Source of the DNA: Carnegiea gigantea
Lineage: Eukaryota; Streptophyta; Magnoliopsida; Caryophyllales; Cactaceae
Length of the DNA: 64,000 nucleotides
Reading direction: 5' to 3'
Assembly (NCBI GenBank): GCA_029747015.1
Contig: JAKOGI010000821.1
Span: 257,501-321,500, forward strand
The notes below the pieces were generated by a model, which saw nothing but the letters and a program-made list of their open reading frames with translations, was not told where the DNA came from and did no database searches. The position numbers were made by a program, and so were the translations under genes. Shown here one piece after another: positions 1 through 64,000 of the stretch. Positions within the stretch are counted from its first letter, which is position 1, and each line of letters starts with the position of its first letter.

Positions 1-600
1 GATGAACCAAGGTAGATCTACGTATTCTATGGTAACCAACTTTTATGAATAAAATAATTTACGTTATTCAATTATTCATGTATTTATTATGACTTCTTTC
101 AAATGTTTTAATACGAAAAATGGCTAGATTTCCTTTCAAGGTCACTTTGTCGTCTCAACCTGCAATTGCATAAATTATATGAATGCTGAATTGAAATGTG
201 GTGCCCAACTCAATGAATTTCAAAGGAGATTAACCGAAATAACTAGCATGGCTTAGGTTCACGCCATTACAGCACTGCCACGAGTTGGGCTCACCTTAAC
301 TCTATGGTTTGATGACATGTTAATGGTAAGTCTGACATGGATGCTGGTTTAACTAAAGGCGTCAACATTCTTTGCCTTAAAATGACATGTAAGCTATGTG
401 TGTGTGTGTGTGAACTATAAACAGGGAATAATGATTTTTTTAGTCAAATAACCAGCCACACTGGCTTTGGCCATGGACATGTCATCATCTGGTGAGCCAC
501 ACTGATTCTAACTTGGTGGCGATGCAAAGAAATAAACACCCCCAAAAGTGAGGAGTGTTAGCAACCATTTCCTTAGTTGGGATTAACGAAAGCTTGAACA
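1..600. other. AT-rich intergenic DNA
   Basis: No open frame of note and no protein similarity that I recognise. A short (GT)n run lies near 400-412. The sequence then passes into the LINE relic. Confidence 0.5.
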
Positions 601-2300
601 AACTCCTTTAAGAAGCTATTTGTTAAGATCTTTCTATAAAACTAGATATTGAAAAACAAAAGACTCATCTTACTCATCTCCAGTTTGTGGATGATGCTAT
701 AATATTTCGCCAGTTGAGCAAAGAGATCTTGGGTAACATCAATGATGTGCTCTTATTTTTCTAATCTATGTCTAGACTAGTAGTGATTTCTCAAAATTGA
801 CTAGTAGTTTATAGGAAAGAGGAGCAGTGGTTACATGAGGTAGCCTTGGTGCTTAAGTGTGACGTACTGCAATTATCCGTCTAGTGTATAGGCCTTCCCT
901 TGGGGAGCAACATAAAGAAGATGTCATCTTAGCAGCCAGTGATTATCAGGATTTAATAGATTTGTCATAATGGAAAGCCAACTTCCTCTGTGAAGTAGGA
1001 AGATGAGTGTTAATCAAGTCTATCATCAATAGCATACAATCATACTACCTTTTAATGTTCAAAATGCCCAAGATAGTGGAAACAAATCATACAAATATGG
1101 AGACATCATATTTGGAGTAACCAATAAGACGGTACATGTTACCTCCTTATGAGATACGGTACTGTGCAAAACCAAAACACAAGGGTGGTTAGGACTCTGT
1201 GAGTTGCAAATGCAAAATGCAAGCTTAGAATTCAAGTGGCGCTAAAGAAGTTTCATAACCAACAAGCACTTTGGAGGAGAGTAATTTCATCAATTTTATG
1301 ATGGAAACGCAACATTTATAATGCCAAGGAGGATCCTAGCAAGGTAAGGGGAATTCTAGAAGGATACAATGTGATAGTTACACACAACCTTATGGGGTTC
1401 AGAAAATGACACAAAAGAGCTCAAGATTCAAGTGAAAAGTGGTACAAGCGCTAGATTTTTGAAGAATGGGTTGATTATTGAAGGATCCTTGCGTGAAAAA
1501 TGTCTTGAACTTTCCAAAGTGTCTATGCAAAGAAAGACAAGTACGCATCACATGGTTAGCTCTAAGACACAAGTGGGAAATGGATGTTTAATAGGAAAAC
1601 ATACTTAATTGTGCAAAAACATGCATAATTTCTCTCACCACAATAGAGTTTAGCATAGGTTAAACCAGTGTTGGACCGGGGAGATAAGTTTGCATGAAAT
1701 ACCAATAGTAGTAACTATAAAACCTTTCCTAACAAGGTCATGTACTTTTCTAAACGCAACGTTAATTATGTTAACCTTATATGCTTAGTTTCATACAAGA
1801 TATACCACCAAGTATCAAAATCATGGTATGGCTAATTATTTTAGACGAGTTAAATACAAAGAGTATATTGCACCAAAAAGCATATTAATTAAATGAAGAC
1901 CTTGATGTTTGCACCTAGTGTTTGTTGATCACTAACTATTGACAGGTCCAAAAGCATGAACAATATGGATTAATGGAATGCAAGTTTGGAGAATTCAATT
2001 AGTGGTTGTTAGAAATGTTAGAGAATTATTTGATCTTTACATACATACATATGTTCTAGCTTGGAGGCAAAAAAAAGATGAGGTGTCATTCTTCTTCTAA
2101 CTATGTGGAACCTATGGCCAAAGAGAAACAAGATTCTCTTCAACGAGGACCAATTAGGTATGGAAGAGTTGTTTTGGAGGATCAAATTCAACATTGGATA
2201 TTTAACGAAGTTTGGACACTGAGTATAGATGGTAACTTTGCATATTCACTATGTGTTTTGAAGAACTAATTATGTAATAAAGAAGGAAGTGTAAGAGGTT
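600..2300 (+). mobile_element. Decayed LINE (non-LTR retrotransposon) relic
   Basis: Short conceptual translations in shifting frames match plant LINE polyprotein order. Near 680-770 a reverse transcriptase segment reads LQFVDDAIIF (the F-ADD box of LINEs). Near 840-1080 there is a GLPLGS-like segment and the region after it. Near 1490-1600 there is the zinc-finger/RT tail. Near 2095-2225 a C-terminal segment reads LWPKRNKILF, matching the usual W-LWKERN motif. Many stops and frameshifts interrupt it, so it is a dead remnant. The 3' tail appears to continue to 2468 and resume after the Tat insertion at 16819 (inference from T-rich flanks). Confidence 0.7.
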
Positions 2301-2468
2301 TATACTCTTATACTATATATGTTTCGTATTGGTGGATTTTCTTTGATATTGATAGATGTATCCTGATGGTTATCATAACGGAGTGGTGTTCAATTAGGAA
2401 AGGGGTAGGAGTCGTTTCTTATAGATAAGCGCAACCTTATTTCGCCCCCTTTTTGTGTGGTTTACAAC

Positions 2469-2975
2469 TGTTTCAAGACTTTTTCGTACCTTGTTAAAGA
2501 TGATGTGGGGCAAGAGCTCGGGTTTATGAGATGGTACGTGCAGATCAGCTGATGGGCTCCTTTCCTTGGTCAAACTTGCAAAAAAGGCACCCCTGGGTTG
2601 TGGTTCGGGGAACGCCTCCCCAACGATCAAGTCAAAGGAGGGTGCAAGAGGTATAAATGGAATAAAGAGAGAGAGAGAGAGTAAAGTCAATTCTATCAGA
2701 GTCCAATACGTTAGAGTCTGAATTCCTTCTCTGAAGTGGATAGGTGAGTATTTATAGTCCCTGTAGAAAGGAGCAGGATGGTAAATTCATACTGGGGATC
2801 CCCAGAGGGGGGACGCTGTCTAGTTTGTTCTGTTTGGGTGGGAGCCCCAAGAGTCCCATTTGGGCCTACTACCCCGTTCAGGCCTGCCTTGCAATTGGGG
2901 CTACTACCTCGTTCGGGCCCGCCTTGCGATTGGGTGCCTGTAGGCCTTCCAAAGAAAATCATATTTTCTGGATCA
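2469..2975 (-). repeat. 3' LTR of the Tat element
   Basis: Starts TGTTTCAAGAC and ends TTCTGGATCA on the + strand, giving TG...CA on either strand. It aligns along its length with 16312-16818 with scattered substitutions and small indels, so the insertion is not recent. On the minus strand it follows a purine-rich tract. Confidence 0.9.
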
Positions 2976-3110
2976 TTTAGCCCCCTACATTTTACTTGCA
3001 TGTGGGCCCGCTCGGGCAGTCAGGTGAAATGTGGATTAATCTGGTCGTCGCAACGGTCGGTGGGTTTTCGGGAAATAGTCTGTGCTTGGCTGGTTACCCT
3101 TCGCAGCTCT

Positions 3111-3194
3111 GACACTTGGCCGTCAGCTAGTGATGCCCTTGCGTTTTCGAGGTGGGCTGACGTACAAGGCCTTATCGAGTCTGGGGCATAAAAG
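3111..3194 (+). promoter_or_regulatory. Antisense promoter A
   Basis: A TATA-like box (CATAAAAG, 3187-3194) lies about 50 bp before the ATG of copy A, with ACACTTGGC (3112-3120) about 75 bp upstream. The spacing and motif match the promoters of copies B, C and the PF04195-like gene. Promoter activity is inferred. Confidence 0.5.
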
Positions 3195-3242
3195 GAGTTG
3201 CTCTAGATCCCTGATCTGCATCAAAGTCCTTACCTTCCTAAT

Positions 3243-3675
3243 ATGGGTTTCCCTCGATCATTGACGACGGACGAGATGACGCGTTACGTGTTGGGCAACT
3301 TTGAATGGTATCGTAGAGAGGTGGCTTCCCCCCTCGACCGCTACCAACTGATTACGAAGAGCTGTGTCCGGGCTTTGTCCTGGTCGAGGCCGAGGAATGT
3401 GCACCGGATTACGAGGTTCTTGAATTACCCCAGGTGGTATTCCTTGCAATGCTCCTTAATGACACCGTGAGGCTCGACTGCGTGGGTGGATGATCGGGGT
3501 CATGGAGTCGGCCCTCAAAGAGCTGCCACGGAGCACCTTCCAGGCATGGGTCGGGCACAACAGGGGCAGGACCCTGGAGGCCCATCAACAGGAAGCATCC
3601 AGTGACTGAGAAGTGGAGGAGAGCTCGGGGTCCGACGACCTGACTTCTCTCTCTAGCGATGGCAGCGAGCAGTAA
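3243..3675 (+). pseudogene. Antisense small orphan gene, copy A
   Basis: I do not recognise a named family. Start ATG 3243. The first ~35 codons resemble copy B (DEMTRYVLGNFEWY against EEMADHVRETFQWH). A single 1-nt shift near 3350 then moves the homologous reading (DYEELCPGF, VFLAMLLNDTV) to another frame. The homologous tail is acidic and serine-rich and ends at TAA 3673-3675, with one earlier in-frame TGA. The total of 433 nt is about 144 codons plus one extra base, the same length as copy C. It lies antisense to the retrotransposon, between integrase and the 3' LTR. A polyadenylation-like AATAAAATAA follows near 3763. Function is unknown; in its present state it cannot make the full protein. 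Confidence 0.6.
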
Positions 3676-3981
3676 GGCTTGGCTAGGGACGACCATTAGG
3701 GCATGCATCCCATGTTTCTCTTTTCTCTTCTGTCTTCCTCTTTTTGTACTCCGTAAGCATTTGCAATAAAATAACAACTTTCTCCACGGGAGCTTTACCT
3801 TAGTTTTTGCATTTTTGTGTACTGCTATTACCCAGGCAGCCTGGCCATTATGGCCTGAGTAGGTGATGTTGTGAGGCTCGGCCTTCTGGCCTAGGTCCCG
3901 AATGGGCGACCTCATGATCCTTCTCTAGGTCGGGGTATTCATTGTGGCAACATCGATATCAGGCACCTCGTAACTTACTGC

Positions 3982-4071
3982 CATGTGGCGAGAACTGAGT
4001 GGTGCCCTGATGCCGGGCAGTTTAGGAATGTGTGGTCCCCCTTCCCCCCTCTCTATTCCTCTCTATAAAAG
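3982..4071 (+). promoter_or_regulatory. Antisense promoter B
   Basis: CATGTGGC (3982-3989) followed by TATAAAAG (4064-4071) inside a pyrimidine-rich stretch (CTCTATTCCTCTC). The ATG of copy B is about 100 bp further on, after a leader containing AGAGAGAGAAG. It is the same layout as promoters A, C and D. Confidence 0.6.
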
Positions 4072-4172
4072 CGGAGCAGGTCTCCTTATGGAGGGTCACT
4101 TGAAAGTGTTCTTAAATCCTTAGAGAGAGAAGTAAGAGTTCCTAGAGTGAGACCCAGTTTGCAGCTCTAACC

Positions 4173-4635
4173 ATGGCCTTTACCCCCTTACAAGACACTG
4201 AGGAGATGGCTGACCATGTGAGGGAAACTTTCCAGTGGCATTGGAGGAGCGCCTTACGTCCTCTGCGTACACTCCTAGAGGACTACCGGGAGCTATGTCC
4301 ATGCTTCACTTTATCCGAGGCAGAGGAAGCAGCGCGTGACTTCAATCTTCCCGAAATGATTCAAGTGACCTTCTATGCTATGCTACTCAATGATGCCGTG
4401 GAGCTGGGCATAGCGAGCGAGTTGATGGCCGCTGATTTGAAGGCGTCCCTTAAAGGTTTGTAGTGGACACCCTTTGAATCCTAGATGCATGCCAATAGGT
4501 ACGGCCTTCTGGAGGCGCAGCTCCGCCAGGGAACTCCGCTGAGTGGTACGCACGGATCAGTAACCTGTCAAGGAGAAAGCTCGGGCTCAACTGATCCCCC
4601 ACCCCCTTCGAGCGATGAGGAGTGGTGTTTAGATT
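4173..4635 (+). pseudogene. Antisense small orphan gene, copy B
   Basis: ATG 4173 opens 96 codons with a helical domain: DTEEMADHVRETFQWHW, then ELCPCF, LPEMIQVTFYAMLLND and a C-terminal helix. Two in-frame TAG codons (4461-4463 and 4482-4484) interrupt it, after which the same frame continues with sequence related to copy C and ends in a Pro/Ser/acidic tail (SSDEEW). The intact form would be about 150 residues. The best conserved core (L-EM-Q--FYA-LLND--ELG) is shared by A, B and C. It is antisense to the retroelement and followed by AATAAA near 4712. I cannot assign a function; related orphan ORFs in plant repeats are plausible. Confidence 0.65.
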
Positions 4636-4887
4636 TCTCAAAGGATTTTCTTCTATTAGGCTTCCTTTCGCACGATCCTCCTTATGAGGCATGTCTGTCA
4701 TTGTGGGTTTTAATAATAAAATGCCGCCCCTCTATTCTAGGGGTCAACTCCTCCATTACACCACTTATGCTTTTATTTTACGGGGTCCTCTTTTGGTCAC
4801 CATGTCTTTATTCGATCCTGCCAGGCGGCCAGGCCCCAGGGAGCTTGAATAATGGACCCGATTTTTCAGACTTTAGGTTGTAGGGGC

Positions 4888-4967
4888 CACGTGGCAAGAA
4901 CGAAATGGCTCTTTGTCTCCTTGGGAAATGTGCTGTCCTTTAGGCTATCTACCCCTCTCTATAAAAG
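4888..4967 (+). promoter_or_regulatory. Antisense promoter C
   Basis: A G-box CACGTG inside GGCCACGTGGC (4888-4893 core) and TATAAAAG (4960-4967), with the same CCCCTCTC flank as promoter B. It is the best of the four promoters, and the only one with a perfect palindromic G-box. Confidence 0.6.
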
Positions 4968-5020
4968 AGGATGGGTAGAATCCTTTAAAAGGTGCCACCC
5001 AACAAATTTCCCTAACCTTT

Positions 5021-5080
<60 letters not shown>
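5021..5080 (+). repeat. (AC)n(AG)n microsatellite in leader of copy C
   Basis: Six AC units then about 24 AG units, between the TATA box and the ATG of copy C. Copies B and D have a short AGAGAGAGAAG at the same place, so the run probably grew by slippage from that leader motif. Confidence 0.9.
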
Positions 5081-5086
<6 letters not shown>

Positions 5087-5117
5087 TGATAGAGGGAAAA
5101 GAGAGAGAAAAGGAAGA

Positions 5118-5552
5118 ATGATCCTGTTTCCAAACTTCACAAATACCGAACAGGCGGCGGAATATGTTCGGGACATGTTTCGTTGGTCTTTAAAGGAGTC
5201 TTCAGCTCTTTGCCTGAATCTGCTTCCTGAGGATCACCGCGGCCTCTGCCCAAGCTTTGATCTTGTCGTGGCAACGTAGTATGCCCAGAACTCCAATATT
5301 CTGGAGATGGTGCAGGCAATCTTTTACGCCACGATTTTGAATGATGCTGCGGAACTAGGACTCGAGTGCAGACTCACAATGGATTACATGATGTGGGTTC
5401 TGCAGAAGCTGGACTGGGCCCCTATTGAATCATGGCTAGGAAACATCGAGAATAGGCTTAGGAGAGCCCAGGCCTCCCGCCTTGTAATCCCGCCGGCCGA
5501 CCTCGCGCCATAAGGCAGCGATGTCCCTCCTGCTTCAAGTGATGAAGCATAG
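5118..5552 (+). pseudogene. Antisense small orphan gene, copy C
   Basis: ATG 5118 reads a protein related to A and B: EQAAEYVRDMFRW, LCPSFDL, LEMVQAIFYATILNDAAELG, then WAPIESWLGN. One in-frame TAG (5278-5280) splits it, and TAA (5511-5513) precedes a still-homologous tail (SSDEA) that ends at TAG 5550-5552. Across these the length is 144 codons. The pattern 'W-P-ESW' is also seen in B after its first stop (WTPFES). It is antisense to the host element. ATTAAATAATGAA near 5630 could serve as its polyadenylation region. Function is unknown. Confidence 0.65.
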
Positions 5553-5879
5553 GTATAGAAGTTCTGTTGTCTTCCCCTTCCTTTGTCTGTACCCTTTATC
5601 ATTTGTGAAAGTTGGCTTGTAGCCGCTTTCATTAAATAATGAAATGGTTGTCTCGTGTTATACAGACTTCATTTTTACTTGATGCTCTTTCGTTCATGTT
5701 TGTTCGATACTCCACATGAATTCATCTTTCCCAGCCCCTTGGCTATATTTGAAAGTCGGCAGCTTCTGTCGGGGGATCAGCTGTGTAATGTTCGGCCTAC
5801 TACTGGCCCCAAGGATTCTCGGCCCTTTCGGAGAGGTTAGGGATGCGACAACTAGTTTTCGTCTGTATAACTAATCCGC

Positions 5880-6525
5880 TGGCTTTGACTAAAGGACAGA
5901 ATCCATGAGGCCGTGCCTAGGGACCTTTCATCCTCCATTAGGGCCAACAATGAATTTAGGGGCCAGCCTTGAAGCCGAGCTGTAAGGTTCTTAGCCCCCA
6001 TCGGGCTAAAGGTATATCGCCTGACCCTTAAGCTGAGCTGCTAGGCCCTTTGCCCCCATTAGGGCCATAGGTGTATCACCCAACCCCAAGGCTGAACTGT
6101 TGGACCGTAAAGCCGTGCTTATAGACTCTTAGCCCCCTTTCAGGATAAAATTATCACGATCAGCCCTAAGGTCGTGCTCATGGACTCCTAGCCCCCATTG
6201 TGGCTAAAAATGTAGCGACCGGCCCTAAGGCCGTATTCATGGACTCCTAGCCCCTATTAGGGCTAAAAGTGTAGCGACCGGCCTAAAGGCCGTGCTCATT
6301 GACTCTTAGTCGCATTGAGGCTAAAAGTATCGCAGCCGGCCTTAGGGCCGTGCTCATGGACTCTTAGCCCCTATTAGGGTAAAGATGTATGTATCACCCG
6401 ACCCTGAGGCCGAGCTGCAGGGCCCTTAGCCCCATTGGGGCCAGAGGTGTATTGCTAGGCGCCTAGGCTGAGCCGTAGGCTTCTAGCCCCCTTTGGGTGC
6501 TAAAAGTGTAATGGTTGGCCTCGAG
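5880..6525. repeat. 59-bp tandem array, copy 1
   Basis: About ten degenerate units of the repeat described at 9885-10585, recognisable from the recurring TAGCCCC-ATT-GGGGCTA and CGGCC-CTAA-GGCCG palindromes and the CTCATGGACTC linker. The left units (5890-6120) are the most diverged. The array sits just upstream of promoter D. Confidence 0.85.
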
Positions 6526-6562
6526 ACCAGTCTTCGGATGGTGACATGGTACTCTTGGGGCC

Positions 6563-6639
6563 ACATGTCAGGATGCTGTCCCCTCTCTATCATGGGAAAA
6601 GGTGCCTCCCTCTTCCTTGCTTCACTTCGTCTATATAAT
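6563..6639 (+). promoter_or_regulatory. Antisense promoter D (PF04195-like gene)
   Basis: CCACATGTC (6561-6569) and TATATAAT (6632-6639), 70 bp apart, followed by a leader with AGAGAGAGAAG (about 6690). It has the same architecture as promoters A-C, which suggests the four units were built from one ancestral promoter. Confidence 0.55.
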
Positions 6640-7156
6640 GAAGTTGGATCATTTGGGGTGGCATTTCCTTACACCCCCAAGCATTCCTTAGAGAGAGAAG
6701 CAAAATTATACAGAGAGAAGCTCCGCCTCTCCTTTAACCCATATTCAAACTCACTATAGTGTCTTCATCTTCTTTCTTTGAATCTTCAAAGGGTCTGTGC
6801 GTATCTTCATCTCTGTCTTCAATATTCCCTTCAAACCTTTATCTTTACATGTACGCCTTCATACCTCTTTTGAGGATTGTTGTTGTGTTTATGTTTATGT
6901 CTTCATCTTGTTCATCGAGTGGGAATGTTCCTGAGGGACCGATCGGCCCCCAGATGGTGGGCTGTCATCCATAATTTCTTAGCCTCCTGACCCTAATTGT
7001 TGGCCGGGTGGTAGCACACATCTCTCCAAAGAATCAGTTTAGGGAGCCAAAAAGGATTCCCTATGCGGTGCCCCAGTTGGAGGCCAACACGCCCTCTTGG
7101 TCTAGCTACGAGTACTCCTCCACCTCCAGCACTGGGAAATCGTTACAGCTGACTTT

Positions 7157-9629
7157 ATGACTGATGTCCAGGAACGACGAATGGCTAAAACCAAGTACAT
7201 CCCTTGCACCAGGACCCCGGATGAGCTGTTGGCCGAAGGGACCATTAAAGGTAATTTCTGCTCTGTTTCGAGTTCTCAAAAGCCGAGAGCCGAGGTCTTA
7301 TCTACTAATTCTAGTTCTTCTTTGGCTAGGACGTCCACTAGTTCTTCATCGGACAGAACATCGACTAGCTGTTCCTCGGATGGGATGTTGGCTAGTTCGT
7401 CTTCGACCAGGGTGTCTACTAGCTCTTCATCACGAACAGTGCCTAATGCCCCGAGAAGGGCTGTGGTCAAGAAAAGAGAGTGTACCCAAATAGAGCCGGT
7501 CCTCGAAATCGTGGCTGAAGGGGCGGTATTTTGCGGGGCTCCTTCTCGCTCGGACCCTATGGACAGATTGAGCATACATTTCCCTAATCCGAAGGTCGTG
7601 CCTTCCCTGAAGAGGACAACCCTCGAGAAGAAATATCTCTTGCCCGCGGGCTATAGTTTTGTAATCCCTGAAGTGGATGCAACTGTGAATAAATCACCCC
7701 CAAAATGTATAGTAATCTATCGGGTGGCCTTCAACTATGGTGTACGGTTTCCTCTTCACCCGGTGATCATGAACATTTTGAATAAGTTTAAGCTTGCGCC
7801 TACACAGATTGTGCCTACGTCAAGCACAACATATGCTCCTTCACAGCAACATGTGAGCTCCGTAGCCTAACCTGTACCGCCCGAGCATTCAGCCTGGTTC
7901 ATTCAATCCAGAGGGCTCCCAAGGAGACCAGGGACCTTGGTTGGTATTGTTTCAACAGTAGGTAAGGTTTTATGATGACCATTGAGAAAAAGTCAAAAGA
8001 AAAGAATTAGAAGTATGAATTCCTCTTCGTCCGCTGAGATTCGGGCTGGGGGGACCTTGCTTATTGGAATGAAGAAAAACCGGTTAGGAATCGCTTTGGG
8101 GAGCCAACTACCTAAGAATAGAGGATGACCCGTTACTTCCATTACTACATATGTGAGGACGACCGTCCAAGGCCTATTCCTAAGTTTATGGCCCAAGTGA
8201 TAGAATCTACACAGGGGCTCGATAAGAAGAATAGCAAATCTAGTGACAGGGAGCTGTTGAATTGGCTTCCGAAGTTAAAGTTCTTCGAGAACCACTTCTT
8301 CTTGGCCACTACGGGCTCCTTATTCTTAAGAATTTTTCTAAGGGTACTTAACATTCCTACCTTGGCCAACCTTTTCATTTGGTTCTGACCTGACTCTTTT
8401 TAACTTTGTACAAACCAAGCAAGGGCGAAGTTGACACCCTTTGAGACCGGAGACGCCACCCCCGAGCAGGTAGCGGCCAATGCCGAGCGTCGCCGTGAGG
8501 AGGAAAGGTGTCTTCTTATGAACATGGCGGCTAAAAAGGTATGCACATGAGCCTTTAGATCTTCGTATGTTGTAACTCCTTATACTATGAGATTAACCTT
8601 CCCCTCTCGTCATAGACACCCCTTCTGGTACCGCGCGGGAAGACGCCCATAATAAGTTTACCCCCTGTGGGTGGGCGTAAGCATCCGCAGGTGGAAGATC
8701 GTCGGCAGAAGCAGTAGCCTCTTCTCCGGCCCCTACTAAGGGTAAGTAAGGTAAAGGGATGTCTCCTACCCCATGGTCCACGGACTGGTCGGTTGGTGGC
8801 CAAACTCTGGGTCCCCTGGAAGCTGCCGGTACCCCCAAGGTCGTGCAAGTGGCTTTGCTAGCCATGAGGGGGTACTTCAGTGGACGCCTGGGTGCACCCC
8901 GTGAACCTCCTGACAGCCGATCCAGCTGCCAAGTTCACGCTGGTTCATGAGCTGACCAAGTCATGGGACTTGCTCACCTCGGGGACTTCAGAGCCCATCA
9001 ATGTCACCGAAGAAGAGGTGGCTATTGCTGAGGTAGGTGGAATGTACTCTTCCTTCTTTCCTCTTTTTTCAGCTTTCCGTTCTGCTTTGTTCTTTGTGAA
9101 TTTGTTTTGCAGGCTCTTACTCAGGCGATAAAGGCCATGTCCGAGCGCCGTAAGTTAGAGGACGCCGTGGTCAAGTACAAATGCCGCTGGGAAAGGCTGA
9201 GGGAGGATAAGGCCACTTGGGAGGCCAAGAAGAAAGACCTGTAAGGCAGGTTAGACGAAGCGGTCTCCAAGGCCGAGATTGCACTCGCAAGGGCTGAGGC
9301 TGAGGCTATAGCGGGGGTCGAGAAGGCGGCCAAGGCCGAAGAGCAAGCCTATCTGTGGGGCCATTGAGGAGGGCGTGGAATTTCTCCGCAAGGTCTTGAC
9401 GACCTTAGCCCCTAATTTCCGAGAGGAAAGCTACTTCGAGGCCTACATTCATTATGTGGAAGAGCGCCAAAGGGCTAAGGCCGAAGGCTGGGACCCCGAA
9501 GAGGTGGAGTTCATCCCATCCTCCGTCGAAGGGGATGATCTTGAAGGTAAGGGGACTACACCTCTGGGTGGTGAAACTGGGACCCCGGACGATGAGGGTC
9601 ATAACGACGGGGGGGAACCCGATGTGTAA
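7157..9629 (+). pseudogene. Antisense PF04195-like gene (putative gypsy-type transposon protein), broken
   Basis: An open stretch 7157-7870 (237 codons) has a Ser-rich low-complexity middle. Its end, from about residue 155, matches the start of the plant PF04195/Transposase_28 domain (RFPLHPVIMNIL, KLAPTQIVP). Further pieces follow in other frames: GWYCF near 7940, KYEFLFVR near 8010, MTRYFHYYICEDDRP at 8125. A good intron lies at 9032-9112 (GTAGGT...TTTTGCAG). After it comes a charged, alanine/glutamate-rich coiled coil (9113-9350) and a C-terminal open frame 9375-9629 ending in an acidic tail. The order matches PF04195 proteins of plant repeats. Several stops and shifts make it a pseudogene. 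The true start is uncertain: promoter D is 525 bp upstream, so an upstream exon may exist. The protein's biochemical role is not established in the family. Confidence 0.7.
9032..9112 (+). other. 81-bp intron of the antisense PF04195-like gene
   Basis: It has a GTAGGT donor, a T-rich body (CTTCTTTCCTCTTTTTTCAG) and a TTTTGCAG acceptor. It joins VAIAE to ALTQAIKAM in frame. It is retained inside an element that copies itself through RNA, which is possible because it is on the strand opposite to the genomic transcript. Confidence 0.65.
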
Positions 9630-9884
9630 CTTTTTTTAAAAAAAAACGTTTCCCCTCATTGTACCTTTTTGGCCTATTGGCCTTCCATTAGTGTTTGTAC
9701 TCTTTTTCCTATCAATGAAGGATGTTTATCTGTTGGCAATTGTGTTTCTTTTTTTTTTTTACTGCCTGCCTGTCGTACTTGTTATTTCGCTTTGCTTTTG
9801 TTTCACTCTGCTTGTACTTTATGGGATAGTAGCCCCCAAGAGAAAGAACAAGCAGTATGACACTGATCTTTGTTGAAATGGGGA

Positions 9885-10585
9885 CATAGCGACCAGCCCA
9901 AAGGCTGTACTCATGTACCCTTAGCCCCCATTGTGGCTGAAAGTCTAGCGACCGGCTCCAAGGCTGTGCTTATGGACCCCTAGCCCCCATTGGGGCTAAA
10001 AGTGTAGTGACCGGTCCTAAGGTCGTGCTCATGGACTTTTAGCCCCTATGGGGGCTAAAAGTATCGCGACCGGCCGTAAGGCCGTGCTCACGAACTCTTA
10101 GCCCCCATTGGGGCTAAAAATATAGCGATCGGCTCTAAGGCCGTGCTCATGGACTCCTAGCCCTCATTGCGGCTAAAAGTATAGCGACCTGCCCTAAGGC
10201 CGTGCTCATGGACTCTTAGCCCTCATTGGGGTTAACGTGTAGTGACTGGCCCTGAGGCCGCGCTCATGGACTCTTAGCCTCCATTAGGGCTAAAAGTGTA
10301 GTGACTGACCTTAAAGGCCATGCTCATGGACTGTTAGCCCCTATTGGGGCTAAAAGTATCATGACTGGCCTTAAGGCCATGCTCACGAACTCTTAGCCCC
10401 AAAGTGTAGCGACCGGCACAAAGGCCGCGCTCAAGGACTCTTAGCCCTCATTGGGGCTAAAAGTGTAGCGACCAGCCCTAAGGCTGTACTTATGGACTCT
10501 TAGCCCCCATTAGGATTAAAAATGTAGCAACCGGCCCTAAGGCCATGCTCATGGACTCCTAGCCCCCCATTGGGGCTAAAAGTGC
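9885..10585. repeat. 59-bp tandem array, copy 2
   Basis: Twelve units; TAGCCC starts at 9922, 9981, 10040, 10099, 10158, 10217, 10275, 10335, 10394, 10442, 10501 and 10560. The period is 59 bp except for one short 48-bp unit. Each unit holds two perfect or near-perfect hairpins: TAGCCCCCATTGGGGCTA and CGGCCCTAAGGCCG. It lies directly after the antisense PF04195-like gene and 100 bp from the integrase stop. Confidence 0.93.
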
Positions 10586-10684
10586 AGGTCAGATAGTTCT
10601 GCTCGTGGAATTGCCTTCATAGGCCTTGTATTCATTTCTTTCAAAGCATAAGTACATAATTGATGAGCGTTTACAAAGGGAAAA

Positions 10685-13600
10685 CTATGAGTAGTACTTT
10701 CGTAAATTGCTGCTATGCCAAGTCCTTGTTATAGGTGTGCCATCAGTAGTCTGAAGGCGATACGTGCCAGGCCTTGTTAGAGCGACGACCTTGTATGGGC
10801 CTTCCTAGTTGGCTGTGAGCTTACCATGTTCGCTTGTACATGTTACGGCTTCCGTGCGGTGAAGAACGAAGCCTCTGACGTGTATTGGCTGCATCTTCAC
10901 TGCCCGGTCATGGAGACACGCGATGCGGAGCTTGTAAGTGCTTCTTGGAGGAGGGCGTCTCCTCTGACAGAAGGGAAGAGGTCCACGGCTTCTTGGAGCG
11001 CTACGTTGTTTAACTCTTCCTGGAACATGGTAAGGCAGTGGGTGTGGAGTGCAACTTTGATCGGTAGGATAGCCTCTGACCCGTACTCTTGGCCTCATCG
11101 AGTTTCTTTTGTAAGCCATGTAGGAGTGCCTTGTTGGCTGCTTCGGCTTGACCATTTGTCTGAGGATGGGCGACAGCAGTGAACCTAGCTTGGCACCCCA
11201 AGATGCTCAAGTAGTATGTGAGCTTAGTGGGGTCAAACTGTCACCCGTTGTCGAAAATCTTGGTACGGGGGACGCCGAAGTGATTGATGATGTTCTTCTA
11301 GATGGATTTTCATACTTCGGTGGCAGTAATAGAGGCGACTACCTCGACTTAGATCCACTTCGTGAAGTAATCAACTGCAACAAGGAGATATTTGCGCTGC
11401 CCTGTAGCCTTGAGGAAGGGACACAATATATCCATACCACAAGTGGCGAAGGGTAAGGGGCTGACGACGGGCATTAGAGGGCTGGTGGGCAGCCGTTGGA
11501 TGGGAGCAAACTTTTGGCATTTTTCGCATGTGTTGACTAAGTTCATGACGCCCTCTCGTAGGCTTGGCTAATATTAGCCGGTACATTCGGCTGTGACTGC
11601 TAGTACACGACCCTCTATGTGCGAGCTGTACACTCTTTCATGTAACTCCTCAAGTATCTTTTTCCCGATCTTTGGGGTCACGCAACGTAGGAGGGGTTGA
11701 GCAAATGATCTTTTATATAGTAGCCCATCATAGAGGATAAACCAATTAGACCGCTGCTTCACATGATCGGCTTCTTTCGGGTTCGCCGGTAGGGTACCGT
11801 CAGTAAGGTATGCGCGGATGGGATCCATCCACGCCGAGCTCCTATCCAGCCATAACATTTCATGAGGATTAATGCTTCTTTTTGTCAAAGTCTCCTATTG
11901 GATGTTCTTAGGTTTTCCATCCTCGTAGAGCTTGCCAATTTCGACAGCGCATCAGCCTGTCAGTTTCTGACCGCAGGATGTGCCTTATCGCAAAGTGTTT
12001 TAGCAGCTGGGTGGCTTCCTGCACTCGCCGAACATATGCTACCATAGTGTCGTCCTTGACCTCGTAGTTCCCATTGAGTTGGCTAACCACCAGCTAGGAG
12101 TCAGAAAATGCCTGGACCGAATCGGCCCCTACGGTGTAGCACAGTTCTATTCCCGCTATCATGGCCTCATACTCGGTTTCATTGTTGGATGCCTTGAACA
12201 TAAACTTCAATGTGTATCCGTGCTGCTCACCGCTAGGGCTCTCAATAACGAGGCCGACTCCGCTTCTATTCTTTGTGGATGAACCATCAACGTAAAGGTG
12301 CCATGCACGAGGGGATAGGACATAGCCCGAAGTAGCAATAATGCTTTCTGCCAGAAAATCAACTAAGGCCTGGGTTCTGATGGCCCGCCATGTCTCAAAT
12401 ACCAGATTGTACTATGACAATTCGACGGCCCACTTTAAGAATCGACCGAAGGCATCTAGCCTCTGTAGGACGTTTCTTTAAGGGTTGGTCATTAAGGACG
12501 ATGACCCTGTAGGCTTCGAAGTAAGGCCGCAACTTTCGACTGGCCATCACCAGTGCATAGGCGAACTTCTCTATGAGGGGATAATTTATCTCAGCCCTGG
12601 CCAGTGCGTGGCTCACATAATATACTGGGATCTGCTCTTTGGCTTGCTCCACCACTAGGATCGCACTAATGGCTTGCTCTGAGACGGCCAAATAGAGTTG
12701 GAGTGTTTCCCCAACTAAAGGGCTCGCTATTTTGGGTAGCTGAGCTAGGTACGTCTTTAGTGTTTGAAAGGCTTCATCAGCCTCATGATCCCGGTAAAGT
12801 TATCCCGCTATCACAGGGCACGAAAGAAGGGATGGCACTTGTTGGCTGACCTAGACATGAATCGCCCCAAAGCTGCAATGCATCCCGTTAATTGTTGTAC
12901 CTCCTTAGCATTCCGCGGCGGCTTCATATCCAAGACGGCCTGGATCTTGTCTGGGTTAGCCTCTATTCCCTAGCTGCTGATTATGAATCTGAGGAATTTA
13001 CTTGAACGTACCTCGAACACACATTTCTTTGGATTTAGCTTCATCCCGAAGGCTTGGAGCATATCGAACGTTTATCGCAGGTCTTGGCCATGGGTATCAT
13101 CCGGCGTGCTCTTTGCTATCATGTCGTCAACGTAGACTTCTATGGTTTTCCTGATAAGGGGTTCGAACAACTTCTTTACTAGCCACTGATAGGTAGCCCT
13201 CGCGTTTTTCAACCCGAAGGGCATCATCTTATAGCAATGTAGCCCCGAATCGGTGATGAATGCGGTCTTCTCTTGGTCCTCCAAACATAAGGGAATCTGG
13301 TGATGCCTTGAGAAGGCGTCCATAAAATTCAACAAGGTGTGTCCGGCCGTGGCGTCTACTAGTTTATCAATCTTCGAAAGGGGGTAGCTGTCCTTAGGAC
13401 AGGCCTTGTTGAGGTCAGTGAAGTCTATGCACATTCTTCAGGTCCCATTGGGCTTTTCCAGCAATACCACATTTGAGATCCACTCAGGGTACTGACACTC
13501 TCTAATGAATCTTGCCTCCAGTAGCTTCTGTACCTTAGCGGTTGCTGCGGCCGCTCTTTCTGGTCCCATGTGGCATTTCTTCTAGATGACCCGTTTATAT

Positions 13601-14480
13601 AGGGGGTCCAAATTCAGCCTGTGCTCCATGATGGCTGGGTTGATACCGAGCATTTCCTCAGCGCCGAAAGCGAATACGTCCTGGTACTCCCATAGGAGTG
13701 AGACCAATAAGTTGCGGCTTGTAGCTTCCATTTCCCGGTCCAGTTGGACTTTTCGGTCGGGATGCCCCTCTTCTAACGGAACATGGTCCATATTTTCCGC
13801 GGCCTCAGGATGAGGTCGATTGGGCTCCACTGAGGCTAGGGTGTGTATAACCAAAGTCTCCGCCACTGGTGGGGGTAGAGGGAGCGCGGTTCGGGGCTTC
13901 TTTTCCGTTGTAAGTACGCCATCAGGCCCCCGTTTATTCATCCGCTTCACGAGAGGACTAATGCTCACCAAGTAACATTCCCAAGCAGTGCGTTGGTCTC
14001 CTTGCATCATGCCTACACTTCCATCGTCGGCTTCAAACTAAAGCTGCAATAAGTAGGGAGCGATGACGACCTTCACTTTGTGCAGGGTAGGTCGCCCTAG
14101 GATGACATTGTAAGCTGTGGGGACGTCCATGACTAAGAAGTCTACCTCCAAATTCTTTGCCCTCACCTTGTCGCCAAAGAATAAGGAAAGGTAAATCACT
14201 CCAGTAGGGTTCACCTTTTGCCCCCCAAAACCCAGGATTAGACGGACTAGAGGGACGATATCCCTTCCCAGATATGTTAGCTTCTCAAGGCAGTCTCAAG
14301 TGATGATGTCCATGGAACTCCCTGTGTTAATGAGGATTCTTCGTACAATCGCACTAGCCACCTTCATTTCTACCACTAATAGGTCATTATGCTGGGATGT
14401 GAAACATGGGCCTTGTTCCCCACCAAACACCATGGTGGGGACTGTAATGCGACTCCCTTGTTCAGCAGTAAGGACCTACT
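10685..14480 (-). pseudogene. pol: Pol region of the Tat element: protease, RT, RNase H, aRNase H, integrase
   Basis: On the minus strand, protease is near 14350-14050; its catalytic triplet is changed to NTG (D to N) and a TGA follows a few codons later. RT is at 13434-13072 with DLNKACPKD, MPFGLKNA and an intact YVDD. RNase H is at 12691-12395 (AVSEQAISA, KLRPYF). The second RNase H is at about 12310-11900, with YVDGSS, NNETEYEA and FSDS followed by a stop. Integrase runs from 11888: zinc-finger region, core with CEKCQ and GMDIL and DYFTKW (about 11540-11350), HPQTNGQAEAANK (about 11180-11140), and a C-terminal end with GTYRL and stop at 10685-10687. The pieces lie in several frames with many stops. 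Domain order and the extra RNase H assign it to the Tat lineage of Ty3/gypsy. It is inactive as it stands. Confidence 0.9.
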
Positions 14481-14519
14481 GTGCCCCCGAAGCTGAGCCT
14501 TCTAAGCAGACCGAGTGAT

Positions 14520-16274
14520 GCCTTCAGCATATCCGCTAGCAATAGTTGCCACTATCTCGATGGAGCATTCTTTGTCTTGTGGTTCTGGCCATGTTGGCTC
14601 GCATTCCTTTCATAGGAGCTACAAACCCCGCTACAAAAATCGATCAATTTACCCCTTATCCGCCAGCTCGTGAAGAGGCTTCCTCAACTCCCAACATTCG
14701 GCGATCGTGTGTCCATTTTGCTCATGGAACTCATAGTATTTTCGCATATTTTGGGGTTTAGGTGCCGAGGTCATGGAGGCGGTTTTCTCAGCATGGGATG
14801 ATGCCTTACTTCCATAAGGATGCTTCGAGGATCTGTGGTAAACAGTGGATCAACAACCTCGAGGCGCGGCCTCTGTTCTCCTGGGCCGTGGTTCCTGTCA
14901 CCTCTATTGGAGTTCCTATCTGCAGGGGTTTTAGCCCTCTTAGGGGCATCTGAACTATTCGGCACAGATTTCAGTGGCGCGGATGAAGTCCGTAACTTTT
15001 CTCAGTGCTTGCAAGAGTGGTCTCCTTCTGCTCGGCTAGGGAGAACTTGAACCACCCACTTTTCAAGTCGTTTAGAAAGGAGGCGTATGTGACCCCATCC
15101 TCCAAGTCCAGGATTAGGACTGCTTCTTGATGGAAACGTTTCACAAAGTCTGCTAAGGATTCTTGCGAGCCTTGCTTGATTTTGGAGAGGTGTATGCTGG
15201 TTAGCCTCTCTTTCCGGCTGGCGATGAACTGGCTAACAAACCTGTCCGCTAGATCTTGGAAGCAAGAAATGGTTCCTGGGGGCAAGCCATTAAACTAGGA
15301 TTGTGCCACTCCCTTTAGGGTTGTAAGGAAATATCAGAAATACGCTGCGTCGTCCATATCTTGGATGTACATCTGTGCCTTATAAACCCTTAGATGCTCC
15401 TCAGGGTCAGTCGTGCCATCATAGAGGTCCATGGTGGGCATCTTTACCTTCCCATATCGTGGAGCATTAACGATCTCCGAGATGAATGCTGTAGAGAAAG
15501 GGCAGGCCCTGCCCAAGCGGTCGTGCCAGATACTTTGACGGGAGTCTCTAGACACCTTTCTACCTCTACCAGCGACAAACTCCTGCGGCGAGGGCTCCCC
15601 CTCGGGGATCTGGGTGGAGTCAGATCTTGCTGGTGAGACCGCGGGCCGTGCCTTTCCCAGGGGGACTTCGGGTACGCTCACAATCGGAATGATGCTCTGG
15701 CGTCCGTCATCATTCGGAGACCTCTCTTTGAGGCCGCGAGGTCTGTTCTTCCTCTTCAAATGGTCGGTTGAGAGTGTGTTGCATACGACGTAGAGGCGGT
15801 GGTTGACTTCGCTGGATGTCCGTGGCTCGAGTGATGGGTAAGGTGCTCGTTGGCCCCAATAGAATGGCTACTGTTTTCTTCTCGTGACCGTCGGTATTCG
15901 CTCGTGTGAGGGGCCTCTTGCATCCTCTCACTACGGCGGGGGGACACCATGGGGTCGCACCTATGGGAGGGTTTGCAACCCATTGTAGGCACATATTCGA
16001 AACGAGGGAGAGGCCTCACGGAGCTTGTTGCCTCCACCGTCTTCTTCACCTTTTCAGAGACTTGCTGCATTATGGCGCTAGTCATAGTGGACATAAAGTT
16101 CTTGAGGGCATCCACTGTAACGTATGCCTCTTGCCTGGCCGGGGGTTGATCGAGCGGCCTGGGATCCGCCTGAGAACTTTATGAGGCGTCCACAGCCTCA
16201 GGGGGGACTGGTGCTTCCGCGACGGGCGCTTTATCACTCCTAGCCCGTGCCCGTGTGGCATCACTGACTACCAT
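14520..16274 (-). pseudogene. gag: Gag region of the Tat element
   Basis: The likely start is the ATG at 16274-16272, about 40 nt inside the 5' LTR. The N-terminal part is low complexity, with a stop (TAA) about 31 codons in. The capsid-like part is well matched: MPTMDLYDGTTDPEEHL (15440-15400) and, after a break, PGTISCFQDLADRFVSQF and a downstream ADFVKRFHQE (15285-15130), which is the plant Retrotrans_gag pattern. A degraded zinc-knuckle-like piece (GHTIAEC) lies near 14710 with stops after it. It is non-functional by the same stops and frame changes seen in pol. Confidence 0.85.
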
Positions 16275-16311
16275 CGTTCACCGATCTCGTCCCCACAGAT
16301 TGGGCCAAATC

Positions 16312-16818
16312 TGTTTCAAGACTTTTTCGTACCTCATTGAAGATGACATGGGGTAAGAGCTCGGGTTTATGAGATGGCACGTGCGGATCAGCTAACGGGC
16401 CCCTTCCTCCATCAAACCTACAAAAAAGGCACCCCCGGGTTATGGTCCGGGGAATGCCTCTCCGACGGTCAAGTCAAAGGAGGATCCAAGAGGTGTAAAT
16501 GCAATAAAGAGAGAGAAAGTAAAGTCAATTCTATCAGAGTCCAATATGTCAGAGTCCGAATCCCTTTCCCGAGGTGGGTAGGTGAGTATTTGTAGTCTCT
16601 GTAGCAAGGGGTAGGATGTAAATTCATACTGGGGACCGAAAGGGGGGACGCTGTCTGGTTTGTTCTATTTGGGCCATTGGGTGGGAGCCCCAAGAGTCCC
16701 GTTTAGGCCTACTACCTCGTTCAGGCCTGCCTTGTGATGGGGCCTACTACCTCGTTCGAGCCTGCCTTGCGATTAGGTGCTCGTGGGCCCTCCAAAGAAA
16801 ATCATATTTTCTGGATCG
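16312..16818 (-). repeat. 5' LTR of the Tat element
   Basis: Partner of 2469-2975. It ends GGATCG instead of GGATCA at the outer edge, so the terminal CA/TG is mutated on this side. The minus-strand sequence next to it (16311-16290, TTTGGCCCAATCTGTGGGG) looks like a degraded version of the TGGCGCC-GTCTGTGGG primer site common in Tat elements. Confidence 0.9.
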
Positions 16819-18940
16819 ACAACATTTTCCCCTCGTGGTTTTTTGGCTTCTTGGGTACGCCCCTTATTCCAATCTTTTAACTAACAAAATTAGTGGATTA
16901 TAAAAGAGGAACTATGGACTCCGATCGCACAACCTTTTGGGTGTTTTAGATGAGAATAATCCAACCTTTAAAATTAGCACCCAACGTCCTAATGCTTAGG
17001 CATGGGGTTTTTTTTATATATATAGCAATTTCAAGTTAACAACACTTTGACCGGCCTGTTTGATTATATTGTGGTTTACTGATCATATATGAACAATGGC
17101 GCAAGAAATGTGAACGACAATAGTCCACGCATGATAAATTAGTCATCACTTCTTAAATTGGCAGTAAAAAGTGTTTATGATCGATGATGTTGTAAATAAA
17201 AAATATATATACCCTTAAGATTTACAATTAATAAAGGATCCTTATTTGTCACAACTAAATGGTAGTGTTGGAAAAAGCAAAGGAATATATACCATCACCA
17301 AGTGATAAACAACTTTTTTTCTTTTGCATAAAGAGAAGAATTCATTAATCATTAATAACTTGCTAAGCAACACTTATAATATATGATTGACGAAAACAAA
17401 AATAATTTTTTCTAATCAAAATACAATCTTAACGAACTAACTTACGTGATGATCACTTGTCTTCTCAATCAAATCGTTGTTTGTTAATACAGCTTCGAGA
17501 AGACATCAACATATCTATTGTAATTTTCTACTACTAGAAGATCTGCGGATCTAGTGTAGTTTCTTAAGCCAAATATTCTTCCTACATGAAAAATTGTAAT
17601 TGAAGTGTCGACGCGAATTAAACTACCACTTTGCAGTAAAATGTGATTCGTCCCTAAAAATCAAGTAAACAACCACATAAATCAACTAAAATCAAAACTA
17701 AAGTAACACTCTCACAATTCAAGGGAAGAATAACTCTCACAAGTGGAGAGATACTTACTAGTAGAAAGATAAAACAATACTAAGGCAAATAGAAAGAAAA
17801 GACAAATGGCCAGGATGACTGAAGAATCAGCCATCCTGGATCGTTAAATTACTACAACGAATCAAAGAGATGAGAGAAAGATGAATATTGAGAGCAGATG
17901 GGGGGGAAGGTGGTTACCTACTATAAATAAGTTAATATGTCATCAAATTGACAAATCAAAGAGTCATTAACTTGTTAGGGGCATCTTAAAAATAAGGGAG
18001 AGTGGACGATGATAATATGTACGTTGGGAATATTAGATGATGATAATCCCAAATTTAGTGTTATATATCAATCATCTATATGTTGAACATATGTTATACA
18101 TATTTTATGTCTTTATACTTTCAAACTCAACGTAATAAAACAATTTCACAAAGGTATGTAGACGTACATATTTAAAAATGCAAGCATTTTTAAATGTATA
18201 CATTTGCATATGTTTAATATGCACTTCTACTATTGAGTTAGCACCTTCAATTTAGGTGTTGGCATAAAATTGTTAAATACAATTCCAAACTATGGACCGC
18301 TATTGTCAAACATCAAACTTAGGATTATTATCCTCCCATACTCCCAAAGTGCATATTATTTTCGTTCAATAATACCCTTTAGGGTTGGAGTGGTGACTCA
18401 CCAAATTTAGAGATGAAATCACTCTTGTAAGAGTCTTAAATATGAAAATATTAGTGTCAAAAAAAGGTGAATACTTTACTTCTTATTTAAAAAGTAACAA
18501 GGAAAAAATTTGTCCCATCTCAATTCTCAAACCTGAACCAAACTATGATTCATAGGTGAATTTTGTGTGGGGCCTGAGAGGGCTTAGCCTCTCCTAGTTT
18601 TAACCCAGAAAAATGGCCTTGTCCACTTTAATAGTTTATCTCTTCTTCCTATATTCTTTTCATCCCACTTCTTTTATCATGCCAATTAAATATTCAACAG
18701 ATGTTTGATCCAATTTTGTTAGAATGTGTTGGAAAAATATGATTGAAAATTATTTATTTATTTTCTTATTGAATAGTGTTTGACCAAATTATGGCTAGGT
18801 CTTTCGTAACTCCCGATTTATTTTGAGGTTTAAATTGTTTGTAACTTATGGTCTTGAAGTGGATAACCTTTTTTTAATTGAGAAAAGGGGGGAGGGTATT
18901 ATATTAAATTGTCATTGACGTAACATACATATCATTTGAA
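16819..18940. other. Intergenic DNA
   Basis: It starts with the ACAAC target duplication and a T-rich stretch that may be the rest of the interrupted LINE tail. The remainder is AT-rich with no convincing frame. A strong 30-nt hairpin sits at 17810-17839. I see no gene. Confidence 0.5.
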
Positions 18941-18949
18941 GCTTGAGTT

Positions 18950-20285
18950 GTGATGTCCTTGGGTACATCAATCTCCCATGTCTTACCCTCTAGACAAATG
19001 AGTTGTCGGTGAGCTAGATCGTGGGCTACCCTATTGGCCCCTCTCTTTACAAAGGACCAAGAATAAAAATCAAAATTCTAAACAAAAGACACGATGTCTC
19101 TAACAAAAAGACTAACGGAGTTGTCGAGCATCAACTTATTCCTGAGCATTTGGAACAAATCTAGACAATCGCTCTCAAACAATGACGTTGCGGATTCCAT
19201 ACGTGCGAGCACATGCAAGTCCAGGAAGATGGGCTCTTGCTTCCTTGATGGGAGCCCCAGCTTATCCATGATAATGCTTGACGCTAGCAAGGAGTACACT
19301 CCCATCGTGATCAAGATGAAGCCCCAGCTTAAAATATTGTCAACGACTAAACCTGCTTCAAAATTTAGGTTAGTATTGTAATTGGTGGTGTCCAAGTAGT
19401 CAGGTGTGGCGTGTTCTGTGGGGAGAGCTCCACATTTTGGAGTTCACGGAAACTACGGACAAAAGCCATAGTCCTCTTTCCCAAAACTCAAAGGTTGTTA
19501 TCCGGTCTCTTAAAGATGAAGCAATTACAGGCATTCCAGCATTTCCACAAAACCGCTAAAAAGTCACTAAAGGAATCATCGTCTCGTGTCCCTCTAGCTT
19601 TTGCAATGCAGTCCACAAGGGTTCGGTGACGTGTAACCAGAGAGTCGTGTTTAGGCCATTGCCTTTCCATGCATGAACAGCAAGTGGGCATTTGAGGATA
19701 GCATGTGCGGTTGTGTCTTCGGCATGAGTGCAGACGCTACATGTCACAGAGAAGCTTGGCACTCTAGTTGAGATGTTTCAGCTCTAGACGTAACGCCATA
19801 AGTGTTTGTCTTATGATGAGGATAAACCCATATTAGCCTAAGCATCGTAGCCAAGCATGTGGTATGCCGAGCGGACGCTGAAAGTGCCTCGCGTGTTGTA
19901 ATGCCAAATTAAGGTGCCGGCTAGCCAGGATGAGCACAATGGGATATTCAGAATCAACTCGACGTCATAGGGGAGGAAAATGTAGTTTATCAATGATTCC
20001 CACCAACAACCATTAGCGTGGTTGATCAAATCGCTAACTTTGTAATTCTTGTATGGTGCAAAACGAGAGATGACAAGCTTAAAAGATGTTGGCCGGGGAC
20101 GCCATCTGTTGTCCTATACACCTAGTGACTGGTCGTTTCCCACTAGCTAGCGAGACCCCTGGGCTACCACACTTCTAGCCCCGCAAATGCAATGCCAAGT
20201 GAAACTATGACGAATCCAAAGGGTGGCTTTGAAGATATCACCATCCGGAAAATATTTTGCTAGTATGGTGAAGTTGATAGCTTTG
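18950..20285 (-). mobile_element. LINE relic, C-terminal part
   Basis: Minus-strand pieces in LINE order: a segment at 20280-20100 with a W-RHSFTWH-like linker, then IIWHYNTRGTFSVRSAYHML-type sequence at 20029-19838, a zinc finger (CSVCTHAEDTTAHAIL) at 19762-19600, and an RNase H-like segment at 19395-19078 (ESDCLDLF). Several frames and stops make it a decayed copy. The RT domain is not in this piece. Confidence 0.75.
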
Positions 20286-20631
20286 ACTAGCTCTAATATG
20301 TAGTAATGCATAGCTTATAATTCTTCCTTTTCTTTTCTATAAAAGGATGCCTTGCAGTTTGCAACAAGAGTAGTTGTAATAGTGGAAACATAGAGTTCTA
20401 AGATTTTTCCTTCATCCTTTGGAGAAAACGTAGTGTTGATAGTCAACTCATATTATTTTACAATACATATTATTTTATCTTTTATATTTTGAGCATTTGG
20501 GTGAGAGGTTGGTTGAGGGTCCTACTTGGTGCATCCGAATTGAGCAAACGGGTTGTCGAATCTTAGAAGGAGGCCATACTTAAATCAATAAATTTACCAG
20601 TGCAGTTGGGGCGTTTGTTCTCCAAAGAAAT
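20286..20631. other. Intergenic DNA with a TATAAAAGG motif
   Basis: AT-rich. CTATAAAAGG near 20337 resembles an LTR promoter, but I find no partner repeat or coding sequence. Confidence 0.3.
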
Positions 20632-20875
20632 CGATTTAGTCTGCTTCGACCTAGGCTATATCTAAACTTTATATATCTCCCTACTCTGTCTCATCTATAT
20701 TTTTATCATATTCTAATTTTAATACTTTATTATATTCATATTTTAGATGTATCTTACATATTTTTTATGTATTTTTATATTAGTATTGGTCTTGTTGTCT
20801 GATGTGTCATAATCCCAAATTAATAGAAAAATTCTCCACTGATTTCTCTAAGTTCTTCGCAAATATTTCCAACAA
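20632..20875 (+). repeat. Dispersed repeat, copy 1
   Basis: About 240 bp, AT-rich, closely similar to 34715-34957 in the same orientation (shared blocks ATCTAAACTTTATATATC, CTCATCTATATTTTTATC, TTCTCCACTGATTTCTCTAA). No coding content. Its element type is unknown. Confidence 0.8.
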
Positions 20876-23544
20876 GTACGGAGAAAAAACACTAGCTTTT
20901 TATTAATTAGGAAATATGTTGGTCTTACCTAAAAATGGAAAATGAAAGAATTTATTCCCATGCGTCTGTTAGCTATTATCATGAGTATGCTACCTTTTAA
21001 CTCCTTGGAATTTAGATAAACGACGGTGGTAGCAACTGATGCAGAATTATGTTAATATATGTATTATAGTTTCTTTATAAATTTATGTTTAGATACATTT
21101 GATCTGGCCATGATTGATAGATGATAAGCCATGATTACGACCTTAAAACTATGGATATAAATAATGAGGTCACTGAGTTCATGAAGGCATGCAAAATCTC
21201 ATGTGATTAATTTTCTCATGTGATATGCTATTTAATGACGTTATTTTTGAAAACCATATAGGAAACATAATTTCAATGTTTTTTTTAATTATGGATGCAT
21301 ATCTAGGGCTTGTGACTTGGCTAGAGATTTAACAATATGGTTTGACTATTGCACTTTTAGCTACTACTATGTATACATTCTCATTGATATGTTATTGGGT
21401 ACAGTAGACATAACATATAGTATATTCAAGATGTGATAGTTATCGAAAGATTTTCTGATGTTATGTTGTTGGATGTTTATGTAATTCTTATGAGTTTTAA
21501 TATATGCAATCTCGTATAGCCTGATTATATAAAATTAAGATTAGTAAAGATTAGTAGCTTCATAGACAACCATGTTCTAACTTTATTTTAATTTTTTCCT
21601 ACTAGAGGAATTCTCTCATATTATCAATCATCACCGGTGCGGCGAGCTCAACTAATGCATTGAACACAGTTGCCTACTTAATTATAAAATGCTATAAATT
21701 AAAATAGGGAGGATTCTACTCTTAATCTTTTGAAAATTTAATGTGAATATATCATTTTGTATGATTTATAGTCTAGTTGTCTTGATACATGAGAATATCG
21801 ACTTCTAATTGCGTTTTAATTGTTGTGTTGTGTTATGATAAACTTATTTTCTTAACATGGTTGGTATCATAATAAAATTATTGGTGGTGATATGTTCTTA
21901 TGTATATGGGATTTCTGATCACTTGTACCATGTAGAATGACCAATGCAGATACATGATGACATGGTAAGTTCTAGGTTTGTAACTATATTATGATGATTC
22001 ATGCATTAGCATGGTTAGATGAATATTTGATTGAGTCATATTAATATGCAAATTCTATTAATGTCAACGTATTATTGTTGAACCTCTAAATGAATTGATA
22101 TGACTTGATTTCAAGGGTAATATTATTTAGTCTTATTATACAGGAGGAACATAGCTAATACGTTATATTGGTTATAACATATGCATATAAATTGAAGTTG
22201 GATCTGTAATCACAAATTTGGGGTGCTCTATAATTTATAAAATTCTATTGTTTGTAAATAGCATTGGGTTCGGTTAATTGTATCATTGTCATTGTTTCAG
22301 ATGATGATCATTTATTTTTTAACGGAGTTAGCATCCCATTTGGTTACAACAATGAATTTTAAATTAATGCTACAATTGTAGGGGTTCTCTGCATTTGAAT
22401 CATGTATTTACAGATCATGGCATGGAATTTTGATGGCAAATATTTATATGCATCTTTGTTGAGATAAGACCAGACGAATGTGGGGGGTTAATGGCCTAAT
22501 AACAATATGTGGTTGTGAGTGCACATGTAAGTTATAGAACAAAGGTTACCATTGATGTTTGGATATCTATATAATGGACCGTTCTACAGGATTTGACTTA
22601 TGTTGAGTACTTCTTTTGGCCAAGAATTAAATTATTGAGGGCAGACTTTAGAAATTATTCATGCTTCTCTATGATAGTGTTGTACTACTATTGAGCGTAA
22701 TTTTTAGATGTTTAATCTTGTGTGGTTATTACTATACAAGTTGTAGACCCTCAGAGAATAGATTAAATAAAAGCATATATGTATTGTTGAGATATCTTAT
22801 ATTAAATTTTTATCTTGTGACACAGAATTGTTGAATCTTGATGCATCCAAAGATGGTGATGGCACAACTAACTAAACATATGCTACAATGAGGCCAAATG
22901 GGCATAAAATAAAGATTCGCTTCAAGCCAACTATATCATTAGCATGTTTCCATAAAGAAAAATATGGCATTATAAGCTAATAATATCATCGAAGGGAATG
23001 ATATTGGAGCCTAAAAGTAAGTCACCATAGTGGATACCCATCTTCGTGGAATGGAGATGCCATGAACGAAGTTCAACAAATAATAACAAAATTGTTAAAT
23101 ATGGGTGACTTGGGAGAGAGCAATTATTTTACAAGCATAAATTATTAAATGGGGATTTTCTGGGTCCCATTCCTATTGTGACAAAGTGCTCTTCATGTGA
23201 CATTTAAGCTTGAGGTTATATTCTTCTTAATGAATCCAAAGGCATGTGTTTTGCAGGGTACTTTAGTTACATATCACCCTTGAAGGATTCACCTAAGTGA
23301 GTGTAGCAGTGAAGTCACCTCTATGGGAAAGTGGGCAATTCCATAATGACACTCATGATACGAGATTAGTTGTGCATGACAGAAAGACGCATGATCGAAA
23401 CATGCACCATTGACCAAACCATATTGATTATCTGTATCATATGTGTGGTGGTTTGAAATCTAGCCATAGGGGCCTTAGTTTAAGACATCTATATGTCACT
23501 ACCATCTTATAGAAGAAAAACCACTTACACTAAGTGTAGCTTCA
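20876..23544. other. AT-rich intergenic DNA
   Basis: A 2.7-kb stretch without any convincing open frame. A purine-rich tract (GTGGGGGGTTAATGG, about 22482) might be a remnant of an LTR element, but I find no terminal repeats. Confidence 0.4.
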
Positions 23545-25021
23545 AACCCTGGCCTGTGGCCTGCTTGCCTCTCTCTCCTCACTCACTCTCCCTTCTCCCA
23601 TGTCGACCTGAAGCACGGTCTTGTGCCTCCACCCAACTCCTTCTCTGTCTCAGTTTCACCTTATTTCTCCGCATGGGCCTGCCTTCCACACGCAGCCCAT
23701 CAGCGCCCAACAGCCAGCCCCTTTCTCTCTTCCCCTTTCCTTTCTCTAGCCCGTAATGGGCTTATCTTCCGAACATATCTGCTACGGCCCAATGACTTGC
23801 TTGACCATCGGCTCCAATAATTCAACCTAAAGTTTTCATTTTTGAGAGCGAATTCAAGATAACTTAGTCAAAGCTAATTAATTTTGATTAATTGTTAGCT
23901 TAAAACTAGCCCTTTTTCCTGCAATTTAATAGCCAAGAATTGATTGAGATTAATTCTTCATTAATTTTTTTGGGCACAAAAAAGGGTTGGATTTCGACTA
24001 TAAAAAGGGGTTATGAGTTGGAGCAATTCGTTCATCTATTCATCCATCCACTCATTCACCATTCAAGCATCCAAGTATTCTTCCATCGTCCTTCTTCTAC
24101 TTTTTTTTTAGATAGTAGAGAATCTTTTGTAAGAAAAAATCATTTGAGTTGATGGGTTTATAAGAAAATAAGCTTTGTTAGCTATTTTTCTCTTCTCTTC
24201 TCATCTCGTTGGTGAATCAAACTTGAGAGGTTGTGCTTAATTATATCATTTTGTGTAATTGAGTACTGAAGTTTGGGCATAAGAAATGAAATATACCAAT
24301 TTCATTGGTGTTTTTGCTAACTATGGTAAGCTAGAATACTCTTCTGAGATTGGGATGGATCCTTAATAATAATATTGCTTTGATAATTTCTTATGGGGTT
24401 ATTTTTGTCTTTTTAATTGCATGATTTGAGTTTACTTGAACTTAACCTAATTATGCATCTATGGTTTATTAATGTTAATTACAATAGTTTAATTTGCTAT
24501 CTCAAATGAATATTAGACCTTGTAGGCTAATATGATGATTATGTAATTGAACTTATAATTATAGTTGTTGGAATTAAATAATTTATATCAGAAATTAGAT
24601 GAGTTATGTCTAACAAGAATGACTTATGCTAAACCACTTGATAAATAATCTCATTTGATAATTACAATCATCTTTTTAATTTATGGCCTAATACTTGTAG
24701 TATAAGTTGAACAAGAGACAAATTGAACCCTCATTTGAATTAGTAATTCAATAATTGCATCAATGGTGAAATCCAAAATCCAAAATCTTTCTCCTGTTTG
24801 ATTCTCTCCACTTTCTTGACTCATTGACTCTTATTTTTTTCTGTTAATTTATAGTGATAATCGAATTCCTAAATTGCACTATTATTTATAATTGGAAAGG
24901 CTAAATTGAAGATCACTATTGCTTCTTGTGGGATCAACATCCTATACTTGCTACTCTACAATCAACCTTGTACACTTGCAAGTAAAAAAGGGTTTTAAAA
25001 CTGAACATAAAATCCACATCA
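23545..25021 (+). repeat. Left (5') LTR of the Athila element, truncated
   Basis: Aligns with about 32465-33947, from the GGCCTGCTTG region to the terminal CACATCA. Sequence before 23545 is unrelated to the first 380 bp of the right LTR, so the 5' part is missing. Confidence 0.85.
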
Positions 25022-25498
25022 ACTTTTGGGTAATGTAGCGGGGAGCAAATAGTGATTTTTGAATTTTCTCTTCTTTTTATTCTTTTTAAATTTTTTTCCC
25101 ATATTGTACACTAATCTAACAATTTTATTTATTTCTTTGTTTATCAACCCCCATCCCTTTTATTTCATTATTTCATTTGATTTTATTCTCCAATCCCTCC
25201 TAGTCTAACCATTTTATTTTTGTTCTTCATATTCCCTTTTAATCTAACTCCATTCTAATTTAATTTAATCTAATCTAACTCTTTTATTTCTGTTATTTTG
25301 TTTATTTCATCTAATCTAACAATCTCCTTCCCTTTTATTTCCTTTATTCTGTTTTTGTTTTTTTATTTTTTTATTTTTTTATTTTTTTTGCACTTTTCCC
25401 CGCTCCCTCAGACCATTCTTTTATTTATTTATTTTTTCCACTTCTTTTCTTCTTATTTCATTTGGTGGTTATTGTGATGGTGATTTCATATTGTTCTC
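25022..25498 (+). other. Primer site and pyrimidine-rich leader of the Athila element
   Basis: The PBS-like sequence at about 25024-25049 is followed by 430 bp of T-rich leader (many TTTTATTT runs) before the gag region. No frame is visible. Confidence 0.6.
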
Positions 25499-26920
25499 TT
25501 GATTGCTTGTGGGTATATGCATGGTAGACATTCTTCATCCTTAGATCTCATAGAATATAATCCTGAAATTAAACGTTTTCTTTGTCAGATAAGAGCTAAG
25601 AAAAGTGAATCTAAGGAAAAGATAGCTGAAGAACAAATCCCACCAGCTAAGCAACTTAATGAGCATCTTACTCCTGCCACCTATGGCTCACCAACTAGAA
25701 TGCGTATGCTAACGTTACGGGGCCATTTGAGATTAAACGTTCTTTTATCTAAATGCTCCCGTCGTTTTTTATGGGCTAAAGTCTTAAAATCCTTTTAGGC
25801 ATGTTGATGCATTTTTAGAGATTTGTTCCACTGTGTTTTTGAATAATATCTCTAATGATGCTCTTTGCTTGTGGTTTTTCCCTTTTTTTTTGAAAGATAA
25901 AGCTAAAGCTTGGTTAGATACCAAGACAAGTATCACCACTTGGGATCAGATACAAAAGAAATTTTTGAAAAAGTTTTTCTCTATTGGTAAACTAACTACC
26001 TTAAGACGTGCTATAACCACTTTCTCACAAAATAAAAATGAGCAATTTCATAAAAGTTAGGAAAGGTTTAAAGAGTTTTTACGAAGTTGTCCTTACCATG
26101 AGGTCCGTATGTGGCAACTTGTCCAGAGTTTCACTTTAGGTTCAATGAGCACAATAAATAAATAGTTGATGCATCTTGTGATGGTAGTTTCATGTGCAAA
26201 ACTCCAAAAGAAGATGGAGAATTGTTTGAATATTTGAGTGAAAATTCATACTTGCATGCTACTTCCTCAAATTCTAATTTGCCTAGACAATTAGGAAGTA
26301 ACTGGGGGATTTAGGTTTCACATTCAATTGACCTTTCTAGTAAAGTTGATACCTTAACTAAGAAATTTGATTAATTATTGTACATGAATAAAGTGTCTAA
26401 TGCCCCTTCTATGGAAGATGTGTTCTCGATTTGTGCTAGTCCCATGCATACTTTTGTTGATTGTCCTTGTATTGGTAAGTCTGACTGTGTGACTGAACAA
26501 GTAAATGTTACCTAAGGATCCTCAATCCAACAATCCTTATTCTACTAACTATAATCATGGTTGGAGGAATCATCCTAATTTTTCACGGAAATCTCAAAAT
26601 GTTGAGAAGCCTCAAGCCTGGTCTAGCAGACCTTCCCCTCTTGGTTTTCAAAACTAGAGATATGGTCCTTCTCCTTCCCATCAAGCTCCATTTGGGAGCT
26701 CTGATATAGACAAGGTAATTTCTACCCTTGGTATCTTGACTTCTGTTGTGTAAAATGTTGATTGGAAGGTCCAAGAAATTGAGTCTAAAATACATATTGT
26801 TGACTCTCACTCACAATTTATAGCTAAGTTAGAAACACAACTTGGGCAACTAGCCATAGCTATAGGTAAAAGAGAAGAATAAAAACTTCCAAGTCATCCC
26901 ATACAAAAGCCTAAAGGCCA
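25499..26920 (+). pseudogene. gag: Gag region of the Athila element
   Basis: Pieces in several frames. At 25499-25700 there is an N-terminal part. At 25800-26060 the capsid part has LEICSTVFLNN, FFLKDKAKAWLD and FLKKFFSIGK, the Athila gag pattern, followed by TAG and then ERFKEFLRSCPYHE. A zinc knuckle CSICASPMHTFVDC (C-x2-C-x4-H-x4-C) lies near 26430-26470. Stops and shifts break it throughout. Confidence 0.8.
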
Positions 26921-27262
26921 AAAATTTGAATAATTAAAAGCTATAGTAGTTTTCAAGAGGGGCAAAAAAGTAGATAACAAGGTGATAGGGAAGGAACATG
27001 ATAAAGAGGAAAGACTTAAGGCCATGAAGTGCGATCTTGAATCTAAAAAGGAAAATAACCCATCCCCTTCTCTTGTTATGTTTGACGCCATTTTAGCATA
27101 TAAGCCAAGGGTGTCTCACTCTCAAGCTTTGGATGCGCCATTGCCTTCCAAGAAAGATAAGCTAAAAGATGACATCCTAGAGACCTTCAAGCAAGTTAAG
27201 GTCAATCTTCCTATCTTGGAAGCAATTGGCAGATCTCGACCTATGCTAAGTTCCTTAAAGAC

Positions 27263-27646
27263 ATGTACACTTATAAAAGAAAATCTAAAGATGACAAGTC
27301 TAAAAAGATTCTTCTAAGTGAACAACTGAGCTCGATTTTGAATTGTGACACTCCATCTAAGTTCAAGGATCCCGGTGTCCCCACTGTCTCTTGTTATATT
27401 GGCAATCACAAAATTAGAAGGGTACTTTTTGATTTGGGTTCTAGTGTTCATTTGATACCATATTCTGTTTACTTAGAGTTGAGATTGGGTGAACTAAAAC
27501 CTTCTAACTGTACCATTCAGTTTGCCAATAGGTCGGTTAGGACTCCTAGGGGGAGAATAAATGATATATTGGTTCAGATTGATAAAGGATTCGTTCCTAC
27601 TGATTTTGTTGTGTTGGACGTGGACCCTAGTCATGCTTCTAAGTAA
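27263..27646 (+). pseudogene. Aspartic protease region of the Athila element
   Basis: A 127-codon open stretch. CYIGNHKIRRVLFDLGSS carries the catalytic D in a DLGSS motif, as is usual for Athila, followed by HLIPYSVYLELRLGE and a second half with VLDVDPS. Length and motifs fit a complete protease domain. It is cut off from RT by stops downstream (27647-27980). Confidence 0.8.
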
Positions 27647-28329
27647 GTCCTTCTTATTTTAGCATGCTCCTTTCTAGCCACAGGTAATGCCACCATTAAC
27701 TGTAGGTTAGGAATAATGGATGTTTCGGTCATGAACATGAGGGTAAGGCTTAACATTTTTAAAGCTTCTTCTCAACCTATGTTTAAAGATGAATCTGAAT
27801 GCTTTTTTATGGAAGTGATTGATGAAATGATTGAAGAAGCTTTACCTACTAATCTAGGCAATGATCCTTTTTAAACCTGTATTTCCCATGGGAATTTGAG
27901 ATAGTTTGACTTAGGAAGTACAATAGATGAGATAGATTTTACTCTAGATTTTACTCCTCATCTTAAGTCTTCCTTTTGGGTGTCCACTTATGAACCTCTT
28001 CCCCCTTTGGCTAGTTCTCGTATGCCACTTTCTGTTGTGTCCCCGCCTAAGCTTGAGTTGAAACCCCTCCCTGATTCACTCAAGTATGTGTTTCCAGGTC
28101 CTAAAGGGACCCAACCTATTATTATATATTCTATTTTATCTTATGATCGAGAGGAAGAGTTGATTCATATATTGTATCATCATAACGATGCTATTAGGTG
28201 GTCAGTTCCTGATTTGAAAGGGATTAGTCCCACTATTTGCATGCATAGAATTCATTTAGAGGACAAAGCCAAACTTGTTGGGAAAATGCAATTTAGACTG
28301 AACGCTCACATGAAAGAAGTTGTCTAGAA

Positions 28330-29600
28330 AGAGGTGGTAAAGCTTTTAGATGCAAACATTATCTACCCTATTTCTAATAGTTAATGGATCAGTCCAGTTT
28401 AAATAGTCCCTAAAAAGTCTGACACAACTGTGGTGAAGAAAAATGATGGTGAGCTAATTCCTATGAGACAGACCATAGGGTGGAGAGTGTGCATTGATTA
28501 TAAAAAGTTGAATTCTATAACTAGAAACGACCATTTTCTGCTCCCATTCATCGATCAAATTTTGAAAAAATTAGCTAGACACAGTTTTTATTGCTTTTTA
28601 GATGGGTATTCTGATTACAACCAAATACCTATATATCTTGAGGACCAAGAGAAAATGACCTTTACATACCCATCATGCACTTTTGCCCATCGGAGGATGC
28701 CTTGTGGGTTGTGTAATGCACCCTCCATACTCCAAAGATGCATAATGGCCACATTTTCTAATTATATTGATAATTTCATGGAAGTGTTCATGGATGCTTT
28801 CTCTATTTTTGGTTCTTCTTTCGATGTATTTTACGAATTTATCCACTATGCTAAAAAGATTGTAAGAAGTGAATCTGGTATTGCGTTGGAAAAAGAGTCA
28901 TTTCATGGTCTAAGAATGGATTGTTTTGGGACATAAAGTGTCGAAAAAAGGGATTGAGGTTGATAAAGCCAAGGTTAATTTGATTTCTAATCTGCCTATG
29001 CCTTCTTCTATGAAGCAAGTCAAATCATTCCTTGATCATGCTGGTTTCTATAGGAGATTTATTAAGGATTTTAGAAAAGTGGCTCGCCCACTTACTAATC
29101 TCCTTACCAAAGATGCTCTTTTTGTGATAGATGAGTCTTGTGTGAAAGTTTTTGAAAAGCTTCGATCTTTGTTGGTGTCATCCCCTATTGTGCAGCCCTA
29201 ATTTTTCTCATCCGTTTGAGATTATATGCGATGCATCTGATTTTATTATTGGGGCTGTTTTGGGTTAAAGGGTGAATAGAATGCCTCATATCATATATTA
29301 TGCTAGTAGAACTCTAACTGACGCTCAACAAAAATTATTCAGCTACTAAAAAGGAGTTGTTAGCTGTGGTATTCACGGTTGATAAATTCCGTCCATATCT
29401 TTTGTGTTCGAAAGTGATTGTGTTTACTGATCATACTGCATTAAAACACTTGTTGGCTAAGAATGAAACTAAACCTTGACTCATTTGATGGATTTTATCG
29501 CTCCAAGAGTTTGATGTTGAAATAAAACATAGGAAAGGTTTTGAAAATTCAGGTACAGGCCACTTGTCTAGAATCTTTACTGAATATACTAATAACTTAG
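28330..29600 (+). pseudogene. Reverse transcriptase and RNase H of the Athila element
   Basis: RT block: VCIDYKKLNSITRNDHF, LDGYSDYNQI, RMPCGLCNAPS and FMDAFSIFG. The last is the catalytic box, where the second Asp of the usual F-x-DD is Ala, so RT is inactive. A shift near 28925 leads to 28926-29201 (AGFYRRFIKDF), then RNase H pieces (EIICDASDFIIGAVLG, YASRTLTDAQ) to about 29600 with stops. Confidence 0.85.
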
Positions 29601-29699
29601 TTGGATTTTCTGACCACTTTCCTAATGAACATCTATTTGCTGTGTCACATTCTCCTCGACCATGGTTTGCTCACATTGTGAACTACCTTGTGACGGAAA

Positions 29700-30830
29700 A
29701 GATTCCTCCCCATTAGTCCAAACAGGAAAAAGATAGTTCTTCTCACAAGTAAGACATTACCATTGGGAAGATCCTTATCTTTTCAAGCATTGTCCTAACC
29801 AAGTGGTACGTAGATGTGTCCCCGAGAGTGAAATTTATAGTATTCTAACCTTTTATCACTCTTATGCCTATGGCGTTCACTTTGGAAATCATAGGATAGC
29901 TGCTAAAGTCCTACAAATTGGGTTCTTTTGGCGCACTCTGTTTAGAGATGCTCATTGATTCTATCTTGCTTGTGATTATTGTCAACGTACACGTGCCCTG
30001 TCCCGTTATGATATGGTGCCCCTTTCCCCTATTCATTGTTGACATATTTGACGTGTGTGGTATTGATTTCATGGGTCCCTTTGCCCTATCCTTTGACTTT
30101 GTATATATATTGATTGTTGTTGATTATGTGTCAAAGTGGGTGGAAACTCAGGCTACTATGATCAATGACCACAAGGTTGTGGTCAAGTTTGTGAAAGAAT
30201 GCATTTTCTATCAGCATGGTACCCTTAGAGCGCTGATTATGATGGAGGTAGTTATTTTTGCCACCGCTTTTCTTAAAAAGTATTCTATGACTCACAAAGT
30301 AGCTACCTCTTATCACCCTTAGACTAGTGGCCAAGTTGAGGTGTCTAATCGCGAGATCAAGTCAAACGATTCGGCTCGATAGGAAAGACTGTTCTTTGAG
30401 ATTGCATGATGCTCTTTAGGCCTATCGTACTGCTTTAAGACTTCCACAGGGATGTCTCCTTATCGGCTTCTTTTTGGTAAGGCTTGTCACTTACCAGTTG
30501 AATTAGAACACTATACTTTTTGGGCTATCAAAGCTTTTAATTTTGGTGTGAAACAAGTGCGTTCTAACCATAGGCTTCAATTAAATGAGTTGGATGAATT
30601 GCGTAATAAAGTCTATGAGAATGCTAAGATTTGTAAAGCCAAAACTAAAGCTTTTTATGATAAAATGATTTTTCATAAATCTTTTGAACCTAATCAGAAG
30701 GTTTGGCTTTTTAACTCTAAGTTTAAACTGTTTCCTAACAAGTTGAGATCTAGATGAGATTTTCCTTTTATTGTCCAACAAGTGTTTCCCTCTGGGGTGG
30801 TCCAAATTTTGGATCCCTAAGATGGTTGAG
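29700..30830 (+). pseudogene. Integrase of the Athila element
   Basis: The zinc-binding part is near 29855-29990 (HFGNHRIAAKVL, CDYCQRTR). The core is at 29918-30322 (GIDFMGPF in a shifted frame, VVDYVSKWVE). The C-terminal part is at 30452-30757 ([29 protein letters not shown]), followed by TGA and FPFIVQQVFPSG. The match to Athila integrase is strong, but it lies in several frames. Confidence 0.85.
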
Positions 30831-32085
30831 TCCTTATAGTTAATGGCTGATGTTTAAAACCAATTGTCACTCATGAAATTGAGTCTGGTTTGATTGAGCC
30901 CAGTTTGATTGAGTCCATCAAGCTAGTAGACTCTGTTTACTACGATTAGTGGATGGGACCTTGTCGGGCTGAAGACATAAAACTCAGTACTTGTGGGAAG
31001 CAACCTAATTTTTTTAGGTGAGTTTGAGTCTTTTGTAATCTTTTTCTTTTTGGTGTGCTTGTGTTTTTGGGTGTGATTCTTTACTTGATTTTTGGCTTTT
31101 GTGGTTGGTAATGGTTGTAAAGGTGCTTTGGGAGTTTAATTGTTGGGCTTATATGAAAATAATTTCTTCATGCTATCAGGTTATGTTGCTCTTTTCTCCA
31201 TTTCTCTCTATTATTTTTTTCTATATTAAGGACAATGTAAGGTTTAGGTGTGGGAGGAAGGCAAAATGAAAATTTTGAGGATAATATAAACTTGAAAATC
31301 TTTGGGTGAATTTGATTTTGGGAAGAGTTTGAGTGTTATGATTATGCAGTTCTATTCTTATTATGTGGATTTGATTCATGTGATACATGCTCATTAAAGA
31401 TTATTTCTAACTTTGACTAGTCAAAAGCCAAATTTTTTGCTATGCTAACGCCACTACGTAATTGATTTTGAGTTTGGGATATAACCATTTACAATGTCGT
31501 TATGAGTATTTAATAAGCATTGAGTTCTCCATTGACTTTTCAATCAATAAATAAAATAAATTGAATTAATCAAGTTTTGATTATGGTACCAATGTTCAGG
31601 TTCTATCTTTGTCCAAAACTTTAATCGCCTAAATATGTACTAAGTGCTTCTCTGAGTGTTATCTTTATTCATATCTTTATCCACTCAAGAGAGTACATCG
31701 AATCAAGTAACTTTTGAAAAAATTCAAAGCCTAAAAAAATTCGAGAAAAAGAGAATAATAATTTGATTAGAACTGTAGACTTGATTTTGAAGTTGCTCTT
31801 GTAATTTTTGTTATGTGATATGAAATTTTATGCTTACGGTTTGTTACATGATTTTGTCGTGTATTTAATTTGCTAGAATCTTGGCCTATTGACTTAGTTG
31901 AAGTTAGAAATCTTTGATAATGAGTTGTGGGTTGGTAGTGAATTGATGTATATGATTTTGAGTGGACAGGTGTAGTCGGATACTTGATCTCTTCCCTAAT
32001 CCTGTTTTACTTGATGAGTTGAATGAATATATACATTATTGTTATTTTTTGCTCGAGAACTAGTCAGATTTTGGTGTGGAGGAGT
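30831..32085 (+). other. 3' non-coding region of the Athila element
   Basis: T- and G-rich sequence with no env-like frame that I can see. GGTTTAGGTGTGGGAGGAAGG (about 31240) resembles the final purine tract GGTGTGGAGGAG at 32073-32084 and may be a secondary tract. Confidence 0.5.
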
Positions 32086-33947
32086 TGATAATTCATATTT
32101 TATATGTAATTTTATCCTTCATTTCACTTACTTTTAAGTATTTGAAATATATTTTTATGAATAAATAATACATATTTTATGTCATTTCCAAGTAAAAATA
32201 GACATATAAGAATTTGGGTAGAACTGATCAATTCTACTCGGATCCACTATATTTGCAATGCCCAGAATCCAAGACCAAAAGACGGAAAAAAGAATAGAAA
32301 TGATATTCAACGTTTGGGCCTGTTTCTGCTGCCCAGACGGAGGCCCAGCTTCGCCGTCGGTCCAACATCACTCTCTCAGTCAGCCGCTTAGGCCGGTTCT
32401 TCAACGCGGCCCAGCTAGCACAATGTCCAAGCCCTAGCCTTCCCCTCTTTCTCTCGTTGTATGTGCCTGACCCGCGGCCTGCTTGTCTCCCTCTCCTCAC
32501 TCACTCTCCCTGCTCCAGTGTTGGCCTGAAGCCCGGTCCTATGCCTCTACCCAGCTCCTTCTCTCTCTCTCTCAGTCTCACCTCATTTCTCCGCATGGGC
32601 TTGCCTCCCACACGCGGCCGATCAGCGCCCAATAGTCAGCCCCTTTTCCTCTCTCCCCTTCCTTTCTCTAGCCCGCAATGGGCTTATCTTCTCAATGTAT
32701 CTGCTGCGGCCCAATGACCTGCTTGCCCATAAACTCCCATAATTCAACCCAACAACCAAGTTTTCATTTTTGAGAGTAAATTCAAGATGATCTAGTCAAA
32801 GTTGATTAATTTTAATTAATTATTAGCTTAAAACTAGCCCTTTTTCATGCAAATTAACAGTCAAAAATTGATTGAAATTAATTTTTCATTAATTTTTTTG
32901 CGCACCAAAAGGTGTTGGATTTCCACTGTAAAAAGGGGTTATGGGTTGGAGCAATTCATTCTTCTATTCTTCCATCCACTCATTCACCATTCAAGCATCC
33001 AAACATTCTTCCATCTTCTTCTTCTATTTTTATTTTTAGATAGTGGAGAGTCTTTTGTAAGACAAAAATCATTTGGATTGAGGGGTTTAGAAGAAAATAA
33101 GTATTGTTAGCTATTTTTCTCTTTTCTTCTTATCTTGTTTGTGAGTCAAACTTGAGTTGTGCTTAATTATATCATTTTTTGTAATTGAGTACTGAAGTTT
33201 GGGCATAGGAAGTAAAATATACCAATTTCGATGTTGTTTTTGCTAAGTATGGCCGGCTAGAATGCTCTTCTAGGATTGGGATGGATCCTTGATAATAATA
33301 TTATTTTACTAATTTCTTATGGGGTTATTTTTGTCTTTTGAATTGCATAATTTCAGTTTATACTTGAACTTTACCTATTTATACATCTTAATACTATTGT
33401 TTATTTATGATGATTACAATAGCTTAATATGCTATCTCAAATAAATATTAGATATTGTAGGCTAATATGATGATTATTTAATTAGACTTAAGATTATAAT
33501 TGTTAAAATTGAATAATTTATACTAGAATTTAGATGAGTTGTGTCTAAAAAGAATGATTTATGTCAAATCACTAGATAACTAATCTCATTTGATAATTAC
33601 AATCATATATTTAATTTATGGCCTAATGCTTGTAGTTTAGGTTGAACAAGAGACAAATTAAACCACCATTTGAATTAGGAATTCATTGGTGAAATCAAAA
33701 ATCAAAAATCTTTCTCCTATTTGATTTCTCTCTACTTTTTTGACTCATTTACTCTTATTTTGTTATGTTAATTCATACTGATAATCGAATTCCTGAATTG
33801 AACTATTCTTTATAATCGAAAAGGCTAAATTAAAGATCGCAATTATCTTTTATGAGATCAACACCCTATACTCACTAGTCTACAATTAACCTTATGCACT
33901 GGCAAATAAAAAAAGGAGTTTTAAAACTGAATATAAAATCCACATCA
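32086..33947 (+). repeat. Right (3') LTR of the Athila element
   Basis: Starts TGATAATTCATATTTT after a purine tract and ends CACATCA; 1862 bp. It aligns with 23545-25021 over its last ~1480 bp with numerous differences, so the insertion is old. Confidence 0.85.
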
Positions 33948-34365
33948 ATTCATCGAACATGTAGTGGGCAAAGTAGAAATCATCAACACAAACGTGGGGC
34001 ATTGGGGCTAAATCATGATTCAATTAACATAATTGGCATTAATCCCAACCCAAGTTGGGAGATTAGCCACGAAACATATTAAGAATGACCAAATCAACCA
34101 CTATAATAACAAACATGATTTTAATTTCCCAAAAACCGTAGAAAACAATGCTAAGAGGCAGAGAGGGTTGAGAAGCAAACTTGAATTAACCATAGTGCAA
34201 GCAGCAAAACAATTTTCAGTGATGATAAATTCAATCAGTAAGGAACTCTAAAAGTCTTCTACCAAACCCTAAAAATCGCTCTAAAAAAGTGCCTTGAAAG
34301 AAGAGGCCAAATATGTCGCCTCAATATAGTCCGAAAACTGATTTAATGTGCGCAATCTGACGGGG
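33948..34365. other. Intergenic DNA
   Basis: No gene seen. It is bounded by the Athila LTR and the palindromic tandem repeat. Confidence 0.4.
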
Positions 34366-34585
34366 CGCATGGTTGTGCTTTGATGCACGGCTAGTCGTGC
34401 ACAATTTCTGGGCTCAGAATGCACGGTTGTGCAAAAGCGCACGGCTAGCCATGCAGCTATATAGGAACTTTCTACCTCAAGTGCATAACTGTGCAGAATA
34501 CACATGGCCAGTCGTGCATGTCCTACAACTTTTTAGGAATTATGCATAGTCATGAAAAAGTGCACGACTAACTATGCAGATCTTG
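34366..34585. repeat. Four-unit palindromic tandem repeat
   Basis: Four units with a period of about 54-62 bp, each with two palindromic motifs 17-19 bp apart. Motif starts are 34366/34384, 34420/34437, 34482/34501 and 34543/34561. The best are TGCACGGCTAGTCGTGCA (34384-34401) and TGCACGGTTGTGCA (34420-34433). Linkers are less conserved. Confidence 0.8.
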
Positions 34586-34714
34586 CAATTTTTGATTCTT
34601 GATTCATTGGTCTTCCTGCCAACTCCTCGAACTCTTCTTCATCCAAAACTTCACTCCCTGCACATATTCCTTCCAATTATAACCAAACTACCTACAAAAA
34701 GGGAGATTAGTGTG

Positions 34715-34957
34715 CTTTGGTGCGGGTCGACCCAGGATACATCTAAACTTTATATATCTCGCTACTCTATCTCATCTATATTTTTATCATATTCTAATTT
34801 TAATAGTTTATGGTATTCGTATTTTTTATGTATCTTACATATTCTTGATGTATTCTTACATTAATATTGATCCTGTTGTTTGATGTGTTGTAATCCCAAA
34901 TTAACCGAAAAGTTCTCCACTGATTTCTCTAAGTTTTTTCACAAATATTTCCAATAG
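34715..34957 (+). repeat. Dispersed repeat, copy 2
   Basis: Partner of 20632-20875, same orientation. The two copies bracket the Athila element and its flanks about 14.1 kb apart. Confidence 0.8.
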
Positions 34958-35593
34958 AATGAAATATAATTGGGAATGACTCTAAGAAGTTAGGGAATAT
35001 TTTTTTTAAATAAATTCTTGATTCTACTTGTTTAGTTTAATTTAGAACTGAATTCAATGTAGCTATGTAAGTTAAAAATAATACCTAATAATATGAGTTC
35101 GGTAAACCAAGAGGTGAAAGAGTTTTAGTAAAATCCATATCTTATGTTTTTATCATTTCACCCGGAATGTGATTCTAAGTATTTTAAAAAAAAAAAAACA
35201 AACAAAAGACATGTGAATATGAGATATTATTCCCATACGTGACCTCAAAATAGCTTAAACCAAACGGGGTCGTAATCTCTTACACAGAAACCTCTTGGAT
35301 CCCATGCGACGATACTTAATAGGCTACAAGCCTATAACAACTTTGTGAGCTTCATTTTTTTGTTGGCTTTTGACGTTTTTTGTTTTGCATACGATGACTA
35401 GCTTATAACCCGATTTGAATTCTATTTTGTAATAAAATTAGGCTGCTTCGTATCTTGTGCCTACCTTCACTTACTGTTAGTTTTCTTATTTTTATTTGGA
35501 CTCAATCTTCTACCGACTTGTAACTTAGACCTGTTTATTTCAACGTTTAAAATCAGTGGGGTAGTAATTAGTAGTAATTCATCAGCTATTACC

Positions 35594-35832
35594 AGTGTTT
35601 GTTTACACACAGTTAGGAATAACAGTTAGCGTTTATCAGCATTTGTTTGGGATCAGTACTGGTTGTATATAGGGTTTTAGAGATTAAAAAAATAGTGGTC
35701 AGCCATGGTTTACAAGGATTTACAAACGTTTACTAGCGGCTAAAACTAGCGATTAGCAGTTAGCAACATTTGAGAGTGGTTAAAGTGATTAGCGGTTGCC
35801 AAACGCTTTGTAAAAGCTGTAACAAACATGCC
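35594..35832. mobile_element. Possible hAT-like MITE
   Basis: CAGTGTTTGTTTACA at the left and the inverse of CATGTTTGTTACAGC at the right form imperfect inverted ends, and GCGGTTGCCAAACGCT-type sequence inside is common in such elements. No clear 8-bp duplication is seen, so this is tentative. Confidence 0.3.
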
Positions 35833-36833
35833 CTTGTTTACCGAATTCTCTTCTTTCTTGTTGTTTTGGACTCTAGTATTTATGTAAGTTTTAGTTTCAT
35901 ATAACTCAATATCCTTAAGCATTATCATCATAGATTGACTCCAGCAGTTTCACATTTATTCCTCTCAAGCAAGATCTAGAATTTGAGTTGTGTGAATGGA
36001 GAAAATCTACGATGGGAGAGTTCTACTTCTTTATGAGCTAACAATAACTGAATTTTGGTAACAGAGATGGAAAATATCCTTGAGTATTATATTTAGACCT
36101 GGCAAATGGCTCATTCAGGTATGGGGCGGGGTGAAGTTTCGGCTGGGTCATATTTGGGGTTGAGTGACATTTCGGGTTCGGTTTGGTTTGGTTCAGTTTG
36201 GGTCGGGCGAACTTCGATTTGGGTTAATTTCGGGTCAACAGATTTTTGGTCCAATAGCTTGTCGTGCAAAAATAAATAACTTTGTAGAAAATTTCAGGCT
36301 AGGTATGGTTTCGGGTCAATTCTGATTTCGGATTCATTTTGGGGTGAGTCTATTTCGAATGTTGGGTAGGATATGGCTCCGGGTTGTTCGGTTCGAATTT
36401 TGGATCTTGGATCGGTTTTGCTAGATCTAATTATATTGTTGAAACTTGGAAGAAGAGATGTTATCCGTTGGTCACTACAAATTATTCTATAGTACTATCA
36501 ATGGTTTAACGATTATTTTCGAATCTCATATAGTATCTGTTTTAGCTCTGGGATTTTCTATTATGTTACTATGTTAGTCATATATATAATTTTTTTTCTT
36601 GCAGGATTATGGCATCTCAGTATAAAATCAAATTAAAAATTATTGTTTTAGATAAATCCAGCAGTAGTTATGTGATTGATGAGAAACTTGTGTTCAACTA
36701 CCTCTTCTCTTCATTAATCTTGAATACAGATTAAAATAGCTTAGAATAGTTAATGTGGATTTTTTTAAGAATGAAAGATCTATTTTTTCCCTGCTACCTA
36801 TTTTTTTCATGTCATTATGTTTTGTCATTTTTT

Positions 36834-36852
36834 GGGGGGGGGGGGGGGGGGG
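36834..36852 (+). repeat. Homopolymer of 19 G
   Basis: Uninterrupted G run preceded by T-rich sequence. It may be a sequencing or assembly hot spot. Confidence 0.9.
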
Positions 36853-36999
36853 AGGACGTATTGCATACTTTTTTTGGCCCCCTAAAAAATAAGTTCCATC
36901 ATTGCCCTTATCCTTCAAAGCCATTGAACGTAGCCCTTATCCATCTAGTACGCTTATATTTTTAAAAATTTCATTTGGTGCACATTGTCAAAATAAATA

Positions 37000-37111
37000 T
37001 ATGTGATTAGGTAGAATGATGGCCCACCCCAATTCAGGAGCCTATATCTAGTATATGTAATATTATGTCCAAAATAAGTTTACATTTGTATCCCTACAAT
37101 ATTTCCTATTA
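37000..37111 (-). repeat. 3' LTR of the Ale-like copia element
   Basis: 112 bp; aligns with 42398-42493, which lacks about 16 bp near its inner part. Confidence 0.85.
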
Positions 37112-37211
37112 CGCCCCCTCAAGCTGACCGGGCCAGGGGACACATGGACATCTTGGATTTTAAATATAAGAATTGTTGAGAAGATAAACCCTTAGTAAAA
37201 ATGTCAGTAAT

Positions 37212-38520
37212 CTAAGAACACGTATGCATATAACGAACTACAAGATCTCCATATGCAACACGTTCTCGAGCAAAGTAATAATTCACAGCGATATGTTTGC
37301 TCCAATCATGCTGAACAGGGATGGCAATCATATATGTAACACTCATATTATCATAGTCCAAATGCGTAGGCATGGTAATTGAGATGCCAACATCAAACAA
37401 AAGCTTACGTAACTAAATCGTTTCAGCAATAGTGTAACCCAGGGCACGATATTCAGCTTCAGTTGATGATTTGGATACTGCGGGTTGCTTCTTGAAGCGC
37501 CAGGCAATCGGTTGTGTCCAAAATACACTGCATGATCAGTAGTTGACCTGCAAGTGCCCTTACAGCCAACCCAATCCACATCAGAATAGGCAACAATGAT
37601 AGATGCTGCATCAATAGAAGGGCGAAGAAAAAGTCCATGATCCATAGTGCCCTACAAGAGCCTGAATATACGCTTTATGACAAGCAGATGAGTGGTGTGG
37701 GGAGTATATAAATTGGGAGAAACCATGACCTGGATGTGTAATGTCCAGTTGAGTCATGGTCAAATACAGTAAGGCATCTACCATACTCCAGTACTGGGAG
37801 GGATCTACAAGTAGGTCACCATTATGAAAGGATAGGGTGGTTCAGGCAGCACAAGGTGTCCTAATAGGTTTGATAGTTTAAAGTTGAAATTTATGAAGTA
37901 AGTTTAGAACATATTTATGATGCGTTAAAAAGATACCAGAAGGAGTGCGAACCACCTAAAGGCCCAAAAAGTAGTGAAGGTCAGCAAGATCTTTCATTGC
38001 AAACTACCTAGACAAAATTGTAATGAAAGAGTGTAGAACAGAGGTAGAACTCCCGGTAAGGATGATATCATCGACATAGAGAAGAAGAATCGAAGTGTGA
38101 CTACCAGTACGATAAACAAACATGGAGGGATTAGCCACGCTATAAACAAAACCATGAGACAGTAAGGAATTCCTAAAACAGTGAAACCAAGTGCGAGGAG
38201 CTTGGTTCAAACCGTAAATGGTCTTTTTGAGATGACAAACATAGTGGGGCTTCTCGGAATGAACAAAACCAGGTGGCTGTTTCATATAAACTTCCTTAGT
38301 TAGATGGCAATGAAGAAAGACATTTTAAACATCTTACTAATGAAGAGGCCAATTAAAAGAAACAGCAAGAGAAAGAATAAGGCAGATAGTAGCGGGATTA
38401 ACAACGGGATTGAAAGTCTCATGATAATTATACATGCTTGTTGATGATTACCCTGGGCAACTAATCTAGCTTTGCATCTCTCCACAGTGGCATTAGATTT
38501 GTATTTAACTTTGTAAACCC
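37212..38520 (-). pseudogene. RT and RNase H of the Ale-like copia element
   Basis: RT (38485-38004): an N-terminal piece with RCKARLVAQGN, then KTIYGLNQAPRTWF and the intact catalytic LLLYVDDIILTG. RNase H (37645-37212): AYSDVDWVGCKGTCRSTTDHA, then frame changes, and a last part with TYMIAIPVQHDWSKHI. The region between (38003-37646) holds more RT/connection sequence without a long frame. Broken by stops and shifts. Confidence 0.85.
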
Positions 38521-40450
38521 GCTTACTACCAGCTAAGTTTTGTGTTGATTAAGATGGTACCAATTGCCATGTATTGTTAGCAATCAAAGAATTGTACTCC
38601 ACAGACATAGCCTCGTACCATCTAGGATGTTGAGAGGCTTGCTTAAAGATGGTAGGCTCAACCTCAACTAGATACATAGACAATGAGAGAATGTGGTTGG
38701 GCTTCACAATGCTTGACTTAGGACATTAGTCGGAGGAAGAGTAGACGACACAGGTGCAGACATAGGGGGAGGCACAGAGGAGGAAACATGTGGGGCAGTC
38801 CTAGATGAAGGGACACGAGACGATACATGAGGCGGACGACCATCACGGATAAGGGGGGAGCAGGAGCAGGGGTGGAAAGGAGGTTAGCATGGTCATCAGG
38901 CGAAGTGCTTGGTGAGTGAGAAGTGGAAGGAACCTATTGGAGTAGACACTAAAGGCAAAGAAGGAAGGGACCAAAAGGACAGGAGGCACCCAGATAAGGA
39001 CAGCAGATGACACAGAGGATGGTAGTGGGAAAGCAGATGGAAGTGATGTTGTAGAGGTAATTAAAAGTGAGTCGCATAATGTCTTTGGGATCAAAGATAA
39101 AGGTCTTTGACACATGAGAAATAGAGTGACATAATGTAGGGTAAGGAAACCATGTCTCATGAAATTGAACATCAAGACTTATGTAGACGCGACCAAGTTT
39201 AGGATCTAAACACCGGTAGCCTCCATAATGAGGTGTATACCCCAAGAAAACACATTTAATAGATCTTAGTTTGAGCTTGTTTGCAGAAGATGGCACAAAG
39301 TTTGGAAAACAAGCGCACTCAAAAGGTTTGAGAAAATTATAATTGGACTGAAATAAGACTTCATAAGGAGACCTCTTTTGTAGAATGAGAGTAAGTAAAC
39401 TATTAATGGTGTAAACAGTAGCATAGACTACATCCACCCAATAAGAAGCAGGAATAGAAGCACCTATGAGGAAAAAAACGTGTCATTTTCAGGAGGTGTC
39501 TAGTTTTACGTTCAACAACCCCATTCTGCTGCTGTATATGAGGACAAGATTTTCAAAAATAAATGTTGTGTTTTAAGAAGTGAGTTTTCATAGACAAATT
39601 ATCGAATTCCGAACCCCCATCACTCTAAAACATTTTAATCCTACAACTAAATAAGTTTTCAGCTAACGCTTGAAAATTGCAAAAAGTGACTAAAGACTTC
39701 CGTTTTTTTTTTTTTTTTTTTTTGTGGATAGGATGAATCCAAGTAAAGCAAGAAAAATCATCAATAAAAGAGACATAGTATCTTGATGTAATAAAACAGG
39801 CGATTGCCAAATATCAGAATGCATTAACTCAAAAGATGAAACAGTACTATGCTCAACTACTCAAAGGGAAGTCTGCATCACATTGCCAAATGGTAAGCCT
39901 TCCAATTATTATCAAACTTAGTGTTTAGCAGAATAAGATTAAATTTACGAAGAGAGGTAAGAACAGATGCGCCACAGGGTCTAAGACGTTGATGCCAAAA
40001 ATCCTCATACTCCCTAATAGCAACATTGGCAGGAATGTGATAAGACTTGACTCGAATAAGATAGACATTGCCTACACTAGGTGCTTGCAAAAGGACTTCA
40101 CCTGTGGTATTGTCCTGAAAACGAACACATGAATCATCAAAAATGACACTGCAATTATTATCCCGACATGCTTGTCTGACAGACATAAGATTATGATGAA
40201 GTTGAGGGACATGCAAAATAGATTGTAAGCTAAGAGGGCAAGATTGAGTATGGAGTTTGAGATTGCCAACACTCGAAATAGGAAGAAGATTACCATCGCC
40301 AACTTTCACAAGACTAGAACCAGTATAAGAGGATTTAGAGATTAAATTACCTTCATCTGGCGTCATATGAGATGTCACAGCTGAATCAGGATACCATACT
40401 TGTTCACAAGCATCAACAATATTGAATGTAGCATAGGTGAGAAGCACTGG
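38520..40450 (-). pseudogene. Protease and integrase of the Ale-like copia element
   Basis: Protease (from 40447): WYPDSAVTSHMT, where the usual DSGA is DSAV, so the glycine next to the catalytic Asp is lost. The pre-integrase box FWHQRLRPCGA (about 40000) follows. The integrase core lies at 39810-39625 (YYVSFIDDFSCFTWI), interrupted by a lysine run caused by an A/T homopolymer. Integrase continues at 39437-38949 (RSPYEVLF, CVFLGYTPHYGGYRCLDP). Low-complexity proline/serine sequence follows to about 38750. Confidence 0.85.
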
Positions 40451-40499
40451 TTGTTGATGAGGCAGATGGCGATTAGGTTAAAATGAGAACCTAAAATCC

Positions 40500-41900
40500 T
40501 TTCAGCCTGATTAAATCAACTCTGATAAATCAGGTTAAAATGAGAACCTAAAATCCCTTTAGTCTGATTACTGCCTGCATATAAAGAGTTAGCACATGAG
40601 GTAACACGGAAATAAGTACTTGATAATGAAAGAATTGAATTGCATGAAACAGAACCTGCAGACATGCTCCTGGAGGAACTTGATTGCTGTTGATTCAGCC
40701 GGTTGTGGTTTTTGTGATGGTTCTTATTGGAGCGACCCTTGCCTTCTTTATTGAAGGTATGACATCCATTATTCTTGCCTATAGAGTTGGAATTAGTTGG
40801 CTTATAGGTGATAATGCCCCCCGACTCCAAGCCAACAGGATCAATAGTAGCAGCAAAGGCCTGATGATTAGGAATATCATGCTCATTTATGAACTTGGTT
40901 CATTGCTCAAAAAATGTTAATTCGGAACAAAGATCATCAAATGGCTGTACACCAGGGAGCATGGAATAAGTAGTAGGATACCCTTGATACTCAGAAGAGT
41001 GTTGTAATCTAGTAGTATATTAAATCAACTCTAAATTAGAAAAGACGACTGAATAGCAGCTAATGAATCAGCAATGGTCTTAACAGTCCTCAAATAATCA
41101 TCTATGGATTGGTTGTCATCTTTAATTAAATTGGTGAGAATGTGTTTCTAATTAAGCACACGAGCAAGGCTAGCCATATTAAATCGATGCTCCAAACATT
41201 TCCAAATGTCAAAAGCATGAATTAAATCGTGCACCGCACATAACAAATCTTTGGAGATAGTGGAAAAAATTCATGAACAAACTAATTGATCCACGCACAC
41301 CCAATAATGGTAACTTGGATTAGGTTGCAGATGATTAGTGTAAGATAAAACCAGAGTGGGGGAAGGGATTGTACCCTCAATGAGACCACTAATCTGATGC
41401 AGAATAACAAAAGAAGTGAATTGATTGCGCCATGACAAATAATCATCAATGATGGTCAAGACAACAGTGACATGTGCAGTGATATTGACCGTCTAAATAT
41501 TGGATGGTAAAAGAGGCAAACCGCGCAGTGTGAGGATGAGATAACCCCGAGTCAAACCCGAAGCTAGGCGAGGGAACCGAATCAAAAGGAAAGCACAGTA
41601 TGGTACTCAAAGAGCAACCAAACAATGACGTGGGTGTGGTGGGCATGGTGGAAGACCATGGTGCAAAGCCAAAAGAGAAACCCAAGGCTGCAGGGTGGTT
41701 TACCAGCAGAGAGGAAGGGCATAAATTGAACCGAAGTAGCAGGCGCTGGTGGTGGTGGTAGAAACGCAGGTGAGATGGAGGTCGCCAGTGAGTCAGATAA
41801 CACTGGAATGACAGAACCTGTCGTAGCCTGAGGACTAGATGACACATGTGCCTAAGGAGTCGTCGGTGTTGAGGCATCGACGACACTAGAACCAGCCATG
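40500..41900 (-). pseudogene. gag: Gag of the Ale-like copia element
   Basis: ATG at 41900-41898 (MAGSSVVDAS), with a stop at codon 16, then Pro/Ser-rich sequence. The capsid part is near 41460-40960 (DDYLSWRNQF, WVCVDQL). A basic region rich in N/H/K follows (40830-40700). I do not see an intact zinc knuckle. Confidence 0.7.
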
Positions 41901-42177
41901 GCAAGAGAGAGATGATAACCGAAGATGAAGAAGAAACTAGTCACGACGTGAAGGACAGACGTGATGAAGGAATCAGGCACGGTTAGGGTTTAGCAGCGTC
42001 GAGGGCTTAGGTGCAGCGAGCGGTTTTCAGGTGAGTCGGAGGTGGTCGGTCGCGTCTAGGGTCTCAAGCGTAGCTAGGGTTCACTCGTGGCTAGGGCTGA
42101 ACCGCTGCTAGGGTTTTTGGGTAGGAGAGGAAACCGTGGAAGAGAAGAAAGCCATTTTTTCAAAAGGAGATTATGAG

Positions 42178-42397
42178 CTTTGACTCTGATACCATGTTTA
42201 AGAACTATCTCAATCAAAAGTTTAAATTGATGGTTAAAGGTTTAAGAATAAGTTTATACTCAAATCCACCCCCTCATGCGAATGCCTTTTGAGCTTGAAG
42301 TATGGATGCTGCAAAGGCTCGCCTTACGCAATACATCAATGTGGTGGCTGCTGAGAGTCGAATCTGGGACCTCTTACTCTAAAAGACTTTGATACCA
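42178..42397 (-). repeat. Composite leader with two primer-binding sites (TRIM-like segment)
   Basis: Read on the minus strand: TGGTATCAAAGTC (42397-42385), about 100 bp of internal sequence, a purine tract GCATGAGGGGGTGG (about 42280), an LTR-like stretch ending TTCTTAAACA (42194), then a second TGGTATCAGAGTC (42193-42181). The two sites are 204 bp apart. This is the internal part plus one LTR of a small TRIM-type element placed between the 5' LTR and gag. Confidence 0.6.
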
Positions 42398-42493
42398 TGT
42401 GTGATTAAATAGAATGATGACTTACCCTAACCCGGGAGCCTATACACGATATATGTAATATTATGTATAAGATAAATTTACATTTACCTATTA
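42398..42493 (-). repeat. 5' LTR of the Ale-like copia element
   Basis: 96 bp, next to the outer primer site. The AAATA target duplication follows at 42494-42498. Confidence 0.85.
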
Positions 42494-45400
42494 AAATATA
42501 ACTTCTGGTAATAACATTAATCAATTTAAATTGAGAAGCTTTTTATTTCCATACAAGTTCCAATAATAAATTCATCAATTTAAATTTAGATATATTTTTA
42601 TTTTCATGCTGTATACAAAATAAATTTGAAAAAATATAAAGGTACCTCAAACAAAATCTCGGGGTCAAAATTAGTGAAGTAATTAGAGAGCCATTGTGTC
42701 TCTTCTCACGTCCTCCCACCACGATTTGGCAGCTTTCAATGGATATCCATTCGTCTTTTGTGCATCAACCAACACCTCTGCTTGTTTCTCTATCATCCCT
42801 TCTATTTTCCTCTCTCTTTGCCTCCTATTCCTCTATTCTCTCCCGCAATCTCAAATTGCATTGTTTTATTCGCTACCCAAATTGCATTTTTTGATTTTTC
42901 TCTTATTTGTTTTGGCTAATTAACTCCCTTCTCTATCTGTCTGCCAATTTCTTGCAATTCTTCGTTGTTCATAAAAAACCCAGATAACCAATTTCCAACC
43001 CTCCTTGATCATTGATCTTTTTGTTTATGGGTTAGGAGAAGACGTCAATAGCCCTGTCTTATTGATGGGCATTGAAATAGGAAAAAAATGAGGTTAAAAT
43101 TAAAGGAAGAAGCGATATAGGCTTCCAACGTTGAGAAAACTGGCTTATTTAGCGTTTCGGGTTCGTTCTCTGTCTCTCAATACTTCTATATTGTTTTTGT
43201 GATTCAGACAACCCAAAATCTATTATAATGCAAGCAAAATTCCACCCCAAACTCAATTAACGGCTGGTACAGTATCCTACTTATCTTATACTACATCCAT
43301 GTGGGACAATAGTTATGTAGCAAATTATAGAGTGGAATGACCATGAAATACATTATTTGGATCATCTAGAAAAGAACCCATGACCTTACTAAGAAGGACT
43401 CTCATTGGGTGAGACCGTCTCATGGCAGTGTTTTGTTTGTGTGTTTGTGCATAAAATATATTGAAGCTACCATGGAAATGGCTTATAAGAATTTATGATT
43501 AAGGGGGAAAAGCGAACCCAGCTCAAGACTTGTGTAAGATGTTTGGTCTGACACACAAAATGTGGATTCAAAATCCACCTCCTTTTGCTTACTTGGTGTC
43601 AATGGATGTGGGCACAAGTTTGTCTCTTTGTTTTTCTGGCTCAGATTAAAGCTTACTGTTTTTGGCGATCACCTTTTGGTTCCAAACAAGGAGAGAAGAA
43701 TTCTGCTTTAATTATGTATAATATGCACTATGATGCCTCAATGCTCCGTTACCAAAATCATGTCAACACCCCGAAGTTCCACATGGAATAGATTGTGTTG
43801 ATAGAGATTGCATGTATGCGTTTTTCTCCAATAAAGAGTTGCATCAAATGGAAAGATGTGTTTCGTGTGACGTAATACAATACAACAACTCCTTCTCCCA
43901 GTATAGGTCCTACTTATATGGGATCTGGCCGATCCAGATTTAAGCGGCCTTATACATAAAGGTATTGCCTGTATAAAGGCTCATTTCAATAGGCCCACAA
44001 AAATATTTGGACAAAACATTTTACAATATGTAGTTTATGAAACGTAGGAGTTGGTGGGCAAACACAATACTGCCTGTAGTTAACGAAACGTCGTATTAGT
44101 GAAACCTACACTATTCTTTCATTGAACATGGTAAAATTTACATCCCTTGATGCAAATGCAAGCCAATCATGACAGAATGTTCTCTTGGCTTGTCTTATTA
44201 TCTGATGAAGTGATGTCTTATCTTGTGCCCTTCCATCTACTATAGTACCTGTTTTCACAGTGGGTCGTATATAGCAGAGATTGTCTCACCTAAGCCATGT
44301 CTTTGGAGGTGAAATACAGAGATTCCACCGGATGCACTAGTAATCCATAGGCATAGGCCTTTCACTAGAAGGTCTAGTCAGACCATCTAATACGAATGGT
44401 TGCCTCTTGCTTGGGGTCTGAGGTTGTATGGTGTTGGGTGCGTAGGCCCCAAGGGGACTCATACACTTCAAACTAAGGAGCTGGTGTCGTCCGTTGAGCC
44501 TTACGCCCACGCCTTGCGACCTTGGACCCCAAAAAGAGTGAAACTGACTCCTTGATTTGGTGTCAAGGAGTCTGGTATCATAGGCCGCCAGTGGGCAAGG
44601 AAATTCAGCGCCCCGCACTTGGCTTTATTGTAGTATCCTTTTTGAAACTTCCCGTCATTTCACTTAGAAGTTTGAGCAGGTGCTGAGAAGTGTCTACATT
44701 GAAATTTTGAACCCATTCAGATTTTGTTTCTTGGAAAGCTGCACTAAAACTCATGTCGGACTCGCCATTGAACATAGAACAGCAATCCACAAGAGGCTGG
44801 ATTAGGCTAAGGTTAAGAGGTATGGTAGCTGTGGATGATGAACTCTGCATGCTTATCATATATGCATATCTTTTGATTACGCTGAATACAGAGGAGATCA
44901 TCGTCTCATTAACCAATACTTGGGGATCGAATCTCAATGTGGGGTATCACAAATACAGGATGAGCATGTGTCCTGGTCTAGGCCAACAATGACGTATACC
45001 ATACCAAACTAAATCAAATCCTCAAAATCTACATGGTTCACCCCTCAGACAGTACAAAGGTTATTCCCTCTGGATCCTAGGTTTAAAGAATGTTGACTAG
45101 TGATCAACAAAAAAGAAAGGCAAGATATTTTGGTGATTTTGCTTGAATTCCATATAATCAAAACCTTAAAATAAATAGCCAGAAAAATAACTTTCTTGCT
45201 TTCCAAATTGGACATTTTGTGATGCATATAATACTCTCAGGAATGTCGCATGTAAGAGTTTAAAGTGACATCAATACGAGTTTTGTTGGTATATAAAAGT
45301 CACTGCATTAAGCCTATGGGATAGCTCTGACGGGGTTCCCATATGAATCTAACCAGGTATCTGACAAACATTTCTGGGGTGGACCATTGATGTTTTTGAA

Positions 45401-46117
45401 GCCTGTGTAGAAGGCTGAAAGTTCCGACGGTAGGTTCCTAAACTTTGTCTTCCCTGGTTACTTCTATGTTAATGCTATTCATATTAGATTTTCTGAGGCA
45501 ACTATGCTTCTAGAGTTCCTTAAGTTCTGAAACGTCTCACAATATTCTAATTTTACACCCTTGGGTCTTATCATTAATCAGTGTATCTGGTTTAGTTATT
45601 CTGTGTCCTCTTCTTTCCTGTATTTATTCCGCAGTGTTAAGCATAGTCGACCATATCCATATCAGTCTATTGAGTACCTGACACTGATGTGAAGTAAAGT
45701 TGTCCAATTTTTAAAATTTATGAGTTTCTAGTCTAAGCTGAAAGTCAAGTGTCTATAGGAATGCTAGAATTTCTACTGCAGTGCCTAATTTGGGTAATTG
45801 TGTTGTTTGACAAGCATAGCTACTGAGAACTAAACAATGGTTTTACTTGATTTGAATTTACAGTTAAGTTAGAATAATTTGACGTATCTTGTGTTACCAC
45901 TTTCCACCTATTTTGTCATGTCAGATTTTCTCATATTCATGGCATTCTTCAGCAAATGTATGGGCAATCAGAGTAGTTTTTCAGTATGATTTGCAGATGC
46001 ATTTTCATGTATTTTCCTTTTTGTAAGATTAGGATTGCCTCTAGTCTAGGCCTTGAACAAGCAAAGGATAAGTCCTCTTTTACTAAGGAGCTTCATTGGT
46101 GTCAACAAACATTGCAG
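42494..46117. other. Region upstream of the kinase gene
   Basis: 3.6 kb with no confident coding sequence. Pyrimidine-rich DNA at 42690-43020 resembles a plant 5' leader, and TTTTTCAG (about 45977) and TTGCAG directly before the kinase ATG look like acceptor sites. A leader intron is therefore plausible (inference). A minus-strand open frame at 44937-44605 is unrecognised. A perfect 10-bp-stem hairpin lies at 44546-44572. Confidence 0.45.
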
Positions 46118-48342
46118 ATGAGCAGCCCATCATCAGATGAAGATCCACAGGAGCCCAAAGGCAGCAGTCCTGACTGGATGGGAAAAACAATTGTGGATGA
46201 TCCAACCTCAAAACATCAACTGATCTCACCCCAGAGTAAGCACCCGGATCACAAGAAGCATGGGGCTCACAACCCCATTGGGGTTGGGGGCCAATGCCCC
46301 GTCCCCTCCCCAAGGCCATTCTCAAATGCCGAGCACACAGCTCAAAGACAAGAAGGTGGGAACAGCTCTCGAAGTGACAGTATGGAAAGCACAAGTAGTG
46401 GTACTTCTGCTGCTCAGTTTAGGCCCCATACAGGGGGCGATGTCAGATGGGAGGCCATAAACCAAGTAAAGGCACGAGATGCCCCTATTGGACTTAGCCA
46501 TTTTAGGCTGTTAAAGAGGCTTGGCTATGGAGACATTGGGAGTGTTTATCTTGTTGAATTAAAAGGGACTAACACATACTATGCCATGAAAGTCATGGAT
46601 AGGGCTTCGCTTGCCAGTAGGAACAAGGTCCTCAGGGCACAAACTGAAAAAGAGATTCTTGGCCTGCTTGATCATCCATTTTTGCCAACTTTATATTCAT
46701 ATTTTGAAACTGAAAAGTATTACTGCTTGGTCATGGAGTTTTGTAGTGGCGGTAATCTTCACTCTCTCAGACAAAAGCAGCCCAACAAGTATTTCCCAGA
46801 GGATGCTGCTCGGTTAGTACATTTTCGTCATTTCTCCTCATCTAGTGATCTAGAAACACATTTGTTCTTCATTTAAACCTTGCTGAATTCCCTCTTTGAC
46901 ATAACTTTCCATCTTAGATTTTGGTAGTTCATTTGTGTTACGTTGGTACTTCAAAAAAAAAAAAAACAAAAAAAACAGGCCTAATATGGATGATGCTAAG
47001 TACATTCCACTGAGGTCAAGATGCACCCAACATTATCCTCCAGGAGGAGAGATTTTGCCCACAAAAAAATTTCTGAAAAGAGACTTCTAAAGTGTTCTAA
47101 GTTAAATGATTGACTGCTGACTATCGTATATGCATTGATATGGGAAAGAAAATAAATGCTCCAAAAACTACAATCTGAATGAGCAGTAATTAGCTTCCGG
47201 AGTTTGTCTTACTGAATTCTCAATTTGACACAAGTTGCCATCATAGGCTATATTCATTATTGTTCATTTGATTTATTGAATGCTGATGTTTCTGAACTCA
47301 CCTTAAATCGACTGAGATTAGCTTTCCCAGATTAGCATTTACAACATTTAAATTGATTCCGGCCACACAATGATGGTTCGATAGTGAGAATTTATTTGCA
47401 TCATCTAATGTGTTGTTTCGCTTATTCTAACGCGTCTGTTTTTGCAGGTTTTATGCAATGGAAGTGCTCCTAGCATTGGAGTACCTACACATGTTAGGCA
47501 TAGTTTACAGGGACCTAAAGCCAGAGAATGTCTTAGTTAGAGATGAAGGCCATATCATGCTCTCAGACTTTGACCTCTCTCTTCGTTGCTCAGTCAATCC
47601 CACCCTTGTCAAGTCCTCTTCAACCCACACAGCCAATGGGAGTGGAGGGTTAGGGTCAGGCAGTGGTGCTGGTATCCTAGATGATGAAAATACAAACCAG
47701 GGGTGTGTTCAGCCCTCAGGCTTCTTCTTTCCCCGCATACTCCCATCCAAGAAGAACCGAAAATCCAAATCAGATTACGGGCTTTTTGTGAATGGATCCC
47801 TCCCTGAGCTGATGGCAGAGCCCACCAATGTCCGGTCCATGTCTTTTGTTGGGACCCATGAGTATCTCGCCCCTGAGATCATACGTGGGGAAGGTCATGG
47901 GAGTGCTGTTGACTGGTGGACTTTTGGCATTTTTCTGTATGAGCTTCTTCATGGAACTACCCCTTTTAAAGGAGATGGGAACCGGGCTACTCTCTTTAAT
48001 GTCGTGGGCCAGCCTCTTAGGTTCCCGGACAACCCACAAGTGAGCACAGTGGCCAGGGATTTGATACGTGGCCTCTTGGTAAAGGAGCCTCAGAAGAGGA
48101 TTGCATACAAGAGGGGTGCTACTGAGATCAAGCAACACCCCTTCTTTGAAGGGGTCAATTGGGCACTTGTGAGAAGTGCCACCCCTCCTTATATACCTGA
48201 ACCTATAGATTTTTCACGTTATGCTAGCAAGGAATCAAGACCGCCTTCTGTTGACAAGAAGGTTCCAGAAAGTAATGCTCGAACCGAAAGCAACCAGAGC
48301 AGCTCTCATGATCCTTCCTACGTCGATTTTGAGTACTTCTAG
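46118..48342 (+). CDS. AGC group VIIIa (AGC1) protein kinase, D6PK/PAX-like, two exons
   Basis: Exon 1 is 46118-46812 and exon 2 is 47448-48342; the joined 1590 nt encode 529 aa without interruption. An arginine codon is split at the GT/AG intron. Residues 1-128 are a low-complexity N-terminus. The kinase domain starts near 129: glycine loop GYGDIG (136-141), Lys158 in AMK, Glu177, YRDLKPEN with Asp254, and DFD (272-274), the plant AGC-VIII replacement of DFG. An insertion of about 90 residues follows before T368 and APE (373-375), with a basic KKNRKSK stretch (333-339) that in this family can bind membrane lipids. The C-terminal FEYF (526-529) is a PDK1-docking-type motif. Relatives phosphorylate PIN auxin transporters at the plasma membrane; which member this is cannot be settled by eye. 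An earlier in-frame ATG (45986) is less likely because the family's N-terminus fits 46118 and an acceptor-like TTGCAG precedes it. Confidence 0.93.
46813..47447 (+). other. Intron of the AGC kinase gene
   Basis: 635 bp, GTTAGT donor and TTTTTGCAG acceptor. It is placed in the kinase subdomain just before [14 protein letters not shown], the usual intron site in plant AGC1 genes. It contains an A-rich run at about 46953-46976. Confidence 0.9.
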
Positions 48343-48743
48343 TTCAAGTAAAATCCAGTGTGTTTCCCACTGACAAAAGTCAGGGTCTTGATAGATCTAA
48401 ATGCTTGTAGCCTTGCCTCTCAACAAAGTGGCAGTTTTGAGTACGGGTCATCAACGACCCTAGTCCCCCTCTCTATAAATGACCAGGAGGATTCTTTTTT
48501 ATTTTTTTTAAAATTTTTGTTGTACAAAGCATTGAAAGATGTAATATCTCAGTAATACGCATCCTTTCTGATGGAAGCAGTAAATATGATGATTTCATCC
48601 ATCTTTGACATCTGAGTTAATACAACAATGATTTATTCTCTTTTGATAGAAAATTAACAAAATAATGGTAGTTATTCAAATTTAGTCGATACACAGTTAC
48701 ATATTCTGTGGCATGATGATATAAATATGCATATATTGGGACT
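48343..48743. other. Intergenic region between convergent kinase and carboxypeptidase gene
   Basis: Only about 400 bp separates the two stop codons, so it must hold both 3' ends. A T-rich stretch (48490-48520) could be part of the kinase 3' end. Confidence 0.5.
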
Positions 48744-55040
<6,297 letters not shown>

Positions 55041-55180
55041 GGTAAAGAGGGCAATGCGGAGTAAAGAGCAGATGATTGTGCTTGGTTTGGACCTTAGTGA
55101 ACTAACATTGCATGATCAAGAGACCCCTGGTGAAGGTGTTGAACTCTTCTTCATATGCAAGCAACAATGTTGCGTGTTTA

Positions 55181-55969
55181 TGTTGGGTGTTCCTTCCTAC
55201 ATGGAGGAAGAGGCTCAATAATATTTTTGGGTCTAATATTTTTGTTCACCCACATTATTATGTGGGTGTATGAGTCATTTGTGAGTCCTATTATTTTGTC
55301 TAAAAAAGGCCCAAATTGTCTCTTATGGTCTAGCTTCTCTTGGAAGCTTCAAGAGTGAGTAAATACCATTTTTTTTGGGGGTCATTTTTGGGCTGCAGCA
55401 GCAGAAAAATAGGGCAGAATATAGAGAGGCAAAACAGAGGGAGAGGAAGAAATTCAGCAGTTCACGTTTTGGCTCCGATCGACGACGAAACGATCTCCGA
55501 TCGGCCTCAAATTTTAGTATATTATTCCTGACACTCTCATCTTCAAATCCAATGGTGCGATTGTCGTTTTGAGCTCTCAAACTTGGTAAATTCTTCCCAG
55601 AATTCTCAAATACATTTTATATTATTTACCTTTTTTGAGTGATGTTTGTGAAGATTGAGTTGCCAAGAGCTTTCCTTGATGATTGTATTGCCCTCTAGTT
55701 TGATCTAGAGATGAACTTTGGCTGTACCCACTTAGTTCTGTGTTGATTAGTGGAAGTTTTGGTACCGTTTGTTAACGGTCCGGTGGTTTTTCCCCACATT
55801 GGGGTTTTCCACGTAAATTCTTGAGTCTTTTTATCATTTGTTGTTTTTTTTTAAATCTTGGCTGGTTCAATACTTTTGGTGTTAGTTGATTGCCATTTTA
55901 CAACACAAGAGGGGAATTGGTTAATTTGCTTCTGCTTGAATTTAGATTCATCGTTGTGTTTCCCCAACA
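55181..55969 (+). repeat. LTR 1 of the tandem copia elements
   Basis: 789 bp, TG...CA; few differences from 61858-62645 by eye, so it is much younger than the gypsy elements in this window. Confidence 0.93.
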
Positions 55970-56022
55970 AAGTGGTATCAGAGCCAGGTTAGCTTGTTGT
56001 GGTGATTTTCTGTGTTGTTAAA

Positions 56023-56900
56023 ATGGATGATAAATTGGGCATGAGTGGTATGGTTAATTTAAATGCCACCAATTATAGTACTTGGAAGACCCATATAGAA
56101 GACATACTTTATGTGAAGGATTTGTATGAACCCATTTTAACTGAGAATGTCCCAACGGGTGCCACCCAAAAGGAATGGGAAATATTGAACCGTAAGGCCG
56201 TTGCTACTATTAGACAATTTGTGGATTTGAGTGTCCTGCAACATATTGCTAATGAGACAAATGCTTATGCTTTGTGGAAAAAGTTAGCTGATATGTATGA
56301 GTGGAAAAATGCCATGAGTAAAGCCTCTTTGATGAGGAAGCTTGTGAAGTTAGAGTATAAAGATGGTGGGAGTATAGTAGTTCATTTAAATGATTTTCAA
56401 GGATTGATTAACCAATTATCTGCAACAAAAATGACTCTTGATGATGAGTTGCAGGCTTTGTTATTACTCAGCTCACTACTTGAAAATTGGGATACTCTTG
56501 TTGTCTCTCTTAGCAATTTAGCACCTGAAGGTAAGTTGACCATGGAAGGGGTCACATCCGCTCTACTGAATGAAGAAATAAGAAGGAAGGAAATAAATTT
56601 CTCCAGTCAGGCAGAAGCGCATGTTGTTCAGGATTCCAGTAGAGGCAGAAATAGAAACAGGGATTCTTCGCAAAAAGAGACAAGTCCAGGGGGAGATCGA
56701 AATCCAAATTCAGAGGCAAAATCATTTGCCATTACTGCAACAAACCAGGTCATATTCAGAAGTTTTGCAGGAAAAAGAAACGGGATAAATCTCAGGAAAA
56801 ACAAGAGAAGAATGATAATTCCGGACACTAAACAGAGGAAACGGGTACTACTGTACCTGCTACCAATGATGATGTATTCTTTATTGGTGACTGTTAGTAA
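56023..56900 (+). pseudogene. gag: Gag of copia element 1
   Basis: Start at ATG 56023 (MDDKLGMSG), 53 nt inside the LTR. The UBN2-type gag domain is well preserved (NYSTWKTHIEDIL, VHLNDFQGLINQL). A 1-nt deletion in an A-run near 56673 (against 63346 in element 2) shifts the frame, so the zinc knuckle lies out of frame. It ends at the solo LTR insertion. Confidence 0.9.
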
Positions 56901-58575
56901 AAATTGAGAGTGAAAATGAAAGCCGCAAGCGTACAGTTCTCGCTGTAATACTTGAGGGTCAAATCCTCAGGGACAACGGAAAAGATTTAGGTCACAAAAC
57001 ACGAAATTATACTATCCTAACATCATTGTCGATTTAAATCAAAAAGCCACTGAAACTAAATACTATAAATCAACCTAATTCCAAAGTTATTCTAACATTA
57101 CCTAACATCCTAATTCAACTACTCGATCATCCAAACTCCCAATTGAACAAAACAAGCACTCAGATTAATAAATTATTGAGCAAACAACATCATTCAGCAT
57201 GACAAGCAAAGCAAATTTGAAGAGTTCGAACAACCCAAATCTGAAGCCGGAATTATGAAAACCATTTCACCAACATTCACCACCATCAGCATTCCAATTA
57301 GCAGCAAGTAATAGAACCACAAAACATTCATTAATAACCAGCAGCATAAGACTACTTAACTAAGCTAAATAAACAGGACTAATTTCAGGGGAAGGGTAAA
57401 CGAATACAATGAACCACTAGCCATCATCAATAATTAGTATCAATCAACCATTACTAATCTCCAAAGTGCAGGAACCGAAAACTGGAAGCAAGAGCAGTAA
57501 ACACAGAGAAGTCAAGCAACAGGGGAGGGGGAAACAGGGCACGATAGCACAGGGAAGAAACAACCTGAAAATTTGAGTTGAACTCCACGGTGAACCGAAG
57601 CAGGACGGGATTCGAACAGAGCAGGGCAGCAACGGGGAAGGGAAATTCGAACTAAAATCTACCAACATAGGGCCTCCTCGCTTTGCAGCTCAGCCCTCCA
57701 ACCAACGATGGTGGAATCGCCATTGATACCGAAGCAGAACAGAGCAAAGAGGGGAGGGGGCAGAAACCGAACGAAATTCAACAACCAACATCCAATTTTT
57801 TGCAAAAATCAAACCACAATCGTAAATTACTACTGGGAAATTCGAAAGTACAGCAAAATTACAAGAAATTGAAGGCTGAAAACAGCTAAAAAAAATCGAA
57901 ACCCTAACTTGAACTAAACCCTAAATTTCGAATAACTTGAAACGAAAACAAAAATGAAATCAAACTAAACCTAAACCGAAATTAAATCTACCGTAACCCT
58001 AGATTACCTAGCTTCAATGGCGTCTGCAAGCGTGATTTATACCTGAACCCTCTTCGATTCTTCACCGTCGATTTGCTTGGGTACCGTGGATGGTGAAGAT
58101 GGAGGACAACGAAGGTGGTGTCATGGAGATGGCAGCGTAGATTGCGGTGGAAGTTCGAGGAGAGAGAAAGGGGAGAGAGAGAGGTGGAGATGGTGAAGGA
58201 TCGAGATGAAGAAGGCGAGGCAGGTTCTGGGTTTTCTGGGTTGGGAACGCGAGATGAGGAGGAGAGAGAAAACGAAGGGGAGGGGGATTAAAAGGAGCTG
58301 AACCGGCTGGCTGGGAAGTGAACCGGACCGGGTTTTTTATATTTTTTCTCTGAACCGGTTCAATTCTTTTTTTGGGGCCGGTTCACTGCAATTTGGACCG
58401 GTTCTTCAATTCCCGACATTTTCCACTATTTTTCTCGCATTTTTGGCCATTTTTCTGAAATTATTCAAAACCTGCAAAATAAAATAAAATCAGTTAAAAA
58501 CCTTAAAAAAAGATAAAAACGAGCATAAAATTAGTGTAAAAGTACCTTAAAAATAGCTCATTTTTGGTGCGAACA
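56892..58575 (-). mobile_element. Solo LTR inserted in copia element 1
   Basis: 1684 bp starting TGTTAGTAAA and ending GCGAACA (TG...CA), flanked by GTGAC on both sides (56887-56891 and 58576-58580). Element 2 has an empty site: TTGGTGACCAAGG at 63562. No coding sequence. GAGGGTCAAATCCTCAGGGAC near its left end is typical of gypsy LTR regions; orientation minus is inferred from the TGTTCGCACC end. Confidence 0.9.
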
Positions 58576-60100
58576 GTGACCAAGGCTCTTTGAGCCTTGC
58601 TAGTGATGACTGCACTTGGGTGATTGATTTGGGTGTCTTACGTCACGCCAAAAGTACTTCTCATCCTACACTAGTGACGATTTTGGTTATGCGATGATGG
58701 GAAATGATGGTTCATCCAAACCGATTCGATTGGTAGCTGAGTGGTCTGTCACACTGGAGACTTTACCTGACAGGTTTGCAAGTTGGTGTTAAGAGATGTT
58801 AGACATGTTCCTAATATCATATTAAATTTGATTTCGGTACTGGTGTGCTCGATTCTGATGAAGGCCTCACTGAGGCAATTTGGTGGTGGAAAATGGAAGC
58901 TCATCAAAGGGAGCTTGAGTTGACTGGCCCGAGCTAAACTAAGATATGGCTTCTTTGTATGTGATGCAAGATTTCTAGAGTGTCACTGAGGCAATTTGGT
59001 GGTGGAAAATGGAAGCTCATCAAAGGGAGCTTGATTGTGGCCCGAGCTAAAAAGTAGGCTTCTTTGTATGTGATGCAAGCTAGAGTGTGCACAGGAGAGG
59101 CCAACATAGTTGATGATTTATCCATGAATTTATGGCACCAGAGGCTTGGTCACATGAGTACAAAAGGTATGCAGATACTTGCCAAGAAGAACCTCCTCCC
59201 CGATGTTACAGGTATGAACATGAAATCATGTGTTGATTATTTAGCTAGAAAACAACATCGTGTTGCATTTCACACACGTCCACCTTCTAGGAGAAAGAAT
59301 GTGCTTGATCTTGTTCATACTGATATTTGTTCCATGGATGTTAGATCACACAGTGGTGCACAATATTTTGTGACCTTTATTAATGAATACTCTCGAAAAG
59401 TGTGAGTTTTTGTGTTGAAAAGCAAAGATCAAGTACTCCAGAAATTCCAGGAATTTTAAGCCAGAGTTGAACGTGAAACTGGCAAGAAGCTTAAGTGCGT
59501 CAGATCAGACAATGGTGGTGAGTACAGGGGGCCATTTGAAAATTACTGTAAGGCTTAGGGCATCAAACATGAGAAAACAGTCCCGAAAATACCTCAGTTG
59601 AATGGGGTTGCAGAGAGAATGAATAGAACAATTGAAGAAAGAGTCAGATGCATGCTCTCTCATGCAAAGCTGCCAAAGTCCTTTTGGGCAGAGGCAATGT
59701 TTACAGCAGTGTACTTGATTAACCTTTCTCCTTCAGTTCCACTTGATGGTGATGTTCCACAGAGAGCTTGGACTGGGAAAGATATGTCTTACAAGCTTCT
59801 GAGGGTTTTTGGACGCAGAGCATTTGTTCACATTCCCAGAGATGAGAGGTCCAAGCTTGATAAGAAGACAAAACAGTGTATTTTCTTGGGGTATTCTGAG
59901 GATGAGTTTGGGTACAGATTGTGGGATCCTATTGATAGGAAGGTGATCAGAAGTAGAGATGTTGTACTCTTTGAAGACCAAACAATTGCAGACTTTGACA
60001 AGTCAGGTCAAACTGAGTCATTTTCTATCACTAGAATACACCCAACTCCAATTTTTCTAGATTCACCTCCTCCAGCTCAAGGGGGAAATGTGCAGGGTGT
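58576..60100 (+). pseudogene. Protease remnant and integrase of copia element 1
   Basis: The protease starts TWVIDLG near 58616 but is corrupted, then a noisy 113-bp duplication follows (58869-59095). Integrase: the HQRLGHMSTKGMQ pre-integrase box (59135), LDLVHTDI (59300), three stops (59403, 59458, 59558), VRSDNGGEYRG (59498), LNGVAERMNRTIEERVR (59600) and FLGYSEDEFGYRLWDP (59885). The rest continues into RT without a clear boundary. Confidence 0.85.
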
Positions 60101-60289
60101 TGACATCCATCATGATGATGCTAATGATGGCCATGATGATGATAATGATGATTCTAAATATGGTGATAGTGATGGTGATGGTGATACAGCACAACAGCAT
60201 GCTATTCCTACAGAACTACAGTTGAGGAGATCCACTAGACAGAGACAATCTTCCTTAAGATATCCTCCCAGTGAGTTTGTGTTATTGAC

Positions 60290-61800
60290 AGATGAGAGAG
60301 AACCAGACACTTATGAGAAAGCTATATCACATGTTCACAGCAAGGAATGGTATAATGCCATGCAAGATGAGATGGGATCCTTACATGAGAACCACACCTA
60401 TGACCTAGTGGAGCTACCTAAAGGCAAGAGAGCACTCAAGAATAAGTGGGTGTTCAGACTGAAATCTGGAGAAGATGGCTCACCAACATGTTACAAGGCA
60501 AGATTGGTGGTGAAGGGTTTCAGTCAGAAGAAGGATATTGACTATGATGAGATATTCTCTTCAGTTGTGAAGATGTCTTCAATCAGAGTTGTGCTCGGGT
60601 TAGCTGTGAGTATGGATTTGGAGATTGAGCAACTTAATGTGAAGATAGCATTTTTCCATGGTGACTTAGAGGTGGATATTTACATGGATCAACCGGAAGG
60701 CTTCCAGGTTAAGGGCAAGGAGAAACTTGTGTGCAAGCTGAAAAGGGCTTGTATGGTTTGAAACAAGCACCCTATCAATGGTACAAGAAATTTGAGTCTT
60801 TTATGACTGAGCATAAATTCCACAAAACACATGCTGATCATTGTGTGTTTGTGAAGAACTATCCTGAGGGGGACTTTCTGATTCTCCTCCTGTATGTTGA
60901 TTATATGTTGATTGTTGGTTCTAGCACCAAGAGAATTGCTAATCTGAAGGATGCCTTGAGAAATCCGTTACTATGAAGGATCTTGGCCCTGCGAAACAAA
61001 TTTTAGGCATGCGCATCTCACGTGACAGAAAGAATGAGAAACTTTGGCTGTCACAAGAGAGGTACATTGAGAAAATGCTTCAGAAGTTCAACATGGATAA
61101 GGCTAAACCTGTGAGTTCTCCACTTGCAAGCCACATGAAATTGAGTTCTAGTCAGTGTCCTACAAGTAAGGAAGACAAAGATGAGATGAAGAAGGTTCCC
61201 TATGCTTCAGCCGTAGGAAGTTTGATGTATGCCATGGTCTGTACAAGGCCAGACATTGCACATGTAGTTGGGGTCATTAGCAGGTTCATGTCTAACCCTG
61301 GTATGGAGCATTGGGCAGCAGTAAAGTGGATACTAAGGTATCTCAGGGGTACTTCTAGAGTTTGTTTGTGTTTTGGACCTGGATAGATTCAGATATGTCA
61401 GGTGATGTTGATTCTAGTAAGTCTACCTCTGGTTATTTGATGAAATTTATAGGGGTTGCTGTGTCTTAGCAATGAAGACTACAAAAGTGCGTTGCGTTGT
61501 CAACTGCTGAGGCTGAGTACATTGCAGCCGTTGAAGCTGGTAAGGAGTTGTTGTGGATGAAGAATTTCCTTAAAGAGCTTGGTTTGAACCAAGAGAAGTA
61601 TGCACTTCATTGTGATAGTCAAAGTGCCATCCACCTTGCCAAGAATGCTGCCTATCATTCCCGAACCAAACACATATGAAGAAGGTATCATTGGATTTGA
61701 GAAGTGATGGAAGAGAAATTGTTGCAAATGGAGAACGTGCACATCGATCAAAATGGTTCGGACATGTTGACTAAGATTTTACCCAAAAGCAAGCTTGTTG
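60290..61800 (+). pseudogene. RT and RNase H of copia element 1
   Basis: RT: EWYNAMQDEMGSL, NKWVFRLKSGEDG, then frame shifts near 60745 and 60965. The catalytic box reads LLYVDYMLIVG, where the second Asp of YVDD is Tyr, so RT is inactive. Then DLGPAKQILGMRI and YASAVGSLMYAMVCTRPD. RNase H: SDMSGDVDSSKSTSGYL (with stops) and STAEAEYIAAVEAGKELLW to about 61680. A purine-rich tract lies just before the LTR at 61858. Confidence 0.88.
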
Positions 61801-61857
61801 CTTGTTGTTTGAAAGTGGGTTTGTTGGAACCCCCCATGTAGGAGTGAGGGTGAGATT

Positions 61858-62645
61858 TGTTGGGTGTTCCCTCCTACATAGAGGAAGAGGCTCAATAATA
61901 TTTTTGGGTATAATGTTTTTGTTTACCCATGTTATTATGTGGATGTATGAGTCATTTGTGGGTCCTATTATTTTGTCTAAAAAAGGCCCAAATTGTCTCT
62001 TATGGTTTATCTTCTCTTGGAAGCTTCAAGAGTGAGTAAATACCTTTTTTTTTAGGGGTCATTTTCGGGCTGCAGCAGCAGAAAAATAGGGAGAATATAG
62101 AGAGGTAAAACAGAGGGAGAGGAAGAAATTCAGCAGTTCACGCTTTGGCTCCGATCGATGACCAAACGATCTCCGATCGGCCTCAAATTTTAGTATATTA
62201 TTCTTGACACTCTCCTCTTCAAATCCAATGGGGCGATTGTCTTTTGAGCTCTCAAAGTTGGTAAATTCTGCCCAAAATTCTCAAATACGTTTTACATTAT
62301 TTACCTTTTTTGAGTGATGTTTGTGAAGATTGAGTTGCCAAGAGCTTTCCTTGATGATTGTATTGCCCTCTAGTTTGATCTAGAGATGAACTTTGGCTGT
62401 ACCCACTTAGTTCTGTGTTGATTAGTGGAAGTTTTGGTACCGTTTGTTAACGGTCCCATGGTTTTTCCCCGCATCGGGGTTTTCCACGTAAATTCTTGAG
62501 TCTTCTCATCATTTGTTGTTCTTTTTTTAATTCTTGGCTGGTTCAATACTTTTGGTGTTAGTTGATTGCCATTTTATAACACAAGAGGGGATTTGGTTAA
62601 TTTGCTTCTGCTTGAATTTGGGTTCATCATTGTGTTTCCCCAACA
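61858..62645 (+). repeat. LTR 2, shared by copia elements 1 and 2
   Basis: 788 bp. It is followed directly by a second primer site TGGTATCAAAGCC (62649-62661), so it is the 3' LTR of element 1 and the 5' LTR of element 2. Confidence 0.93.
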
Positions 62646-64000
62646 AAGTGGTATCAAAGCCAGGTTAGCTTGTTGTGGTGTTTTTCTGTGTTGTTAAAAT
62701 GGATGATAAATTGGGTATGAGTGGTATGGTTAATTTAAATGCCACCAATTATAGTACTTGGAAGACCCATATGGAAGACATACTTTATGTGAAGGATTTG
62801 TATGAACCCATTTTAACTGAGAATGTCCCAACGGGTGTCACCCAAAAGGAATGGGAAATATTGAACCGTAAGGCCGTTGCTACTATTAGACAATTTGTGG
62901 ATTTGAGTGTCCTGCAACATATTGCTAATGAGACAAATGCTTATGCTTTGTGGAAAAAGTTAGCTGATATGTATGAGTGGAAGAATGCCATGAGTAAAGC
63001 CTCTTTGATGAGGAAGCTTGTGAAGTTAGAGTATAAAGATGGTGGGAGTATGGTAGTTCATTTAAATGATTTTCAAGGGTTGATTAACCAATTATCTGCA
63101 ACAAAAATGACTCTTGATGATGAGTTGCAGGCTTTGTTATTACTCAGCTCACTACCTGAAAGTTGGGATACTCTTGTTGTCTCTCTTAGCAATTCAGCAC
63201 CTGAAGGTAAGTTGACCATGGAAGGGGTCACATCCGCTCTACTGAATGAAGAAATAAGAAGGAAGGAAATAGATTTCTCTAGTCAGGCAGAAGCGAATGT
63301 GGTTCAGGATTCCAGTAGAGGCAGAAACAGAAACAGGGATTCTTCGCAAAAAAGAGACAAGTCTAGGGGGAGATCGAAATCAAAATTCAGAGGCAAAATC
63401 ATTTGCCATTACTGCAACAAACCGGGTCATATTCAGAAGTTTTGCAGGAAAAAGAAACAGGATAAATCTCAGGAAAGACAAGAGAAGAATGATAATTTCG
63501 GACACCAAACAGAGGAAACGGGTACTACTGCACTTGCTACCAGTGATGATGTATTCTTTATTGGTGACCAAGGCTCTTTGAGCCTTGCTAGTGATGATTG
63601 CACTTGGGTGATTGATTTGGGTGCCTCATATCATGTTACCTCACGCCGATAGTACTTCTCATCCTACACTAGTGACGATTTTGGTTATGTGATGATAGGA
63701 AATGATGGTTCATCCAAGATTATTGGCATGAGTTCTGTCACACTGGAGACTTCCACAGGTTACAAGTTGATGTTAAGAGATGTTAGACATGTTCCTAACA
63801 TCATATTAAATTTGATTTCTACTGGTGTGCTCGATGATGAAGGCCTCACTGAGGCAATTTGGTGGTGGAAAATGGAAGCTCATCAAAGGGAGCTTGATTG
63901 TGGCCCGAGCTAAAAAGTAGGCTTCTTTGTATGTGATGCAAGCTAGAGTGTGCACAGGAGAGGCCAACATAGTTGATGATTTATCCATGAATTTATGGCA
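62646..64000 (+). mobile_element. Ty1/copia element 2 (partial, runs off the window)
   Basis: Near-identical to element 1 from primer site to integrase, without the solo LTR. The window ends in the pre-integrase/integrase region. Confidence 0.9.
62699..63652 (+). pseudogene. gag: Gag-protease of copia element 2
   Basis: Open for 317 codons from ATG 62699 (MDDKLGMSG). UBN2-type gag, an RS-rich linker, and a zinc knuckle CHYCNKPGHIQKFC (about 63402-63443). The protease begins WVIDLGASYHVT with its catalytic Asp, and a TAG at 63650-63652 cuts it. Downstream (63653-63912) the homologous protease sequence continues in the same frame (LRDVRHVPNIILNLIS) and then shifts. Much better preserved than element 1. 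Confidence 0.88.

Follow-up and report, generated by a model that had tools for sequence, protein, structure and literature searches.

Whether a retrotransposon can carry, on the strand opposite to gag and pol, a set of separate protein genes driven by one common promoter is the question raised by a 64,000-nt stretch of Carnegiea gigantea DNA (hereafter, the window). A preliminary description of this locus had claimed four such units in a row, with a promoter that had been duplicated together with the genes.

The element and the copies compared

The window contains one old Ty3/gypsy element of the Tat type (Retand-like) with gag-pol on the minus strand; its LTRs (aligned at 2468-2974 and 16311-16817) show 88% identity and a K2P distance of 0.133. 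The region between pol and the 3' LTR extends over 7.7 kb and carries four plus-strand units, antisense to gag-pol (U1 to U4, with upstream regions P1 to P4; Table 1). Our Pfam search of pol found RVT_1, with RT_RNaseH_2 and RT_RNaseH above the cut-off; the second RNase H falls just under it (RVT_3, 21.4 bits against 21.6; RNase_H, 21.1 against 25.8), and the integrase pieces are also below the cut-off. According to the available text of Neumann 2019 (PMC6317226), Ogre and Retand elements have the order RT, RNase H, a second RNase H of archaeal type and then integrase. The window shows the same order, which upholds its assignment to the Tat clade, albeit through a domain just below the Pfam cut-off, while the antisense PF04195 (TRP28) gene and the long pol-3' LTR region point to Retand. 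Rfam gave 0 matches within the window.

Table 1. Features of the element, in coordinates of the window.
Feature	Position	Strand	Evidence and remarks
Target-site repeat ACAAC	2464..2468; second copy 16819-16823	.	read from sequence
3' LTR	2469..2975	-	LTR pair alignment; ends placed by eye at TG..CA
P1, upstream of U1	3113..3242	+	box CACTTGGC 3113; decayed TATA (CATAAAA) 3187
U1, first small-family gene, frameshifted in window	3243..3640	+	dN/dS 0.24; domain found
AATAAA after U1	3765..3770	+	14/20 rows
P2, upstream of U2	3982..4172	+	box CATGTGGC 3982; TATAAA 4064; AGAGAGA leader
U2, second small-family gene, two in-frame stops in window	4173..4640	+	dN/dS 0.27; domain found
AATAAA after U2	4715..4720	+	16/21 rows
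P3, upstream of U3	4888..5117	+	box CACGTGGC 4888; TATAAA 4960; long AG leader
U3, third small-family gene, in-frame stops in window	5118..5553	+	dN/dS 0.21; domain found
ATTAAA after U3	5631..5636	+	AATAAA 7/16 rows; any variant 11/16 (3.7 expected)
59-bp tandem repeats, upstream of P4	5980..6500	+	
P4, upstream of U4	6562..6740	+	box CACATGTC 6562; TATATA 6632; AGAGAGA leader
U4, TRP28 (PF04195)-type gene, at least two introns, broken in window	6936..9629	+	periodicity, dN/dS, Pfam
U4 intron, GT..AG	8539..8615	+	kept in 3/3 rows including window
U4 intron, GT..AG	9033..9112	+	kept in 7/7 rows including window
Second 59-bp tandem array	9880..10640	+	
gag-pol side, many stops; RT, RNase H, second RNase H and integrase pieces	10685..16311	-	
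5' LTR	16312..16818	-	LTR pair alignment

The evidence on the units is drawn from 28 other copies of the element in the same genome, all of them retrieved through U2; the main comparison comprises the window and 20 copies, and the eight further copies were held out. In their ORFs, the compared copies are 65-86% identical to the window. The copy in the window is dead: the four units that had been described are present, but none retains an intact ORF, with U1 frameshifted, U2 and U3 interrupted by in-frame stops, and U4 broken by stops and frame changes. Intact ORFs among sister copies were found in part, since a frame-by-frame scan of the 28 copies identified several with one or two small ORFs open across nearly the whole domain but none with all three open.

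Upstream regions and predicted transcript ends

The described layout, with a TATA-like motif 70-82 bp past the box, was recovered in all four units, and so was the AGAGAGA leader in U2, U3 and U4. The TATA is kept in 19/20 rows of P1, 19/20 of P2, 13/16 of P3 and 14/19 of P4; in P1, the window (CATAAAA) is the sole row without TATAAA, which is present in the 19 others. Of the eight held-out copies, just three have a literal TATA at P3, and in one of these it is displaced from the usual place. The CACGTG box is over-represented in the upstream regions, and in P2 and P4 its conservation is no higher than that of the surroundings.

In pairwise comparisons, the upstream regions of U2-U3, U2-U4 and U3-U4 outscore all 500 dinucleotide shuffles of their own pair, whereas for U1 against U2, U3 and U4 the real score is reached by 59, 326 and 500 of the 500 shuffles. 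Profile searches agree: the P2, P3 and P4 models match one another, P4 more weakly, the held-out copies show the same homology, and block-shuffled copies used as a control gave 0 matches at E<0.01. Some unassigned and minus-strand matches of the models likewise pass an E of 0.01. At E<0.01 the P1 model recovers only P1, and the P2 model reaches P1 once, with an E of 7.5. The notion of one shared promoter thus appears to fit three of the four units (U2, U3 and, more weakly, U4), and common descent of the U1 promoter found no backing. Duplication of the promoter together with the genes was not supported for U1 or U4: P1 has no detectable homology to the other regions, and because U4 shows no detectable relationship to U1-U3 (hhalign probability 0.3%), P4 cannot simply have been copied along with a homologous gene. 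An origin of the antisense promoters in the LTRs was also considered and rejected, because at E<1 the LTRs are matched by no P1-P4 model, the lowest E being 1.3.

Signals of the AATAAA/ATTAAA kind, said to lie near the unit ends, are frequent after U1 and U2 and weaker after U3, but AATAAA is absent after U4 (0/7 rows, with a variant in 3/7, where 0.4 would be expected); on the 3' side of U4 the window has only AATGAA, at 9714. It is important to consider that a single promoter could produce one long antisense transcript in which U1-U4 are exons or parts of a polycistron and the inner motifs are remnants of duplication. Carnegiea gene models in the protein database do fuse the U1, U2 and sometimes U3 domains (e.g., P0022, P0023 and P0024), and the inner boxes are conserved only to the level of their surroundings. 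We nevertheless regard a single transcript as unlikely, for the TATA ranks among the best conserved stretches of each upstream region (4/197, 1/252, 6/258 and 10/287), the distance of AATAAA past U1 and U2 is nearly fixed among rows, and no coding periodicity joins the units to one another. From the TATA and poly(A) signals we infer that the units would be expressed independently.

Coding constraint and the small protein family

The dN/dS comparison across copies came out as a set of genes would predict: between the window and the 20 copies, the median of the four coding islands is 0.20-0.28, against 0.48-0.72 in the spacer controls. Codon-position contrasts reveal a third-position excess in all four genes. 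One spacer control (5600-5960) has a mild third-position excess of its own (0.335 vs 0.264 and 0.273). Constraint and third-position excess in four genes require selection on the protein, and comparison of the copies shows that the four islands evolved under purifying selection while the element lineage was active. That the antisense RNA is instead the active product, by forming dsRNA or by interfering with the sense transcript, with the proteins incidental, is a role discussed for the antisense transcripts of LTR elements in PMC7264820; both roles can coexist, but the constraint on all four genes makes a purely RNA-based product improbable.

U4 has a dN/dS of 0.20-0.28 across its three pieces. 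Its PF04195-like character, proposed earlier, was corroborated by the sister pieces, one of which exceeds the cut-off of 26.2 bits (29.2), while three fall below it (23.4, 22.2 and 21.8) and one has no match; the window itself scores 18.2. A candidate chromodomain at 9113-9241 (PF00385, 24.0 bits, cut-off 25.1) was not recovered in the two sister pieces examined, and we read this segment as a coiled coil.

U1-U3 are paralogues of about 120-150 aa that form a predicted helical family, and their description as three tandem paralogues is confirmed by the common domain found in each and by the grouping of the copies. Because the domains of the copies cluster by unit, the triplication must have come before the copies diverged; in addition, the split of U1 from the other members predates P0030 and P0041. 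No Pfam family was found for the U1, U2 and U3 pieces, P0104 or P0114. The AlphaFold2 model of the family (25 rows, mean pLDDT 73) gave no assignment in Foldseek (best E 3.1 in the PDB and 2.2 in a viral library), nor did the sequence profile against the PDB (best E 0.3). We rejected U1-U3 as truncated TRP28 (hhalign probability 0.3%, no PF04195 match), as well as a minus-strand ORF over U1 (3409-3915), where 3.8% of the codons are stops vs 1.1% in the plus frame. The mirrored minus frame has a dN/dS of 0.36 vs 0.24 in the plus frame, a fairly low value that is expected, since the two frames have their third positions in common. Recent capture of U1-U3 from the host, followed by tandem duplication and carriage as passengers, would account for their promoter and poly(A) signals, but it is very improbable given the age of the triplication and of the U1 split, a constraint that persists among copies whose ORFs share 65-86% identity with the window, and the fact that no source other than Carnegiea is named in three sets of proteins (21; the 120 listed out of 294; 37). 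An ancient host origin is possible.

A probable antisense gene block in a Tat lineage

We consider that the block is probably an accessory region on the 3' side of a Tat lineage resembling Retand, with four discrete antisense protein genes, each with its promoter and ORF and three with a poly(A) signal. In this model, RNA polymerase II would transcribe each of U1-U4 separately from the integrated DNA, without depending on the LTR promoter. The genomic RNA, being the opposite strand, would leave the introns and poly(A) signals of the antisense genes unused, which is why they could survive transposition. We propose that the products may be nuclear accessory factors that regulate expression or integration of the element or counter host silencing; more tentatively, the helical U1-U3 proteins might partner one another, or element or host proteins. 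The chances seem to us evenly balanced that this is a lineage with a minus-strand accessory genome, in which four antisense genes would be separately promoted, partly from a single G-box/TATA promoter that was duplicated, and would have retained introns; three of the four would be ancient, diverged paralogues.

The available text of Vicient 2025 (PMC11963269) describes Retand elements with antisense TRP28 ORFs that share with ours the antisense position between pol and the 3' LTR, the PF04195 gene, the tandem arrays and the long internal region. The window element has a longer pol-3' LTR region (7.7 kb vs 2.9-6.6 kb) and adds three small paralogous antisense genes, which lie under the 600-bp cut-off of that survey; within the same text we found no description of the upstream regions or introns of antisense ORFs. 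As far as PMC6317226 could be consulted, the extra ORFs of plant LTR elements are 3' and in reverse orientation, as here, and Transposase_28 is reported for 23% of the Retand elements; the count was limited to ORFs of 250 codons or more, so U1-U3 would escape. Compared by description, a precedent is gene23 of maize Grande, an antisense accessory gene in the pol-3' LTR interval that has its own promoter and a product reported to be nuclear (Gomez-Orte 2013, as cited in the accessible part of PMC7264820; also PMC11963269), but Grande has one such gene, whereas the window element has four, partly with homologous upstream regions. HBZ of HTLV-1, again by description (through the portions of PMC11963269 and PMC7264820 at hand), is similarly an antisense gene for an accessory protein, which has a start of its own and lies outside the genomic transcript; the HTLV antisense promoter, however, lies in the 3' LTR, unlike P1-P4, whose models have no LTR match at E<1. 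The known case is a single antisense gene under a promoter of its own, in maize Grande; the window element has four antisense genes, three of them for related small proteins. No report of four antisense genes in one element was found in the literature searched, nor anything on antisense genes in the accessible part of that on cactus Tat elements. A second group of extra ORFs, reportedly distinguished by Steinbauerova, is a possible counterpart of U1-U3.

To our knowledge, no function has been assigned to the antisense accessory genes that plant Tat elements carry. A set of four, in which three related small proteins have been maintained next to one another under selection, shows this region to be a gene-bearing module rather than filler, and the block offers a compact protein family to test and a promoter family to assay. 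Genes like U1-U3 would have been missed by the two surveys because of their ORF cut-offs (600 bp in PMC11963269 and 250 codons in PMC6317226, as given in the available texts). If our reading is true and short antisense genes are common in Tat elements, these elements may hold more accessory genes than such surveys have tallied, which is a reason to rescan further members of the Tat clade for short antisense genes concealed by length cut-offs.

Coding constraint and copies of the antisense units

The gene units U1 to U4, which lie antisense to gag-pol between pol and the 3' LTR, are a real, conserved four-gene module of a Retand-like element. Copy pairs are not independent, and the coding contrasts are therefore descriptive: at the first, second and third codon positions the difference rates are 0.195, 0.184 and 0.318 in U1, 0.200, 0.165 and 0.327 in U2, and 0.245, 0.206 and 0.386 in U3, and three pieces of U4 follow the same pattern, with a third-position rate of 0.417-0.442. 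The control spacers give 0.276, 0.272 and 0.252 (3700-3940) and 0.251, 0.303 and 0.231 (4690-4860), and the control region 5600-5960 has a mild asymmetry (0.264, 0.273 and 0.335). In the plus frame, the median pairwise dN/dS, based on 8 to 21 rows (aligned sequences of the window and its copies), is 0.24 for U1, 0.27 for U2, 0.21 for U3, and 0.28, 0.23 and 0.20 for the U4 pieces; the remaining plus frames of the genes lie at 0.76-1.20 and the two spacer controls at 0.48-0.72 across six frames each. Each gene has, in addition, one mirrored minus frame with a low value (0.27-0.45), as expected from the third positions that it shares with the true frame. Stop codons amount to 1.1-1.8% in the plus frame versus 2.5-9.1% in the others, the exception being one U4 minus frame (1.3%). 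A periodicity scan of 2976-10685, comparing the window sequence with 20 copies in 120-bp windows, reached p<1e-6 inside all four units; none of the spacer or tandem-array windows reached that level, a few spacer windows lie at p 1e-4 to 1e-6, and the promoter window 6486-6605 also passes p<1e-6 (ratio 1.32). Within U1 the periodicity shifts phase, which marks the frameshifts of the window copy.

A U2 DNA query of the 1.13 Gb assembly, where the window is G000:C821:257501-321500, gave 40 scored matches from 186 candidates, window counted, with identities of 74-100%. Of the 39 non-window matches, 20 were retrieved at 6.7-7.6 kb each as the main copy set, and of the 19 left over, 8 were taken at ~3 kb and kept apart as the held-out set; all 28 were located via U2, and the sample represents U2-bearing copies rather than Tat copies at large. 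Using blastn with window pieces, U1 was found in 19/20 main copies, U2 in 20/20, U3 in 16/20 and the start of U4 in 18/20; U1 is missing only from copy L037, whose sequence there is N. A protein model applied to stop-free frame pieces identified three small-family (U1-U3) domains in 18 of the 20 copies and two in L034 and L037, on the plus strand without exception, and three in 8/8 held-out copies. The preliminary description took the absence of any copy with intact ORFs as a refuting condition, and the outcome was mixed: several of the 28 copies have one or two of the small ORFs open across nearly the whole domain, and 0/28 have all three. A database protein of Carnegiea gigantea includes the window's U2 reading.

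Protein families of the four units

The three small ORFs had been described as paralogues and the fourth as PF04195-like, and both assignments hold. U1-U3 have a common motif around LCPxF and LPE..QATFYAMLLNDAVELG; in a tree of 64 domains, 41 of them from copies, the copies' domains cluster by unit (U1 0.955, U3 0.988, U2 0.821). Against PF04195 (cut-off 26.2 bits), one of five U4 sister pieces scores 29.2, three score 23.4, 22.2 and 21.8, one has no match, and the window scores 18.2. No relationship between U4 and U1-U3 was detectable. The U1-U3 proteins matched no Pfam family, and their AlphaFold2 model, which is helical (mean pLDDT 73), had no structural match.

Three protein searches returned 21, 294 and 37 proteins; among the matches listed (120 of 294 in the second search), all named sources are Carnegiea, and the others come from ENA, JGI and lgn. 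The first domains of the database proteins P0030 and P0041 fall with U1 (0.991), so at least the U1 split predates these two families; their second domains group with P0104, in a poorly resolved position beside U1 and U2 (0.582). The Carnegiea gene models P0022, P0023 and P0024 fuse U1, U2 and sometimes U3 domains into one hypothetical protein; therefore, element genes have been annotated as host genes. P0104 and P0112 are 150-aa family members with 16 and 8 member sequences, respectively, from ENA sources, pointing to a little-diverged relative, which may have been active recently, in another plant sample. P0116 (216 aa) has a U3-like part and, after it, another U3-like domain, a layout suggesting that some copies may carry a further small paralogue.

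Upstream regions, gene ends and introns

As to the proposal that one promoter was duplicated with the genes, the upstream regions of U2, U3 and, more weakly, U4 are homologous, and that of U1 has no detectable homology to them. Pairwise local alignments of the upstream regions, with 500 dinucleotide shuffles per pair, score above all shuffles for U2-U3 (57, shuffle maximum 47), U2-U4 (44, maximum 37) and U3-U4 (45, maximum 42); shuffles reach the U1-U2 score of 24 in 59/500 cases, U1-U3 (18) in 326/500 and U1-U4 (14) in 500/500. Profile models of the cores of these regions (P1-P4) were trained on the same copies that they scan, and their counts are hits, not copies. The P2 model has 15 hits before U3, of which 14 reach E<0.01; before U4 it has 14 (7 at E<0.01), and before U1 a single one with E 7.5. 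For the P3 model the counts are 20 before U2 (20 at E<0.01) and 10 before U4 (6), and for the P4 model 15 before U2 (3) and 3 before U3 (3). At E<0.01, the P1 model matches P1 alone in the copies. Additional plus-strand hits at this threshold number 5, 4 and 1 for P2, P3 and P4, those listed for P2 and P3 (L036, L027, L031) lying directly before U3 domains; minus-strand hits number 1, 1 and 5, and block-shuffled copies give none with these three models. In the held-out copies, whose stretches did not reach P4, the P1, P2 and P3 models recover their own site in 8/8 each. There, P3 matches the P2 site in 8/8, and at E<0.01 P2 matches the P3 site in 3/8 and P4 matches the P2 site in 2/8 and the P3 site in 0/8; the strays are one P2 minus-strand and one P3 plus-strand hit.

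The boxes named in the preliminary description were found in the window's upstream regions. Motif counts include the window, exclude rows with long N runs and take their expectation from shuffles. TATA[AT]A occurs in 19/20, 19/20, 13/16 and 14/19 rows of P1-P4 (expectation 0.8-1.6), the CACGTG core in 0, 7, 6 and 8 (0.2-0.6), a box followed by TATA within 40-110 bp in 15, 11, 11 and 10 (0.0), and AGAGAGA in 0, 18, 15 and 17 (0.1, 2.1, 4.5 and 0.8). By column identity, the TATA 6-mer ranks 4/197, 1/252, 6/258 and 10/287 in P1-P4, and the box 18/195, 154/250, 28/256 and 140/285; the box therefore has no special conservation in P2 and P4. It is at the CpG that the window boxes CATGTGGC and CACATGTC depart from CACGTGGC and CACGTGTC, a change consistent with methylated-CpG decay. 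Within the matched cores of held-out copies, a literal TATA is present in 7/8 (P1), 7/8 (P2) and only 3/8 (P3), one of the last off the usual place.

AATAAA follows U1 in 14/20 rows, U2 in 16/21 and U3 in 7/16 (expectation 0.2-0.8), at nearly fixed spacing after U1 and U2; after U4 it is found in 0/7. The U4 introns could be spliced only from an antisense transcript, so that, by established logic applied here, the genomic RNA would carry them intact.

Element structure and known relatives

Coordinates and conservation of the element's features in the window
Feature	Position	Strand	Remarks
Element	2469-16818	gag-pol on minus	LTR pair and target repeat; ends set by eye
LTRs	2469-2975 and 16312-16818		88% identity over 499 sites, K2P 0.133
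Target repeat ACAAC	both flanks of element
U4 intron GT..AG	8539-8615	plus	kept in 3/3 rows, window counted
U4 intron GT..AG	9033-9112	plus	kept in 7/7 rows, window counted
59-bp tandem repeats	5980-6500 and 9880-10640		flank U4 on both sides; many units contain a palindrome like TAGCCCCCATTGGGGCTA

At the pitaya rate of 7e-9 substitutions per site and year, taken from PMC8260669, the LTR divergence places the insertion about 9.5 million years ago. A piece-by-piece Pfam search of the minus strand identified Gag, RT, RNase H, a second RNase H below the cut-off (21.4 versus 21.6 bits) and integrase pieces, likewise sub-cut-off, in a domain order matching that of Ogre and Retand in PMC6317226. 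An SH3-like C-terminal piece of integrase marks the end of pol at 10685, 7.7 kb from the 3' LTR; for this distance the Retand survey gives 2,933-6,566 bp (PMC11963269). The internal region (2976-16311, ~13.3 kb) exceeds the 12,869 bp maximum tabulated in that survey. Position 2652 in the 3' LTR has a TATAAA on the plus strand with a run of AG after it, similar to the U2-U4 leaders, but it gets no match from the promoter models at E<1.

The Retand survey describes antisense ORFs in the stretch from pol to the 3' LTR as a hallmark of Retand, TRP28 being present in 97% of clusters (PMC11963269), and gene23 of Grande is stated in PMC7264820 to be transcribed from its own promoter and to have a nuclear product. 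Neumann et al. tallied extra ORFs only from 250 codons up (PMC6317226) and the Vicient survey covered mainly ORFs of at least 600 bp (PMC11963269); genes of 120-150 codons would therefore escape both. Among the papers listed by searches of the open-access literature, none was seen to describe an element of this kind with four antisense genes or with small paralogues. U1-U4 may be independently transcribed and encode functional proteins.
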